Below are positions 1-64,000 of a stretch of DNA of 64,000 nucleotides, piece after piece. Each line of letters starts with the position of its first letter. The first letter of the stretch is position 1. A model generated the notes under the pieces. The model ran no database searches and was not told where the DNA came from. It saw only the letters and a list, made by a program, of their open reading frames with translations. The position numbers were made by a program, and so were the translations under genes. This DNA is from Terebella lapidaria (Eukaryota > Annelida > Polychaeta > Terebellida > Terebellidae): positions 17,571,402 to 17,635,401 of the forward strand of contig OX424567.1 of assembly GCA_949152475.1 (NCBI GenBank), in the 5' to 3' direction.

Positions 1-1719
1 CAGCGAGATGAGAAGATTTTAACCCGATGAGACGTTTTTATTTTCATTGGACTATGGAGTGTTTCAACGACGTGAACATGTTTTAACCCCAATGATATTT
101 TTTTTAATTGGAGTTAGAATGTTTAAACCCCATTGAGAAGGTTCTCAATGAACTGGAAACTGAACGTGATGTCTAACTTCAGCCATCGTACGGGTGACAT
201 GTGTGGCGCTACATGCAGCTAATATATAACCTCACTATGGCTCAATGATTGACTGGCCCGTGTTAGTTTCCGTCACAAACCCACGGCAGCTCGCGCACCT
301 GGTCATGATGACACCCAGGATAGTACCAGGAATAGTAGACAGTTATACTATTCTTGAAGGTACACTCCGATGGCGTACCCCCATCCAAATGGTTACATCA
401 GCACTCCTGACGAAGACTGTTTGGTTGTCACGGACCACGCCTCGTAAAAGGTATTTATTCGATTTCGTTTGTTCGTCCAATGACCATAAATGAGACAGTT
501 GTGGATAATGTATTGTAACAGAGCTTTAATATATTATTGAAAATATGAATGTAGGCCAATAAAATATGGCATAGGCCCCCTATGTTTTGTTAGGGTACAG
601 GACCTTTGGTCCGACACGTGCATGTATTGACATGGCGATGCGTTCGTCGTCGACTTCCGTCGCGTTCGTCTGATCTCAATGTCACCTCTAACACGAAATG
701 TGTAAATTGGTCTCTTGATAGAACATTTACACATACAGGGATGTTTTATAAACATATATGAAGTTATATTTGACACATCCTTCGGTGTCCTTGAACTTGA
801 CTGTATACAACCTGGAAGGCTGAATTTCAAGGTCACATAGAACTATGTTTGTATTATAAGAATATAGGAATTCATATGTAGCACACGTAATGATGACCTT
901 GAGCTTGACCTCAGATGACTAAGCTTGTAATGGTGTTCATCTTGACATAATATAAAGAACGTGGTGGTTCCGTATGATTTTTTTCTTTCAGCTATGTCTA
1001 GAAAACGAAATTGTTGATAGTGTGAAAATATATATATATCTCCGTTTGAAATCCTACCCCAGTATACCAGCTTTCGATGTTAGACCATGAACGGTCAGTA
1101 TCAATTACATGTACACCGTCTCACTCGTGATAGAGAAAAGTTTTATGTTTTGACGGCTCACATCAGGCGGTATTATGGGTCTATAGGGTTGAGTGGGGTT
1201 TTTTTCTTTGAGTATTCATAAGAAAAAATCTTTAAATTCCTAAAACTGAAAAGTAAACACTTCCTGTGGGCAATGATAGCATTCAAATCTAAAGCCTCCT
1301 TCTCAAACTGAAAAGAACCTTAGAAATATCTCAACTTAAGAATAATTTGACACAACGATGTTGTAACGCCCGTTGAGAGATCTGTTTAGGGTGAGCATTT
1401 CTTTATATAGGTACCTGCCCGTAGCAACTCGAGTGTTTTTCATCTTGGGAAAGAATCGTTTTTTTGTTGTTGTTTTTTTGTGTAAAACACGTGTAAAACT
1501 CTAACGGTTTCATTAATTAAGGTAGTTTTTGGATTGACCATTGATTAACAAGTCATCCAACAACAGCTCCCTATTGTACTTGGTGGTGGTCTTCTGTGAT
1601 CATCCGCTGGTAGATACTCAGTAACGGTCTTTCACCTTTTCCACTCTCCCACTCTAGCCTCAGGTCATTTTTCGCCTCTTAAGTGTATCTCTTCTGAACG
1701 CAGTCGATTTACAAACACG
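1..1719. other. Non-coding stretch left of the sulfotransferase
   Basis: I see no convincing gene here. Around 353-440 there is a short open segment with a possible splice acceptor (see findings). Between 770 and 940 there are scattered 'TGACCTTGA'-type motifs that recur elsewhere in the window. The last ~400 bases probably hold the promoter and 5' untranslated exon or intron of the sulfotransferase gene, because a strong acceptor-like pyrimidine tract lies at 1782-1803. Confidence 0.5.
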
Positions 1720-2961
1720 ATGTGGAACATCTCGATCTTACTTCCTGGTCGATGTCAATTCAAATCACGATATAGACATGTCTCCTTTGTTCTTTTTCAA
1801 CAGATGCCTAGGATATACCGTCGGATTCGAACCCCTACCAACGTCAAGATCCAGAAGACGTTTTTACGTCTAGTTGGCGTGGGAGGTTTTCTCTTCGTTT
1901 CAGTCTACTACATGTATTGTCACTTCCGGATGAGGAACCAGATAGTGCCAGTGGAAATGACTCTGAATTCCACATACCTCAGTCATCTCAACGTACACAG
2001 ACCAGCAAATTCATCTCCGGAATCCAACATACATAGCCAATTGGATGCAGGAAGTTCAGCCAAATTACCTTCGCAATCCACGACACGCGGGCGCCATGGA
2101 GTCTGCGATGTCGCATTTCGACGGCAGCGCGTTCAAGACATGTGTGGAAAGTCGCCTGCACCTCCCGTGAATTCGTACATCCCTCCCGCTTACAATCTGT
2201 CCAAGGACAAGCAAGGACCAGCGGTGGCCGGAGTTTTGTTTGACTTTGAACGGAAAGTCTGGGGATGTACCATAAGCAAAGTCGGTTCGTCGTCCTGGAT
2301 TCGATTTATGGCACAAAGCCACTTGAAAAAAGGCAAAATTCTTCAGATATACCACCGAATGAACCTGAAGAAGTATAATCTGAAATACAGTATGGGTGTC
2401 GCAGTGGAAACTCTCAATGGCCCTGAGTATAAGGACTGGCAAAAGTACATGATCGTTCGACACCCACTAAGACGTTTGGTGTCTGGATTCCTGGAAGGAG
2501 TTAAAAAACGACACCGTTTCAGAGCTTCATTCAATCAATTCATGCATAAACTCGGAAATGGCGAGTATATCGATGCGGACGAGCACTGGTCTCGCTACCA
2601 TTCCTGGTGCCATCCGTGCGAAATAAAATATGACTATATCTTGAAATTGGAAACGATGGACGATGATTTGCCATTCTTCAGCCGAGAAATAGGAATACAT
2701 GAAAACTACACACTGCCTAAACGTAAACGTAATAAAATGGTAGAGGAGGACCTCCAAAGGCAACGAGAAACAACTCCCTCAGAACGAATCATTCATATAT
2801 ATGACAGAATGCTCTCAACCTTCAGTACGGAGAACCCCGGGACTTTCCAGAAAGTCATGGCCGTGTACCAGCATGATATGGACTCTTTCGGGTACAAGTG
2901 GGAACCTAGCGGCAATTACAGTATCTGTGGTTATGATGGGATCGATGGCAATTGTTGTTGA
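1720..2961 (+). CDS. Carbohydrate sulfotransferase, HNK-1ST/CHST8-14 type
   Basis: Type II Golgi sulfotransferase (Sulfotransfer_2 family) that moves sulfate from PAPS to a glycan hydroxyl. The frame encodes 413 residues. A hydrophobic anchor lies at about 49-67, followed by a polar stem with N-x-S/T sites and then the catalytic domain. The 5'-phosphosulfate loop reads KVGSSSW at about 187, preceded by WGCTI. The 3'-phosphate motif reads RHPLRRLVSGF from about 247. The C-terminus has the family's 'YKWEPSG...CGYDG' type ending. Two starts are possible. ATG 1804 (residue 29) follows immediately after a pyrimidine-rich tract ending in CAG, exactly like a 3' splice site, so the real coding exon may begin at 1804 and give 385 residues, a usual length. 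The whole catalytic part is in one exon. The exact acceptor glycan cannot be told. An ATTAAA lies near 3018. Confidence 0.93.
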   Translation: MWNISILLPGRCQFKSRYRHVSFVLFQQMPRIYRRIRTPTNVKIQKTFLRLVGVGGFLFVSVYYMYCHFRMRNQIVPVEMTLNSTYLSHLNVHRPANSSPESNIHSQLDAGSSAKLPSQSTTRGRHGVCDVAFRRQRVQDMCGKSPAPPVNSYIPPAYNLSKDKQGPAVAGVLFDFERKVWGCTISKVGSSSWIRFMAQSHLKKGKILQIYHRMNLKKYNLKYSMGVAVETLNGPEYKDWQKYMIVRHPLRRLVSGFLEGVKKRHRFRASFNQFMHKLGNGEYIDADEHWSRYHSWCHPCEIKYDYILKLETMDDDLPFFSREIGIHENYTLPKRKRNKMVEEDLQRQRETTPSERIIHIYDRMLSTFSTENPGTFQKVMAVYQHDMDSFGYKWEPSGNYSICGYDGIDGNCC

Positions 2962-3925
2962 AACTGATTTTCTTTTCAGAACAGTACTAGTATTTTATTG
3001 TTGTATATAAATGTCAGTTATTAAATTATGTAGGCATGTAGGCGTGAATTCTGTCGGGCCTGTTCTGTATTTACTAGTCCATGTGTGTTTCCGTCGCGTA
3101 TTATGAACACATAATGTTTCGTATTATGAACACATAGAAATATTGTGTGATGTAGTCTATGTTGACCTTGAACTTGACCTGTGATGATTTTGAGTGTTCA
3201 AACTCGGACTTTTACTCATTGCAAAATGCATAAATTGTTTTTCGGAGACAAGGCTGTCAGATAGATCCCAGGTTGTATTATAAACTATATGAAATGTTAT
3301 GATGCATCTGTTGATGAACTCGAACTTGAACTGAAGTAAACCAGTTAAACTCCAGACTATGTTCAGCCCAAAATGTGTAAATTGGTGTTATATAACTATG
3401 CTGTATTATTGCCGATTGCCCGTAATGAATAATGAAATTTTTATTGTTATTACCGTAAATAACTATGCTTGATGAAGGTTTGACAATCAGGTGTACTGAA
3501 GAACTATTGGTTTTATGTTGTATGGTATTTCTTGGGCGAATAAATATTAAAGGAAATTTCGTTGTGGTAAATCTGTGTTGACATGAAATGTGATACATAT
3601 TTTGTATAATAAAAAAAGGTCAGACGTATCACATAAAAAATTGATGACGATGTTTGATACTGTATGAAATGTAATTTTGATATGATTGCAGCTGATAATA
3701 ATTTCCATACCCGAATACAATTATTATTATTCGTTTCTTTCAGACTCAAAATCCTTATTACATAGAACATATATAACACCATATTGAAACAGGTTATGAA
3801 ATGATCACAGACAGACATTTAAAACGATACAAGACATATATATGACCCGTCTTGAACGGCATTGACAATCAGACCAAGTAATTATGTATGTGGAGTGCTG
3901 TTAGACTGGTGTCATAGATATGGGC
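2962..3925. other. Non-coding stretch after the sulfotransferase
   Basis: This is the 3' flank of the sulfotransferase. It is AT-rich, with a pair of 'GACCTTGAACTTGACC'-type motifs at about 3165 and degenerate relatives at about 3310. I see no gene. The open frames here are low-complexity and show no family features. Confidence 0.5.
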
Positions 3926-4566
3926 AATTGACTGGATACAGTGTTTGAGGCCCGAGGTCGTGTCTGGGCCGTAGCACGCACGAGCTTGCGAGTGCGTCCG
4001 CGGCACAGACACGACCGAGGGCCTCAAACACTGTATCCAGTCGATTATTTTATTATTATATGCCGCATCATTATATACACACCCCTCGAGAGACATATGT
4101 TTACAAATGTTGACATTTCAGACACTGAAAGCAAAGAATTTTTTTTGACATTTTCATGTACTACAAAACCAAAAACGTCATTTCACCAGCGCATGAATAC
4201 GTAAACTCCAAAAGACCGCCGGTTGTTATGCGCGAGCAATAACATAGAAACCGACGGACTTTTGAGAAAGTTCGTATCCATGCGCTGGTGAAATGACGTT
4301 TTTGGTTTTGTAAGTAAACGTTAGTGCATGAAAATGTTCATAAAGTTCTCTGCTTTCAGGGGCTAAAATGACTAGAAAAGTCAACATTTATAATCATATC
4401 TCTCCCGACGTGTGTGCATATTATGATGCGGCATAGAATAATAAGTAAATCGACTGGATACATTGTTTGAGGCCCTCAGTCGTGTTTGTGCTGCGGACGC
4501 ACTCGCAAGCTCGTGCGTGCTACGGCCCAGACACGACCTCGGGCCTCACGCTGTATCCAGTCAATT
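3926..4566. repeat. 641-bp nested palindromic (foldback) element
   Basis: The ends are inverted copies of 'AATTGACTGGATACAG'. Each ~120-base outer arm is itself close to a palindrome: 'ACTGGATACAGTGTTTGAGG' at 3931 is matched by its complement near 4024-4044, and the right arm at 4448-4566 repeats the arrangement. An inner inverted pair (about 4163-4192 against 4280-4310, 'CATTTCACCAGCGCATG' type) flanks a unique ~90-base centre. There is no coding capacity. It is best read as a non-autonomous foldback DNA transposon. I could not identify a clear target-site duplication. Confidence 0.8.
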
Positions 4567-5180
4567 ACCTATAATTAATGTATTTACTTTGTGATTGTAC
4601 AATACTGCTTATAATCAAGTAGTCATTTTGGTTTAATCTGTCGTTACCTCACCAAATAATTTCACGGCAAGTCATGCAAACATTCCACTTGCACTGATGT
4701 TCTTTAGTAATTTCAATGACTTACTCAATGTATAATTGTACAAATAATTATTAATTTGTTCATAACGGTATTAGGAGATTTATACCAAAATTGTTGACAG
4801 TAAGTTTGTGCAGTAAGACTTAGAAAGCGCAACTTGAACATCTGTTGAACCAGCCTCGTCCGGGTCGCTTTTTTATCCAAACCAGACCCTCGTATCAGCC
4901 GCATCACTCCTGAAATTTCAGGAGCGTAGGAACGAATTACCGCCGATCAAAACATTGTATGTTTGTGCTTCCGCACAAGAAAGATCTTAAAAATGACACA
5001 TAGTACATGTTATCTGTATCGAATGTGCCACATGAATGTATGTATATCCCATTGTTTTGTCCTTTGCACAGATTATCTGCGAAGTGTACGTAGCAGATGC
5101 CTGGGTTCGTTTTCTTTACAATTTGTTTTGAATGTAGCGTGCACGAGGCATGAACTACTTTTCAGTGCTATCCCAGAATC
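4567..5180. other. Non-coding stretch before the minisatellite
   Basis: I see nothing that supports a gene. An open frame starts at 4963 and runs into the minisatellite, but its non-repeat part has no recognisable features and is probably spurious. Confidence 0.4.
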
Positions 5181-5186
5181 CTGTGC

Positions 5187-6140
5187 GAGTGAGCACGAGT
5201 CGAGCGAGCACGAGCCGAGCGAGCACAAGCCATGCGAGCACGAGCCGAGCGAGCACGAGCCCAGTGAGCACGAGCCCAGTGAGCACGAGCCGTTGAGCAC
5301 GAGCCGTGTGAGCACGAGTCGAGTGAGCACGAGCCGAGTGAGCACGAGCCGAGTGAGCACGAGCCGAGTGAGCACGAGCCGAGTGAGCACGAGCCGAGTG
5401 AGCACGAGCCGAGTGAGCCGAGTGAGCACGGCCGAGTGAGCACGGCCGAGTGAGCACGAGCAGAGTGAGCACGAGCCGAGTGAGCCGTGTGAGCACGAGC
5501 CGTGTGAGCACGAGCCGTGTGAGCACGAGCCGTGTGAGCACGAGCCGAGTGAGCACGAGCCGAGTGAGCACGAGCCGAGTGAGCACGAGCCGTGTGAGCA
5601 CGAGCCGTGTGAGCACGAGCCGAGTGAGCACGAGCCGAGTGAGCACGAGCCGAGTGAGCACGGCCGAGTGAGCACGGCCGAGTGAGCACGAGCCGAGTGA
5701 GCACGGCCGAGTGAGCACGAGCCGAGTGAGCACGAGCCGAGTGAGCACGAGCCGAGTGAGCACGAGCCGAGTGAGCACGAGCCGAGTGAGCACGAGCCGA
5801 GTGAGCACGAGCCGAGTGAGCACGAGCCGAGTGAGCCGAGTGAGCACGGCCGAGTGAGCACGGCCGAGTGAGCACGAGCCGAGTGAGCACGAGCCGTGTG
5901 AGCACGAGCCGAGTGAGCACGAGCCGAGTGAGCACGAGCCGTGTGAGCACGAGCCGTGTGAGCACGAGCCGTGTGAGCACGAGCCGAGTGAGCACGAGCC
6001 GAGTGAGCACGAGCCGTGTGAGCACGAGCCGAGTGAACACGAGCCGTGTGAGCACGAGCCGAGTGAGCACGAGCCGAGTGAGCACGAGCCGAGTGAGCAC
6101 GAGCCGAGTGAGCACGAGCCGAGTGAGCACGAGCTGAGTA
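5187..6140. repeat. Minisatellite of a 15-bp unit
   Basis: Roughly 60 head-to-tail copies of 'GAGTGAGCACGAGCC'. Variants include GTGTGAGCACGAGCC, a 14-bp form (GAGTGAGCACGGCC) and short 9-bp units (GAGTGAGCC). The unit length is a multiple of three, so five of the six frames stay open over long distances. On the top strand these read (VSTSR)n or (SEHEP)n, and on the bottom strand (ARAHS)n, (LVLTR)n or (GSCSL)n. The 14-bp units shift the frame repeatedly, so long open frames here are a by-product of the repeat and not evidence of a protein. The left edge has older, more varied units (AGTCGAGC, AAGCCATGC), and the centre is the most uniform. Confidence 0.95.
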
Positions 6141-7199
6141 AGCTTCTGGTCGGGAAACTCGTTGATCACGCTGGTCAATCATGACGCATCCGAACATGGT
6201 TGACCGTGTTCTTATGATTAGATATATTTCCACCTTATTTTTGGATCGCCTGCGGGCGATTCATCGTTTTGTCCACCAGACGGCACTCTGAAGCACCCGT
6301 CTTTGTAATAACCGATTCTCTGGTCCCCTGAATCAGGGGACAGTGTCAATGCGCGGTAACAAAATAGTCCGTATTAATGCGCGTTTTGTAAACACGAGCA
6401 CGTGCTTTCTTGTTTTGCATGGGTCGACCCAGGGCCAGGGGTCGATCCGACAGTCATGACTCAGCCATGGATTTTTCAGAGGCACTAAAGATTGCCACGG
6501 ACACCGCTACTGGAGTTATTCTATCACAATCTCTTAAAAAATTGTATAGTTTTCGACAATATGTCCTGTCAGTAACAAAATATCCCAAACATTCAAATTT
6601 ATTTCGATTCATAGAGGCATCCATGTTGGAACTATTTTCGGTATCCCAGAATGCAAAGGACGAATTGTGTGAAAGACGGGTGCTGGAGCGCCACCTTTCG
6701 TGAAAACGGGCGATTCATTTGGATCAGCTTTCGCCATCTTGGATGTGACTTGGACGTGATCTGCGCCATCTTGGACGTGATTTGCGCGTTTGGTGATTTG
6801 CGGACTGTCGTTTCCCAATGATTTGCCCGTTGGTAATTTACGGACTGTGAGTTATTATTGAACATAGAATGAGCAGGTACGAAAGGCCGCAGCGATATCT
6901 ACTCGGCAAATCATAACGTCATATCATTGTCACATAGGCCCCTACATATATTACCGTACATATATATATATATACATATATACATATACATATATTCACC
7001 TTTAGGTGAAGTACATTTTTAGGGTTTCCCTATCTGTTTTCACTTTCTTCTTCCAGTCGGGAAACTCTTTCATCACGCTGGTCAATCGTGATGCATCTGA
7101 ACGTAATTAACCATGTTCATATGATTAGAGATTTCGGTCTTATTATTTTTTTAAACTATTCTTGTTTTTGAAAGTTGCAAGGTTCCGTCAGAGAAGTCA
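6141..7199. other. Spacer with a flanking direct repeat and a small orphan frame
   Basis: A segment of about 85 bases at 6142-6225 ('GGGAAACTC..TCACGCTGGTCAATC') is repeated in the same direction at 7047-7133. Between the copies is an open frame at 6410-6703 (97 aa, or 78 aa from the ATG at 6467). It has no recognisable domain. It is followed by short in-tandem phrases ('CATCTTGGACGTGAT', 'GATTTGCGGACTGT') at 6730-6850 and an AT microsatellite at 6958-6995. I do not claim a gene. Confidence 0.35.
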
Positions 7200-7239
7200 G
7201 CAATTCAGTGAAACGTTTAGTAAATTGGCGGATTAGTTA

Positions 7240-7449
7240 TATTTTGTGCAGACTCTGAAATTCCATGTTGGGACCGAAGTTTAACATTGGGTTAGAACGC
7301 CAACTTTCTTAATTTTTTAGATAGAACTCTGAAATGTGGTGAAAAATTACGGCATGATGCTCAATTAATACAGACAAAATTTCAAGTTGAAACGACTATT
7401 TAAAACAAAACTACGGCCAAAAAGCGTGTTTCACTGATGGACGAACTTG
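7240..7449. repeat. Partial copy of MITE family 2
   Basis: This segment matches the right half of the full-length element at 29546-30099: 'GACTCTGAAATTCCATGTTG', then the shared core, then 'GTTTCACTGATGGACGAACT'. The left half is missing or reduced to a few bases around 7205, so it is a truncated or internally deleted copy. Confidence 0.7.
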
Positions 7450-7688
7450 AGTTTAATATCATAATTACCTATACACTATTATTACCAGTATACAAGCGAT
7501 CATGTTTTCCCCCTTTGGGTACAAAATGTAACTGACTATTGGTGCGAAAATCTTCTATTGAACTGATATTGGCACAAAAACACTGTTTCTTCAAAATCAC
7601 CTACAAATATACCTGTGTTCTAAACAAAAATATGTTACAACAGAAATTATGCTCGATCAGATGGATAAATCAAGCATATACAGTACTA

Positions 7689-8324
7689 TACTCTGATTTT
7701 CCTAACTCGTTTACACCGTTTTTTGCTGATATTTTTGCGGTGTTTAATGGTATCGTATTGTAACTTGGCATACTTCACCTGGAGATCAAACGGCATTTTT
7801 CTGCAAACTTCCAAACTTCTGCTCATAGAACTGGGAGAGTTAGCAATCTACTGCAATGATAAATTTTCTCTGAAATGCTGTCGTTTGCATGTCAACAAAT
7901 ATTGTTTTCCTTTGGCACGTGATGGGCGATTCTGTTCCGATAATTTGCATAGGGGCGAGAGTTAGGATTCGGGACCGCCCACGTATGTAAAACTGATTCG
8001 AAATGACTCGCACGCGCAGGCACCTTGACGACAACTGACAACCCGACCCCCCTATCATGCCTAATTTGAACTTGTCCATTGGGATTTCGTCATCAGTTGT
8101 CGAGAACCAAGCAATATGTCGGCGCCCATGGTTCGAGCAAATCCTCGCTTGAATAAAACTTTTGTGTTTTGAAAAATACAGATAGCGTTCCGGAAGGCAG
8201 GTTTGTGTAAATTAATTGCCGTTTGTATCACAGGTATACAATATTCAGTTGAATAGTTCGCTCGAAGTACTTCGACTGAACTAAAGGCAAAAAACGGTGT
8301 AAACGAGTTTAAAAAATCAGAGTT
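7689..8324. repeat. MITE family 1, copy 1
   Basis: The left end reads 'TACTCTGATTTTCCTAACTC' and is preceded by TA. The right end carries the inverted counterpart ('GTGTAAACGAGTTTAAAAAA' then 'TCAGAGTTTA'). The interior also contains the family's inverted arm ('TTGCATACTTCACCTG...'-type on the left) but has diverged strongly in the middle. Compared with the clean copy at 25504-26059 this one is old. No coding capacity was seen. Confidence 0.7.
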
Positions 8325-8967
8325 TAGCAGCCGCTTTTCTTTTGTTTTGAGCGCCACTCAGAGTTACCTCTGACATGACCTATTTCACGCTCGATTGGCT
8401 CGAACATATATGCGAGTAAGATGGAATCGCAATGTATGAATGTGGCATCTGTTCGAAACTTCGGACATACAAGTCAAGATATATAACAAGTTTTCTTCAT
8501 TCGGTCAGATAAATATTTTTCCAAATAACTTTCTCCCAATATCACTTTAATCCCATGAAGTTCAGATTATCCAGAAGTTTATCTCAATAAAAACAGGCAG
8601 ATAGAATAGATTTTTACCAATCTACATAGCGTTATATTATACGTTCGTATATTTGCAAATAATGCAAGTGTATGTTCCAATCAGGAACATTGATATACCC
8701 AAGCGTCATTATCGACATCAATTCGCATGAATTCGCATGAATAACGTCGTCTTAATCTCCTTACGTATAATATTGAATCGTCACTTGTAAATATTTTAGC
8801 GGGCCACAACGCGTTGGATATCGTTACTGTCTTGAAACCAATGCTTGACGAGATTAGTGAACATGTATTAAACGTCGATCTATTCGATATGCCGTCAATA
8901 AAATCGATCACATTCATATTGATCAATCTCGGTTTGAAGACCATGACGATCCTTTTAGGAATAAAAA
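8325..8967. other. Upstream region of small membrane-protein gene A
   Basis: No other gene is visible. The last few hundred bases before ATG 8968 should hold the promoter and 5' leader of gene A. No classical TATA box could be singled out in this AT-rich sequence. Confidence 0.4.
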
Positions 8968-9872
8968 ATGGATAACAAAGCCATTGTTTCGCAAAACATC
9001 ACTGAAGGTAAGAGCTTCGTGCCAAATTGCCAATTCATAAATTCAGCTAAATGTGTTAGTAACCTCGATGTATACAAATGATGACGATGAACATTAACTT
9101 ATGTTTGTTTTATACCAGGCTATTGTGTTTTTTGTGTTGTATAAAATAACTCACAGTCGAATAGCAAAACTGTCATTTTGATCAAATTATTGCCAAACCG
9201 ATTCCAAACGTGTTTGTTTGGAATCTTATCTCTTTAAATACTTTTAAGTCACTTATCTCTTTAAATACTTTTATTTTATGCTTGTGTTTTGACAGTGACT
9301 CCAACAGAAGCTGAAGATTATTTTTTCACCCTCAGTGAGTACCAACTTGTCAAATTGTCAACATAAAAATTAAGACAAACAAGATACAGAGAGCCACATT
9401 ATTTTTGCAACATTTTGCAACATGAAATATACCCTTTATCTTCCACCAACACAGATGTCATATTGTACCTGGTGATTGGAGGTTTGGCCGTCCTCACAAT
9501 TCTGCTGTGCCTCATAAGCCGAATGGTCACCGCAACGTAGGTTTACCTCTGTTCATAAATTTCTGTTTATTCCTATTTATAATTTTTTCTTCATTTAAAA
9601 TCGCCGTTGTGAGCTCAAGTAAATTAATACTCAAACATAGATTGATGCTATTTTGATTAAACGCACTATCACCAAATTTCTTTGATTTATTTATTCATTT
9701 ATTTATTCATCTTTTTAGTTATTTCAGAACATGCAATAAGCGCCCAAAGGCCCCTGACAACCCATTCGAGGTGGTCATACCTCAGAGACCCGCGATAGAA
9801 GTGAAGGCGGCGACCGTGATGTTCAACAAGATAGAAGCAACTACTTCTGCTCAAATGTTAACACACTTGTAG
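8968..9872 (+). CDS. Small single-pass membrane protein A (four exons)
   Basis: I do not recognise the family by name. Four exons join in frame with GT-AG borders: 8968-9007, 9296-9334, 9455-9536 and 9719-9872, giving 104 residues. The N-terminus is short, acidic and lacks a signal peptide; it holds one N-glycosylation sequon (NIT). The TM segment, encoded by the 82-nt third exon, reads VILYLVIGGLAVLTILLCLI. It is followed by a basic stretch (FRTCNKRPK) and a cytoplasmic-looking tail ending in MLTHL. Intron phases are 1, 1, 2, identical to genes B, C and D nearby. AATAAA lies at 9928, 56 bases after the stop. Charge distribution suggests N-terminus outside and C-terminus inside. Function unknown; a receptor-tail adaptor or ion-transport modulator would fit the size but is a guess. 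Confidence 0.75.
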
Positions 9873-10872
9873 AAGATCGCGAATGATACATTAAACTAAT
9901 ACTGTTTGGATCAGAGCATGTCTTGAGAATAAAATAAACGCACCTATGCGGAGAAACCGATGTTTTTATTCGTCAATACTGATCACGTGAGCTGTATCCA
10001 TAGCTACATGTAATTCCGTCTGATAATTTATATTTACTAGATAAATCCAATAGCCATTGTCATTACAGTGTAATCGTATTTGAGGAAAACAAAAGATCAC
10101 ATTTTAATGTCATCAGTGAGAGAATATATAAATTACACAGTAGATCTAAGTTAACTGTTGAAGATTACGTCACTTCAGCAGCATGTATCGCCGATTTAAC
10201 ACTGAAAAATTCATTGAGTCATTAACTTTTATTCATTGAGTCATTAACTTTTATTCATTGAGTCATTAACTTTTATTCATTGAGTCATTACCTTTTATCC
10301 CGTTTATTTCATTACAATTACAAGTGCACCAATATTCGAGAAACACTCGAAATGCGAGAAAATAATCATGAATAATTTATGAATAATGGTTTGGCGAAAA
10401 TGATCAGCATTGTTTCAGCAACGCAATGTTACAATATACGAAAACACTTACGTGTTTTTGGTTGAAATTCTTGTGATAATTGAGTCATATCACAGGGCAT
10501 GGCATAAAATAATATACATAACTCACTTATTATTTACAGGTATATATAAGGCGACATTTCCTGTGACCTGAATGTCCTTGTTGTCACATATTTTCTAGGC
10601 ATATTCATCGCTTTATTTTCACGGACATGATGGATTCGTTTGTTTTTGTTATTGGTTTTGTTTGTTTGTTTTTCCTGATTGCATTTATCTGTCGCTGTGT
10701 TCGGCGTTCCTACAACGCCAACACATACGATCAATCAGAGAATGCTAACAATCAAATATAATTCCGATACTGTTATTGGTGCATTATGTTAGCTATTCAT
10801 GGCACGTCGGGGCATTATATACAATAAAATGCTGAACAAGATAGACCCATTTACAACTTATGATTTCACAAG
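9873..10872. other. Spacer between genes A and B with a 22-bp tandem repeat
   Basis: There are four head-to-tail copies of a 22-bp unit ('TCATTGAGTCATTAACTTTT' plus AT) at 10211-10299. The rest is AT-rich with no supported gene. A minus-strand frame at 10534-10734 contains lysine- and asparagine-rich low-complexity sequence and is not believed. Confidence 0.55.
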
Positions 10873-11825
10873 ATGGAGAGTTTACAGCTGACGACAGGTA
10901 ATTGGAACAGGGTGAGATAATATGCAACAAATAAGTTTAATACATACGGAGCCGCTGAGGCTCCGTTTACATATTATTGCGTTTATATCATTGCGTTCCC
11001 TCATCATTTCGTGTACTATTTTATACGATTACTATCGTTATGAAATTCACGTTGATTACCTTGGAAATAAATAGGAAACCCTGCATGCTGATGAGGTTTT
11101 CTAAGATTCTTGAATGTCTTTTTTCAGAATCTCCCAGCAAGCTGCCATCTTCGGAAAAACAATTGAAATTAACGCCTCGTAAGTGACATATTTTTTTACC
11201 ACGCATTTTTTCCACAATTCGCAACCAAAAAAATATATTATGTTAAAGTTTTATATTCCAATAGCTGTCTTAACGTCATGTTGCAATTAGCTGACTTTTT
11301 CAATAAAACCAAAACTTTTTTTTTTCCAGTGGACGAGTTTTGTGTGTTTCTCAGTGTGTTGGTTATCCTGACGATGTTGCTCATGAACGTTGATAAACTC
11401 ATTAAATGGTTTGTACTGTTATTTTACTATTTGATTATTATCATCACTTTTTCGATCGCTAATTGCACGGTCATTGTTGTAAAGGAATCCGTCAGAATTA
11501 TAGCCATATAATGAAATGAAATTTACACGAATTCTTATTTCTTTCACTGTGTTGTCTTTTTTCCTTAGTTAGGAGTTATTAGTTGAAAATGTTGATTTTT
11601 CATCCTCTCTGAGTTAGAAATTTTGATCGAGAATTCTTTTCGTTTTCAAGGATCTGTCGAAAGCGCCATCAAGCGGTGGAAACCATCACGGAGAGTGACG
11701 TAGAAGCGGAAAAGGACCCGGATATTTACACGAACAAAATGTCCGTCATCAACATTGACGGAAAAATCAGCGACTCCATGATGAAAAAGTCTCCGAGCTT
11801 CATCAGTAGCCAACTTAAACATTAA
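10873..11825 (+). CDS. Small single-pass membrane protein B (four exons)
   Basis: Second member of the small membrane-protein family. Exons are 10873-10897, 11128-11178, 11330-11408 and 11651-11825, in frame, 109 residues, intron phases 1, 1, 2. The N-terminal ~27 residues are polar (Ser/Thr/Lys) with no signal peptide. The TM exon (79 nt) encodes DEFCVFLSVLVILTMLL followed by MNVDKLIKW. Then come ICRKRHQ (basic, stop-transfer) and a tail rich in Asp, Glu and Ser. The MN-(V/I)-DK-(L/I)-(I/V)-K motif is shared with gene C, making B and C the closest pair. The nearest polyadenylation signal I see is AATAAA at 12303. Function unknown. Confidence 0.75.
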
Positions 11826-12430
11826 ATGGTGGGACTGAAGCTCCCCAGAACAACAGATACCTACCTCTAACTTCATGGAATTGCGCAACTGGCCAATTTG
11901 CATTTATTTATTTTGTGCTGTATTTGCATTTAATGTCATTATGAAATACATGTGTGAATTAATTTCGTTCCATTGTGCTGATAATATTTTATTTAGTAAT
12001 ATTTCATAGTGAATTTGATAGCATGTCCTCATACATATTTATACAATGAGATTGTTTTTTGTAAAAAAAAAAAAAAAATGCTCACATTTATCCGTTGGAA
12101 ACTATAATTTTGTACATGTACACAGTTCTCTACATTGAAATGTTTGCATTCTTATTTGCCTGTGAAAATTGAATGTTGAAAATTGTATACTGATGAATAG
12201 GGATTTATCGTAGTAATGATATCATTTATACATGTATGATATAATTATAATGCATTTATTATCCACTTCACTGTATAGTTTCGTGTCCCATGTAGTGTGA
12301 AAAATAAAGTTTGCATATTTACATATCTATAGAATCGTTCTCAAAGTTATTCATACTTTCTACCATCTCAATATTCACATGTATCTTAATATATGTTCAA
12401 CTAAAAGTCTATGCCATGACTAAAGGTCTA
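11826..12430. other. 3' flank of gene B
   Basis: Probably mostly the 3' untranslated region of gene B, up to the AATAAA at 12303-12308. There is an A-run at 12064-12078. No gene is seen. Confidence 0.4.
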
Positions 12431-13009
12431 TACTCTGATTTTTCCAACTCGTTTACACTGTTTTTAGCTGATATTTTTACGATGCTGAATGGTATAGTTT
12501 TATAACTTGGCATACTTCACCTCTGAGCTCTGAGTGAAACGGCAATTCTCTAATGAATTTCATACTTCTATCGTGAAAATTGAAAAAGTTAGCTATCTGT
12601 TCCAATGTTAAAATTAACCCAGTCATTGAATTTCGGGATTCGCACACAATTTTGTGCATTAGCTCGGTTTTATAGTGGAGCATTTTTTTCAAAATCAACA
12701 TGTTTGTGTAGGGTACAACCTAATGTGTCTTCTGGTCTAAAGCTACAACAATATTTCGAATCCTGATGGATGTAAGCAAGACCAAATCCTGCAATATACT
12801 CAGATTCTCGTGAGCCCGTTTTGGGCTGAAACACACATTGAGGTACATTGTAGATTGATAATTTCTTCAATTTTTGTGATAGTAGTCTGAACTTTGGTAG
12901 AAAATTGCCGTTTGATTCCCAGGTGAATAATGCAGTTATAGAACGATAACATTAAGCATCGCAAAATATCGTCAAAAAGCGGTGTAAACAAGTTAGAAAA
13001 ATCAAATTA
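12431..13009. repeat. MITE family 1, copy 2
   Basis: The left terminus 'TACTCTGATTTTTCCAACTC' follows TA. An inverted right arm ('GGTGTAAACAAGTTAGAAAA' then ATCAAATTA) closes the element. The arms extend inward ~200 bases ('TAACTTGGCATACTTCACCT' and its complement). The centre contains a 'CACATTGAGGTACATTGTAG' region that resembles its counterpart in copy 4. Non-coding. Confidence 0.8.
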
Positions 13010-13774
13010 GGGCCTACGTCAAATTATCAGTGTTTCCACTCAATTTCAGTATTATTTTGTGTTATTTACTAACGTCTCACGAAGCTACATTGCTTGAAAC
13101 AGAGAGGAGAGGAGTACCAAACCACTCTATAATGGAGTTCTGAGTCAAAGACGGTCAAATTATTTGACAAATAAATGACAATAGTAATAATACTATAGAT
13201 ATTTGTTTTTTGTTTTTTGTTTTTTTTTTTATTTTTTTTTTTTCATATATAACAGCTACATTAACTATAATAATGATAATAAAGCATGTTAGATGTAATA
13301 CATGTAAACTAGTAATTATCAGTACCCAGTTGCACGCCCTACGCGTGCAGGGCGTGTAGTTATTGTTAATTCACTGTGTTCTTCATTGCAAATTATCTCG
13401 TTTTAGTCTGTTCCTTTAGACATTTCGATTATTTTTGTTATATGAGGTTTTTTTCATAATCGCATTATCCTGCCAGCTTTTTGATATGTAGCCTACCACC
13501 CACGCACTTTGATATTATCGTGTCATGTTTTTTGTTTTGTCATCGACTATGCTTCGTTTGATGCCAACTACAATAGAAAGCAATTGGGTGCCATGAAAGT
13601 TTGTTTGGATTAATTAGAACTGTTGTTGATGTTATTAATGAAACAGGGAACAGTCTTTTTTGTTCAACTGCCAATACCGCTGTAATTACATATTCATAAC
13701 TGTCAAAACTCGTGGAGTTTGGGTATATATATCAAATGTGCACGATCGAAAATAATAATTCATTCTGCAGCAAA
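13010..13774. other. Upstream region of gene C
   Basis: T-runs at 13205-13243 and a short GC palindrome (GCCCTACGCGTGCAGGGC type) at about 13336-13354 are visible. No coding sequence is supported. The promoter of gene C should lie in the last few hundred bases; a TATATATA run sits at 13724-13731, about 45-50 bases before ATG 13775. Confidence 0.4.
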
Positions 13775-15073
13775 ATGGAGAAACACATTGAGGATATAGT
13801 CTTCCATTACGGTAAAAGTTATTGTTTATCATTATTCTTCACTATTATTCTACGATTACAAGTACTGGTAAAATAAGTGTCAGTTTGGCAAGATTTCTAA
13901 CCGATAGTTGAACTTTACAGAAGACACCACACCGCATGTAGATGTTACACAAACAAGGGCAACAGATATTCCGCGTTCATGTAAGTAAATGTATTTTATG
14001 ATCGGGAATGCCTGACTTCACAGGTATACTCTGATTTTTTGTCACCTCTATACATATGTATCTGTCCATAATTCAGTCACTGTAAAACGCGAGCATTTTA
14101 TTTCGTGAAAGGTACTCGCGAAATTAAAAAAACTCATGAACATTCAGCTGTCACGAAAAACAAGTGAACTCGGCTATATATACTGAAAGCTATTAAGATG
14201 TAACTTCCACCTGGGAGCCAGACGGTAATCTCCCAAAAAGTTTCAGTCTTTAGCCGGAAAACTCGAATAGTTGGCAATTAAGGACCAATGTTCTAGCCAA
14301 ATTCAAGAAATTCGCCGTTTGACTCCCAGGTGATGTAGGCCAAGTTATAACACAATACCATTCAGCATCGCAACAAAAAAAAAATTAGCCCAAGGATAAA
14401 GAAAGATTACCGGAATATGTACAGTTCAATAGGTTATCGGACCATAGGTTCGTAACCTGAAAAAAAAAACGATTTAAACGAGTTACTAAAAATCAAAGCA
14501 GGGTAAACACACCATCATTCTAATCATAAATTAATATAATTAGTTTCAAAGGTTCATATTTCCGTGACGTTGAATGGAACTGTGTCATAACGTGGCATTG
14601 CATACATCTTTTACAACACATGTAATGCATATGTTCCTGCCTTAAATTAGGATGTGTTTGACTTTTGTTTTCAGTAATAGAATTGTGTGTAGTTCTTGCT
14701 GTGGCGGCTGTTTTATTCGCTCTGTTGATGAACATTGACAAGATTGTTAAAAGGTAAGAGCATTTGTATTTTTTACGATTCTTAAAAAGGCCCAGGCGTA
14801 TGCACACCCTCTAAAAAAACTCAAACATTGTAAAGTAGTACACATTGTGAAATTGTAGAAATGCAGTTTAATATTTTTCATTGCAGAATTCGGCACAAGC
14901 GCTCTCGAAGTGATTCAAAGCTGGGTCATGACGTCACGATTCTTGAAGACCCGGATCGATCGAAATGCAAAGTACAAGTTGTTGGCGAGATTGGAACGAA
15001 ATACCCATCTATTTTGAAGAATTCCGATTTGATTCTAAATAACAATACATGTGAAAAAGGTGTACTGGTATAA
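13775..15073 (+). CDS. Small single-pass membrane protein C (four exons)
   Basis: Third member of the family. Exons are 13775-13811, 13921-13980, 14675-14753 and 14887-15073, in frame, 120 residues, intron phases 1, 1, 2. The N-terminus is acidic with no signal peptide. The 79-nt TM exon encodes IELCVVLAVAAVLFALL followed by MNIDKIVKR. Next comes a strongly basic IRHKRSRS patch. The tail is about 60 residues and ends in GVLV, which has the shape of a PDZ-binding terminus. Intron 2 was enlarged by a MITE (14027-14505). AATAAA is at 15166-15171. The next gene (D) converges on it tail to tail, with its own signal at 15241-15246 (TTTATT on the top strand), so the two transcripts need not overlap. 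Confidence 0.77.
14027..14505. repeat. MITE family 1, copy 3, inside intron 2 of gene C
   Basis: The left end 'TACTCTGATTTTTTGTCACC' follows TA. The right end is a decayed inverted copy ('AAACGAGTTACTAAAAATCA'). The middle retains 'CCAGACGGTAATCTCCCAAA' against 'CGCCGTTTGACTCCCAGGTG' as inverted arms. It lies wholly within the intron between the second exon and the TM exon of gene C and does not touch the splice sites. Confidence 0.7.
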
Positions 15074-15386
15074 CAAAGAGACAATTTGCAAGTGGAGAAA
15101 ATTGCATGTAATTCGACTAATTACTGATATTTTTAGGTTTTTGGGGAGTAACTAAAATCATGGGAAATAAAATTTGTTTGTGTGTTCTCGGTGATACCAT
15201 ACAAACAATAAACAATATACATGTTTATAAATGATGTTTTTTTATTATTACTAGTCACTTGAATAACTCACGATATACACTGTACACATAACGTAACATT
15301 ACTGGTTTGACACAATAACATTTTCAAGCGTGTGTAAAATAATGATAAATGTTAAAAGCTATTCAATGATTCAATTAAAATAATAA
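15074..15386. other. Convergent 3' ends of genes C and D
   Basis: Shared 3' region of two convergent genes. The plus-strand signal AATAAA is at 15166-15171 and the minus-strand signal (AATAAA read from the bottom strand) is at 15241-15246. No other feature is seen. Confidence 0.5.
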
Positions 15387-16072
15387 TCAATCCTGATCAT
15401 CAGTTATCCGATTTTGTCGCCAGGAATAATCCACGCGGTTGTTTTTCCTGAAATAGAAACATCTTTCACACGGCAATGTGGTGAATAAATAAAAGTAGTG
15501 ACTCGCACTTAGTATGCACTGCACAATATACATTGAAAGAAATAACATGTATACATAATACTGAATTACTGTACGTACTTGACCATGTAATATTTGACGC
15601 CTCCCATGATTATGGTCGCAAGGCACATCACGGCAATCAATGCGTACAAGCCATACACTGAAATACAAACAAATTTCAATATTTTCCACAATGTGAAAAG
15701 CATCTCGCATCAAATTATTTCGTGTCAATTACATGTTCAATTAATTGACATATCCATACACTAGATAGGCAAGTTAGAATGTTATAACTGCAAATGAATA
15801 CTAGATTTTTTCGACTTCTGATTCATGTGAATTTTGAATATATTCCGTCCACTTACACAGATGGGTTTTATCGAAAGATGAGTCCGACGCGTCTGGATCT
15901 CCCGTAGTCAAGGGGTCAGTGATATTGTAAACTGTATAATTAAAATGAATGATGATGTCACATTGAATAAAATTAACAATAACAACAATTACTCTGTTTG
16001 ATAATAACAAAATAGCCCAACAAATATATAGATTGTTTTTTTTAAATCAGGCTCACCTGTCCCGTTTGACAT
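15387..16072 (-). CDS. Small single-pass membrane protein D (four exons)
   Basis: Fourth member, on the opposite strand. Exons from 5' to 3' are 16057-16072, 15857-15931, 15579-15657 and 15387-15447, in frame, 76 residues, intron phases 1, 1, 2. The first exon is only 16 nt and encodes MSNGT plus one base. The N-terminal segment carries two sequons (NGT, NIT) and is acidic, as expected for a luminal or extracellular side. The 79-nt TM exon encodes LYALIAVMCLATIIMGGV. The short tail is basic then acidic (KNNR... to DDQD). The exon-intron plan, not the sequence, ties it to genes A-C. Confidence 0.72.
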
Positions 16073-17701
16073 GTTTGCCGAGTAAAGTCAGAGAGCTCTC
16101 TGGTATAGTCATGATCTTTTCTCCCATCTATGCTGGTTACCATTATAGTAGCCATGGTAACATTTTGAATGAAAGGCGTGATTTTACGTAAAATGATGAT
16201 CATTCCATGGAACTCCAAGGAACTGTTTCATTTTGGTTATATTTAGCCTAGCCCACTTGTGTTTAGCCCACCTAATGAAGTAATGGCCAATTTTTTGGTC
16301 GCACCGACTCGCACGAATTATCTAATGGTGCCTACAATATATTTCTTTCATTTGATTGCATAAACAAACTGGACTGATCAAATCACAATGTATTTGAAGT
16401 ATTTGCAGTGTTGCAGAAAATATTTCCGCCCTTGGGGGCAGAAACTCATATTCTATGTGAACTAATCTCAAAATCTATAATAACCAATCAGAGTCCATTA
16501 TCGAAGTCAGTTCCACATCTAACCAATCACAGCAATGGTCTGTCCCACGCTCAAACAATCACAATTCTTCTTCTGACACACACACACAGGATTATGGTTA
16601 GTAGATCTACCACATATATCTGACACTTAAAATACATACATCATGGTTTGTTCTATATTGCTCGTTTGCATGGACCCCGGCGAACTCCCATGGGCCAGGC
16701 CTACAGTACTAACACTGGGGTATACACATTTCGCCGGAGCCCAGACGTGGGTCATATGGAAAACCATGGAATAATTCATAATTTGTTTGTACCTAGGCAC
16801 ACTGATTGTGACAGAATATTACAGAGATTCCCTGTGAATAAGCAGTAGAAGCATTTACGGAAAATCAATCATAATCCCATACGAAATCGAATACAATGAT
16901 AGGCCTGCCGACGCCATAAGGGCGTATTTTTCAAACAAAGTTCGTAGACGATTTTGTTCAACGCCGTGTAAATTGAACATGTCATATGAATGTATTTCAT
17001 TTTAATTTCGTGCTTTGATGCACCTTATCCTAAAAGATAAGCTTTACGTATTCAACTTGTCTTGTATAATGGCCGAATATTATTGTCAATATTCCTTTTT
17101 AAATGTAAAATGCAATAAAAAAAATCTTCATGGGTGTTTTTTTTCTCGCTAACCTCCGCTGTGAAGCGCCTATTTGCGATGATTCGCTGTACCTGTTTAT
17201 TAGGCCAAAATGACACAGATGTATAGCCCATGCAAAGATGTTTTATTTATGCCCACGGTATCAACCTCCTTGTGAATGTTTCCGAAACACCTTTGCGAAT
17301 AGACTTTCAAAGTAATCTTTTTATTGATCCAATTTTATTGAGAACCAAAACAAATCGATAGTCATAATTGTTTCACTGTGACATGTGGTTCTTGGAATTC
17401 TTGCTGTTATCTGAAAGAACAAACCCGATCATATTTGAAATACCTTGTATGAAAATAGGGGATTCGAATGAATAATCAACGTATTAGATGGCACATTCAG
17501 ACAAGTCTAAACATGAATGTAATGTATAACAATACAAAACATAACTAAAAGTTCAGAATGAAAACGAAAAATTCATCCCAAAATAGTAATAATAACTAAA
17601 CTATAGAGACGATCATTATCAGCTTGCTCATATACATTATATGATTTAGGTCAACTAAACGATACCCGTTAAGTCGAGAGGTCGTTGATTCGCGATGTCG
17701 A
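16073..17701. other. Non-coding stretch between gene D and the LDLa/trefoil gene
   Basis: The part near 16073-16250 should carry the gene D promoter. Further left-to-right there is an ACACAC run at 16579-16590. I see no gene. Frames at 16408-16848 lack splice logic and family features. Confidence 0.4.
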
Positions 17702-20700
17702 TCAGTACTCCAGGCAGGTGACTGTGACAGTCGGGCTGGAGTGCCAGTCGTTGTTGCTGTCGGCCTCCTCCCAGCCTCCTGTCGCCGCGTCCGGGTTAAG
17801 GTTGTCAGTCACCCAGCGGGTCCCTATCGGGGGGGGCGGGGGTGGCATGAAGGAATGATTAAGGCGATTTGTTTTTTTATTTTTTGGTTTACGAACGATG
17901 GATGAAAAAATGTTTGGTCGGAGGGAGGAATGAAAATAAAAATAAAATTGATTCAAATGTAGTGTCGGGGAAAATAAAATCTTTGAAGAGTATAAATTAT
18001 GCTTAAAAGCATAAATCAGGAATAATGAACAGTTTTTTTTTTATTATAAATGCACAAAAACAAAAAATGTTCTTTTGTTTCAAAGCAAAAGTAACACCTC
18101 GTGAATACGCCTGATGCAAACTCAAAAAGATTTAGCTCCTTTCAACATTTTAAAATTTCCACATGAAAAAAATTGCTATCGGAGGAAATAAAAAAAAAAT
18201 CTCAATTTTATTTTTATTGTCAAAACAGAAAATTTAGGGTCGGAGGGTTTGTAAACCAAGAAATAAAAAATAAATCGCCTAACGGACGAAATGCAGTGCA
18301 ATTTTTTTTTTAATTTATATTTACCTTCTTTTCACACGTCAATTACCAATATTGTTGAGTGAAGTAACGTTTATAGGACAAATGCAAATTACAAGAATCG
18401 AAACTGAAAAATGAAACACGCTTTGCATGGCCGTAGTTTCGTTTTGCCCTTACCGAATCAACTTGAATTTTTTACGTCCTAATTGGGTGTCGAGCAATTT
18501 TTACCATTTTTCAGTTAGACTTCTAGCTTCAAAATTAAAATTTTAATTTCAAAGCAGTCAAGAATGAGATATCCCATAAATTCCATTGAATCCACAGGCA
18601 TTTCGTCATGTTTATGCCCCTACGGAATAAACCTATTGTGGTGATTCTGCGTCAGAAGACATTCTGGAGTATTTCAAGTAAATACACTATTTAAAATATA
18701 GTCAGCCCAAGTAGTTTATGCGATCGTATGATCAAGTGATCATATATGAAATATACTTGTAATCATAACGTTGTGATAGTAATTTGCTGGGTGAACCTAC
18801 CGAAGAAAAGGCTGCAAGGCACGGCTCCTGCGAGCCACGAGCTCTCCTCCGAGTAGTAATACAGGTAGACATAATTAAGCACGTCGCTCAGGTATACAGG
18901 GAGCAGTTCGCCGTGAGGTCCCGCACACGTCATGTCCGGTACCAGCGTGTATGTGCCGGGTACGAACGGCCGCTGAGTTGACAACGTGACGCCCGCTATC
19001 TCATAACGCTGGCAGACTGGTGGAAGGGAAAAAGTTAGTGTTGGCGTTTGTTATTTTTGTGCATATGATGAATGAAGCATTCAATTTTTTAAAGACTTAG
19101 GGCGAAGTTTGCCCCCGAAACCCCGTAAGTCTAAACAACGAGACATTCTGCTCAAAATCTACCATCGTGTGAAAATAACAGTCCTGTGTCTCTTGAAAAA
19201 GTTATATATATTCAGTTCGGCGATATTGTTACTATTATAACAAACGAATGTATTATTTCGATCGTTGGACCACTGACCTTTAGGCTTATAGCACCACATG
19301 GTTTTGCGCTTTCTCGGTGCACAGCAGGCTCCCATACACATGCACTCGTGGTTCGAGACGCCCTTCCAGCCTCCGTTCTCACGGAGGGAGTTCGCTAAGA
19401 GGGGCTCACACACTGGTTTGTGTGCGTATGGGGGGGGGGGAGGGGGTAAATGGTTCTATAAGGGTATTTGGGTAGTTTATCTCAATTTTTGAGTAGTTTA
19501 TCTTGATTTTTTTTCCATTGTCTTGTGGGTGTTTTTTTTATTATTATTTTCTATGTACTTTACTTACGTTGAGATTTTTTGCGCAAAACATCTGTAAAAA
19601 AACAAACAAACAATAATTGCGTTAGTTGATATTTTCTTCGCTGATATATTTCAGTATTGTTTACAATTTCAGGATATCCAATGATGTACCTTAGCAAAAA
19701 AAACCTAAATATCGGTTTGAAATGATTCGGGAACATTTGAGTCTTTTGTTTCTATGCTATATGCCTACCCGCAAACTTAAGATAACAAACTCCATAGGTT
19801 TTGAATTCTGTATTCAAACATGCGGATTATATTGGCATGTCTTTGTTTTTGTAATATTAACTGCACCCTCGGCCCTAGGCACTAGGCTGCAGACTTGGAG
19901 CTCGATATGTTTTGGATTTGCGTATGATCACGAATTAGGCCTGCGTGCAGACTTTTTGAATCACTTGGCGCAAGGTAAGCTTTGAATTTCGTATTATCCT
20001 CTGACTTTTCGAAACACTTGGAACTCGGTAAGTTTTTAATATCGTACTATCGTACTACCGTACTACAGCAGACATTTTAAAACACGTGGCGCTCGGAACG
20101 TCGGTGTTTTTTATATAATCTGTAGTTTTTTTTAAAGAAATCCGAGCCTTTTTAAAACACTTGGGTCGATAGGTTCCGGTTTCTATATTATTACCTGTAG
20201 TCTTTTTAAAACACTTGGGGCTCGGTACGTCATGGTTTCTGTACTCCCAGCAACAGCCTTCCGTCAGGCAAGATTCCCTGTCGGAGAAGGACACACCCTC
20301 CATACATTTTTCTCTATCCTCTGGGAAAATCGAGCATTCGCAACCTGCCAAATAAAAATGTAACAAAATTTGAACGGGATAAAAACTGAACCAACACACA
20401 ATCTTTACCTTAGATGTTGTGTGTGTGTGTGTGTTTTGATCGTACTGTTTGCAAATATTTGTATTTATTAATTGTATCATTGATTCCCGATTTGTCATGT
20501 ATTGAACATGTTTAGTGCAAGTTGTATTCGCTGCGGTTAGCCGTAAACAATATTTTTTTGCAAAATATTTCATAACATTGATCATGAATCAACAAATCAA
20601 CGCATTTGTAAAATGTTGATGGAGAATAAGCATTGTGAAACTGACCTGAGATACAGTTCACTTCGTCTTTTCCGTCCGGGCACTGTTCCGTTCCGTCACA

Positions 20701-22730
20701 CTCCATCGCACACGTAACCCCGTCCTCGCAGTCAAACTCCTCCGGGCCACAACGCTTGGTTAATGCCCGCTTGTAGCGCGGGCCCGCGTCCCTCCTACTC
20801 GCTGATTGGATAGAAAAGCAAACGGATCTTACTGAAATAAATGTATGATATCTTTCAAATGCTCTGTTGGGAAGTCATTCTCTACTGTGTTCCACAAAGT
20901 CTACAGTGATTTTCACTCAAATTGTTATTCCCCTGTTAAGAAACACAAATTAAAGTTTTATTCAATTATCTAAGATATTTTGCGCCAAAATCTAACTGGA
21001 CAAAGTTTGAGAAAAAGACGAACAACAGTGGAACCGAAGCAAAATCAACCTATATTTTCAGCCATATGAGTGAGAATTGAACACTGAATTGAGAATTGAA
21101 TAAGAATTGAAATCTACGGCAGGACACTTACGATGCGTTTCGTCATTTTCAGGAATACATTGTTCCCATGTCGCCTCCACACACTCATTTCGCATGCAGA
21201 CTTTTTTATCACGACATTTGGGGTGACAATCACCGAATGGGCCTGGAATTATCATATGTTAAGGTCGTTCACAAATAAACTATTACTACTTAAATATTTA
21301 CACAGTATTGAAATAGTTGGTAGGCCTAATGAATGGCAAGTATCAACTGCTTTTACATGAGAGATCACCACTTCCTCCTCCATATATATCCAAGCTAGTC
21401 TAAACTAGCCGTGCTGTCGCTATACCAGCAACACTGTTTTATCGCCTAATCGCGCCCGTTATTGCAACTCGATCCATTGTCATGAAACCTGATAAAGCAT
21501 CGTTTGAACATACCAGTCAGAGCTGATCTGGCATCAGACGCTCTCTTCAAATGGCAGTGTATGAGTTTTCTCACGACAGCCGCTAAATAGCGTGTCAACT
21601 CCAGATTTTATCCATGAAAGGTCAATTTCAAGGTCACTTTTTGGTTCGGTACCGATACGGACGTTATCTCTAATCATATCGATTGAGCTAGCAATCGGTA
21701 TTTCAACCCCAAGTTAATCCAAGGTCAAAATCAAGGTCACATGATGTATATGGTCATATGAGGTCGATTCCATTCTTTTTTTCCCCACAACTACGCAACA
21801 CAAATTGAAAAACAGCATTAAAGCTATATAATCACTTTTAGAATTGACAAAATTAATTCATTCTGTGGTAGCTTTATTTTGTCTATAGAATGAGATATCG
21901 TACAAATTTGGGTTTGAAAATGTGTATTATGTGCCTAAATTGAGTTGCCAAATCAAGATTCAAATCATTTTTTTCCTCAAAGCGGCCCGCCTAGCGAGCG
22001 ATTTCTACACACAGTCTCGTGACGTCATTGGTATTTGTGTAGATACTGTGGCAACCGGCAATGTAGGCAGGCCGATCATTATCTATCCAGTGTTTTCATG
22101 CACGATTAACGGCAATTTTCTGAGTATCTGTTGTCGAACTGTGCATATTTCCTACATATTCCTGACTCTCTCGAGATGTAGTTTCAAGTATGCGTGACAA
22201 ACAAGAACGCTAAATTTGGCTGATTTTAAAATTGATTCCAACTTTAAAAATTTATATGATACATCGCGATCAAAATTCGTCCCAGCAAATATCTTTGGAA
22301 ATCGTTGATGCGAATTAAACATCATGTGATTTTTAGGATCATCGGAAGATTTGATCATATAAAAATTATCCGCTTCGTTCGTTCTTAATATTGGAGCTTT
22401 TATATCATGTATAATGATCCCCATGAAAATCAAAAGGGGAAACAAATTACAGCTTATCATGCACTCACAAATTTTCATAACAATCCATCTAAAACTGTGA
22501 TTTTGCGCGATTAAGAGACAAATATGGAAATGCGGCGGTAAAAATCATGACAAAAAAGTATCTCCGACTTGTGTTCCATAAATAAAATACTATAAAAAAT
22601 AATTATCAATTTCCGAACCATAGAGAAAGACGTATATATGCTAATGAATATTATAATAAATATACAAATACAACTAACTGATCGCTGAGCAGAAAGCCAA
22701 ACACAGCAATGCGACTAAAATCCGTAACAT
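17702..22730 (-). CDS. Secreted LDLa + trefoil (P-type) domain protein, eight exons
   Basis: Exons 5' to 3': 22679-22730, 21132-21242, 20646-20801, 20195-20344, a 24-nt microexon 19568-19591, 19278-19412, 18801-19016 and 17702-17823. They join in frame (321 residues), and every intron is phase 1, as is usual for shuffled extracellular modules. Order: signal peptide (MLRILVALLCLAFCSA); a small Cys-rich segment (DCHPKCRDKKVC..NEC); an LDL-receptor class A module (FDCEDGVTC..CDGTEQCPDGKDEVNC); a trefoil module (CECSIF..REKC..CLTEGCCWEY..PKCF); a second Cys-rich piece (HECMCMGACC); and a C-terminal module of about 110 residues over two exons (PGTYTLVPDMTC, YLYYYSEESSWLAG, GGWEEAD, TVTCLEY) that I recognise only as an uncharacterised extracellular repeat. 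Secreted or mucus-associated roles are plausible. The microexon is the least certain part; the gene stays in frame without it. Confidence 0.8.
18410..18665. repeat. Partial copy of MITE family 2 (left half), in an intron
   Basis: Matches the left half of the full element at 29546-30099 in the same order: 'GAAACACGCTTTGCATGGCC', 'AATCAACTTGAATTTTT', 'CTAATTGGGTGTC', then 'TTTATGCCCCTACGGAATAA' and 'ACCTATTGTGGTGATTC'. It lies in the last intron of the LDLa/trefoil gene. Confidence 0.65.
19960..20225 (-). repeat. Decayed tandem copies of the trefoil exon's 3' end
   Basis: The last ~30 bases of the trefoil exon (encoding PSPKCFKK) recur about five times going downstream on the minus strand: near 20210, 20155, 20085, 20020 and 19970 ('AAACACTTGG'-type on the top strand, variants AACACGTGG and ATCACTTGG). 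Copies are spaced roughly 50-70 bases apart and get more decayed with distance. Some retain donor-like GT after them. The first two still read TYRPKCFKK and DVPSATCFK in frame with the exon if it is read through its donor. Confidence 0.65.
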
Positions 22731-25503
22731 CTTCCCTGAAACATAAACATTAATACATTAATGATGAACCCTTAGAGAAAAAAACAAACATTATATATAT
22801 AAGTAATGGTATTTTAATGTTCAAGTATTAGATGACCTTTCTTCTGTCCTTATCTGAAAACATACCTTTGTTCGTGAGTACGTTGAAATGAAGACTGATG
22901 ATCAAATTGACAAACCTTAAGCATTTAAAAGTCATTTATAATAAATTCTTCCAGCACTGGAGCCAAGCATGACAACTCACCAATATTTCTTTTCTTAGAT
23001 CCTTCGCACTTACAACTATAAGGGCGTTATTCAATAAAACGCCGACTGAGGTTTTCCAAATATGCAGCAAGGCGGCAATCCCAATATTTCAGTGTATATG
23101 TTCAGCAGTATTACTTTCAAAAACATCTGTGTTTGTTGCATTGATTTTCTGCAACACTGTCCAAATATACACTGGCTAAATAGTTTATGTTGATTCTGTT
23201 AGAATCAACAGAAAATGTATCACTCGCTTGAGAAAAAAGATACCGCTGCTTGAGGGTGTCACATGTTTAATTTAGATGTACGTAAAATATCTTGACATAT
23301 TTTTTTCTACATTCCCATGTCAAAAACGAACACTTTGCGTCATGTAACATCAGTTTATTGAGCGTTAGCATATTTTAAAGTTCAGTTTGTGCTGTCTGTT
23401 TTTGGCGAAGCTTTGCCAGATATTTTATCAATATTGTTGGAAAACTAATATCTGAAATGAAAAGAAAACTCATAAATTATTTACCTTTGTATGTTTTTAA
23501 TGGTGTTGAAATTCTGATCTACACATGAGCGTCGAGGCAATGAATTGTTTTCCAATATTCTAAGCATTTGTTTACGGAGGGAATCTGTTTTTAAGTGTTA
23601 TGGACCCAAGTATTGAACAGAGTTAATGTCATTGTAAAACTAACTTCGTGTAGGCTACACGTCAAATTGCATAATATCGGAAATAAATACACACGTGCTT
23701 TATTCAACTCCAAAACAAATACATGTATACTTGGCTAATGGAAACATCGATACTGAAATAAAGCGATGCCTTGTGTTTATTTCTTCCTAAATCGATTTTT
23801 CATGGAAAGAAAGCATTATAGAACAAAGATATCGAAGATATAATACAATAGGCGAATCCAAAATAATACACTCAGACTGAATTGAGTGAAATAATTTAGG
23901 AGCGGATCCAGGTGGAGGTACATCCATCCCCTCCCCCAACCACCCCTCCGGAAGTAAAGTGTTACCAATGTTCGACACAGTAGGGTAATTTGAATCTTAT
24001 GGAATTTTAGCCGAGATCCGAGATCCACGGCTGCAATGGACTCGATTCAAGTTCTTCGGGTTCCTTTTGGACTCTTCGGGTCCCCACTGCCCCTAATTCC
24101 TGGATCCGCCCATGGCTATTGAATATTACACACATCTCTATATCACCGTGTACGATTCTTTCATTGAGAATCGGTGGAGAGACAAGTTTGGACGCATTCC
24201 AAGTTGAACTGAAGTCAATATTTTTCAAGCCGGTGATAAACTACAGAATATCTTGAGGGTATAATAAAATTCCAACAATTTCATTCATTTGTGGCCCATA
24301 CACTTTTTAGAAAATACATTTTGTCGTTTTTAATGTAACGTACAACCTTTTGATGATCTAGCCGCAGGCTTAGGGACTGGTATTTCCATTTGACCTGGTA
24401 TTTTGAAATTGTGACATAAATCTTACGAAACATTTGAAATAGTCCAGCTTCCCATGTTAATAATGTTTTCATGGAAATATTATTGCCCGCGTTCAGTCAA
24501 TTAGTTGTCGTAAGGATTGTTCTGTACAAAGGCCCAGACGATAATATTTTTATCGCGCCGGTATTTCTTGTTTCAGGTTACCATATCTATGGTTCCATAA
24601 GCGATGCGTCAGTCGTTCGTCGGCGTCGTCTGTCCATATTGTTGTCTTTAAAATATACGAGTGAAGCTTTCTGGAATTTTACACTAAAATGCCTAAAATA
24701 ATTTTATAAGGAGCTATTATTATTATTTTTTTCGTGTTGTTTTTTTTACATGGCGGCCATTTTTGTCGAAAATCGGCCAATCTCTTATTTTGACGGCCCT
24801 CAGATTCGCCTCATTTACCTTTGCGAAATGTATAAGTTTCGTTGCCCTTGTATCGCCGGTCTGCATGTGGTGGCCATTTTGATTTTTTGGACAGGTCCTA
24901 AATGGGACTATTGTTAAATTCTCTTATGCTTATAATGGGACACATTATCCCTAATATTTCACATAATATTGAGATCAGAGATTACGAATCAATTGTGAAC
25001 ATATGGGAAATGTTCTATATATGTTGAATGTCCTCTTTACCTCGAATTTGACATTTGACCTAATTTTCAAGATCACATGACAAAATGGCTAATATCTCGG
25101 TTATTATCGAATTTACAGCTCACGAATCAATTGTGAACATAATAGAAAATGATATACATGTGAACTGGACATTGTCATCAACTTGAATTTGATCTTTGAC
25201 CTCACTTTCACATCTCGTTTATCATCAACTTTACAACTTGAGAATCAATTGTGGATATACAGAAAATGATATGTGCCGAATATTCTGATGACCTTTAATT
25301 TAAACTTTTGATTCTTTTTCAAGGTCACAGGACAAAAATGGCTAATATTTATCTTATTATTGAATTTATAGATTAGTAATCAGTTGTGAATATATAGGAA
25401 ATCATATATGCTGAGTATTCTTGTGACCTTGAATTTGACCAGTGACCTTAATGCCAAGGCCACGGGACAAAATAGCTATTATATTGTCCAGTAACATAGC
25501 TTA
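22731..25503. other. Repeat-bearing intergenic stretch
   Basis: Holds the promoter side of the LDLa/trefoil gene, then no supported gene. At 23899-24112 there is a pair of inverted 'GCGGATCCAGG' segments (top strand at 23903, complement at 24092), possibly the two ends of a small element. From about 24950 to 25480 runs a degenerate tandem repeat (listed separately). Confidence 0.4.
24950..25480. repeat. Degenerate ~140-bp tandem repeat with 'TGACCTTGAATTTGACC' motifs
   Basis: About four copies share 'ACGAATCAATTGTGAACATA', 'GGAAATGATATA', then 'GACCTTGAATTTGACC', 'TTTCAAGGTCACATGAC' and 'AAAATGGCTAATAT'. Spacing is about 130-150 bases and the copies differ at many positions. Relatives of the central motif also occur at about 775-900, 3165, 21615-21735 and 54235. 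Confidence 0.75.
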
Positions 25504-26059
25504 TACTCGGATTTTTCTAACTCGTTTACACTGTTTTTCGCTAATATTTTCGTGATGGTGAATGCTATCGTTCTATAACTTGGCATACTTCACAAAGGAG
25601 TCAAACGGCAATTTTCTACCAAATTTCAGACAGCTATCGCGAAAATTGAAAAAGTTGGCAATCTACCTCAATGTTAAATTTCGGCCCAAAACGGGATCTC
25701 GAAAATCTGGGCATATTCGAGGAATTGGTCCTGTTTACATCAATCAAGATTCAAAATATTCTTGTAACTTTGAACCAGAAGATACATTGGGGTGTACTCT
25801 ACACAAACATGTTGATTTTGAAACATTACTCCGCTACAAAACCGAGCAAATGCACAAAAAATTAAATTAAATAATAGGGCTAAATTTAACATTGGGGTAG
25901 ATTGCCAACTTTTTCGATAGCTGCGATAGCTGTCTGAAATTTGGTAAAGAATTGCCGTTTGACTCCCAGGTGAAGTATGCCAAGTTATAGAACGATAGCG
26001 TTAAGTATCACAAAAATATTAGCGAAAGACAGTGTAAACGAGTTAGAAAAATCAGAGTA
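25504..26059. repeat. MITE family 1, copy 4 (best preserved)
   Basis: A 556-bp element with arms of about 200 bases in inverted orientation. The left end is 'TACTCGGATTTTTCTAACTC', the right end is the complement of 'TACTCTGATTTTTCTAACTC', and both are flanked by TA, which would be the target duplication. TA duplications and long inverted arms fit a Tc1/mariner-type non-autonomous element. The inner ends of the arms contain 'GTTGGCAATCTACCTCAATG', a core also found in MITE family 2. Because the arms are so well matched this is probably the youngest of the four copies. Confidence 0.85.
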
Positions 26060-27059
26060 TAGTTCTTGGGCTAATTCTTGACTATGTATGGTCACCAAAC
26101 ACGTGCATTTGCATGAACTTACATCTTGGTTTGGTGGTCATTTCTGGTAACATCAAGCAGTGAACTGGATTAGGTATGCTTTTATTTTTGTGTGTGTCTC
26201 ATTTAGAAAATAAAATAAACGTGCAAATATGGAAGTTAGTGTACATGTATTTCACACAGTGATGTGTATATTCAACGTACATTACCGGTAATACCATTGC
26301 ATTAAATATGAATGGAAAGTCACACAATAATATATATATATATATGGAATATACAATCCCACCACAGATCATATTAGATTGTACACATAACAGAGGAAAA
26401 TGGTACATGTTCAATAAACCATGTAAATCACAAATATTCTTATGCATTCCAAGTCACTATTTCTGAATGAAAAGCAATGAGAAATTCCTGATAGGTGGTG
26501 AATATGATGTACATATATTTAACATGGTTAAGTAGTTCCCTTCCAAACTAGCACCAAAAATCAATACACATTATCGTAAAGATCTATTATAATGTATAAA
26601 ACACACAATGCCATTATTTATTTACAAATTTCATTCAACATTGCATAATTACAAATTAATAACACCATAATACTATTAGTACAGGCCTTGTATCTACCAT
26701 TTTTTTTTACTACATACACATGGTAATCTACTGAGTAGATATTCTAATATATCACATGAATAAATGATTGGAAACCAGCAGGTTAATTTTACTCACGATT
26801 CAATGGGTTAATTTCAAAAGGCTTACAGTATACAAAATGGTGTACGATGAAGTATTACTATTTACACATTAGCTCAAGTTGTTACAAATGCAAGTCAAAC
26901 AGTTCCCTGTTACAGACTAACAAAGATCAGGTTAAAATGTTCAGGCAGTAACAAATAACATGAAAAATGATACAATTCACAGAAAATATCATAATCATCA
27001 GCTGTAATATCTCTGCAATAGCGATAGACTTATACTGTATGGATATTTAAGCCTTTGCA
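26060..27059. other. 3' flank of MOCOS
   Basis: Mostly the probable 3' untranslated region of MOCOS. AATAAA on the minus strand lies at 26617-26622, about 440 bases after the stop, and further signals occur at the left. No other gene is seen. Confidence 0.4.
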
Positions 27060-30000
27060 CTATTTCTGTGCAGTGATACAGACTTCATCTCCCTGAGTGA
27101 TGCGGCTGGGACTACTTTGTGCCCCGCCGCTGGAACTACTTCCAGCAACATCCGAAACGTGGTTTAGCAACATGCCAAAAGCTGCCTGGAAGATAAAACA
27201 GCAAGAAAAACTCATGCAAACCATGTAATATTTTGACAACCTGACAAAAAAAATTTCATTTATAGACTAATAATATATAAATATGAACTCAGAAACGCCA
27301 GAAGAAACTATGGTAGCGGTATGTATTGAACGAGTATGTCAAATAATCTGAGTATATTACTCAGTTTAGCACATTCAGCTGACAATATATGTAGCCAGTG
27401 ATATATCATATTTATGAGTGTTACATCCATGCATGTACATCAGAACACTTACCCGTCTGTTGCGAGAAGTGAGGAGAGACATGAGCGGGTCACTGGACCT
27501 CTCTCCAGACTGCTGGTCTACGCAGATCATTTGACATCGTAGACATCGACGCTCCACCTGTGGAGGTGCGGTCGGATAGTGTAGCCATAGTGTGACATTG
27601 TTTTAATTTTAATATTTTTTTCATTATTGTTTTATTTACCTGTGCTAGATACAAGCACATTGAGCAGCTCATGGCTCGGAAAGCACTATATAAAAAATAA
27701 TTTAGAGATATCAAATGATATATTTGTCGCATCGTTTTTATGTGTATTCTTTGACCATGCTCAGTGATTTGTCGGCTTTTTAATATGGCAAGACGACTGG
27801 CAGGAACTTTCCATGGTCAAATAATATGTATTTTCATTATTTATCACGATATTTATTATCATACATTTGTTTAAAACTTACCAAGAGATAATTTTCAAAA
27901 TAAAATTCAAGCAGTCCCGTGCCATAATCAACCAATGTATCCATCATGATGCATTTACCTTATCCGACAAATGGGGGAAGGTATCGTATTGGAGCCTACC
28001 TGGAAGGTCTGTGTTCCGATGATGATTTGAGACCATGTTTCCTCGACATAAGGCTCAGACGCCGATATCACAAGGTTCGCTCGGAACTGGTTCAGTAACT
28101 TTTCAGCATCGGCTTCGAAAAGGAAACAGTAAAATTATGTTGATTTGAATTTTTTCAGTGCATTTAATAAGGTTCAAATAAATTAGCAATATAATGATTA
28201 AATCATACAAAACATTTCAGATGATTCCACACAAAAAAGTATCAGTTTCTATTTCAAAATGTGGGTTAATTCCCATATCCCAACAACAATTTTGGGGAAT
28301 TTCACTAGCAAATATTACCCCCCAATTAAACCAATTTCCACTGCAAATATACAGAAACATAATAGAGTAATATAATACAAACCAAAAGGATTGTCTTCTG
28401 TGGTGTGCTCCCGAAGTTTTCTGCTTAAGAATTTTACCGAAGCACTGTTTATGAGCAGGTACTGTGCCTCGTTCGCGAGCGAGAGTTTATCTCGTTTGTT
28501 GTGATGGAAAGGATCTAAAACAGAAGACATCCACGATGTTCACAGAAATTCCACAAATGATTTACATATAATGTTAAAACATGTCTAAAATAGATCATTT
28601 TCATCACTTCACAATATTATTGCAGATGTCAAAAGGTGAGAAAATGCTTCAATACATCTACACAGCTTTGATGAGTACTCTATTTTCTCATATCAAATAT
28701 GACATAAATACTGTATAATAATCATTTATTAAATATAAATATATATAAATTCTGAAATTCAATGTTTTTATCTACTGTGCCTATCACATATTTATAACTT
28801 CACTCCTAACATAGAAATGTAACTCAGTATAGTTCTATGCTTGTACACACCCATATCAGCCTGGCTGACCAGTCTCAGTCCTGGTTTATCGAGCGCCCTC
28901 TGTAGCCAGCCTGCCACACCATCCCCACAGTCCAGACCTCGGATCCTGTCAGAGATAAGTTTCCGGTTCAAATTTTTTCGCATATATATAAAAGTATTTT
29001 CAATGAGATGGATAAACAAGCTTTTAGAGCACTTAATACTCTCCTCTAAAGTTTTCATGTTTACATTTCTCCTGTATGAAATTTGAAAGTATTTGAAATA
29101 TTTTATGTGATGGTCAAAACACTGCCAATTTTTTGTTTTTTCTAAAAAAAACGTGTTTCAATAAGAACGCTTAAAGTGCATACATTTCTGCAATAACAGT
29201 GATCAAGTAGTCAACTATATTACTCACAGTTCAGCTTACATAATTATGAAATCTAAAAAAACAATATGTATATATATAGATATAGCATCTCCCACTCACC
29301 TATCAGTGCAGACTCGTGAGTCACAGACATCCAGCTGTTTGCCTCCACTCGCGTTATGATCCAGTGGTACGCTGAAGTCCTCCATGCCTGTGAGAAAACC
29401 AATGAATATTGAGCTAGCTAAGCGCGGAACACATGAAACCTAGTGTTGATCATAAACATCATAAAAATTTACATGCCTAAAAACATAATTCCTGCTAACT
29501 TCACATTTCAACATCTGAGAAAATCCTTTATACATTAAAGTAAAATTCATCCATCAGTGAAACACACTCTTTGTGAAACACACTCCGTAGTTTTGTTTTG
29601 GATGATTGGATCAACTTGAAATTTTGTGTTTCTCAATTGGGTACCATGCCGTAATTGTTCACAAAATTTCAGAATTATATCTCAAAAATTGAAAAAGTTG
29701 GCAATCTAACCCAATGTTAAATTTCAGTCGAAAATGTGATCAAGTAAATTTTAACAAATTCAAGGCTTTTATCGTGTTTATGTCCATACAGAATGAACCT
29801 ATTGTGTTGATTTAGAGTCGGAAAGCATAGTCGGTTTATATTGAGTAAATATGTGTATTCTGAAGCAATATAACTGTACATCGAATAAAAATGTTGTTTT
29901 TTGTGCAGACTGAAATTCCATGTTGGGACCGAAATTTAACATTGGGTTAGATTGCCAACTTTCTCAATTTTTGAGATTGAACTCTGAAATTTGGTGAAAA

Positions 30001-33000
30001 TTACGGCATGAGGCCCAATTAATACACACAGATTTTCAAGTTGATCCGATTGTTTATAACAAAACTACTTCCAAAAAGCGTCTTTCACTGATGGATGAAC
30101 TCGAGTATAGTAGAGTACCATTTTTTTCTACAATGGGATCAATTCAATTCCCAAGGTTAAAGGGCACACACTGATTTATCATTGGTGATAAACTCTAATA
30201 GAGCATCAATAACTTTAACAACTTGAATATTCATGAATTTTTCATATTGAATATTCACAAAATGTAATCAACGCTCTCACCTGGATACTGTAGTATGAGT
30301 CGACCTTTCTTCCGATCAATTATCGGCTGGATGCGACACATCAGTGGCTCCCTCTTCTGGTTGAGACAGTTCCCGGTTTCTGTGACAACCATCCACTGTC
30401 TGTCATACAGAAAGCCTCGAGGACCAATCTCACAGCTTTCCAACTGCGAAGAAACATGTTTTTTAAGAGGTTTTAGGGATACCATATTTTCTAATTTCAA
30501 TGTGCTGTAAATACTCCATGTGCTGTAATTAGTGTTTATCATTGGTGCACTCAGTTTCAAATTTTTTTTTTTTTTTGAATAAATAACATGATGAATTCTA
30601 TTGAAATCCTATTGACGAAACATGAAAATTCCTTCAGAAATGAAGAGGATTTGCCATTTTGCAAATGCGAAATACCTGAACCGCTGCACAAGACTTGACA
30701 GGGTAGATGAAAATGTGAGTCAGCTTCACTTTCCCGATCTTCTTCGGAGAAGAACTTTCACAGCTCGTCTGGGAACTTAATCTACGTCGTCGCCCCGTCG
30801 CATCGGTCAAGCCTAAATTCTCAGTGCTTGTTTGCGAAGTCAAGCGATGTTTGACCAGCCCCTCCGAATATCTGCGCAACCCTTGCATGCTTGCACTGGG
30901 GTGCTGTGAGAAATACTCGACGAAGCACTGCCTGATGAAGTCGATAAATTGCTGGGCGTCGTCCAACGTCGACATGTAGCCGAGGGACACTCTGATGGAA
31001 CCGGTCGGTTTTCCGTCAATGAGGTCAACATCGTCACCACAGACATGGCCAGCCTGCATGGAAAAGTCAATTTCGCTCGCCATAGTTTCATAATTCAATG
31101 TATTGCATTGCATTGTGCATGTTGTGAGGCAATCAACATTATAAACATAAAATCATATCTAGCACCACAAAAGTGCTCAGCTGTTTTTTACTGTGTTCAT
31201 TCATTAAATTATTCATAAAATACAATGAATTACTTTTAATTATATTAAAATATTCATGAAATACAATAGAGATTTAACTGAACCATGTATGTGTGTACAG
31301 GTATTTGATATCATACCCTGAAGTGTTCCTTGGCCTTTTGGGCAGGTATTTCCAGCAGACGATGACAGGCTCCCAAGTTACAGAAACAGCCAACACGAAA
31401 CTGGATATTGTAAACGGTGGCCAACTTCTCAATCTGCAAGCGTAATCATTTTCATTTATGTAGAATTTATTGTCATTTATTGTCATTGTCTTCATCAGAT
31501 TTATAAATCAAACATATTCCATGTATACTGTCACCAGTGAGAAAAGGCAAACATATATATGAAATATTGAATTCGAACTTGACTTCAAGGTAGAAATTCC
31601 CGAAAAAAAACAACCAAATACTGACCTCAGAGAAGCCGATATATTCTCCGTCTTGACTCAGGATATTGAAGTTTACGACGGGTCCTTGTGTCTTGATGTC
31701 CTCGAAGTCTGTCTCCTGGTAGAGTTCAGCCACCGGCCGACCATTCTTGTGACGCATCGCCTTCAGGGAGTGGTGGATGTAGCGTGCCAGGTGGAACGTC
31801 TGCTCGCAAACGTTGGAGATTGTGCCTGGGAATAAGAAATATATCAGCAAGTCTCTTTAGATGACCACAACATAATTTACGCATATGTTTTGAATATTCA
31901 AGTTAGTAATTTGTCACAATCTGAATTCTTTTTGGCATATTTAGAACTTGATATTTCAGATTATGGTAAAAATAATGGTACCAGAAGAAAGTTCCCTATT
32001 CAAACTCCATACCAGCAATTTTCTGAATCGATTCAAATCCATGCTTCAAAGCTATGATGTCTAGGAAAGCAATGGTGCCATCTTCAAATCTGCAAAACAA
32101 TACCACAGCCACATATATATGATGTTACAATAGATGTCCCGACAGTAGTGAATTTGCCCAATATATTATATATATATACACGTATACATGAATATATCAG
32201 GAATATTGAGGAAATATATATCATGTATAATATATGCATGATACATGAGTACACTCCCGGACCTGTCAGTCATATTCTTGTTTTTCACATGGTAATCCTC
32301 TGTTGCTATGGCAACATGAACTGTCCCTCCTCCAAAATATGTCTTTTGCAGCAGATTGATTCTGTCATTCCTCACAAGCAGTGCACCTGTAATTAAATGA
32401 CATTTAAATAGTAAATATATTGATTATTGATTAACGACTAAATTGTCATGCGAGTCTAGGGTATAAAATCTTACATTACAGTAACCATCCCTTATTCTGC
32501 TTACTAATGACAGAAAAAACAATTTTAAAATCCAAATATCCAAAAGAAAAAAATTCAGTCTTCTCAAACTCACCGAGCCCAGTTGGAATACCGAATATTT
32601 TATAGAATGACAACGTCACAAAATCCGGCCGACATTTTTTCAAGTCAAGGTCCGATGTTGACACAAGAGCGGCTGCATCGAGAAGAATGAAGGTTTGCTT
32701 GCAGCCGGTGGCTTTGCTGAACGCACTTTCCAATCCCTGAAGCTTGTCAACCCAATCCAGTGGATACTTGAAGCCAGAGAAGTTGCTCTGTGCAGGGAAC
32801 GCGAATAGGCAGTTTCCTGAACTATGAGTTTTGGTTTCATTCGCAGGTGAGTAGATCGGCTTGAGGCTTTCCGGAGCAGCACAAGGATCTTTAACTTTCC
32901 CATCTTCAAACTGCACGGGAACGCATATGACATGAGCGTCTCGCGATTTTGCAATTTCCCGCAGGCCGATCACGGAAGTGTGGTTGTCTTCCAGGTAGGC

Positions 33001-35769
33001 GAAGCAACCCCCTGAGGAAGCGGCGTTGTTCCCCTCCTTTTCCTATACAATAAAAATTCATTACAATTTAGAAGCAGCTACATGACTGTATGCCATATAT
33101 CTACATGAACAGGATGTTGATAGATACATTTTTGCCACTTACTATACTATTATTTGTACCAGTTTATGTTATGAATGAGACATGATGTATCATGGAAGCT
33201 GCTACAATTATGTCATCCAGCATGATATACTGGTGATAGGCTACATGTATGCTATTGGGAATTGTTTTATTGTCTTAATACGAAACTGACCAGGCAAGTT
33301 GCTGCACCGCTGAAGTCAAAGGTATCTGCGACAACCTTCAAAGCACTGGTGCATCCACTGGTGAAGATGACTGTGTAGTCATCTGGTGTCACATGGAAAT
33401 GGTGCAATACCCTGCAAAGGAGGCATCCATTCATCATCGGTCTTAAGTTATTATGATTCAAAACTACTTTTACATGATGTATATGTATGTTACATGTTGT
33501 ATGTAAATGAGCTTGTATACTGGTGTATATGTGTTCAATATTCATGTACGTCCAGTATATCATGAAACTACTAGTATGCAAACATCATGAACATGACATG
33601 AAAAAAAAAGAAACACAAATTTCTTATCATTCACCTAAACAATTGATATGAATTACATCATATTTACCATGTTTACATGTACATGACATAAATTCAGCAC
33701 TTTTGAAAACTAACTTGAAAGCTACATCTATAGATGTATTTAACTTGAAACATAAGAACATCAGACCTGACTCGAGTCTGTTCCACCGTATCAGTGGTAA
33801 GTCGACTGCTCTCACTCGATCCATGAGGGTTTCCATAGACATTGCTGATGAGGTCGTCATGGAAACTTGTCAGTACGCTCTTGGGATAGAGCGTAGACCC
33901 AGCGTGATCCAGGTAGACCAAGCCTATCAGAAATGGTAATGGGTAGAGTGAGCATGACCAGCAAATATAATTAGATATTGATTTATTGCTGTGTCAGTCA
34001 TCAATGTGCAATCGTACATGTATACAGGTTGACGATCTATTAGGATATGTGGCACTTTATTACTGTGTTTGGTCAGTTTGTCCAGGGAAGAAAACGTTCA
34101 CATCACGAAAAGACTAGAAGTTCAAATTTACGACAACAGTAATAGATAATATGTTGCTGACCCTGTATAGCTACATACAGAATTATATCTAAACCTATTG
34201 TTGTCCAGGTGAACATTATGAATACACAACATGCTACTATCGATTCCTGACGTTTACTCGTTAGATCTTGTCCTATCTGAGAATGTTACGGCTGCGGAAT
34301 TACCCAATAACAGGCAGTAGGCCTTATCTCTGTCAGTGTACTGTCAGTCAGACAGCCAGTCACAATGAAACGTTCTCTTGAATCGCCTTTACTGGGTTGC
34401 GCATGCGCAGTCAAGTTTTACAAGTGTTGGAACTGATTTAACGTAGTCCGCTACAAACAGTGAGGTAACGGAGAGTCAAAATTTAAAATTCATTTCTTGA
34501 ATATTATCTCTTCAAAATTACATTATTTTATAGAGTAAATGATCAGCATCCTAATACAGAAAAGAAAATAGGGGGTCACCGTGCTCGTTTCTCCTACATA
34601 TTCGATCAAAATCACACATATTTACCTAAAATGACATAAATTCTAGCATTTTTGCACATTTTTTTGTCCATATTCACATCTTGCATCGTGTTTTCTATGC
34701 GAACGGATACGGTGACCCCCTATTTTCTTTTCAGTTTTAGGATGCTTATCAGTTATTCTATAAAATATATCGTTTTGAAGCTCTAGATTATGTTGATACA
34801 GGTATTTATTTTAAAGAACCCTTTGACCCCCTTTCCTCACTGTTTGGAGCGGACTACCTTAAACCGCACCAACGAATGTATGTTTCCTTATTTGTGTGAC
34901 CTGCGCATGTGCAGTCGAGTTGCATCTGCGTGCACGAGACACAAATTTGTTTACGCAATTAACATGCGCATCAGACCTATGGGAACAGGGTAAAATATAA
35001 TTTATGCGCAGTAAATCTAGGCCGGGTCAGGAGGCAAAAACACACACGTAGATGTTTAAATCGTGGAAATCCGTCAGAAATAACTGGACGTATGACATCG
35101 AAAGTAGTTTCCAAGACGGCTGGACATCCCCAGGAGCTATTCAACTTCGTTTGCATTGGTGTCACTTTGAAAGTCTTGTGACTTTTGTTGGGGAACGCTG
35201 ACTTTTTCTCGTGTGTGTCAAACCTTCAGCTTTGTTTTGGTATAGTGTTTACCCCGTTCCGGATAGAACTGTGGAGGGCCGCGTCATGTTTTCAGTTGGC
35301 AAGTGACATCTCGTTTATGAATGAAATGAAATGGTTATTGTTTTTAGTATTCGCCTTCATATTTTGATACTATGGATTGAAATTCATACCTTCATGCATC
35401 TTGGACCAAATTACAAGTATTAATTTTAAGGTATCGATAAAATATGCATGTTTTCCTGATGACAATTGACCTCATATAGTATGTCAATCTCGTGAACTTT
35501 ATTCAAATCTCGCGCGGTTTGCTCATTCAATGGGAGGCAATGCACAACGTTTTATTGTGCCAGTGTCAGTGAGTGACTCAGTCTCAGTGAGTGATTTCGA
35601 ACTTCGGATTGCATCACAAATTGTAGATTACGAGTGATTTGCGCACGATAAGCACAAGAGAAACAATCCACCTACCATCTAGTCGGCTGAATTCAGCTTT
35701 TCGGACGCTGTCAATTGATCTATCGCGTAAATAAACCTTCACAGGTAAATTTATTTCTTGTTCATCCAT
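27060..35769 (-). CDS. MOCOS: Molybdenum cofactor sulfurase
   Basis: Sixteen exons join in frame (852 residues; human protein 888). From 5' to 3': 35676-35769, 33767-33923, 33291-33411, 32574-33042, 32263-32386, 32013-32089, 31626-31825, 31317-31433, 30676-31053, 30281-30443, 29300-29387, 28851-28945, 28383-28514, 28000-28112, 27453-27557 and 27060-27185. The N-terminal part is a class V aminotransferase/NifS-like desulfurase: YLDHAGSTLYP near 38, YGNPHGSS, the PLP lysine in SFYKIFG (about K272), and the sulfur-relay cysteine segment GCFCNLGAC (429-437). A Ser/Arg-rich linker (about 520-565) leads to the MOSC half (IYPVKSC, LYDRQWMVV, RCLRCQMICVDQQSG). The enzyme takes sulfur from cysteine and adds it to Moco of xanthine dehydrogenase and aldehyde oxidase in the cytosol. 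Intron 1 (35675 to 33924) contains a TTAA-flanked MITE, and the intron between exons 10 and 11 contains MITE family 2. All key residues look intact. Confidence 0.96.
29546..30099. repeat. MITE family 2, full-length copy in a MOCOS intron
   Basis: A 554-bp element with inverted arms of about 190 bases: 'TTCATCCATCAGTGAAACAC' at the left, its complement 'TTTCACTGATGGATGAA' at the right. Inside, 'GTTGGCAATCTAACCCAATG' and its complement face each other, the same core as in MITE family 1. The non-palindromic centre ('ATGTCCATACAGAATGAACC') recurs in the partial copy at 18410-18665. No clear target duplication could be called. Confidence 0.8.
34442..34858. repeat. 417-bp palindromic element flanked by TTAA, in MOCOS intron 1
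   Basis: The left end 'CGTAGTCCGCTACAAACAGT' and the right end (complement of 'GGTAGTCCGCTCCAAACAGT') are each bordered by TTAA (34438-34441 and 34859-34862). Arms extend about 165 bases and include 'AAAATAGGGGGTCACCGT' and its complement. TTAA duplications are known for piggyBac and Kolobok elements, so this is probably a non-autonomous member of one of those superfamilies. No coding capacity. Confidence 0.8.
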
Positions 35770-37883
35770 TTTGACATATATCCGCGATCACATGACTGTC
35801 ACGTGATGTAAGTTGAACTTTCCCATTCACTAGCCTCACTTGAGAGACGGTTTCTGTGTGGCTAGAATTCTGTTCTAGAATCTAATGAACCATACGAATC
35901 ACTCATTCATAAAGAAGTTTGTTGTGGATTTCAAATCATTTAAACCAGAAAAGAATTATCAAAATAGGGAATAGATTCAACCGGGAGTAAAATATACTTA
36001 TACCGGGAGGAACTATATAGATCCACACCAGGAATCATTATTTAAACCGAGAAAAATATTCAAACCAGGTAAGGATATTAAAATCAGGAAAAGGCTATTT
36101 AGATGTAGAAGAAAAACCTGTTTAAATAAGGAATAGTTCTGTCCCGGATTAAAAAAAATAGTTTCAGGTGTCAATAATTATTCTTCAGCTTATGTAATAA
36201 ATATTTACTGTAATATTTACACCAGGAATAAATTATTTAAACCGGGAAAAACTGTTCATATCGGGTAAGAATATTGAAACCGAGAAAAAGCTATATAAAC
36301 CTAGAAAAAAAACTGTTTGAACAACGAGTAAATATTACATATAGTTTTTTTTTCAAGATTGAGTTTTGTTTCACGGTTTCAATGATTATTTATTAATTTA
36401 TTTTTAACCTATTCATTTCCTAAATATTATTGAAAACGGGAAAACATCATTGAATGCCAGAATAGCCGGGAATGAAACCGGGAAACAACTATTCAATCCT
36501 GGATGAAAAATTATTCATACCGGGAATATTTAATTTATTCTCGATTGAAAAAATTCAATCTCGGTTTCAATCATTTTATCGTTTAAACAACAAATAAATA
36601 ATACATGCTTTTTTTTTCCCCTGATTGAGTTTTGTTTCACGGTTTCAATGATTATTTATTAATTTATTTAACCTATTTATTTTCTAAATATTATTTAAAA
36701 CGGGAATACATCATTGAAACCGAGCCGGGAATAATACCGGGAAACAGCTGTTTAAACCAGAGCAAAAAAATATTAAACCCGGGAAACAACTATCCAAACC
36801 AGGGGTAAAAACTATTCATACCGGGAATAAATAATTTATTCCCGATTGAAATAATTAAATCTCGGTTTCAATCATTCCATCGTGGTCAAGATCACTAATA
36901 ACTTCCAAAGATTTAGATGAAAAAAAAATTGTTTTTTTTAAAGTCAGATGGCACTAACGGGCTGCTTGTCGATTTGTAGTGGCACAAAGATCGACATTAT
37001 CAATTTGTTAATATTACAGGCTGAGTCACACCAATATTATACTTTTTTTAATGAGCTGAAATAAGCTGAAAAATTACATTCCAAACGATCTGTTACTCTA
37101 ATGTACATTTACATTTTAATTCGTACATTCTATGTTCAGGATTATTATATGTAGTCCATCCTTAGTTCACTCACTAAGTAAGTGATGTTTTTTAGAAACG
37201 GAAAACCCAAATTGCAATAATATTTATTTAACCAGTCGTAAAATGGTAGAGCTGTGCTATCAATGAGTTGATTATACTGTGAAAAAAATTATAATACATA
37301 ATAGCTTCTTCAGTGTATTACCTTAATAATGAGAAAACGATGTATACTGATAATACCCCTTCGAATGTGAATACAACAAATACTTCCTCTAAATAACGAC
37401 TAGTTTGGTTTATCAAAAACACAATTCTAGATATCTATACTTATCACTGTCGAATATATATCATTTTGATGTTGTTGTTTTCTTCATGTAGGGCTATCAG
37501 TTATTATGTTGATTATAATATCGCATATTCTAACAACACATGTAATATAATAACTGATAGATCTACTTGAAAAAAATTAACAAAAAAAATTAATAGAGCG
37601 AATATATCACAGAAATCATATAGGCCTAATACATGTATCAGTTATTAATGATATTAAAGTAAATATAAAATGGCATGTACATGTACAATCGTTGATTTGA
37701 CACAGAAATATAAACCCATACGTGGTTCATAACCCCTATGTACATACAAATATAGTTCTATAGTCTTAATAGGCATCGTTTCCCCATGTTTGATCCATGT
37801 CAGAAATCAAACTGTAAAACTGTAGAAACGGTAGAAATCATCGCAGTTTTTATTCTCACATCTTGCTCTCTATGGAGACGATT
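35770..37883. other. Intergenic stretch with a tandem repeat
   Basis: Bases 35770-35970 should contain the MOCOS promoter. The 35970-36880 stretch is repetitive and is listed separately. From 36880 to 37883 I see only AT-rich sequence with a small 'TCAGTTATTA' inverted pair at about 37497-37558. No gene is supported. Confidence 0.4.
35970..36880. repeat. Degenerate 'AACCGGGAAAA' repeat with two 266-bp units
   Basis: Short irregular repeats of 'AACCGGGAAAA/AACCAGGAATA' run through the whole stretch. On top of this, a longer unit occurs twice at a 266-base period: 'GATTGAGTTTTGTTTCACGG' begins at 36357 and again at 36623, each followed by 'TTTCAATGATTATTTATTAA', 'ACCTATT', 'AACGGGAA' and 'CTCGGTTTCAATCATT'. 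The repeat is non-coding. Confidence 0.75.
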
Positions 37884-39105
37884 TTAATCATCACCGTCGC
37901 TACTAACTGTCGTCAATCGCGGCAGTTCAACTATCATGAAGACGATTAGCGACCACAGCACACAGAGGCAAGCCCCCGCCCAGAGGAATCCGCGAGCCAT
38001 CGCAATGTGTCTGGCCATCGTGGCTTGAGGCTTGGACCGACCCATCACTGCATGGAAAATACATATATACAATGTGATATATTAGCTAACGTTGATTGTA
38101 CAAGTGGATAGATACACTGTCGATATATATGATGTCATTTTCGAATAAAATCATGAATATGGTGTTATATCGAGGTTGATTGTATAGCAAATTTACCAGA
38201 TGATCACGTTTAAATTTTCAATCTCATGAATTATTAGTCACGCAAAATTGAGAATTAAAGACTTTCATTGAATTGCATACAAATATAGATCTAAAAAAAA
38301 TTAAATTCCTTACGAACAATTTGGCAAGCATTCGAAACCATATAATATATACATTTTTTTGTTTTAATAATTGCCTTGTTCACGTTGTGTTTATTTTTTT
38401 TTTGTTCGTGCAATATACACAAGAATAATGACAGTTCAATAGCAATATAATCAATACACTCTTGGTATAATTTGTACCCACCAAGTGCCAAGAGCGCAAG
38501 TACAGCAAAGACCGCACAGAACAGCATACAGACGACGGACGCCCAGAACGTACACCACCATCTCTCCTCAACCGTCTCCTTCCTGCGGTGGTCTGAAAAT
38601 AAATATCAAATCTCAAGATGTTTTTCGAGTCGTGTAAACAGAAGATGAATCATTAATTTATTATGAATTGGAATTAGTTTCATAACAATAGAACTGGTAG
38701 GTGAATATCATCATATTTACCTCCAAGTTCATAAATTTGGCCGTTAACATAACAGTCACACGAAACTCATAATTCACTAAATCAATGATGAAAAGAAGAT
38801 ATATAAATGTATCTATCGTACTTTTGTGAACAAACGTAGCCTACATTTGGTCGATATTTCCCCATAAATAATTACTATAGCTTACCAACATTAGGGCCGC
38901 TACGCCCATGTATCGGTTGGTGGTATTGTGTGCCCGAGCCCGAGGGGATGGGGCCCGGAGGAGTGGTGATGATGGGGGGTATGGGGTTCGCCGCCAGGAA
39001 GTTCTGGTTCGTAGCTGCGGGCGGGCCCCCCTTCGTCGGATACGCCACTGGGGCGGAGGGGTACCGTGTCAATTCATAACTGTCCAATGTCGGTTGATAC
39101 GCCAT
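37884..39105 (-). CDS. Two-TM proline-rich membrane protein, dispanin (CD225)-like
   Basis: Three exons, 38886-39105, 38482-38592 and 37884-38047, join in frame to 164 residues; both introns are phase 1. The first ~73 residues are rich in Pro, Gly, Tyr and Ala (YPSAPVAYPTKGG, PPGPIPSGSG) and lack a signal peptide. Exon 2 encodes a Trp/Cys-rich first hydrophobic segment (WWCTFWASVVCMLFCAVFAV). After a short basic loop (MGRSKPQATMARHIAMARGF) comes the second segment (LWAGACLCVLWSLIVFMIV), then a short acidic tail ending DGDD. A proline-rich cytosolic N-terminus, re-entrant or TM helix 1, basic loop with small residues, TM helix 2 and a short tail are the layout of dispanins (IFITM, PRRT and TMEM relatives). 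The match is by layout; no diagnostic motif is certain. It may act in vesicle fusion or endolysosomal membranes if the assignment holds. Confidence 0.6.
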
Positions 39106-41119
39106 ATTCGTTGGCGGTTTCGTTTTCGTCTTGTATCCTAATAAGCTATGTGGAAAATATTGTGCTCAACTGAATATATGTTCGATAAACTAGCTCCCCC
39201 CAATTCAAAACGATCTCTTCATATACCACCCATCCAGATTGCCATTCCGGATATAGTTTTCTTCATCACACATGTGATATTAATCCAGACTTATACGAAC
39301 ACTGCCATAGTCCGCCATGTTGTTTATACCGCTGCCATGCAAGACAATAAAACTGTCTCGCCCATATAGGTGAGCCGTGCATTTCAAGGCAACTGTTTAC
39401 AGCCAGCGAGGCATATCGTGTTTCGTGGCTACGTTTATCGATTGTGCCTGAACGGTGCGTTGACAGTTGAGTTATAGAGTCCGGGTGGGGGTGTATAGGA
39501 GCCAGGGATCCGAGGGGGGGGGGGGGTTGCAGTTGGGTGACAGCATTCAGCCATCACCCTTGTCACCCAAACAGAGCTGTGGTGTGCAAAGATCAATAGT
39601 TTGTACGTTGTGCTGGAAATCAGCCAAGCGGCAATTCTGTTCAGGATAGAGCTGTGAGAACAGTTTCTTTTACAGTTCAGTCGAAACCAAAAATAGCACA
39701 TGACAGTCTGTGCCTGTTTATTTTTTACAATTGAAATCCCTCTGTAAGTGGACATTTGATCAATCGTAGATTGTACTATAATGGTTAATATAAGCTACTA
39801 CTATAAGCTCCAGGTCTTTTCATTGGCTTTAAATAAGCTGTTTTCATTGGCTTTAAATAAGCTGGACATCAACAGCTGTTGACCATCAGGTTCGAAAAGA
39901 ATATGACATCATTTCATACTATCACGTACGGTTCTAGTATTATTGGGGTTAATTTCGTTGCCAGTGTCGGCATTGTCGGCGTACCAATTAGAAGATGAAC
40001 ATATCGTACTTGAGTTCAGCAAAAAAAAGAACGCAACCCGGCAGTTGAAACCAGCGAAACTGTATCTTTTATTTACAACAAACCACCAGCTAACCCATCG
40101 TGATGTAAGAATACGTCGGACACATTTTGCACCAACTCGATCCACGGATACTCGTATTTAAATATGAAATTTCACAACAAATACATAATCCAGTCGAGGA
40201 GACTAAATGCCTTCAATGGGCCACCGTGTTTCCTTAATTTGTTTGATTAACCTATTGAATTTCATTCTTCACTACTCACTATATGTCTGAAGTTCTTTAG
40301 TGAACAAATAATTTCCACTCAATTTTAAAGTACAAACTGTGATACGCTTGTTCTACAGTATACATGTTATAAGGGTTAAATTGTTGTCTGTATGAACATG
40401 CAAATAGTGAAGTGGTCCGATCTAGGCACAGGTCCATTCAAGGCGGCTCTCCCCTATACCTTCGAATCAGTATATATACAGAATTTTTTTTTTTTTTTCG
40501 ATGCAGTGATTGGCTCAAAAGCGAGGAAAGGTCATTACACAATGTACGTATGTCATTTTTAAAATAATGAAGCAAGAAAATAAGCAAATTAGAAGTTATT
40601 TTCGCACAATCACTTTTATCAACTAATTAATTGAAATATACGAAGTTTTCATTGTCAAAATATACTCTCCTTTTTTTCTTTCATAGATGTATATTGAATA
40701 AGATGCGGCAAGTTTCTGCTGAAGTTCGATCGATCGAGTGTTATATGAAATACGTATGTTCTAGTGGATATTTCAATCAGTGTTGTTCACTGAAGTATTT
40801 TAATGGGTATATATGCCCCCACCCATATATAAATAACAACAATGATTATTGCTGATAAAACGTAAAAATTTCATAGTTGTTTATTCAAAACACAAGCATG
40901 AATTCGCACACAAAATTACTGTGTTTGTTTTGTAATAAAACATGTTGCACGTAGTGATCTAGCTTAACATATTAATACAATTAGCAAATGTACTACTATC
41001 TCTATTCCTATTGGCTCTCATTTGTTCTATCATCTATGAACCATCCAATGAACACGCGCTTATTGCTGACGTCGTACGTAGTACCCAATCATATTGCGAC
41101 ACCATATGACGTCACAGAT
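39106..41119. other. Non-coding stretch between the dispanin-like gene and gene E
   Basis: Bases just above 39105 form the upstream side of the dispanin-like gene. A G-run lies at 39514-39527 and a short direct duplication 'TTTTCATTGGCTTTAAATAA' at 39818 and 39840. The frame at 40631-40855 has no recognisable features. I do not support a gene here. Confidence 0.4.
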
Positions 41120-41992
41120 CTATATCCAATCGCTGAAGCCGTCACTCTGTCTGTCATATTCCGGTTTCCCACTAGAAGAATAGTCCGTGTATCTCAGCAC
41201 GTATCGAAACTGTCGCTTCTCGCCCCTGCAATACAAAAAAAAAAAACATTTGTCCTTGGACATGGGCGTGTTTATATACACATTATGTACTTGGCATTTC
41301 ATTCAATGTACTTAAATTAATGCTGTTCTATTATGGTATGACAAAAATATTTTGGCTAGAACGTGCTGTGGATCTGTTCAAAGATCGCATTATGATTTCA
41401 CAATTTTGAAAAAAGAGAGATATAATTCATGATAGAATAAAGTTGATTTATATGACTTATTTATGATTTATGTTATCATTTACTGGAAGGTTAGTGTCAT
41501 ACTTAGGTTCTGATATGTAGTAAACGAGTCGAGCCAATCCAATGGCTATTAATATGGCACCCGCCGCGAAAATTACTATGGCAACTGAAAAATAAAGATC
41601 GATTGGGTTGAATATACACGAAAATGCAATTTTTATATATACACAAGACACAAAAATGGCACGAAATTTTCATCAATTATTAGTAAATTTATCAATTGAA
41701 ATATTTGTTTTTTATTTCCCTCACCAACAAGCAATGGATCTGGGGTGGTGTCGGAGAGCGGCGAATGAAAAAGTTTGTCGTTGTCATCAATACCACCAGA
41801 CGGCGCTCCGGTCGCAATCCCGTTATCCACCGCGGCAGTGACGTCATCACGTTGCCTAAGATACCCGGTCACGTGGTTCTCCAGAGACGCCAACAACGTC
41901 TGATTCAACGCCTGGACGTCGAAACGAGGCTCGTGAGCTGTGTGCCTAATCACTGACGCCGGAACTACTTTCGTGGTGGAGTTATCATCCAT
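41120..41992 (-). CDS. Small single-pass membrane protein E (three exons)
   Basis: Distant fifth member of the small membrane-protein family. Exons are 41725-41992, 41503-41584 and 41120-41225, giving 151 residues in frame. The TM exon is 82 nt, entered by a phase-1 intron and left by a phase-2 intron, exactly as in genes A-D. The first exon combines what are two exons in A-D and encodes an acidic ~89-residue N-terminus with sequons (NST, NQT) and no signal peptide. The TM segment is AIVIFAAGAILIAIGLA. The tail begins basic (GEKRQFRYVLRY) and ends SDWI, again a possible PDZ-type end. If the second donor (AA|GTATGA) is not used, the exon reads on to a stop at 41457 with an alternative tail (KYDTNLPVND...), so two C-termini are possible. 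Confidence 0.68.
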
Positions 41993-44436
41993 TTTTCAAT
42001 GTTGATTTCTATAATTTCTGACATGGTTATCTATAAATGTTTTCATAAATGTATCCAACACAAGTCCAAGTCCAGATGGTATTGCTTCGCGTCAGAAAGT
42101 GTAACCCGTCGAATCATATTAGTAATTTATGAAGTGCGACTGTCGCCTCCATGCAGTCATACGTAACACCTGTAAGAAAACAAAATGAGACAAAAATCAA
42201 CATTTGGTCGTTCAGGGAGATGTTATCACCAATTACCTGGGGGAATACATTGTATGTAAACATTTATAACACACAATTATTGATCATTAGCTCTTTGTAT
42301 GTGATATATCTTCCGCATAACATCTGGTTAGGTATGTTGGTGATCGAGATGTTTTGTGCCTTTAGCAAATTATGTTGTGTTATTATATTACATTTCTCAC
42401 AAACCCATCTGTACATATGTTTTCGTGTCTTTTATTATGCCTGTCGATCGGCATAATGGTACATTCAACCACTCGTACATCTAAACGAATGAAGTTTCTT
42501 TTGACATCTTTCATAATGAATATATATGTATTGTAGATGAGTAATCACATTTAGGGAATGATTGGCCTAAACTATTGGCCTTATTATCATAATATATGTA
42601 GAGTAACTGCGTGCAAGCGCATTTAATATCAAACCTTTCAGCATGTCCAAAGAAAAGCAAAACTGATACTTTCATATCTACTACATGTGGGTGATGATTA
42701 GTACAATACATGCACATGTATTTCTATCGTCTGCCGAAACAACCCTTACATAGGCCTACATGTAAATTTACATTATATTTCTCCACGTTTTCGACGCTTT
42801 TACGTCTTTCCACGCTTCTCTTTGGAAACTTTGTGATGGGTGATTTGTTTTCTATAAAGAGTAGGCTTACTTAACAGATTTGAACAATAGGGGAGAGAAA
42901 TCACATGGACCTTGTTATCATCCATACAATTTTGCAAATACTGTGTGTAAATATCCCATTAATTGTGCTATTTCGTTTCAAACATAATACACTGTAATTA
43001 CATATTCCTCCCCTGGTATGGAACATTATACAAGTACATAGCATATTTAGTACATCTATAAGGAAATTAACCACAACAAAATCAAAGCATACATCGAAAC
43101 ACTTTTACCCATACAATATGCAGCAAAATTCAAAACTCAGTTCCACCGCTATGCATTCTTTCATCTTTTTTCATCTTTTTCTTCTCTGCCATATTTCAGC
43201 CACAAGACGGGTGATTCTGAGCATTCACAAGGCCGTAAAAGATACGGCAATTGCCTGTGACCTTACACATAACGGATTCATCCTCATCTTTTTAGCTGTT
43301 ATCTGATTGGTCAAGTGTTGCCTGGAAATTTGCTCAAAGGGCGGATCTGTTTGGAAGAGGCGGATCCGGGGAGGGGGTGATGTGGCATATACGTTGGAAT
43401 AAGTAAAGTATTGAAACTTATTATCCCTCAGTAGATCCTTCAGTAGATAATGATTTCTAGGTCAGTTCAGTTTGTGACATGAGTATAAATATAGATTAGA
43501 ACTTTGTTAAATCACACGTCCTTCCTTCTCATAGGGCTCATAAATCGATAAGAATCAACGAATAAGAAAAAAATTGCAACATAACCACACTAAAGAAAAT
43601 AGTTTATAAAATATCACAGAATCAGATTCGCAACAAACATAAAAGTTACCATTTGGACTTTTCAGGATGCATAACATTCAATTCAGAGATTATTTTCGGC
43701 AACAGAAGAATAAACGAATTTTCATCATGTTTTGTAATATTTCACTGAAAAAAATACTAATAATATGCCTTTTCCCAATACATCATACAAAGTGGTGTTT
43801 CGAAAATGACAACCTGAAAAACGAGATTTTGGGATGGGGGTGTTTATCCGAATAAGATCCGCTCTTTTTTAAGAACAAAAACTTCCTACTTTTGTTTGGT
43901 GCAACAATCACTTCACAATAGCACTTGTTCACAAGTTGGCGAAAACCGCTGGGAAGTTCACAATTCGGACATTTGCTGGTACTTTAGAGCAGGTTTCTGC
44001 GCAGATAAAAACTTTCAAACCTACTATACTCGATTTTGTGCCAAACGAAATTTCGCACGGAAGTGTGCATTCTTAGGATGATCTCGTGATATTTATTGAT
44101 ATCGAATAATAGGATTGTCTCTCTATATTGGTGAGTATGCACAGTGAAGATATACGCAGGATATATGCTCACATGCATATACTGACAAAAATCATCTATA
44201 CCTCGTATGATATTTTGAATTATATGCGTGAAAAATTGGTCAGAAATGATATTTTGAATTATATGCATGAAAAATTGGTCAGAAATGATAATCGATTGTA
44301 TTGTAAATACTGTTTGGTGCTTCATGTTTCCTTGAGAGAGGTGGGCGTTGTAAGAAAATATATATAAATGTATAATCCATCAATGATAAACAACAGAAAT
44401 CCGCCTCGATTTTCATCGACATAAACACTCGATAAT
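41993..44436. other. Non-coding stretch before the Mab-21-like gene
   Basis: AT-rich with no supported gene. A direct repeat 'GATATTTTGAATTATATGC' plus 'TGAAAAATTGGTCAGAAAT' occurs twice at 44207-44290. Upstream exons of the Mab-21-like gene could be hidden here but I found none. Confidence 0.4.
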
Positions 44437-46170
44437 TTGTCTACAACATTTTTTCGTTATTACTCGTATCACTACTCGGTAAATTTTGCACTACCCAGAC
44501 TATCCGTCACCCCTACCCCAGGCACGATGACGTTCCCAGGCCCGGGGAGACCCCACTGGTTCACCGTCCTAGACGACATGGCCGTGTGGAAGATGCGAGA
44601 TTCCCTGCTCACTTTGGACGAGGAGTCGAGGGTCAACCCGTATGATCCCGAGGTCAAACGGATCCAGATCGGCGCGGAGAAGATCATCAAAGAAATGATT
44701 AGGAACGTTTGCAGGGAAGACGGGAGATTCGGCGGGCGTCTAATCGAGATGGGAAGTTATTATAACCAGACTAAGATAGGCAAACCAGACGCGTTCGATT
44801 TCGGACTCGAGTTGCGACTTAGTGACGTAGCACGGGAACCACAGCCCGGGGATAATTTGGAGTGGTTGTGGAGGGCTGACGGTTTCATGGCGGAGATTAA
44901 GAGGACATTCGAGAGGCTGATGAACGAGGTCATGGAGAAGACGGCGATGCCATCGAACTGGTCGCATGGAGGGTTCAACGAGCCTCGGTACAGTGGTTTC
45001 CGCAGGAATGGACCAGCCAGTGTGCTGCAGTTCGCCTACAAGGACCCCGTTACGGATAGAGACACGCACTTGATGGTTCAGTTGTACATCATCGTGAAGG
45101 TTCCTTTCAGTAGTCTCAGCTTGCAAGATCGTTTTCCAATCTTCTGCTACTCCAGAACAAGCTTGAAACTCAACTACAGACTGTACAAGTTCTCGCTGCT
45201 TGACTATTTCCAGGCACAACGTACTGAGTATATTCACCTGCCCATCTGGCTCGGACAGCCTCCAAGCTACGTGGAGATGGTGCTCTATGCAATATCCGTC
45301 GTCGAGCAAAAGTGGCTGAATCAGTTCAGCGCTATGGCAGTCCCCAAGCGAGTGATAAGAATCTGTCGCGCACTTGTCGCTCGCTTTCTCACCGTCACCT
45401 CCAAGCATATTCGGTCCTCACTCCCGCGTCGGGTGCGAAAGTCGCTAGACGCCATCTACTTGAAGATGGAGAAGTGCCGTAAGTTTACCAATGGAGTGAT
45501 CGGGTTTAAACACTTGGGTGATCCTTCAAGGTGTGAGAACGGCAGTCGCACTCCCCTTCTCTCCTACGGGGAAGTCGAGTTGGACCTCGAGGCCGTCCGC
45601 CGCTACAACTTCCAGCGCCCAAGTGGCCACAGCTTCGTCGACTTGAACGAGTTGGTTCAGGCCTCGCCGCTTTTTTCATCCCACCTCTTCCGCCACATCG
45701 TCCTTACGATGATGTCCACTGAACGTCAACATGGCCGCGAATGGCGAACGGATGACGTTCCACGCTTAGTCGTCCACGTGTTCGACGTCATCCACGACCA
45801 TTTAAACGACGACAACTCTTGGCTGCAAGTGGGCCCCACCTGCATTGAGTATAACGACACATGCTCTCGTGGGTTCGCAGGGCTTCTCCTTAGGAACGAC
45901 CTCTACTCGACCTCAACCCGACGGCGTCAGCTGCTACTCCTAGTGGAGGTTCTACGCGAGATGGCTCACACCAATAGCGGACGTGTGCTCCCGTACAAGC
46001 CGCTGCGACACGGGGCGGGTTGTACGCCTGTACGCCGCGCTTGTACGCAGAGCGTCCACCTGGTGTACTGCCTCTGTCTGGTCTGGGGATACCTGCTCTG
46101 GGCGCTCGTCTGGACCTGGAGAAGCCGCCGAGTTCGAGTCACCGCCGCAGTCAGGAACCACCGCGAGTGA
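44437..46170 (+). CDS. Mab-21/cGAS-like nucleotidyltransferase-fold protein with C-terminal TM
   Basis: One open frame of 577 residues. The conserved part starts only at ATG 44527 (TFPGPGRPHWF), which follows a pyrimidine-rich tract ending CCCCAG, so a splice acceptor just before it is likely and the mature protein is probably 547 residues; numbering here uses that start. The Mab-21 signature is present: GSYYNQTKIGKPDAFDF from 76, GPASVLQF near 163, and a helical C-terminal half. In active cGAS-like enzymes the metal ligands are E-x-D after the GS loop and a later D. Here they read A89-F-D91 and Q185, so two of three are gone and catalysis is unlikely. A 22-residue hydrophobic segment (VHLVYCLCLVWGYLLWALVW) at about 510-531, followed by Arg residues, would anchor the protein by its tail. 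Base composition is clearly richer in G+C than the flanks. Confidence 0.85.
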   Translation: MSTTFFRYYSYHYSVNFALPRLSVTPTPGTMTFPGPGRPHWFTVLDDMAVWKMRDSLLTLDEESRVNPYDPEVKRIQIGAEKIIKEMIRNVCREDGRFGGRLIEMGSYYNQTKIGKPDAFDFGLELRLSDVAREPQPGDNLEWLWRADGFMAEIKRTFERLMNEVMEKTAMPSNWSHGGFNEPRYSGFRRNGPASVLQFAYKDPVTDRDTHLMVQLYIIVKVPFSSLSLQDRFPIFCYSRTSLKLNYRLYKFSLLDYFQAQRTEYIHLPIWLGQPPSYVEMVLYAISVVEQKWLNQFSAMAVPKRVIRICRALVARFLTVTSKHIRSSLPRRVRKSLDAIYLKMEKCRKFTNGVIGFKHLGDPSRCENGSRTPLLSYGEVELDLEAVRRYNFQRPSGHSFVDLNELVQASPLFSSHLFRHIVLTMMSTERQHGREWRTDDVPRLVVHVFDVIHDHLNDDNSWLQVGPTCIEYNDTCSRGFAGLLLRNDLYSTSTRRRQLLLLVEVLREMAHTNSGRVLPYKPLRHGAGCTPVRRACTQSVHLVYCLCLVWGYLLWALVWTWRSRRVRVTAAVRNHRE

Positions 46171-47502
46171 TCATCACCAGTGGAGAATATATTTGTTGAA
46201 CTCTACTTTTTAAAATGTACATCTTACCCACCCATTGAATCTGATACCAACTCATTTCATTGCTGCGGCAATTTCACGGCCATGAACCTTGGTTATGTCG
46301 TGAGTCTGTTGAAATATACTGCATGTACATTTGTAGTACTCAAATAATTTATAGTTACAGAGTACAATTATGGATGTTCATTTTTCTTTGATAGTTTCTT
46401 ATATTAAGTTGTCTAGCGGTCAATATATGTTTGTTTTTCAGGACTCAACATACAAAGAAGTCGCCGATGGACAATACAATTTAGGATGGATTGTGTCATG
46501 GAATAGAATTGCTAGGGTTTTTTTGTTGTTGTTTTTTTTGTTGTTGTTGTTTTTTTTGTTCTATCTTGAAATGAGTTACCGCTAGAAAGTGTAACATTTA
46601 TGCAGGATCATGTGATTCATTGCATTCACTCAGCACGTTAAACATGATTTGATCTATAAAAATATGTACGTACATACTTCTATTTATATACTGGTAGATA
46701 TAGATTTGAACTCGTTTGTTTGTTTACATTTTACCACCATTGTTCATATGCATAATATCATTTGTACCTGTAATGTAAATAATATTACACGTAGAAAATG
46801 TGCAGTGTACCTAACTGTATGTGTCCCCATTGAGAAATGTACATGCCGTTGATTATTCTTGATATTACATGCATCTCTTACTTTTGACACAATGATAACA
46901 TCGATTAAATTTAGATTGATTCAGCAGGGTGTGATGTATCTAACATACCTTGTGCAGAGTTTTTTTTTTTTTTTAAATCCTCTTGAATTTCTCACTCGTC
47001 GAACAGCAGATCATTACTGAACTCCGTTTATGAAGAACAACAATTTAGCTAGGGTACTGCCACCATTGTTTCCATGACAACGTACATGTACCCCGATCTA
47101 TCAAAACGTCCATGCTTGGCCTCACCAATACGTGCGTGTAATCAGTAGACCGTAACGGGCAGAATCCCGCATTTACCGCCCTTGGGTTGATAAAGCCTGG
47201 AAGCGCATGCCTAACACAGCCCCAGCATCTATCTATCTACACCGATCGTGCAATACTGTGCTAACACGGGCAATAGTATCCACCGATCGATTTTCTGCCC
47301 TCGTTGAGTCGCAGTTCTGCGGCGTCGTTATTGAAAATAACGGCCCCCATGCAAATATCGTTTGTTATCGCTCGCACCTGAGGATTCCGGGGGGGGAGGG
47401 GGGAAGAAATCCAGGTAGAGTCTTCAACATGAATGGGTGATGGGTCGTTCTCATACATCTACATTTAGATGAATCAGCTGAAGTACATGTAATGCGGATA
47501 TC
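46171..47502. other. Non-coding stretch between Mab-21-like gene and the OAS upstream repeat
   Basis: 3' flank of the Mab-21-like gene, with T/G runs at 46509-46560 and 46960-46976. No gene is supported. Confidence 0.4.
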
Positions 47503-48570
47503 GTTTCGGAATGCGCATTAAGTATTCAGGCCTACCCATACATTATATCCATATATAGGCCAGAGGTACAAGTAATAGAGGTTACATATATTATTTAACA
47601 AAATAGCATAATGAGTGCAATACGAATAAATCAATAAACATACATGCATAAGTAGGCCTACATGTACATATTCGGGTATATAATTAACATGTATCAGAAA
47701 CCCATAAGGGATTCTCCTATGGGTTTCTGCATGTATATGTTTAAATGTATACATAGGTCGTGGGCTTGTGATCAAATTGAGTGGATTGCTAGAGTTAATT
47801 CATTCAATTACAATGAAATGTATTTAAAAACATTACACAGATTGTTCTAGACCTTATTTACCTACGTTCGACCGTGATTCGGGGAAGGCAAATGATAGCA
47901 TCATGTACTTTGAAACACATTAACCTGGGAGTGAAATGTGTAATCAGTCAATCGTTGAAGAAGATCAAGGAATAATCAGTCATTGAAGAGCACCAATTTT
48001 TTTCACGAATTCAAATTATCGATGATCATCGCACCGCTTGAGATATACACCTTCCTAATTAATTTTTGTGCTTTTCGCATTTTCGAGAAAATTTGTGACG
48101 AAAATTTGGGAAATGAAACGAACGACAGATAGATTCAGTGTGTTAGATATGGTGAACAGTACTCTACGACAATGTTATTGAACCAGTTCAACAGAATCAG
48201 TTTCTGGCCATCAATTTTACATAGTCAAGTCCTCTTCAAGTGGGAGGAGGGGGGGGGGGTCGTTCATGGTAAACACTTCACTTTGTATTTCGTAAAACAC
48301 TATTAAGAACTACTTGTATTTGAAATATTTATAGGGCAAAACTCGAAACTATCAAAATAGTCATCGCTTATGCAAACACGATTAGAAAAAAAATGTCACG
48401 ATAATGAACCAAGCGCAATAAATTAAAGAAATACAGGTATGAAACATTTCAGGTTATTTCCCATACTTTCAGTTTCTGTTTTCAATACTGGGAAATGCAG
48501 CGAGATGGCTTTCGATTCCCATGGGCGTGGTGTTGACAAAACGACATTCATTTCAGTGATATAAAACGAT
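47503..48570 (+). repeat. ~1.07-kb segment upstream of OAS, duplicated at 54397-55455
   Basis: Colinear with 54397-55455 in the same orientation. Shared blocks include 'GTATTCAGGCCTAC', 'ATATATAGGCCAG', 'TTTCGACCGTG'-type, 'ATCGCATTTTC'-type, 'CAGAACCAGTTTCTG'-type and 'ATGTCACGA', in the same order and spacing. Similarity ends about 380 bases before the OAS start codon. It is non-coding and probably includes distal regulatory DNA of the OAS gene or a dispersed repeat next to it. Confidence 0.8.
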
Positions 48571-48947
48571 GCTTTTAACTAGATATTCATATCGGACGTC
48601 AAATTATTGATCAATTCAGTTGCTTTGACTCATTATCAACCACTTTCTACTTTCAGGTCATTTGGCAATAAGCCACGTTTCAGTTTTCCAGAATTTTCAG
48701 GTATATACCTCGCCGACATTCACGTGCGAACAAAGAAGATTTCTGTATTGTGTCAGACTTCGCTTCTGGTCAAACACCTCGTCGTGAATCTGCGACCAAG
48801 GGTCAAGGTAAATCTAAATTAATTCGATTCGGTATTAAAGGTGTACTTATACTTGTCGAATTGTGTCGAATATTCTCAGGTATTCATTTACAGCATTTCC
48901 ACATACAATAGACCGTAAATTCGCTAACCACTGGCGCTGGGATCAAG

Positions 48948-50516
48948 ATGTTGCCACAAGACTCATTCCTTCGCTCTGCTCACGGAGACTTTTCCAAGTT
49001 TGTAGCCGATGAGTTAAGGCCATCTACAGAATTCAACCAACTATTGGGAGAAGGAATTGCTGCGGTTGCCAAATTCCTCCATCATCAAACCCGGTACAGT
49101 GTCAAGGAAGTCGTTAAGGTCAGCTGTCATTTTTAGATTAGCCCTTTGGGAGTTTCAGTAATGCATATTTTAAACATTTTTAAAACTCCATTTTTATATC
49201 AAGTGTGTGTATATTTCACAACTAAATTATGAATATTATAATGATTCACTCTATCCTGATAATGAAAATATACAATCATGTCACTTGGGGAACAGGGTGG
49301 TAGTGCGGGAAAAGGCACCACCGTCAAGGGAAAATCTGACGTCGACGTCGTCATTTTCTTGAACGACTTCCGAAACGCCGGCGACTTCCGGCAGAAAATC
49401 GCACAAGTCATCAGCGATTTGAAGCAAGCTTTGTCGCAGTTTGGACGCCATGAGGGCCACAGTATCACTGGGCTTAAGTCGACCAGATTCAGTGTGCAAT
49501 TCGCACTGAAGGCGAAGGGGATGGCGCAAGCAGTTGATATCGATTTGCTGCCTGCCTTCGACAATCTTGGAGTTAGAGGTTGGCAGCAGCAACAACAAAC
49601 ATTAATGCACCTTAAATAATGCACCATGGGGACACACCATCATGGCATTATTAACTTTCCTTTTAAATTCTCGGGGTTTTTTTTTTTCAGGCAAAGCCCA
49701 AACATACCAAGACATGTTACATGCAAGCGACGATGACAAAGAATATTACTCGGCCTCTCTGAGTCCTCTCCAGATAGACTTCATCAAGACACGGGCCACA
49801 TTGGTCAAAGATTTGATCCGACTGGTTAAATATTGGAGAAAAACACACTTTGAGGTTCGCTGAATCCCTGTGCGGTGCACTGCACTCTCAAAGTAGAGTA
49901 AGCTTTTATTAATACCCAACGAATGTTGACGTCGTTGAATGTTGAATCTTATAAATCAGGTCAGGCTTAGTTCTGGGAGTCTTCCATCCTCCTACCCTCT
50001 GGAGCTGATTGTGATTAGATGCTGGGAGAATGCTGGGCGACCACAGAGCTTCAACCTCGCTAAGGGGCTGAAGGTTGTCCTGGAAACTCTGGCAAACAAC
50101 ACTGCCATAGACATGACATGGGGTGACAACTATAATATCCACTCATTCCACGCAGCCATCACTGGTCTGAGAGGCGAAGCCAACAGAAAACGCATGTGGG
50201 TAGCTTTTGCTTTGAGTAATTAGAAATCGCTCATTTGGATTTGTGATTCTTGGATTCGTAAGATATATAGATATATAGCCTACTATCATATCGAAAAGTA
50301 GATGCTACCAACACTGGCAACCAACACCACGTTAATTCTATCAAATCATGTTTGCTTTTGTTTCTGTCTAGTCCCTTCATTTTGGACCCTGCCAGTCCTT
50401 TCCGTAACACCGCCGCGAGGTTTGGAGCCTGGGGGGAGGTGGCCCAAGTTGCTAGGGAGAGCGCCGACAGCCCATGTCTGAGGAATATCAGCTCCTACAG
50501 ACACAGCTGGGCTTGA
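48948..50516 (+). CDS. 2'-5'-oligoadenylate synthase, single-unit
   Basis: Five exons, 48948-49118, 49296-49578, 49691-49854, 49960-50195 and 50372-50516, join in frame to 332 residues. That is close to one OAS unit (about 345-400 in vertebrates). OAS enzymes sense double-stranded RNA and polymerise ATP into 2'-5' oligoadenylate. The active site is intact: GGSAGKGT (58-65), the first two metal ligands in KSDVDVVIF (D72, D74), and the third in IDLLPAFD (D140). The second half matches the OAS C-terminal domain: LVKYWRK, SYPLELIVIRCWENAG, DPASPFRNTA. The exon 2 donor (GTTGGC) is weaker than usual. There is no myristoylation signal or C-terminal CaaX-like motif (it ends RHSWA). A polyadenylation AATAAA is at 50980, inside a palindrome. 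RNase L is not expected in invertebrates, so its downstream pathway is open. Confidence 0.95.
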
Positions 50517-50916
50517 GGCAGCGCTATAGCGAGTCTCAGAAGTTTTGCACTTTGATTACACGATGGGTTCAAAGAATATGTTTGATATGACTGTGTAGTG
50601 ATCAGGAATATGTATGTTGAATTTCAACTGGGTGGCAGATTTTATTGAATTTCATTCAAGATTTATGACATTTTACTTGTATAGTCTTAAGCTGGTTTTT
50701 GTGTTATTACCGTGTGGTGATCGTGAAATTGTCGTTCAACAGGTGTGCAGATTTTATTGAAGATATTCAAGATAATATATAATTTACAAGATATATAATA
50801 GTTATATATAATATATAATATAATATATAATATATAATGAATGAGTGATTATGGTGCAACATAATTGTTTTTTCTTATTTACTGATTGACAATTTTTCAT
50901 TTTGGGGCACAGTGTG

Positions 50917-51143
50917 TCATTATGGAATTCCGGTCACGACATCAACTTGTGACTTAAGACTTGCGAGTTGCTTTTCCATAATAAACTACTGTTTGGTATG
51001 GAATCTCTAGTCGTAAGTCACAAGTCAACGAAATCAGCTTGTGGTTTGCGACTTGTGACATGGAGTACTGAACAGTAGTTTAATATGGAAAAGCAACTCG
51101 CAAGTCTTAAGTCACAAGTTGATGTCGCGACTGGAATAATGTC
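50917..51143. repeat. 227-bp hairpin repeat just after OAS
   Basis: Two arms of about 75 bases face each other: 'CGACATCAACTTGTGACTTA' at 50937 and its complement 'TAAGTCACAAGTTGATGTCG' at 51108, continuing through 'AGACTTGCGAGTTGCTTTTC' and 'AACTACTGTT'. The loop of about 75 bases contains a smaller inverted pair ('AGTCACAAGTC' and 'GACTTGTGAC'). It has the form of a small foldback element. Confidence 0.8.
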
Positions 51144-51345
51144 GTAGAGTGAAACGGACGTTATTTTCGGACTCGTCGCCCTAGACAAACATGTCTTAGG
51201 GGTATGTTGGTTGAACTTGACCCTGGTCCAATTTTTTTTTTGCTGAGTCGGCATTTTTCGTTTTCGTCGATATCTCGGAAACGGTGCACCGTAGAGCAAA
51301 ACAGACATTATTTTCAGACTCGTCGCCCTAGACAAACATGTATAA
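51130..51345. repeat. ~152-bp tandem repeat that received the Harbinger insertion
   Basis: 'GGACTCGTCGCCCTAGACAA' with flanks (about 51135-51200) recurs as 'AGACTCGTCGCCCTAGACAA' at 51316-51335. The sequence after the insertion (54213-54300: 'GAACCTTGACCTTGAAATTT', 'TTCATTTTCGGCCATATC') corresponds to 51209-51280 ('GAACTTGACCCTGGTCC', 'TTCGTTTTCGTCGATATC'). The second unit is therefore split by the transposon. Confidence 0.65.
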
Positions 51346-52319
51346 AGGCGGGCACACACCTGTCCGATTTTCACCATCCGCATCCGCATCCGTATCCGCA
51401 TCCGTCATCAGTTAATTCAAGAGCGTGTACACACCTTGTCCGATTTATTCCGTCCGTTGTCAGCTTTTTGTGTCCGGATGAAGTGAAATTACATCACGTG
51501 AGCATAAACTGATGAAAATACTGCATAGAAGCACGTTTCGAGATGATTTATTGATTGAATGTTCTCAGCGTAAATTCTACTGTATTGTTTACAGTTATGT
51601 CTGATGAGGAGATTGAGGAATTATTTTAGCAAGGTACAGGGCCAAAAACAGAACTGTGATCCCAAAAAAAAGATATTGGGTACATAGCATTGTGCAAAAG
51701 CGCAAGAAATATGACTATCATCGGTTGGTTATGGAACTCGAACTGGACAGCGAACGGTTCCATAATTACATACGAATGTCCAAGGAACAACTAGGTCGGA
51801 CTTTTTAACTAAAGTCGGTGCATAATATATTGGCGCGAACCTATCTCGTCATATATCTGAATTTACAGACTTGTAGTAATTGAAATTTATATAAAGTGAA
51901 AACGGTACTATGGCCATTATAAAATAATGGCTGTTTTTTTCCGTCGTGTGCGTTTCTAGTCAATATATTCAGGAAAATATATATCCTTATGGGGTTTTAC
52001 ATGGGAAATCTAGCTTGCCATTGATGCTGTTTGGGATTGAGACAAATCAATGGAATAGCCGATTTGAATAGGGGTCATCTCAAAGAAAATACAATTGTCA
52101 CAAATGAATATTTGTTTTATTACTCGTGCTTGATAATATTTCGCATTCCCTAGAAATCACAATCACACAATATCCACGGAAGTCATTTAGGCCGAATCTG
52201 ACCATACATCTAACAGTTACTTAAGTTGAAAGACAACTTCATGATATGCTTGTAGTTATTATTCGTATAAACTCCATTTTCAGACTATGAACAAGTTAGG
52301 AAAAGTCCAAATCAAACCC

Positions 52320-53403
52320 TGTTTCATCAATTATTAGGAACTTGAACGCCAACAAATCTAATTGTCCTGATGGAATCAGTGCCTTATTATTAAAGTATAC
52401 ACACTTGCCAATTAATGATTTTTTAAGCAGAATATTTAACCTATCTTTTGGGTCGGGAATCGTTCCGGTGCAATGGAAAACAGCTAATATTGTTCCAGTA
52501 TACAAGAAAGGGGATAACAAGATTGTCACCAATTCTAGAAAGAATGATATGCAATCGTCCTTACGAATACTAAAAGTTGTCGAATTTCTTAATGTAGAGG
52601 AATCTCTACTTAAAACTATGGATTCTGCTATGAACCAAAGAGCCTAATATAGGCTCTTTTTTTATTGACATCTCGAAGGCCCTTGATCGTGTATAGCACA
52701 CGGGTCTAATTCATAAATTAAAAACTTTGGGAATTACGGGTCGCTTATTAAATTGGCTTTGAAACTATATCCATGGTCGTTCTCAGCGGGTTCATAAACG
52801 GGATTAATGCTGACTGGCGTCTCATGAATGCAGGAGTTCCACAAGGGTCGATACTAGGAGCCCTATTGTTTTAGTTCATGTGAACGATATAACACTTGGT
52901 TTTGATTCCGATATTTACCTTTACGAGAGTTGTCACGGGCCCGATTTTTGAATCCATTATGATGAACAACGACCTGGGACTTCTGAATTGAGCCAATGGG
53001 CTTTAAATAAATTACCCAAATTTACGTTTCCAGAGGTCGAATATCGACAGAGTACAAGAACACTGTCATTTGGGAATGGTATTTAATGAAAACTTCTCTT
53101 GGGAATCTCACATAAACAGACGCATTTCACAAGCAGCACCCTGTTTGAATTTACTGTTAAGGACAAGTGTTACTATACCTCGACGTATAAAAGAACTAAT
53201 TTATTTAACATATAAAACTTCGATTCATTATTTTCTGTAATGACCCATTCACCTTCATCGATACAATTCTTCTGCGCCGTTGACCCCTTTATCGCGGATA
53301 TCATGCCCGAAACATCTATGACCTTACTTTCCAAGACAAAAATATTTTATTGCGATTATTCCTATTCGGGGACGATCGACTTCCACTTTATTTGAATCCC
53401 CTT
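52320..53403 (+). mobile_element. LINE (non-LTR) reverse transcriptase fragment, broken
   Basis: Decayed RT domain from a Jockey/CR1/L2-like element inserted within the Harbinger element. Frame 52342-52647 reads NLNANKSNCPDGISALLLKY and VQWKTANIVPVYKKGDNKIV. A deletion or replacement follows, then FIDISKALDRV, LKTLGITGRLLNWL, the expected AGVPQGSILG segment (with a frameshift) and VNDITLGF. Further on are VFNENFSWESHINRRIS, VTIPRRIKELIYLTYKTSIH and, near 53300-53400, NIYDLTFQDKNILLRLFLFG DDRLPLYLNP. Several frameshifts and stops interrupt it. The endonuclease domain and the 5' part are absent. Confidence 0.85.
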
Positions 53404-53653
53404 AATGCTATGGTAACATGTCATACCCGGAGGATATATCTACGGCAAAAAAATCGAAAACTCCGGGAACTGACGGGAATCTCCGTGGACGTTCCGCCCT
53501 GACTCTCGCCTGTGTCGGGAGCTGCTCCGGGAAAAGTTGGACACGTTCAAAAACTTCTGGCCGAATGCTGGAGTACACGCCGGCTATCTCCGTGCTTCTC
53601 CGGCTGTTTCTAAAAGTCCGTATTTGTGTCGGGAATACATGTGACCATAGCAT
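53404..53653. repeat. 250-bp TIR element at the 3' edge of the LINE
   Basis: Starts 'AATGCTATGGTAACATGTCA' and ends with the complement of 'AATGCTATGGTCACATGTAT'; similarity continues as ATACCCG against ATTCCCG. It is flanked by TA. It is richer in G+C than its surroundings, and both strands are open over the whole length (81 codons each, ATG near each end). A small non-autonomous transposon is the simplest reading; the left TIR may also overlap the end of the LINE coding frame. Confidence 0.55.
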
Positions 53654-54396
53654 TAGTAATTAAGAACTAGATTCTATATATAGTAACGTAGGCCCCTACT
53701 TACCGCTGAAACCCACTTTAATTGAATCCCAGGTGTTTCGCACCAGCTGGGCGTCTTTGTATTCCGTATGCTTCCGATTATATAGGTATTCTTCACTTCT
53801 CACAAGTTCAATTAAGAGCTCATAATTAAAATCTCCTGTTTTTTGAGGCCTTCATATTCTCATTTCTGTCACTTGACTATTATGTTTGACAATGGCACCG
53901 ACGGTTCGGTTTGAATTTAAATAGGCCTATAAGTGGCCTAGCCTAGGCCTAAGAGTCGTAGTACATGCACCGTGCACTTGTTATGCGTCTCACGTGCGTT
54001 CTTAAGCACGTGATTTTTTATCCGGAAGGGCGTCCGCATCCGTGAAAGTCGGTCTGCTACCGATTTTGCCGGACGACAGTGCAGATGCGGATACGGATGC
54101 GGAGAGGTGTGCTCACTGCCTCTCAAATAAGCCAGAGCGAATTTAACTGATGACGGATGCGGATACGGATGCGGATGCGGATGGTAAAAATCGGACAGGT
54201 GTGTTCCCGCCTTAAGGCGGTATTACGGATGAACCTTGACCTTGAAATTTTTTTGCCAACTTAACCTTTTTCATTTTCGGCCATATCTTTTTTCTTAAAT
54301 TTGGTGGTGTTGGGATTTGTCAGTAATTGTGTTTCGCAATGCCCCAAGGCCTCTAGGCCTTTACGTCTGGTTGGGTGACGGGATGTTATCATACAT

Positions 54397-55455
54397 CGTT
54401 TCGAGATACGCATTACGTATTCAGGCCTACATATACATTATATCCGTGCATATATAGGCCAGTGTTACAAGTATAGTGGTTATATACATGTACATTATTT
54501 AATGGAACAGCATAAGCATTTCGTGTAGGCTATGCAATAAACATGCATGCATAAGTACAAGTATATTCGAGTATGAATTAACCTGTATATTATACATGTT
54601 CAAATACATTGGTCGGATGATTTTGTTTTAACCGAGTGGGCTGCTTAAGGTAATTAGTTTAATTACAGTGTAATTTATTTGTAACATTACAGAAATACTT
54701 TTCATACACTTTCGACCGTGGTTCGAGGAACGTAGGAGATATCCTGGAATTTAACCTGAACGTCGGACGAAAACTCTGCCAAATTTCAGACTATTATCTC
54801 AAAATTTGAAACATAGAAACATGCCATATAATGCTTGCACGAAGGACTGCAATCTACGATGAATTCATTGGTCTTCCATACATGCGAATCGAACTCACAG
54901 TAATAATTAACCATTGAAGAGAACCGAAGTTTGCACATTGCACGTGGATTATGGCACAATTGTAACAACTGTCTCGAACTCAAGTTATCAATGACCATCG
55001 TACCCATTTGAGATAAACCTCTCCCAATAATATCCGCGATGGAACAGGCTTATCGCATTTTCAAGAAGTTTTGTGAATATGGGAAGAGAAAACGACAGAT
55101 TTCTGGGTATAGCTTCAGTATGTTTCAACAGAACCAGTTTCTGACCATTTATTAATGATATTGAAGTCCTTTTTAGGTGGAGTCGTTGGATTTCATTTCG
55201 AAAAAAAAACACTATATAAGTACTAGTATTTGAGATATGTTTAGAACAGAACTTGGAAATATCACGAAATTCATCGTTTACACATACACAAAATTGAAAA
55301 ACAAAAATGTCACGAGAGCGTACGAACCACCCTAAAAAATTGATAAAATGTGTATGAAACATCTCACAAGTTTGACTAAATTCATCATTCTTTTAATTTC
55401 TGTCTCCCGAACTGAAATATATCGATGTGGTTTCTACGTGAAATGATATAAACCC
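54397..55455 (+). repeat. Second copy of the OAS upstream segment
   Basis: Colinear direct copy of 47503-48570 (see there), about 6.9 kb downstream. Divergence is substantial (many substitutions and small indels), so the duplication is not recent. Similarity stops at about 55455 with 'GATATAAACCCCTAGATACC', where a 183-bp tandem repeat begins. No OAS-like coding sequence follows. Confidence 0.8.
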
Positions 55456-55487
55456 CTAGATACCCAGCAAACACAATAATGTTTATA

Positions 55488-56330
55488 AAATATTTTACAA
55501 ATGTTTCTCCAAACATCATGAAAATGTTTTATTTAATATTTTATTGATGTTAAAGTGTATGGTCTCACAAACATTGTTTAAACATCTTGTCGAAACATAG
55601 CATCATTATCATTAAAATGTTCTTAGAATGTTTATTATTATGTTTTTGAATATACAGAATGATGTTGTAAAAATATTTTACAAATGTTTCTCCAAACATC
55701 ATGAAAATGTTTTATTTAATATTTTATTGATGTTAAAGTGTATGGTCTCACAAACATTGTTTAAACATCTTGTCGAAACATAGCATCATTATCATTAAAA
55801 TGTTCTTAGAATGTTTATTATTATGTTTTTGAATATACAGAATGATGTTGTAAAAATATTTTACAAATGTTTTTTCGAACATCATGAAAATGTTTTATTT
55901 AAATATTTTATTGATATTAAAATGTATGGTCTCACAAATATCGTAAAAACATTTTGTCAAAACTAAGCATCAATATCCTTAAAATGTTCTCAGAACGTTT
56001 GTAACAATGTTCTGAAAAAATGTTTTACGAATGCGTTTTAAAAGTTCAATAAAATATAACACAAACATCACTCAAATGTCTCTACAAAATTTATTACCAT
56101 ATTTGTTTAAACATTTAGAAAACATCATAAAACTGTCCAAGCAACAGTTTCGTAAAATATGACACACACATCCTTGAAATGTTTTCACAACATCCACTGG
56201 TAATATCTTTAGAACAATTAAAAACGTTTTACAAATGTTCAAGCAACTGTTTCGTCAATACTACATAAACATCCTTAACATATTTCCACAACATTCATGT
56301 GCATATTTTTCAAACATTTGAAAAACATAT
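55488..56330. repeat. 183-bp tandem repeat
   Basis: Two nearly identical units (55491-55673 and 55674-55856) and a third, more diverged one from 55857, each starting 'TATTTTACAAATGTTTCTCC' and containing 'TAAAGTGTATGGTCTCACAA'. Beyond 56040 the array continues as short, strongly decayed fragments ('AACATCCTTAAAATGTT', 'TTTACAAATGTTCAAGCAAC'). Strongly AT-rich; each unit is made of shorter 'AAACATTTT/AAAATGTTT' phrases. Confidence 0.9.
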
Positions 56331-56337
56331 TTTGTCA

Positions 56338-56553
56338 TTTTTTAGAATGATTTTGTTGTTTTGAATACTTCCCCTTGATAAGTGTCATTGTCCAGTGATT
56401 GTCCATAATCATCAGTTCGATTCTGTACAACTGGCACGTCAGAATCAGATGACTGAGAACTTTTGTCTTGTTCAAATGCCTTTCGTTTTGCTTTAATCCA
56501 TCTCCGATTGTATTCTGCTTTTCTCGTCTTTTTCTCAAGGGTGGTCATCATGC
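56338..56553 (-). CDS. Possible terminal exon of an unknown protein
   Basis: The frame after a good acceptor-like sequence (TTTTTTTCAACACAG at 56558-56572 on the minus strand) begins GCATGATG. It reads TTLEKKTRKAEYNRRWIKAK, a very basic helix, then a Ser/Asp-rich stretch (DKSSQSSDSDVPV) and ends KTTKSF. Composition is protein-like and unlike the AT-rich surroundings. I do not recognise the family; basic-helix starts of this kind occur in transposon-encoded and nuclear proteins. Other exons were not found, so it could be a gene fragment. Confidence 0.3.
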
Positions 56554-56743
56554 CCTGTGTTGAAAAAAATCTTGAGTCAAAGAACCCAATACAAACAACA
56601 CATGAAAAGCATTCTCGTTTATAAACATGGAGATATCTTCCACCAAGGGAACAAAGTAGAGTCGATTTCTGGTACCATAAATGCCTTGTTTTGGACAGAC
56701 ACAGACGTTTCTTATTGAATACATTGTTTATTTCATTTAACAT

Positions 56744-58400
56744 AAAGGCATAACATTAAGCCTAACCGGAATGATATCCTAAAATTTACACAAAGTTCTC
56801 TTAAACCTATGTATCTTACATCTTGTTAAATTGGATATCTTGTCTCATACATTTACATTGTACAAAGTTTACATAAACTCATGGTCACAAACAGAACCAT
56901 TCTTATAAATTATCTAACCAGCACGCCACCATCACCTATACATGGTAGCGTGCCTGATATTTTGATTGGTGTGCATGAGTTTTATTGTTAGTTACAGTCT
57001 TACAGAGCACTTTGGTTTGTGATATTTGTGTGATGATTTCTACTTGAATTCGAATTTAAATGTCACCTTTCCCATAAAGTTCAATTGTGTTAAAGGCTAT
57101 GACCCGTAAAACAAATCAACACCTTTCACAAATGAATCTGGGCAAAAGGATCTATTTTGTGCGCATTACTTGTTAGTTTAAATAGCATTTTGATTTGTGA
57201 TATTGTACTTGAGTTTGAATATAAATGTCACCTTTCCCATAAAGTTCAATTGTGTTAAAGGCTATGACCCGTAGAACAAATCAACACCTTTCACAAATGA
57301 ATCAGAGCAAAAGGATATATTTTGTGTGCATGAGTTAATTGTTATTTCACGGAGCATCCCGATTTGTGATATTGAAGTTGAATTTGAACATACATAAATG
57401 TCACCTTTCCCATGAAGTTTAATTGCGTTAAAGGCTATGACCCGTAGAACAAATCAACCCCTTTCACAAATGAATCAGGGCAAAAGGATCCACTCAAGAC
57501 AGCATATATCAGGCCGTGGAATGAAATATAAAAATAGGCCCCTTCCATCTCTATTTAATTGATAGCATATGTGCCAAGCATTCCTGTTGGTTGTCTCTGG
57601 ATTGTAAACACCTGATATTACTCCATGCCTCCCCCTGTCCTGTGTGGCTGCCTCACAATGCTAGTCTGCATGGATCAACAACACCCCACCCCCATCCCTA
57701 AGCAGTGACATCCAAGAGCTTCTCTTGCTACAATATACCAGCAGCGTGTACATATATATGCCTACTCTGCCCTGCCCTGGCGCAACTAAAATAATGTTGT
57801 TGTTTTTCAAATTGGCATTATCGCCGCATGCATTTGTATTTTCATGAGGTGTGTTTAATTGGGATATGTTAAGATGCCGAGTACTGTGTTTTTACGGGTA
57901 TAAAACCCATGCGTATTCACTCGGGTATCTAGGGGTACATAGAACCATTTCTGATAGAACTGTAGCATTTAGAATGTCAAATTGTGTTGCCGAGGAACGT
58001 GATGTTGTATAAATACATGACAGAGGGTTGTGGTACTCAAAAGTTTTGAAGTACATTATGGTCTAAAATTGCCTGTGATACTACCCACTGCAATATATAG
58101 TACACAAGTAATATAGACCTAGTTGGGAACATGTGATAGTATCCACGATACATGTAATTGATAATGCAAACATAATCCATGCCACTTACCTTCGGTTTTG
58201 TATCTTTTTGATTTTCCTTCCTCTTCTTCAACTTCTTGACTCTAGTTCACAATGTTAGCAAACCTCGTGGAATGAATTATGGCGGGAAGCAGCCCGAAGC
58301 ACATGTACACTCCTCTGTACAACCGCTACTGATAAACCTCCGGAGCTCGGGCCCGGTGACTATATTTCCTGTCTCACATGCAGTGCATGGTTCCTTTTTT
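56744..58400. other. Non-coding stretch with a 165-173-bp tandem repeat
   Basis: No gene is supported. At about 57000-57490 three tandem units contain 'TGTCACCTTTCCCATAAAGT', 'AATTGTGTTAAAGGCTATGA' and 'CCCGTAGAACAAATCAACAC'; unit starts at 57061, 57226 and 57399. The remainder is AT-rich or C-rich spacer. Confidence 0.55.
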
Positions 58401-58424
58401 ATGACCCATGGGGTTTGTTGTATA

Positions 58425-58515
58425 TCTATGGCCCATTGGCCGAGATGGCCCAGCGTGTAAGGTGCACGGTATACAGACCGGCCGGGAATTCCACGACGTC
58501 CCCAGTCCCATTGGC
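58425..58515 (+). repeat. tRNA-like segment, possible SINE head
   Basis: 'TGGCCGAGATGGCCCAGCGT' and 'GTAAGGTGCACGG' resemble a tRNA D-arm/box A. 'AGACCGGCCGGGAATTCCAC' sits where box B (GGTTCGANTCC) would be but fits only in part. The segment does not fold into a believable intact tRNA, so a decayed tRNA-derived SINE is likelier than a functional gene. Confidence 0.3.
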
Positions 58516-59459
58516 TGCATGTATGCATGGCTATACATTATGTTCGGTGTCTGGATCAGAATACAGGTGATGTACACATATAAGCTACATGTGCCATCAG
58601 TTCAAAGGCTGTTCCTGGAGATGTACTAGCTAAGCAAGGCCACATGATTGTGTACACATAGGACACACATTTATGCTTTGCTATGAAGATTCTAATCCAT
58701 GTGCGATCAATCTGATTACTAGCGCTTGTCCTGGGGAGGGGCGTCGGGAGGTGCATAGAATGTTGTAAGATCTGTAGATAACGTACTGTGCATACATGTA
58801 CATCGTTCCATAATATAATAAAATTGATTTTTCGTAGTTGACATTGTAGAGGCTTAGCTGAGTTACATTTTCTAATGTTTCATTGCAACATATTCACAAT
58901 ATTCCATGCCTAGTTAGAAATGGCTTTGTTGTAGTTGGGGAATCTTGTTTATTGACATAATCGTAATCGTTTTCTCCACTCTTGTATATACGTAAAACTG
59001 AAATACAAAAATAAAGCCCTATGAATATGTGATCATACTTATATGCGTGCTACAACAAACAACGTACTTTCTCTACGACCAACCTATGACTGTGCCTATA
59101 CTATGGCGAGTACGGTACCGAACGATAAAACAGATCTAGATTCAACTGTTACTTCACAACAACTACAAAACACATATCATCTACAGGTTACCAAGTTTAT
59201 AAAACAATATTCATCCACAATAACATACCTCTGTGATGTACGTGTATCTTAAAAGAATACAAATCATTTTGCGACAAAAACTTTGACCTATTTTGCCGAA
59301 ACGTAAACAATGTGCGAATCTGCGGACTGTAGTTTTTTCGTAGGCCCTTACATGGCTCCCCTGAATTGTGAATACATGCACAATTCACCAAATTACATCA
59401 ACAAAAACAATAATCATCTTTCAAGATATCAAAAACGTTCAAAGTGTCTTTCACATGCT
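58516..59459. other. Non-coding stretch before the BEL/Pao frame
   Basis: No gene supported. The end nearest 59459 lies 3' of the BEL/Pao coding frame and would be expected to contain its 3' LTR, but with a single LTR in view its borders cannot be set. Confidence 0.35.
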
Positions 59460-62400
59460 TCAACAGTTGGCTCCTTGACGGGGACCCGGTCTATACAGTA
59501 GAATCAACTTTTGCACGGGTCGATCGAGTTGTGACGTGCTTGTCTTTACAGTGACCTTGCGAACAAGTCCATCGTTACTTGGAAATGTGGAGATGATCCT
59601 CCCAAGTGGCCACTGAGCTCTAGGTAGGTTGTCGTCGATGAGAATCACTACGTCTCCAATCTCCAGATTTTCTTTAGGTCTGTTCCACTTATTTCTGGTT
59701 TGGAGGGTAGTCAGGAATTCTTTTCGCCAGCGTGTCCAGAACTCGTTCGCGAGAAACTGGACTCTTCTCCAATGTTTGCGCAGGTACAAATCCTCCCTCA
59801 CAAAGTCTCCAGGCGGAGGCATGACTACTTTTGCTTTCATGGTCAACAACTGACTTGGGCTCAACGGTTCTGGAGAATCTTGAGAAGTTACATCAACATA
59901 TGTCAATGGTCGGCTGTTCATAACTGATTCCACTTCAACGAAGAAGGTCTGTAGAGAATCATCACTGAGACAGTCGCCATGATCAAGAAGTAGTGTGGTG
60001 AGGATAGCCCTGGCTGATCTTATCAATCTTTCCCAAGATCCAGCCATGTGGCTCGCATGAGGTACGTTGAACTTGAACTTTGGTACATCTGGCAACCAAT
60101 CACAGTTGTCCTTCAACAACATCTGGTGAATTCTTTTGTGGTTGAATTTCTCCAAGGCCGACTCCAGTTCTCCTTTCGCACCAACAAAATTGGTTCCCTG
60201 GTCTGATCGTAATTGTCGAACATGACCTCGTCTACCAACGAAACGTCGATAGCCGTTCAGAAAAGCATCGGTTGATAAGGAAGGGACTACTTCAAAGTGG
60301 ACCGCTCTTGAAGCCAGACACACAAAGATGACTCCCCATCGTTTCTTCATTGACCGTCCTTCTTTAATGAAGAAAGGACCGAAACAGTCGACAGCTGAAT
60401 ATGTGAATAGCGCTGTTTCTTGCAACCTATCTTCTGGCAGGTTGGCCATTTTTTGTTGTACAGAAGATCCTCTCAGTCTTTTGCATCGCACACATGTGTG
60501 TAGATAAGAAGCTACCGATGCTCTTCCTCTGATGATCCAGTATCCTGAGGCACGAAGTTCGTTGAGAGTTGTGCTTCGTCCTGCATGTTTTGTTTGTCTG
60601 TGATAGTGGTCTATCAACAAAGTTGTGAGTTTGCTCTTGGAGGGAATTATCACTGGATGTGCCAAATCTCTTGGAACATTGGCTCGTTGAATTCTGCCCC
60701 CAACTCGAATGAGACCATTTTCGTCTAAATACGGATCTAGTCGGTAGAGACTACTCGTCTGTTTAAGGTGTCGTTTCTTTGCTTTGTCAGTACTTCTGTC
60801 ATCACCTTGCGGGACCTTGCTGGAGAGCAATACTGTCTTCTCATCTTTGAATGCTTGTCCCTGAATCAACTGCAGAATGGCGACCTCAGCATCCACCATC
60901 TCTTGTACACTCAGTGAACTACATTCAGGTTTGGAAACTCGATGAACCTTCTTCGGTTTCTTCACTTTGCGTTCCATCAATCTGCGCTTCAAACGTAGAC
61001 AGAGTGCTATCGCTCTCTTTGCTCTATACCATGTAGAGAAGTAAGTCAATCTTGACAGCATATTGCTGAATTGGCTCTCTGTTGTGGTTGCATGAACCGT
61101 CACCTTCTTCACTTCCGAATCACCTTCTAAAAGAGGGAACCTCTCATCTGTCAAAGGGAGTGGATCACTGACTCTGAGAAACTCTGGACCATTCCACCAT
61201 AGTGAACTCTCAACCAGAGCATCAACAGAACTTCCACGAGATGAAATATCGGCTGGGTTTTCTTTAGATCCAATGTGGTTCCACTGATCAGCTGTTGTAG
61301 AATCTTTGATTTGTTGAACACGATTCGCTACATACACATGGAATTTCTTCGACTCATTTGCGATATAGCCTAAGACCACTCTGCTGTCTGTCCAGAAGAA
61401 GTTGTTTATCTGACTGTAGCAGAGTTCTCGTTGGAGGAAATTGCTCACTTTCACTGAAGTTAGGGCTGCAGTTAGCTCTAATCTGGGCATAGTGATAGAC
61501 TTCGTGGGTGCCACTCTGGACTTTGCCATAGCCAATCGGCAGGATATGTGGTTCTTTATGTCAAACAGTCTCAAGTAGCTACACTGTCCGTACCCACGTT
61601 GACTCGCATCCGAAAAGTGATGGATCTGTACTTGAACAACTTCTCCCATTTCTGGATCTTTGTAGCATCTAGGCACTTGAAGCTTGGCCAGTTTAGGTAA
61701 GTCATTTCTCCATTTTTCCCATCTCATTCGTGTGTCATCCGGTAGAGGATCATCCCACCCTTGGCCATCCTTGCAGAGATCTTGCAAGATCCCCTTCCCA
61801 ATCAGGATGAAAGGGCTAACGAGTCCCAGTGGATCGAATACAGAAGCCACTGTTGACATTATACTTCTACGTGTCAAAGGCTTGTCTTGAACTTCAACTC
61901 TGAAGAGGAATGAGTCACTCTCTAGGCACCATCTGATACCCACTGCACTTCCCATGGGCAATCTTTGTGAAGGTTCGATTTCTTTGATTTGTGTGGCTCT
62001 ACTCTCATTATCTAGGACATTCAAAACTTCTCTTGAATTTGAGGAAAACTTGTGGAGCTTGAATCCAAATTTCCCACACAGACGTTTGGTGGTGTCGATC
62101 AGTTCTATCGCCTCATCTGGGCTATTCACCGATGCCAATCCATCATCTACATAAAAGTTATTCCTGACGAACTGAGCTGCAGCAGTTCCAAACTCTTCTT
62201 CACCTCTGTTGGCTGCTGTTCTTAGTGCATATATTGCACATGCCGGCGATGAGGTGGCGCCGAATAGGTGAACTGTGAATCTGTATTCTGTGACTTTGTC
62301 ATTCTTCCACCACAGGAATCTGAGGTAGTCTCTGTATGGTTCACTCACACCCACTTGGTGGAACATACCTTCAATATCGCATGTTACACTGACGTGATTC

Positions 62401-64000
62401 TGTCTAAATCTACAGATTATACCAATAAGGTTCTTGATCTGATCAGGACCACTCAGCAAGTTGTTGTTGAGGCACTGACCCCTGTATTCTATACTACAGT
62501 TGTAAACGATCCTCAGTTTGCCGGGCTTCTGAGGGTGGTACACCCCATGGTGTGGGATGTACCACACACTATCATCTAGGGCGTCAGCAGCGGGAACTTC
62601 TTCTACATAACCCTTCTCTATCATTGTCTCCATTGCTACATGGTAGTCTTCTTGATACTGTGTTTCTCGGCTGAACTTTCTCTGTAATTGTTCCAATCGT
62701 TTCTCTGCAACTACTCTATTGTTCTGTAACTTGAGTGGCTTGTTTCTGAGTGGCAAGGGAAGTTCTATATGTCCATCTCTTCTGATGTGCATTCCTTGGT
62801 CCATGATTTGCAGGAACTTCCTATCTTCAGCTGATAGTCTTTCATCAGACGGCTGTTCCGCAAAGTCCATCTCAAACATTTGTTTCACTGCTAGCGGACA
62901 GACTTCTTTAGTTTGAGTACGAAATGAAAAGTGGCACTGGCGTTCAGGTCTTGTTCTCACTAGCTGACAAGAACTGTGGTAATTCTCTGTCTCTGTCGTA
63001 CACTTCATCATACCTATGATACCCCATCCTAGGTTGGTATGCACTGCATAAGGATCGTCTTCTTTTCCAGCCACTATAGTTCTAGGACGTATGGCACGGG
63101 GACAATTCATGCCAATCAACAACCCCACTTCTGTGTCCGGTATACAAGGATGTATCTTCCTTGCTACTTCTTTGAGATGTGGCCACTGCTCTGCAGTTTC
63201 TCTTCTGGGGATCTGGTTAAGTTTGGCTGGGATAGCACTTCGGCTGTACACACTTGGCAAATTCACTTCCACGTCCTCTTGTAAACCTTTCACCACCAGG
63301 TCGTTTACCTTCATACAGTCAATCACATCCTCTGCCAAAACAGTGGACAATTTCAAACGTACTGTTTCTCCTGTCATTGATAGTTTCTCGAGCACTGAGT
63401 CAGTGATGAAGCTGGCATCAGACTGATCATCGAGTAGAGCATATACTACCACTTTTTTCTCTGGTGAATCCTTGTGATATATCATGACTGGTAGTATCAG
63501 TGAGTGGGAACAGTTATTTTCTGAGTGTCCATCGACATCAACACAATATGATGATACGTTTTGATGTTGCTGACTGTCATCTGGAATAGCTGAAGTGTCA
63601 GGTTTCTTTGTGTAGGCATAGTCATGCAAGATTGTTGGATGGTGGAGTTGACAGATTTTACACTGTTTTTTGTGTTTGCATTCCAGGCGCCGGTGACCCC
63701 AACGGAGACACCCGAAACACAGTGCATTCTTCCTGATGAACTCCTGTCTGTTCGTGAGAGTCATTGCCTTGAATTTACTACAGTCTTCTAGTGGATGTGC
63801 ATCCTTGCACAGACGACATTTCTGTTTATTATGATCTGGCGATGTTGTCTTCTCGACTGTGGTCTTGTCAGTTGCGTTCTTAGATTCTCTGGCATTGGAG
63901 GCAAAACTCCTGGCACTGTTTGCCTTTCCACTTGATGGTTTCTTGTCATCTGCGATGGTAATATTCAATGGACTGCTCATTATTCTTGCTTGTTTGCTAA
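59460..64000 (-). mobile_element. BEL/Pao LTR retrotransposon, 5' part beyond the right edge
   Basis: A minus-strand polyprotein reading frame of about 1,500 codons fills the region. Parts in order: gag-type zinc knuckles (about 63820-63620), aspartic protease region (about 63540-63080), reverse transcriptase with YVDD (about 62640-61990), Pao-type RNase H region (about 61960-61350), zinc-binding H2C2 and integrase core (about 60650-60020), and the BEL/Pao C-terminal integrase-associated domain (about 59800-59490). The visible part looks whole and therefore young. The N-terminal gag portion and the 5' LTR lie outside the window, and I could not delimit the 3' LTR. It is not host coding sequence. 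Confidence 0.95.

What the first reader, a model, noticed from the sequence alone, without database searches (positions are those of the whole stretch)
8968..16072. Cluster of four (with gene E, five) tiny membrane-protein genes sharing one exon plan but almost no sequence
Genes A, B, C and D are all built from four exons with intron phases 1, 1, 2. The third exon is always the TM exon and is 82, 79, 79 and 79 nt long. Gene E at 41.1-42.0 kb has the same TM exon (82 nt, phases 1 and 2). Sequence identity is visible only between B and C (MN-[VI]-DK-[LI]-[IV]-K after the TM helix). All lack signal peptides, have acidic, sometimes glycosylatable N-termini, and have a basic patch just after the TM. 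Exon structure conserved far beyond sequence suggests an old, fast-evolving, locally expanding family. I know no named family with this plan.
Basis: partly seen in the sequence, partly recalled or inferred. Interest (0 to 1): 0.78.

Follow-up and report, generated by a model that had tools for sequence, protein, structure and literature searches.

The report
Worm cluster of tiny membrane proteins
Four neighbouring worm genes appear to make tiny one-helix membrane proteins that share one exon layout although only two of the four still clearly resemble each other in sequence; they look like real genes of an unnamed, fast-changing family whose function is still a guess.

Summary
Genes A-D rebuild as four-exon genes with intron phases 1, 1, 2 and membrane-helix (TM) exons of 82, 79, 79 and 79 nt. 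Codon use is coding-like in A, B, D and E, not significantly in C; C is supported by homology to B, with replacements held back. A scan of 264 kb finds six phase 1->2 TM exons of 70-91 nt; four are A-D, within 7.1 kb (cut-offs chosen after seeing the genes). Gene E is weaker: three exons, a poor donor, no sequence link. Only B-C similarity is secure; A-B is marginal (3 of 400 shuffles), the other pairs among A-E not significant. No Pfam family reaches its cut-off. The genome is annelid by mitochondrial gene order. Best reading: an orphan tandem family of N-out/C-in single-helix proteins, perhaps accessory subunits working like KCNE or FXYD proteins without being members; function is inferred from anatomy alone. 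B also resembles intronless single-helix ORFs on another chromosome at a borderline level, which a profile comparison does not support.

The parts
8968..9007 (+). gene A exon 1 (40 nt, ends phase 1)
   Evidence: in-frame stop upstream with one codon between; start context AAAATGG
9296..9334 (+). gene A exon 2 (39 nt, phases 1-1)
   Evidence: open only in phase 1; codon use 363/1000, no signal
9455..9536 (+). gene A TM exon (82 nt, phases 1-2)
   Evidence: codon use 0/1000; also open in phase 2
9719..9872 (+). gene A exon 4, tail and stop (104 aa protein)
   Evidence: codon use 0/1000
10873..10897 (+). gene B exon 1 (25 nt); TATATA 57 nt upstream of ATG
11128..11178 (+). gene B exon 2 (51 nt, phases 1-1)
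   Evidence: also open in phase 2; codon use 256/1000, no signal
11330..11408 (+). gene B TM exon (79 nt, phases 1-2)
   Evidence: codon use 0/1000
11651..11825 (+). gene B exon 4 (109 aa protein)
   Evidence: codon use 0/1000
13775..13811 (+). gene C exon 1 (37 nt); TATATA 51 nt upstream of ATG
13921..13980 (+). gene C exon 2 (60 nt, phases 1-1)
   Evidence: also open in phase 2; codon use not coding-like, 739/1000
14675..14753 (+). gene C TM exon (79 nt, phases 1-2), homologous to that of B
   Evidence: codon use 167/1000, not significant
14887..15073 (+). gene C exon 4 (120 aa protein), homologous to that of B
   Evidence: B4-C4 4/2000 shuffles; codon use 90/1000
16057..16072 (-). gene D exon 1 (16 nt); in-frame stop upstream with five codons between
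15857..15931 (-). gene D exon 2 (75 nt, phases 1-1, donor GTAAGT)
   Evidence: open only in phase 1; codon use 1/1000
15579..15657 (-). gene D TM exon (79 nt, phases 1-2)
   Evidence: codon use 0/1000; also open in phase 2
15387..15447 (-). gene D exon 4 (76 aa protein)
   Evidence: codon use 107/1000, not significant
41725..41992 (-). gene E exon 1 (268 nt, ends phase 1); doubtful family member
   Evidence: codon use 0/1000
41503..41584 (-). gene E TM exon (82 nt, phases 1-2, donor GTATGA)
   Evidence: codon use 156/1000, not significant
41120..41225 (-). gene E last exon (151 aa protein)
   Evidence: phase-2 frame 0/1000, phase-0 frame 32/1000

Best explanation
A, B, C and D are four separate genes for small single-helix membrane proteins, N-terminus outside and C-terminus inside, without a cleaved signal peptide. 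They descend from one ancestral four-exon gene by local duplication and have diverged until mainly the exon plan still shows it. Shown: the gene models as open, spliceable frames, coding-like codon use in A, B and D, the B-C kinship and the constraint on B/C. Inferred: topology, common descent of A and D with B/C (about 0.65), and membership of E (about 0.35). Most likely mechanism, inferred from anatomy alone (about 0.25): each protein is a lateral accessory subunit. Its helix would pack against a larger channel, transporter or receptor, the basic stretch just inside the membrane (after MN-x-DK in B and C) would bind the partner or acidic lipids, and the variable tails would set specificity, as KCNE and FXYD proteins do.
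For: Models and phases. Codon use. Clustering of the TM-exon type. B-C homology and purifying selection. Charges that fit N-out/C-in by the positive-inside rule. An AATAAA within 500 nt downstream of each stop (B's at 477) and TATA boxes before B and C. The gene upstream of D (LDLa and trefoil exons) reads by eye into its own last exon with a stop at 17702, so D is probably a separate unit.
Against: Sequence comparisons of A, D and E with the rest are marginal or negative. Exon lengths and phases are few characters and were picked by eye first. C fails the codon test (48/500). No transcript data. No partner gene was recognised nearby (one search covered 10 stretches of the window only), and by eye no motif is common to all the tails.
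Confidence: 0.5

Rival explanations
1. Only B and C are a family. A, D and E are unrelated small orphan genes that happen to share a common layout, because an extracellular phase-1 intron followed by a TM exon is frequent in animal genes (recalled).
For: A-C 23/400, A-D 35/400, B-D 90/400, C-D 177/400, and E against A-D 121 to 340/400 shuffles reach the observed score. Of the 12 TM-exon loci outside the cluster, 2 are phase 1->2, so the phase pair alone is not rare.
Against: Four such exons within 7.1 kb, with lengths 79 or 82, each preceded by a phase 1-1 exon and a phase-1 first exon. By my own rough arithmetic, counting B/C as one and taking 2/12 for the phases and 2 of 8 possible lengths, chance agreement of A and D is about 0.002; the base rates are crude.
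Confidence: 0.3
2. The TM and tail exons are the 3' ends of modular receptors, or remnants of them: a phase 1-1 exon followed by a phase 1-2 TM exon is what is left after ectodomain loss, and some may still be spliced to upstream ectodomain exons.
For: A secreted-type gene with LDLa and trefoil exons lies upstream of D on the same strand; by eye its junctions are phase 1, so its donors could in frame reach exon 2 of D.
Against: That gene reads by eye into its own last exon with a stop. D exon 1 is preceded by an in-frame stop with no AG between. B and C have their own TATA boxes.
Confidence: 0.15
3. The models are not genes: open frames with splice-like borders by chance.
For: Exons 1 and 2 are very short. 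C and several single exons fail the codon test. No transcripts could be checked.
Against: Codon use of A, B, D and E 0/500 each; B-C replacement constraint; clustering far above resampled sequence.
Confidence: 0.04

Closest known systems
KCNE (MinK) family of K+ channel accessory subunits, Pfam PF02060
   Same: Small, single helix, N-out/C-in, no signal peptide, glycosylatable N-tail, basic juxtamembrane stretch (family features recalled).
   Different: No Pfam match of A-E listed at E up to 10 (HMMER's filters drop most matches above about 0.1); coding region split into four exons, whereas vertebrate KCNE coding regions are, as recalled, a single exon.
FXYD family of Na,K-ATPase regulators, Pfam PF02038
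   Same: Small single-helix proteins from many small exons, basic after the helix (recalled).
   Different: No FXYD motif by eye, no Pfam match of A-E; no match over the cut-off in this genome, searched exon by exon.
Transmembrane adaptor proteins of lymphocytes (LAT, LST1 and similar)
   Same: Short N-tail, no signal peptide, single helix, cytosolic tail (recalled).
   Different: No repeated tyrosine motifs or CxxC palmitoylation site in A-D by eye; no Pfam match over a cut-off.
Intronless single-helix ORF cluster of the same genome, C11:18.83-18.94 Mb
   Same: No signal peptide by eye, glycosylatable N-tail in most, one helix, basic stretch; B aligns with one subgroup through helix and tail.
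   Different: ORFs uninterrupted; match of B is E 0.5 genome-wide and a profile-profile comparison gives probability 0.4%; C does not match (308/400), A only weakly (10/400).

Membership tests
KCNE (PF02060) | sequence match to the family profile | tested here: not met
   0 of 5 proteins (A-E) listed a PF02060 match at E up to 10 in Pfam-A (filters drop most matches above about 0.1); genome-wide 2 weak hits, best 21.2 bits with five stops, cut-off 22.1
KCNE (PF02060) | single helix, N-out/C-in, short | tested here: inconclusive
   hydropathy and charge fit in 5 of 5; topology by rule only, not measured or predicted by a dedicated program
KCNE (PF02060) | modulates a Kv channel | not testable with these tools
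   needs expression and electrophysiology
FXYD (PF02038) | FXYD motif and profile match | tested here: not met
   0 of 5 in Pfam-A; 13 weak genome hits, best 17.9 bits, cut-off 26.9
Family of B and C | significant pairwise similarity | tested here: met
   B-C 3e-11 for one comparison, 0/400 shuffles
Family of B and C | A, D and E belong by sequence | tested here: inconclusive
   A-B 3/400; the other pairs among A-E not significant
Family of B and C | A and D belong by exon plan (phases 1, 1, 2; TM exon 79-82 nt) | tested here: met
Family of B and C | E belongs by exon plan | tested here: inconclusive
   three exons only; 82-nt TM exon with weak donor and alternatives
Intronless C11 cluster | homology to B/C by profile | tested here: not met
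   hhalign probability 0.4%, against B-K1 tail 0/5000 shuffles after genome-wide selection

The most novel reading that the evidence does not exclude
An annelid-specific superfamily of KCNE/FXYD-like accessory subunits in which exon plan and topology have outlived all sequence likeness, and which has also seeded, through a retrocopied B-like mRNA, the intronless single-helix cluster on C11.
Probability: 0.12. Interest if true: 0.65.

Novelty: new variant of a known kind. Interest (0 to 1): 0.42.

Why it matters
If right, the cluster is a clean case where intron phases reveal kinship that sequence search misses. Proteins this small and fast-changing are easily left out of annotation. If they prove to be accessory subunits, annelids evolved their own set of the single-helix regulators known from vertebrates.

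Tried and rejected
Pfam with A-E and the 44-aa ORF: nothing over a cut-off. A, C and E list no family; B lists Melittin (0.097); D lists six, best TMEM132_C (0.0035), all below their cut-offs; I read them as short helix matches. Solved structures: the B/C profile lists three chains; the top one (k-cTRP5, 3.4e-4 for the whole sequence) is a sum of five stretches of 3.8-3.9 bits, and the CD28 and GABA-B hits are weak helix matches; D has one hit at 0.18, A none, the C11 profile none below 1. E was not searched there, B and C only as a profile. Own-genome searches with A, C, D and E returned their own exons plus, for A (1) and C (2), hits at E above 4. B and C did not find each other in these searches, so paralogues as diverged as that would be missed and 'single locus in the genome' cannot be claimed. 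Splicing of D to the LDLa/trefoil gene was considered and judged unlikely. The longer repeats around the genes look like MITE-like palindromes, not duplicated gene pieces. Literature searches: KCNE with invertebrate and amphioxus gave one unrelated paper by listing; KCNE single-pass invertebrate intron, FXYD intron phase, and annelid orphan transmembrane gave none; annelid single-pass lineage-specific gave 7 listings, none relevant by title. (hemichordate assemblies, listing only) was a wrong lead on the organism.

Full report
Where it lies. The window is part of contig C14 of a 761.6-Mb genome in 438 contigs. On contig C438, which carries cox1, the order reads nad3, nad2, cox1, cox2, atp8, cox3 (genes other than cox1 named by eye from their translations). 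Passages of PMC2639372 state that in annelids nad3 lies between nad1 and nad2 and atp6 lies between cob and nad5, whereas in the sipunculid Sipunculus nudus nad3 lies elsewhere. A cox3 directly after atp8, and nad3 next to nad2, fit that. I take the organism to be an annelid; the species was not identified.

The observation. I rebuilt the five genes from the sequence. A (104 aa), B (109 aa) and C (120 aa) on the plus strand and D (76 aa) on the minus strand each have four exons with intron phases 1, 1, 2 and TM exons of 82, 79, 79 and 79 nt. E (151 aa, minus strand, about 25 kb away) has three exons with phases 1 and 2 and an 82-nt TM exon. The TM exons are open in phase 1 in all five, in B, C and E in that phase alone, in A and D also in phase 2; the hydrophobic reading is the phase-1 one. 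Exon 4 of A-D is open over its whole length only in phase 2. I had set its end at the stop of that frame, so this is not independent proof: as a last exon, other phases would give shorter tails of 6 to 42 codons. Codon use supports the phase-2 frame of exon 4 in A, B and E (0/1000 each), not significantly in C (90/1000) and D (107/1000).

Are they genes? With codon preferences taken from four neighbouring stretches that I judged coding (two of them with Pfam matches over the cut-off), synonymous codon choice in A, B, D and E exceeds all of 500 simulations made from local intron composition. C does not (48/500), nor does the 44-aa ORF X (42/500). Exon by exon, the significant ones are the TM and last exons of A and B, exons 2 and 3 of D, and the first and last exons of E; C exon 1 is borderline (29/1000), and the other exons carry no significant signal. 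C is supported another way: it aligns with B over 72 residues at 38% identity, and over 79 aligned codons synonymous sites are saturated (pS 0.77) while replacements lag (pN 0.45), most clearly in the TM exon part (0.84 versus 0.32). Start contexts are good by eye. An AATAAA lies within 500 nt of each stop; TATA boxes precede B and C but were not found within 200 nt of A, D or E.

More than chance? A splice-site and hydropathy scan of 264 kb (the window plus 100 kb on each side, both strands) for TM exons of 70-91 nt found 16 merged loci in any phase and 6 with phases 1->2. Four of the 6 are A-D, within 7.1 kb. Thirty first-order Markov resamples of the cluster averaged 0.03 such loci; three of the 264 kb gave 0, 1 and 0. 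The cut-offs were chosen after the genes were known, so this is a description with a yardstick rather than a blind test. E's exon is missed at these cut-offs because of its donor and appears only under relaxed ones, among some forty other relaxed entries.

Kinship. Shuffles within N-tail, helix exon and C-tail give B-C 0/400 and A-B 3/400. A-C (23/400), A-D (35/400), B-D (90/400), C-D (177/400) and the pairs with E (121 to 340/400) are not significant. Tails alone: B-C 4/2000, A-B 473/2000, A-C 917/2000, D-E 1273/2000, A-E 1680/2000. Common descent of A and D with B/C therefore rests on plan, position and topology.

Relatives elsewhere in the genome. Six-frame searches with A, C, D and E returned their own exons and, for A and C, hits at E above 4. 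B returned its own exons, three near-identical ORFs on C11 at E 0.5, 0.54 and 2.8, and one hit at 4.6. Searched with one of these C11 proteins, the genome gives 15 matches, 12 of them between 18.83 and 18.94 Mb on C11 (two of the 12 may be pieces of one gene; six of the 12 have E between 0.28 and 2.5). I read 9 single-helix ORFs there, each uninterrupted, and aligned 6 of the 9. B aligns with the first subgroup through helix and tail (score 78, 0/400; tail alone 55, 0/5000), but that pair was picked from a whole-genome search. A gives 10/400 with it, C nothing (308/400), two other cluster members nothing with B (71/400 and 59/400), and the profile comparison gives 0.4%. I leave this as an open lead. 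B and C did not retrieve each other, so these searches cannot exclude further paralogues.

What it is not. Pfam-A has no match over a cut-off for A-E, so the KCNE and FXYD families are not met by profile. Their profiles find nothing over the cut-off in the whole genome either, searched exon by exon. Solved structures give no credible relative for the B/C profile, A or D. A tail stretch of A (NPFEVVI) recalls the post-helix motif of KCNE proteins; that is a memory, not a test.

How it may work. Acidic N-tails and basic post-helix stretches point to an N-out/C-in single helix without a cleaved leader. The best-kept part of B and C is the end of the helix and the MN-x-DK stretch just inside the membrane (pN 0.27 against pS 0.69 over 17 codons), where a lateral partner or acidic lipid would be met. 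That is the anatomy of accessory subunits such as KCNE and FXYD. I rate this function at about 0.25, since no partner, expression site or common tail motif supports it.

Verdict. The cluster is real as far as sequence can show and the layout is shared. Its unity as one family is likely but not proven, E is doubtful, and function is open. It is an orphan family of a familiar architectural kind. Its main interest is that intron phases seem to outlast sequence.

Noticed in passing
G000:C11:18.831-18.944 Mb (L016-L018, L045-L050): Twelve matches of an apparently intronless single-helix family in about 112 kb; 9 ORFs read. No signal peptide by eye; 6 of the 9 have CK..C after the helix and tails ending VTVL, VTAV or VTKL.
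   Followed up: partly
window 10627-10761 +: A 44-aa single-exon ORF with one helix between A and B, TATATA 86 nt upstream and AATAAA 61 nt downstream, one match (itself) in the genome; codon use not significant (42/500).
   Followed up: partly
window 22729-17702 -: By eye a multi-exon gene starting with a signal-peptide-like exon and carrying LDLa and trefoil exons (both Pfam over cut-off), with its own last exon before D.
   Followed up: partly
window 38592-37884 -: Two exons that together read as a two-helix small membrane protein (sequence); only a sub-threshold Claudin_2 hit.
   Followed up: no
window 7686-8327, 12428-13009, 14208-14494: Three related palindromic MITE-like repeats; the third lies inside intron 2 of gene C.
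   Followed up: no
window 44425-46170 + and 49266-49619 +: A 581-aa open frame that looks by eye like a Mab21/cGAS-like protein but has no Pfam match at 0.1, and an OAS-like nucleotidyltransferase stretch (NTP_transf_2 over cut-off) 3 kb further.
   Followed up: no
window 5073-6260: Long run of SEHEP-like repeated peptide units, open in several frames on both strands (by eye, no repeat finder run there).
   Followed up: no
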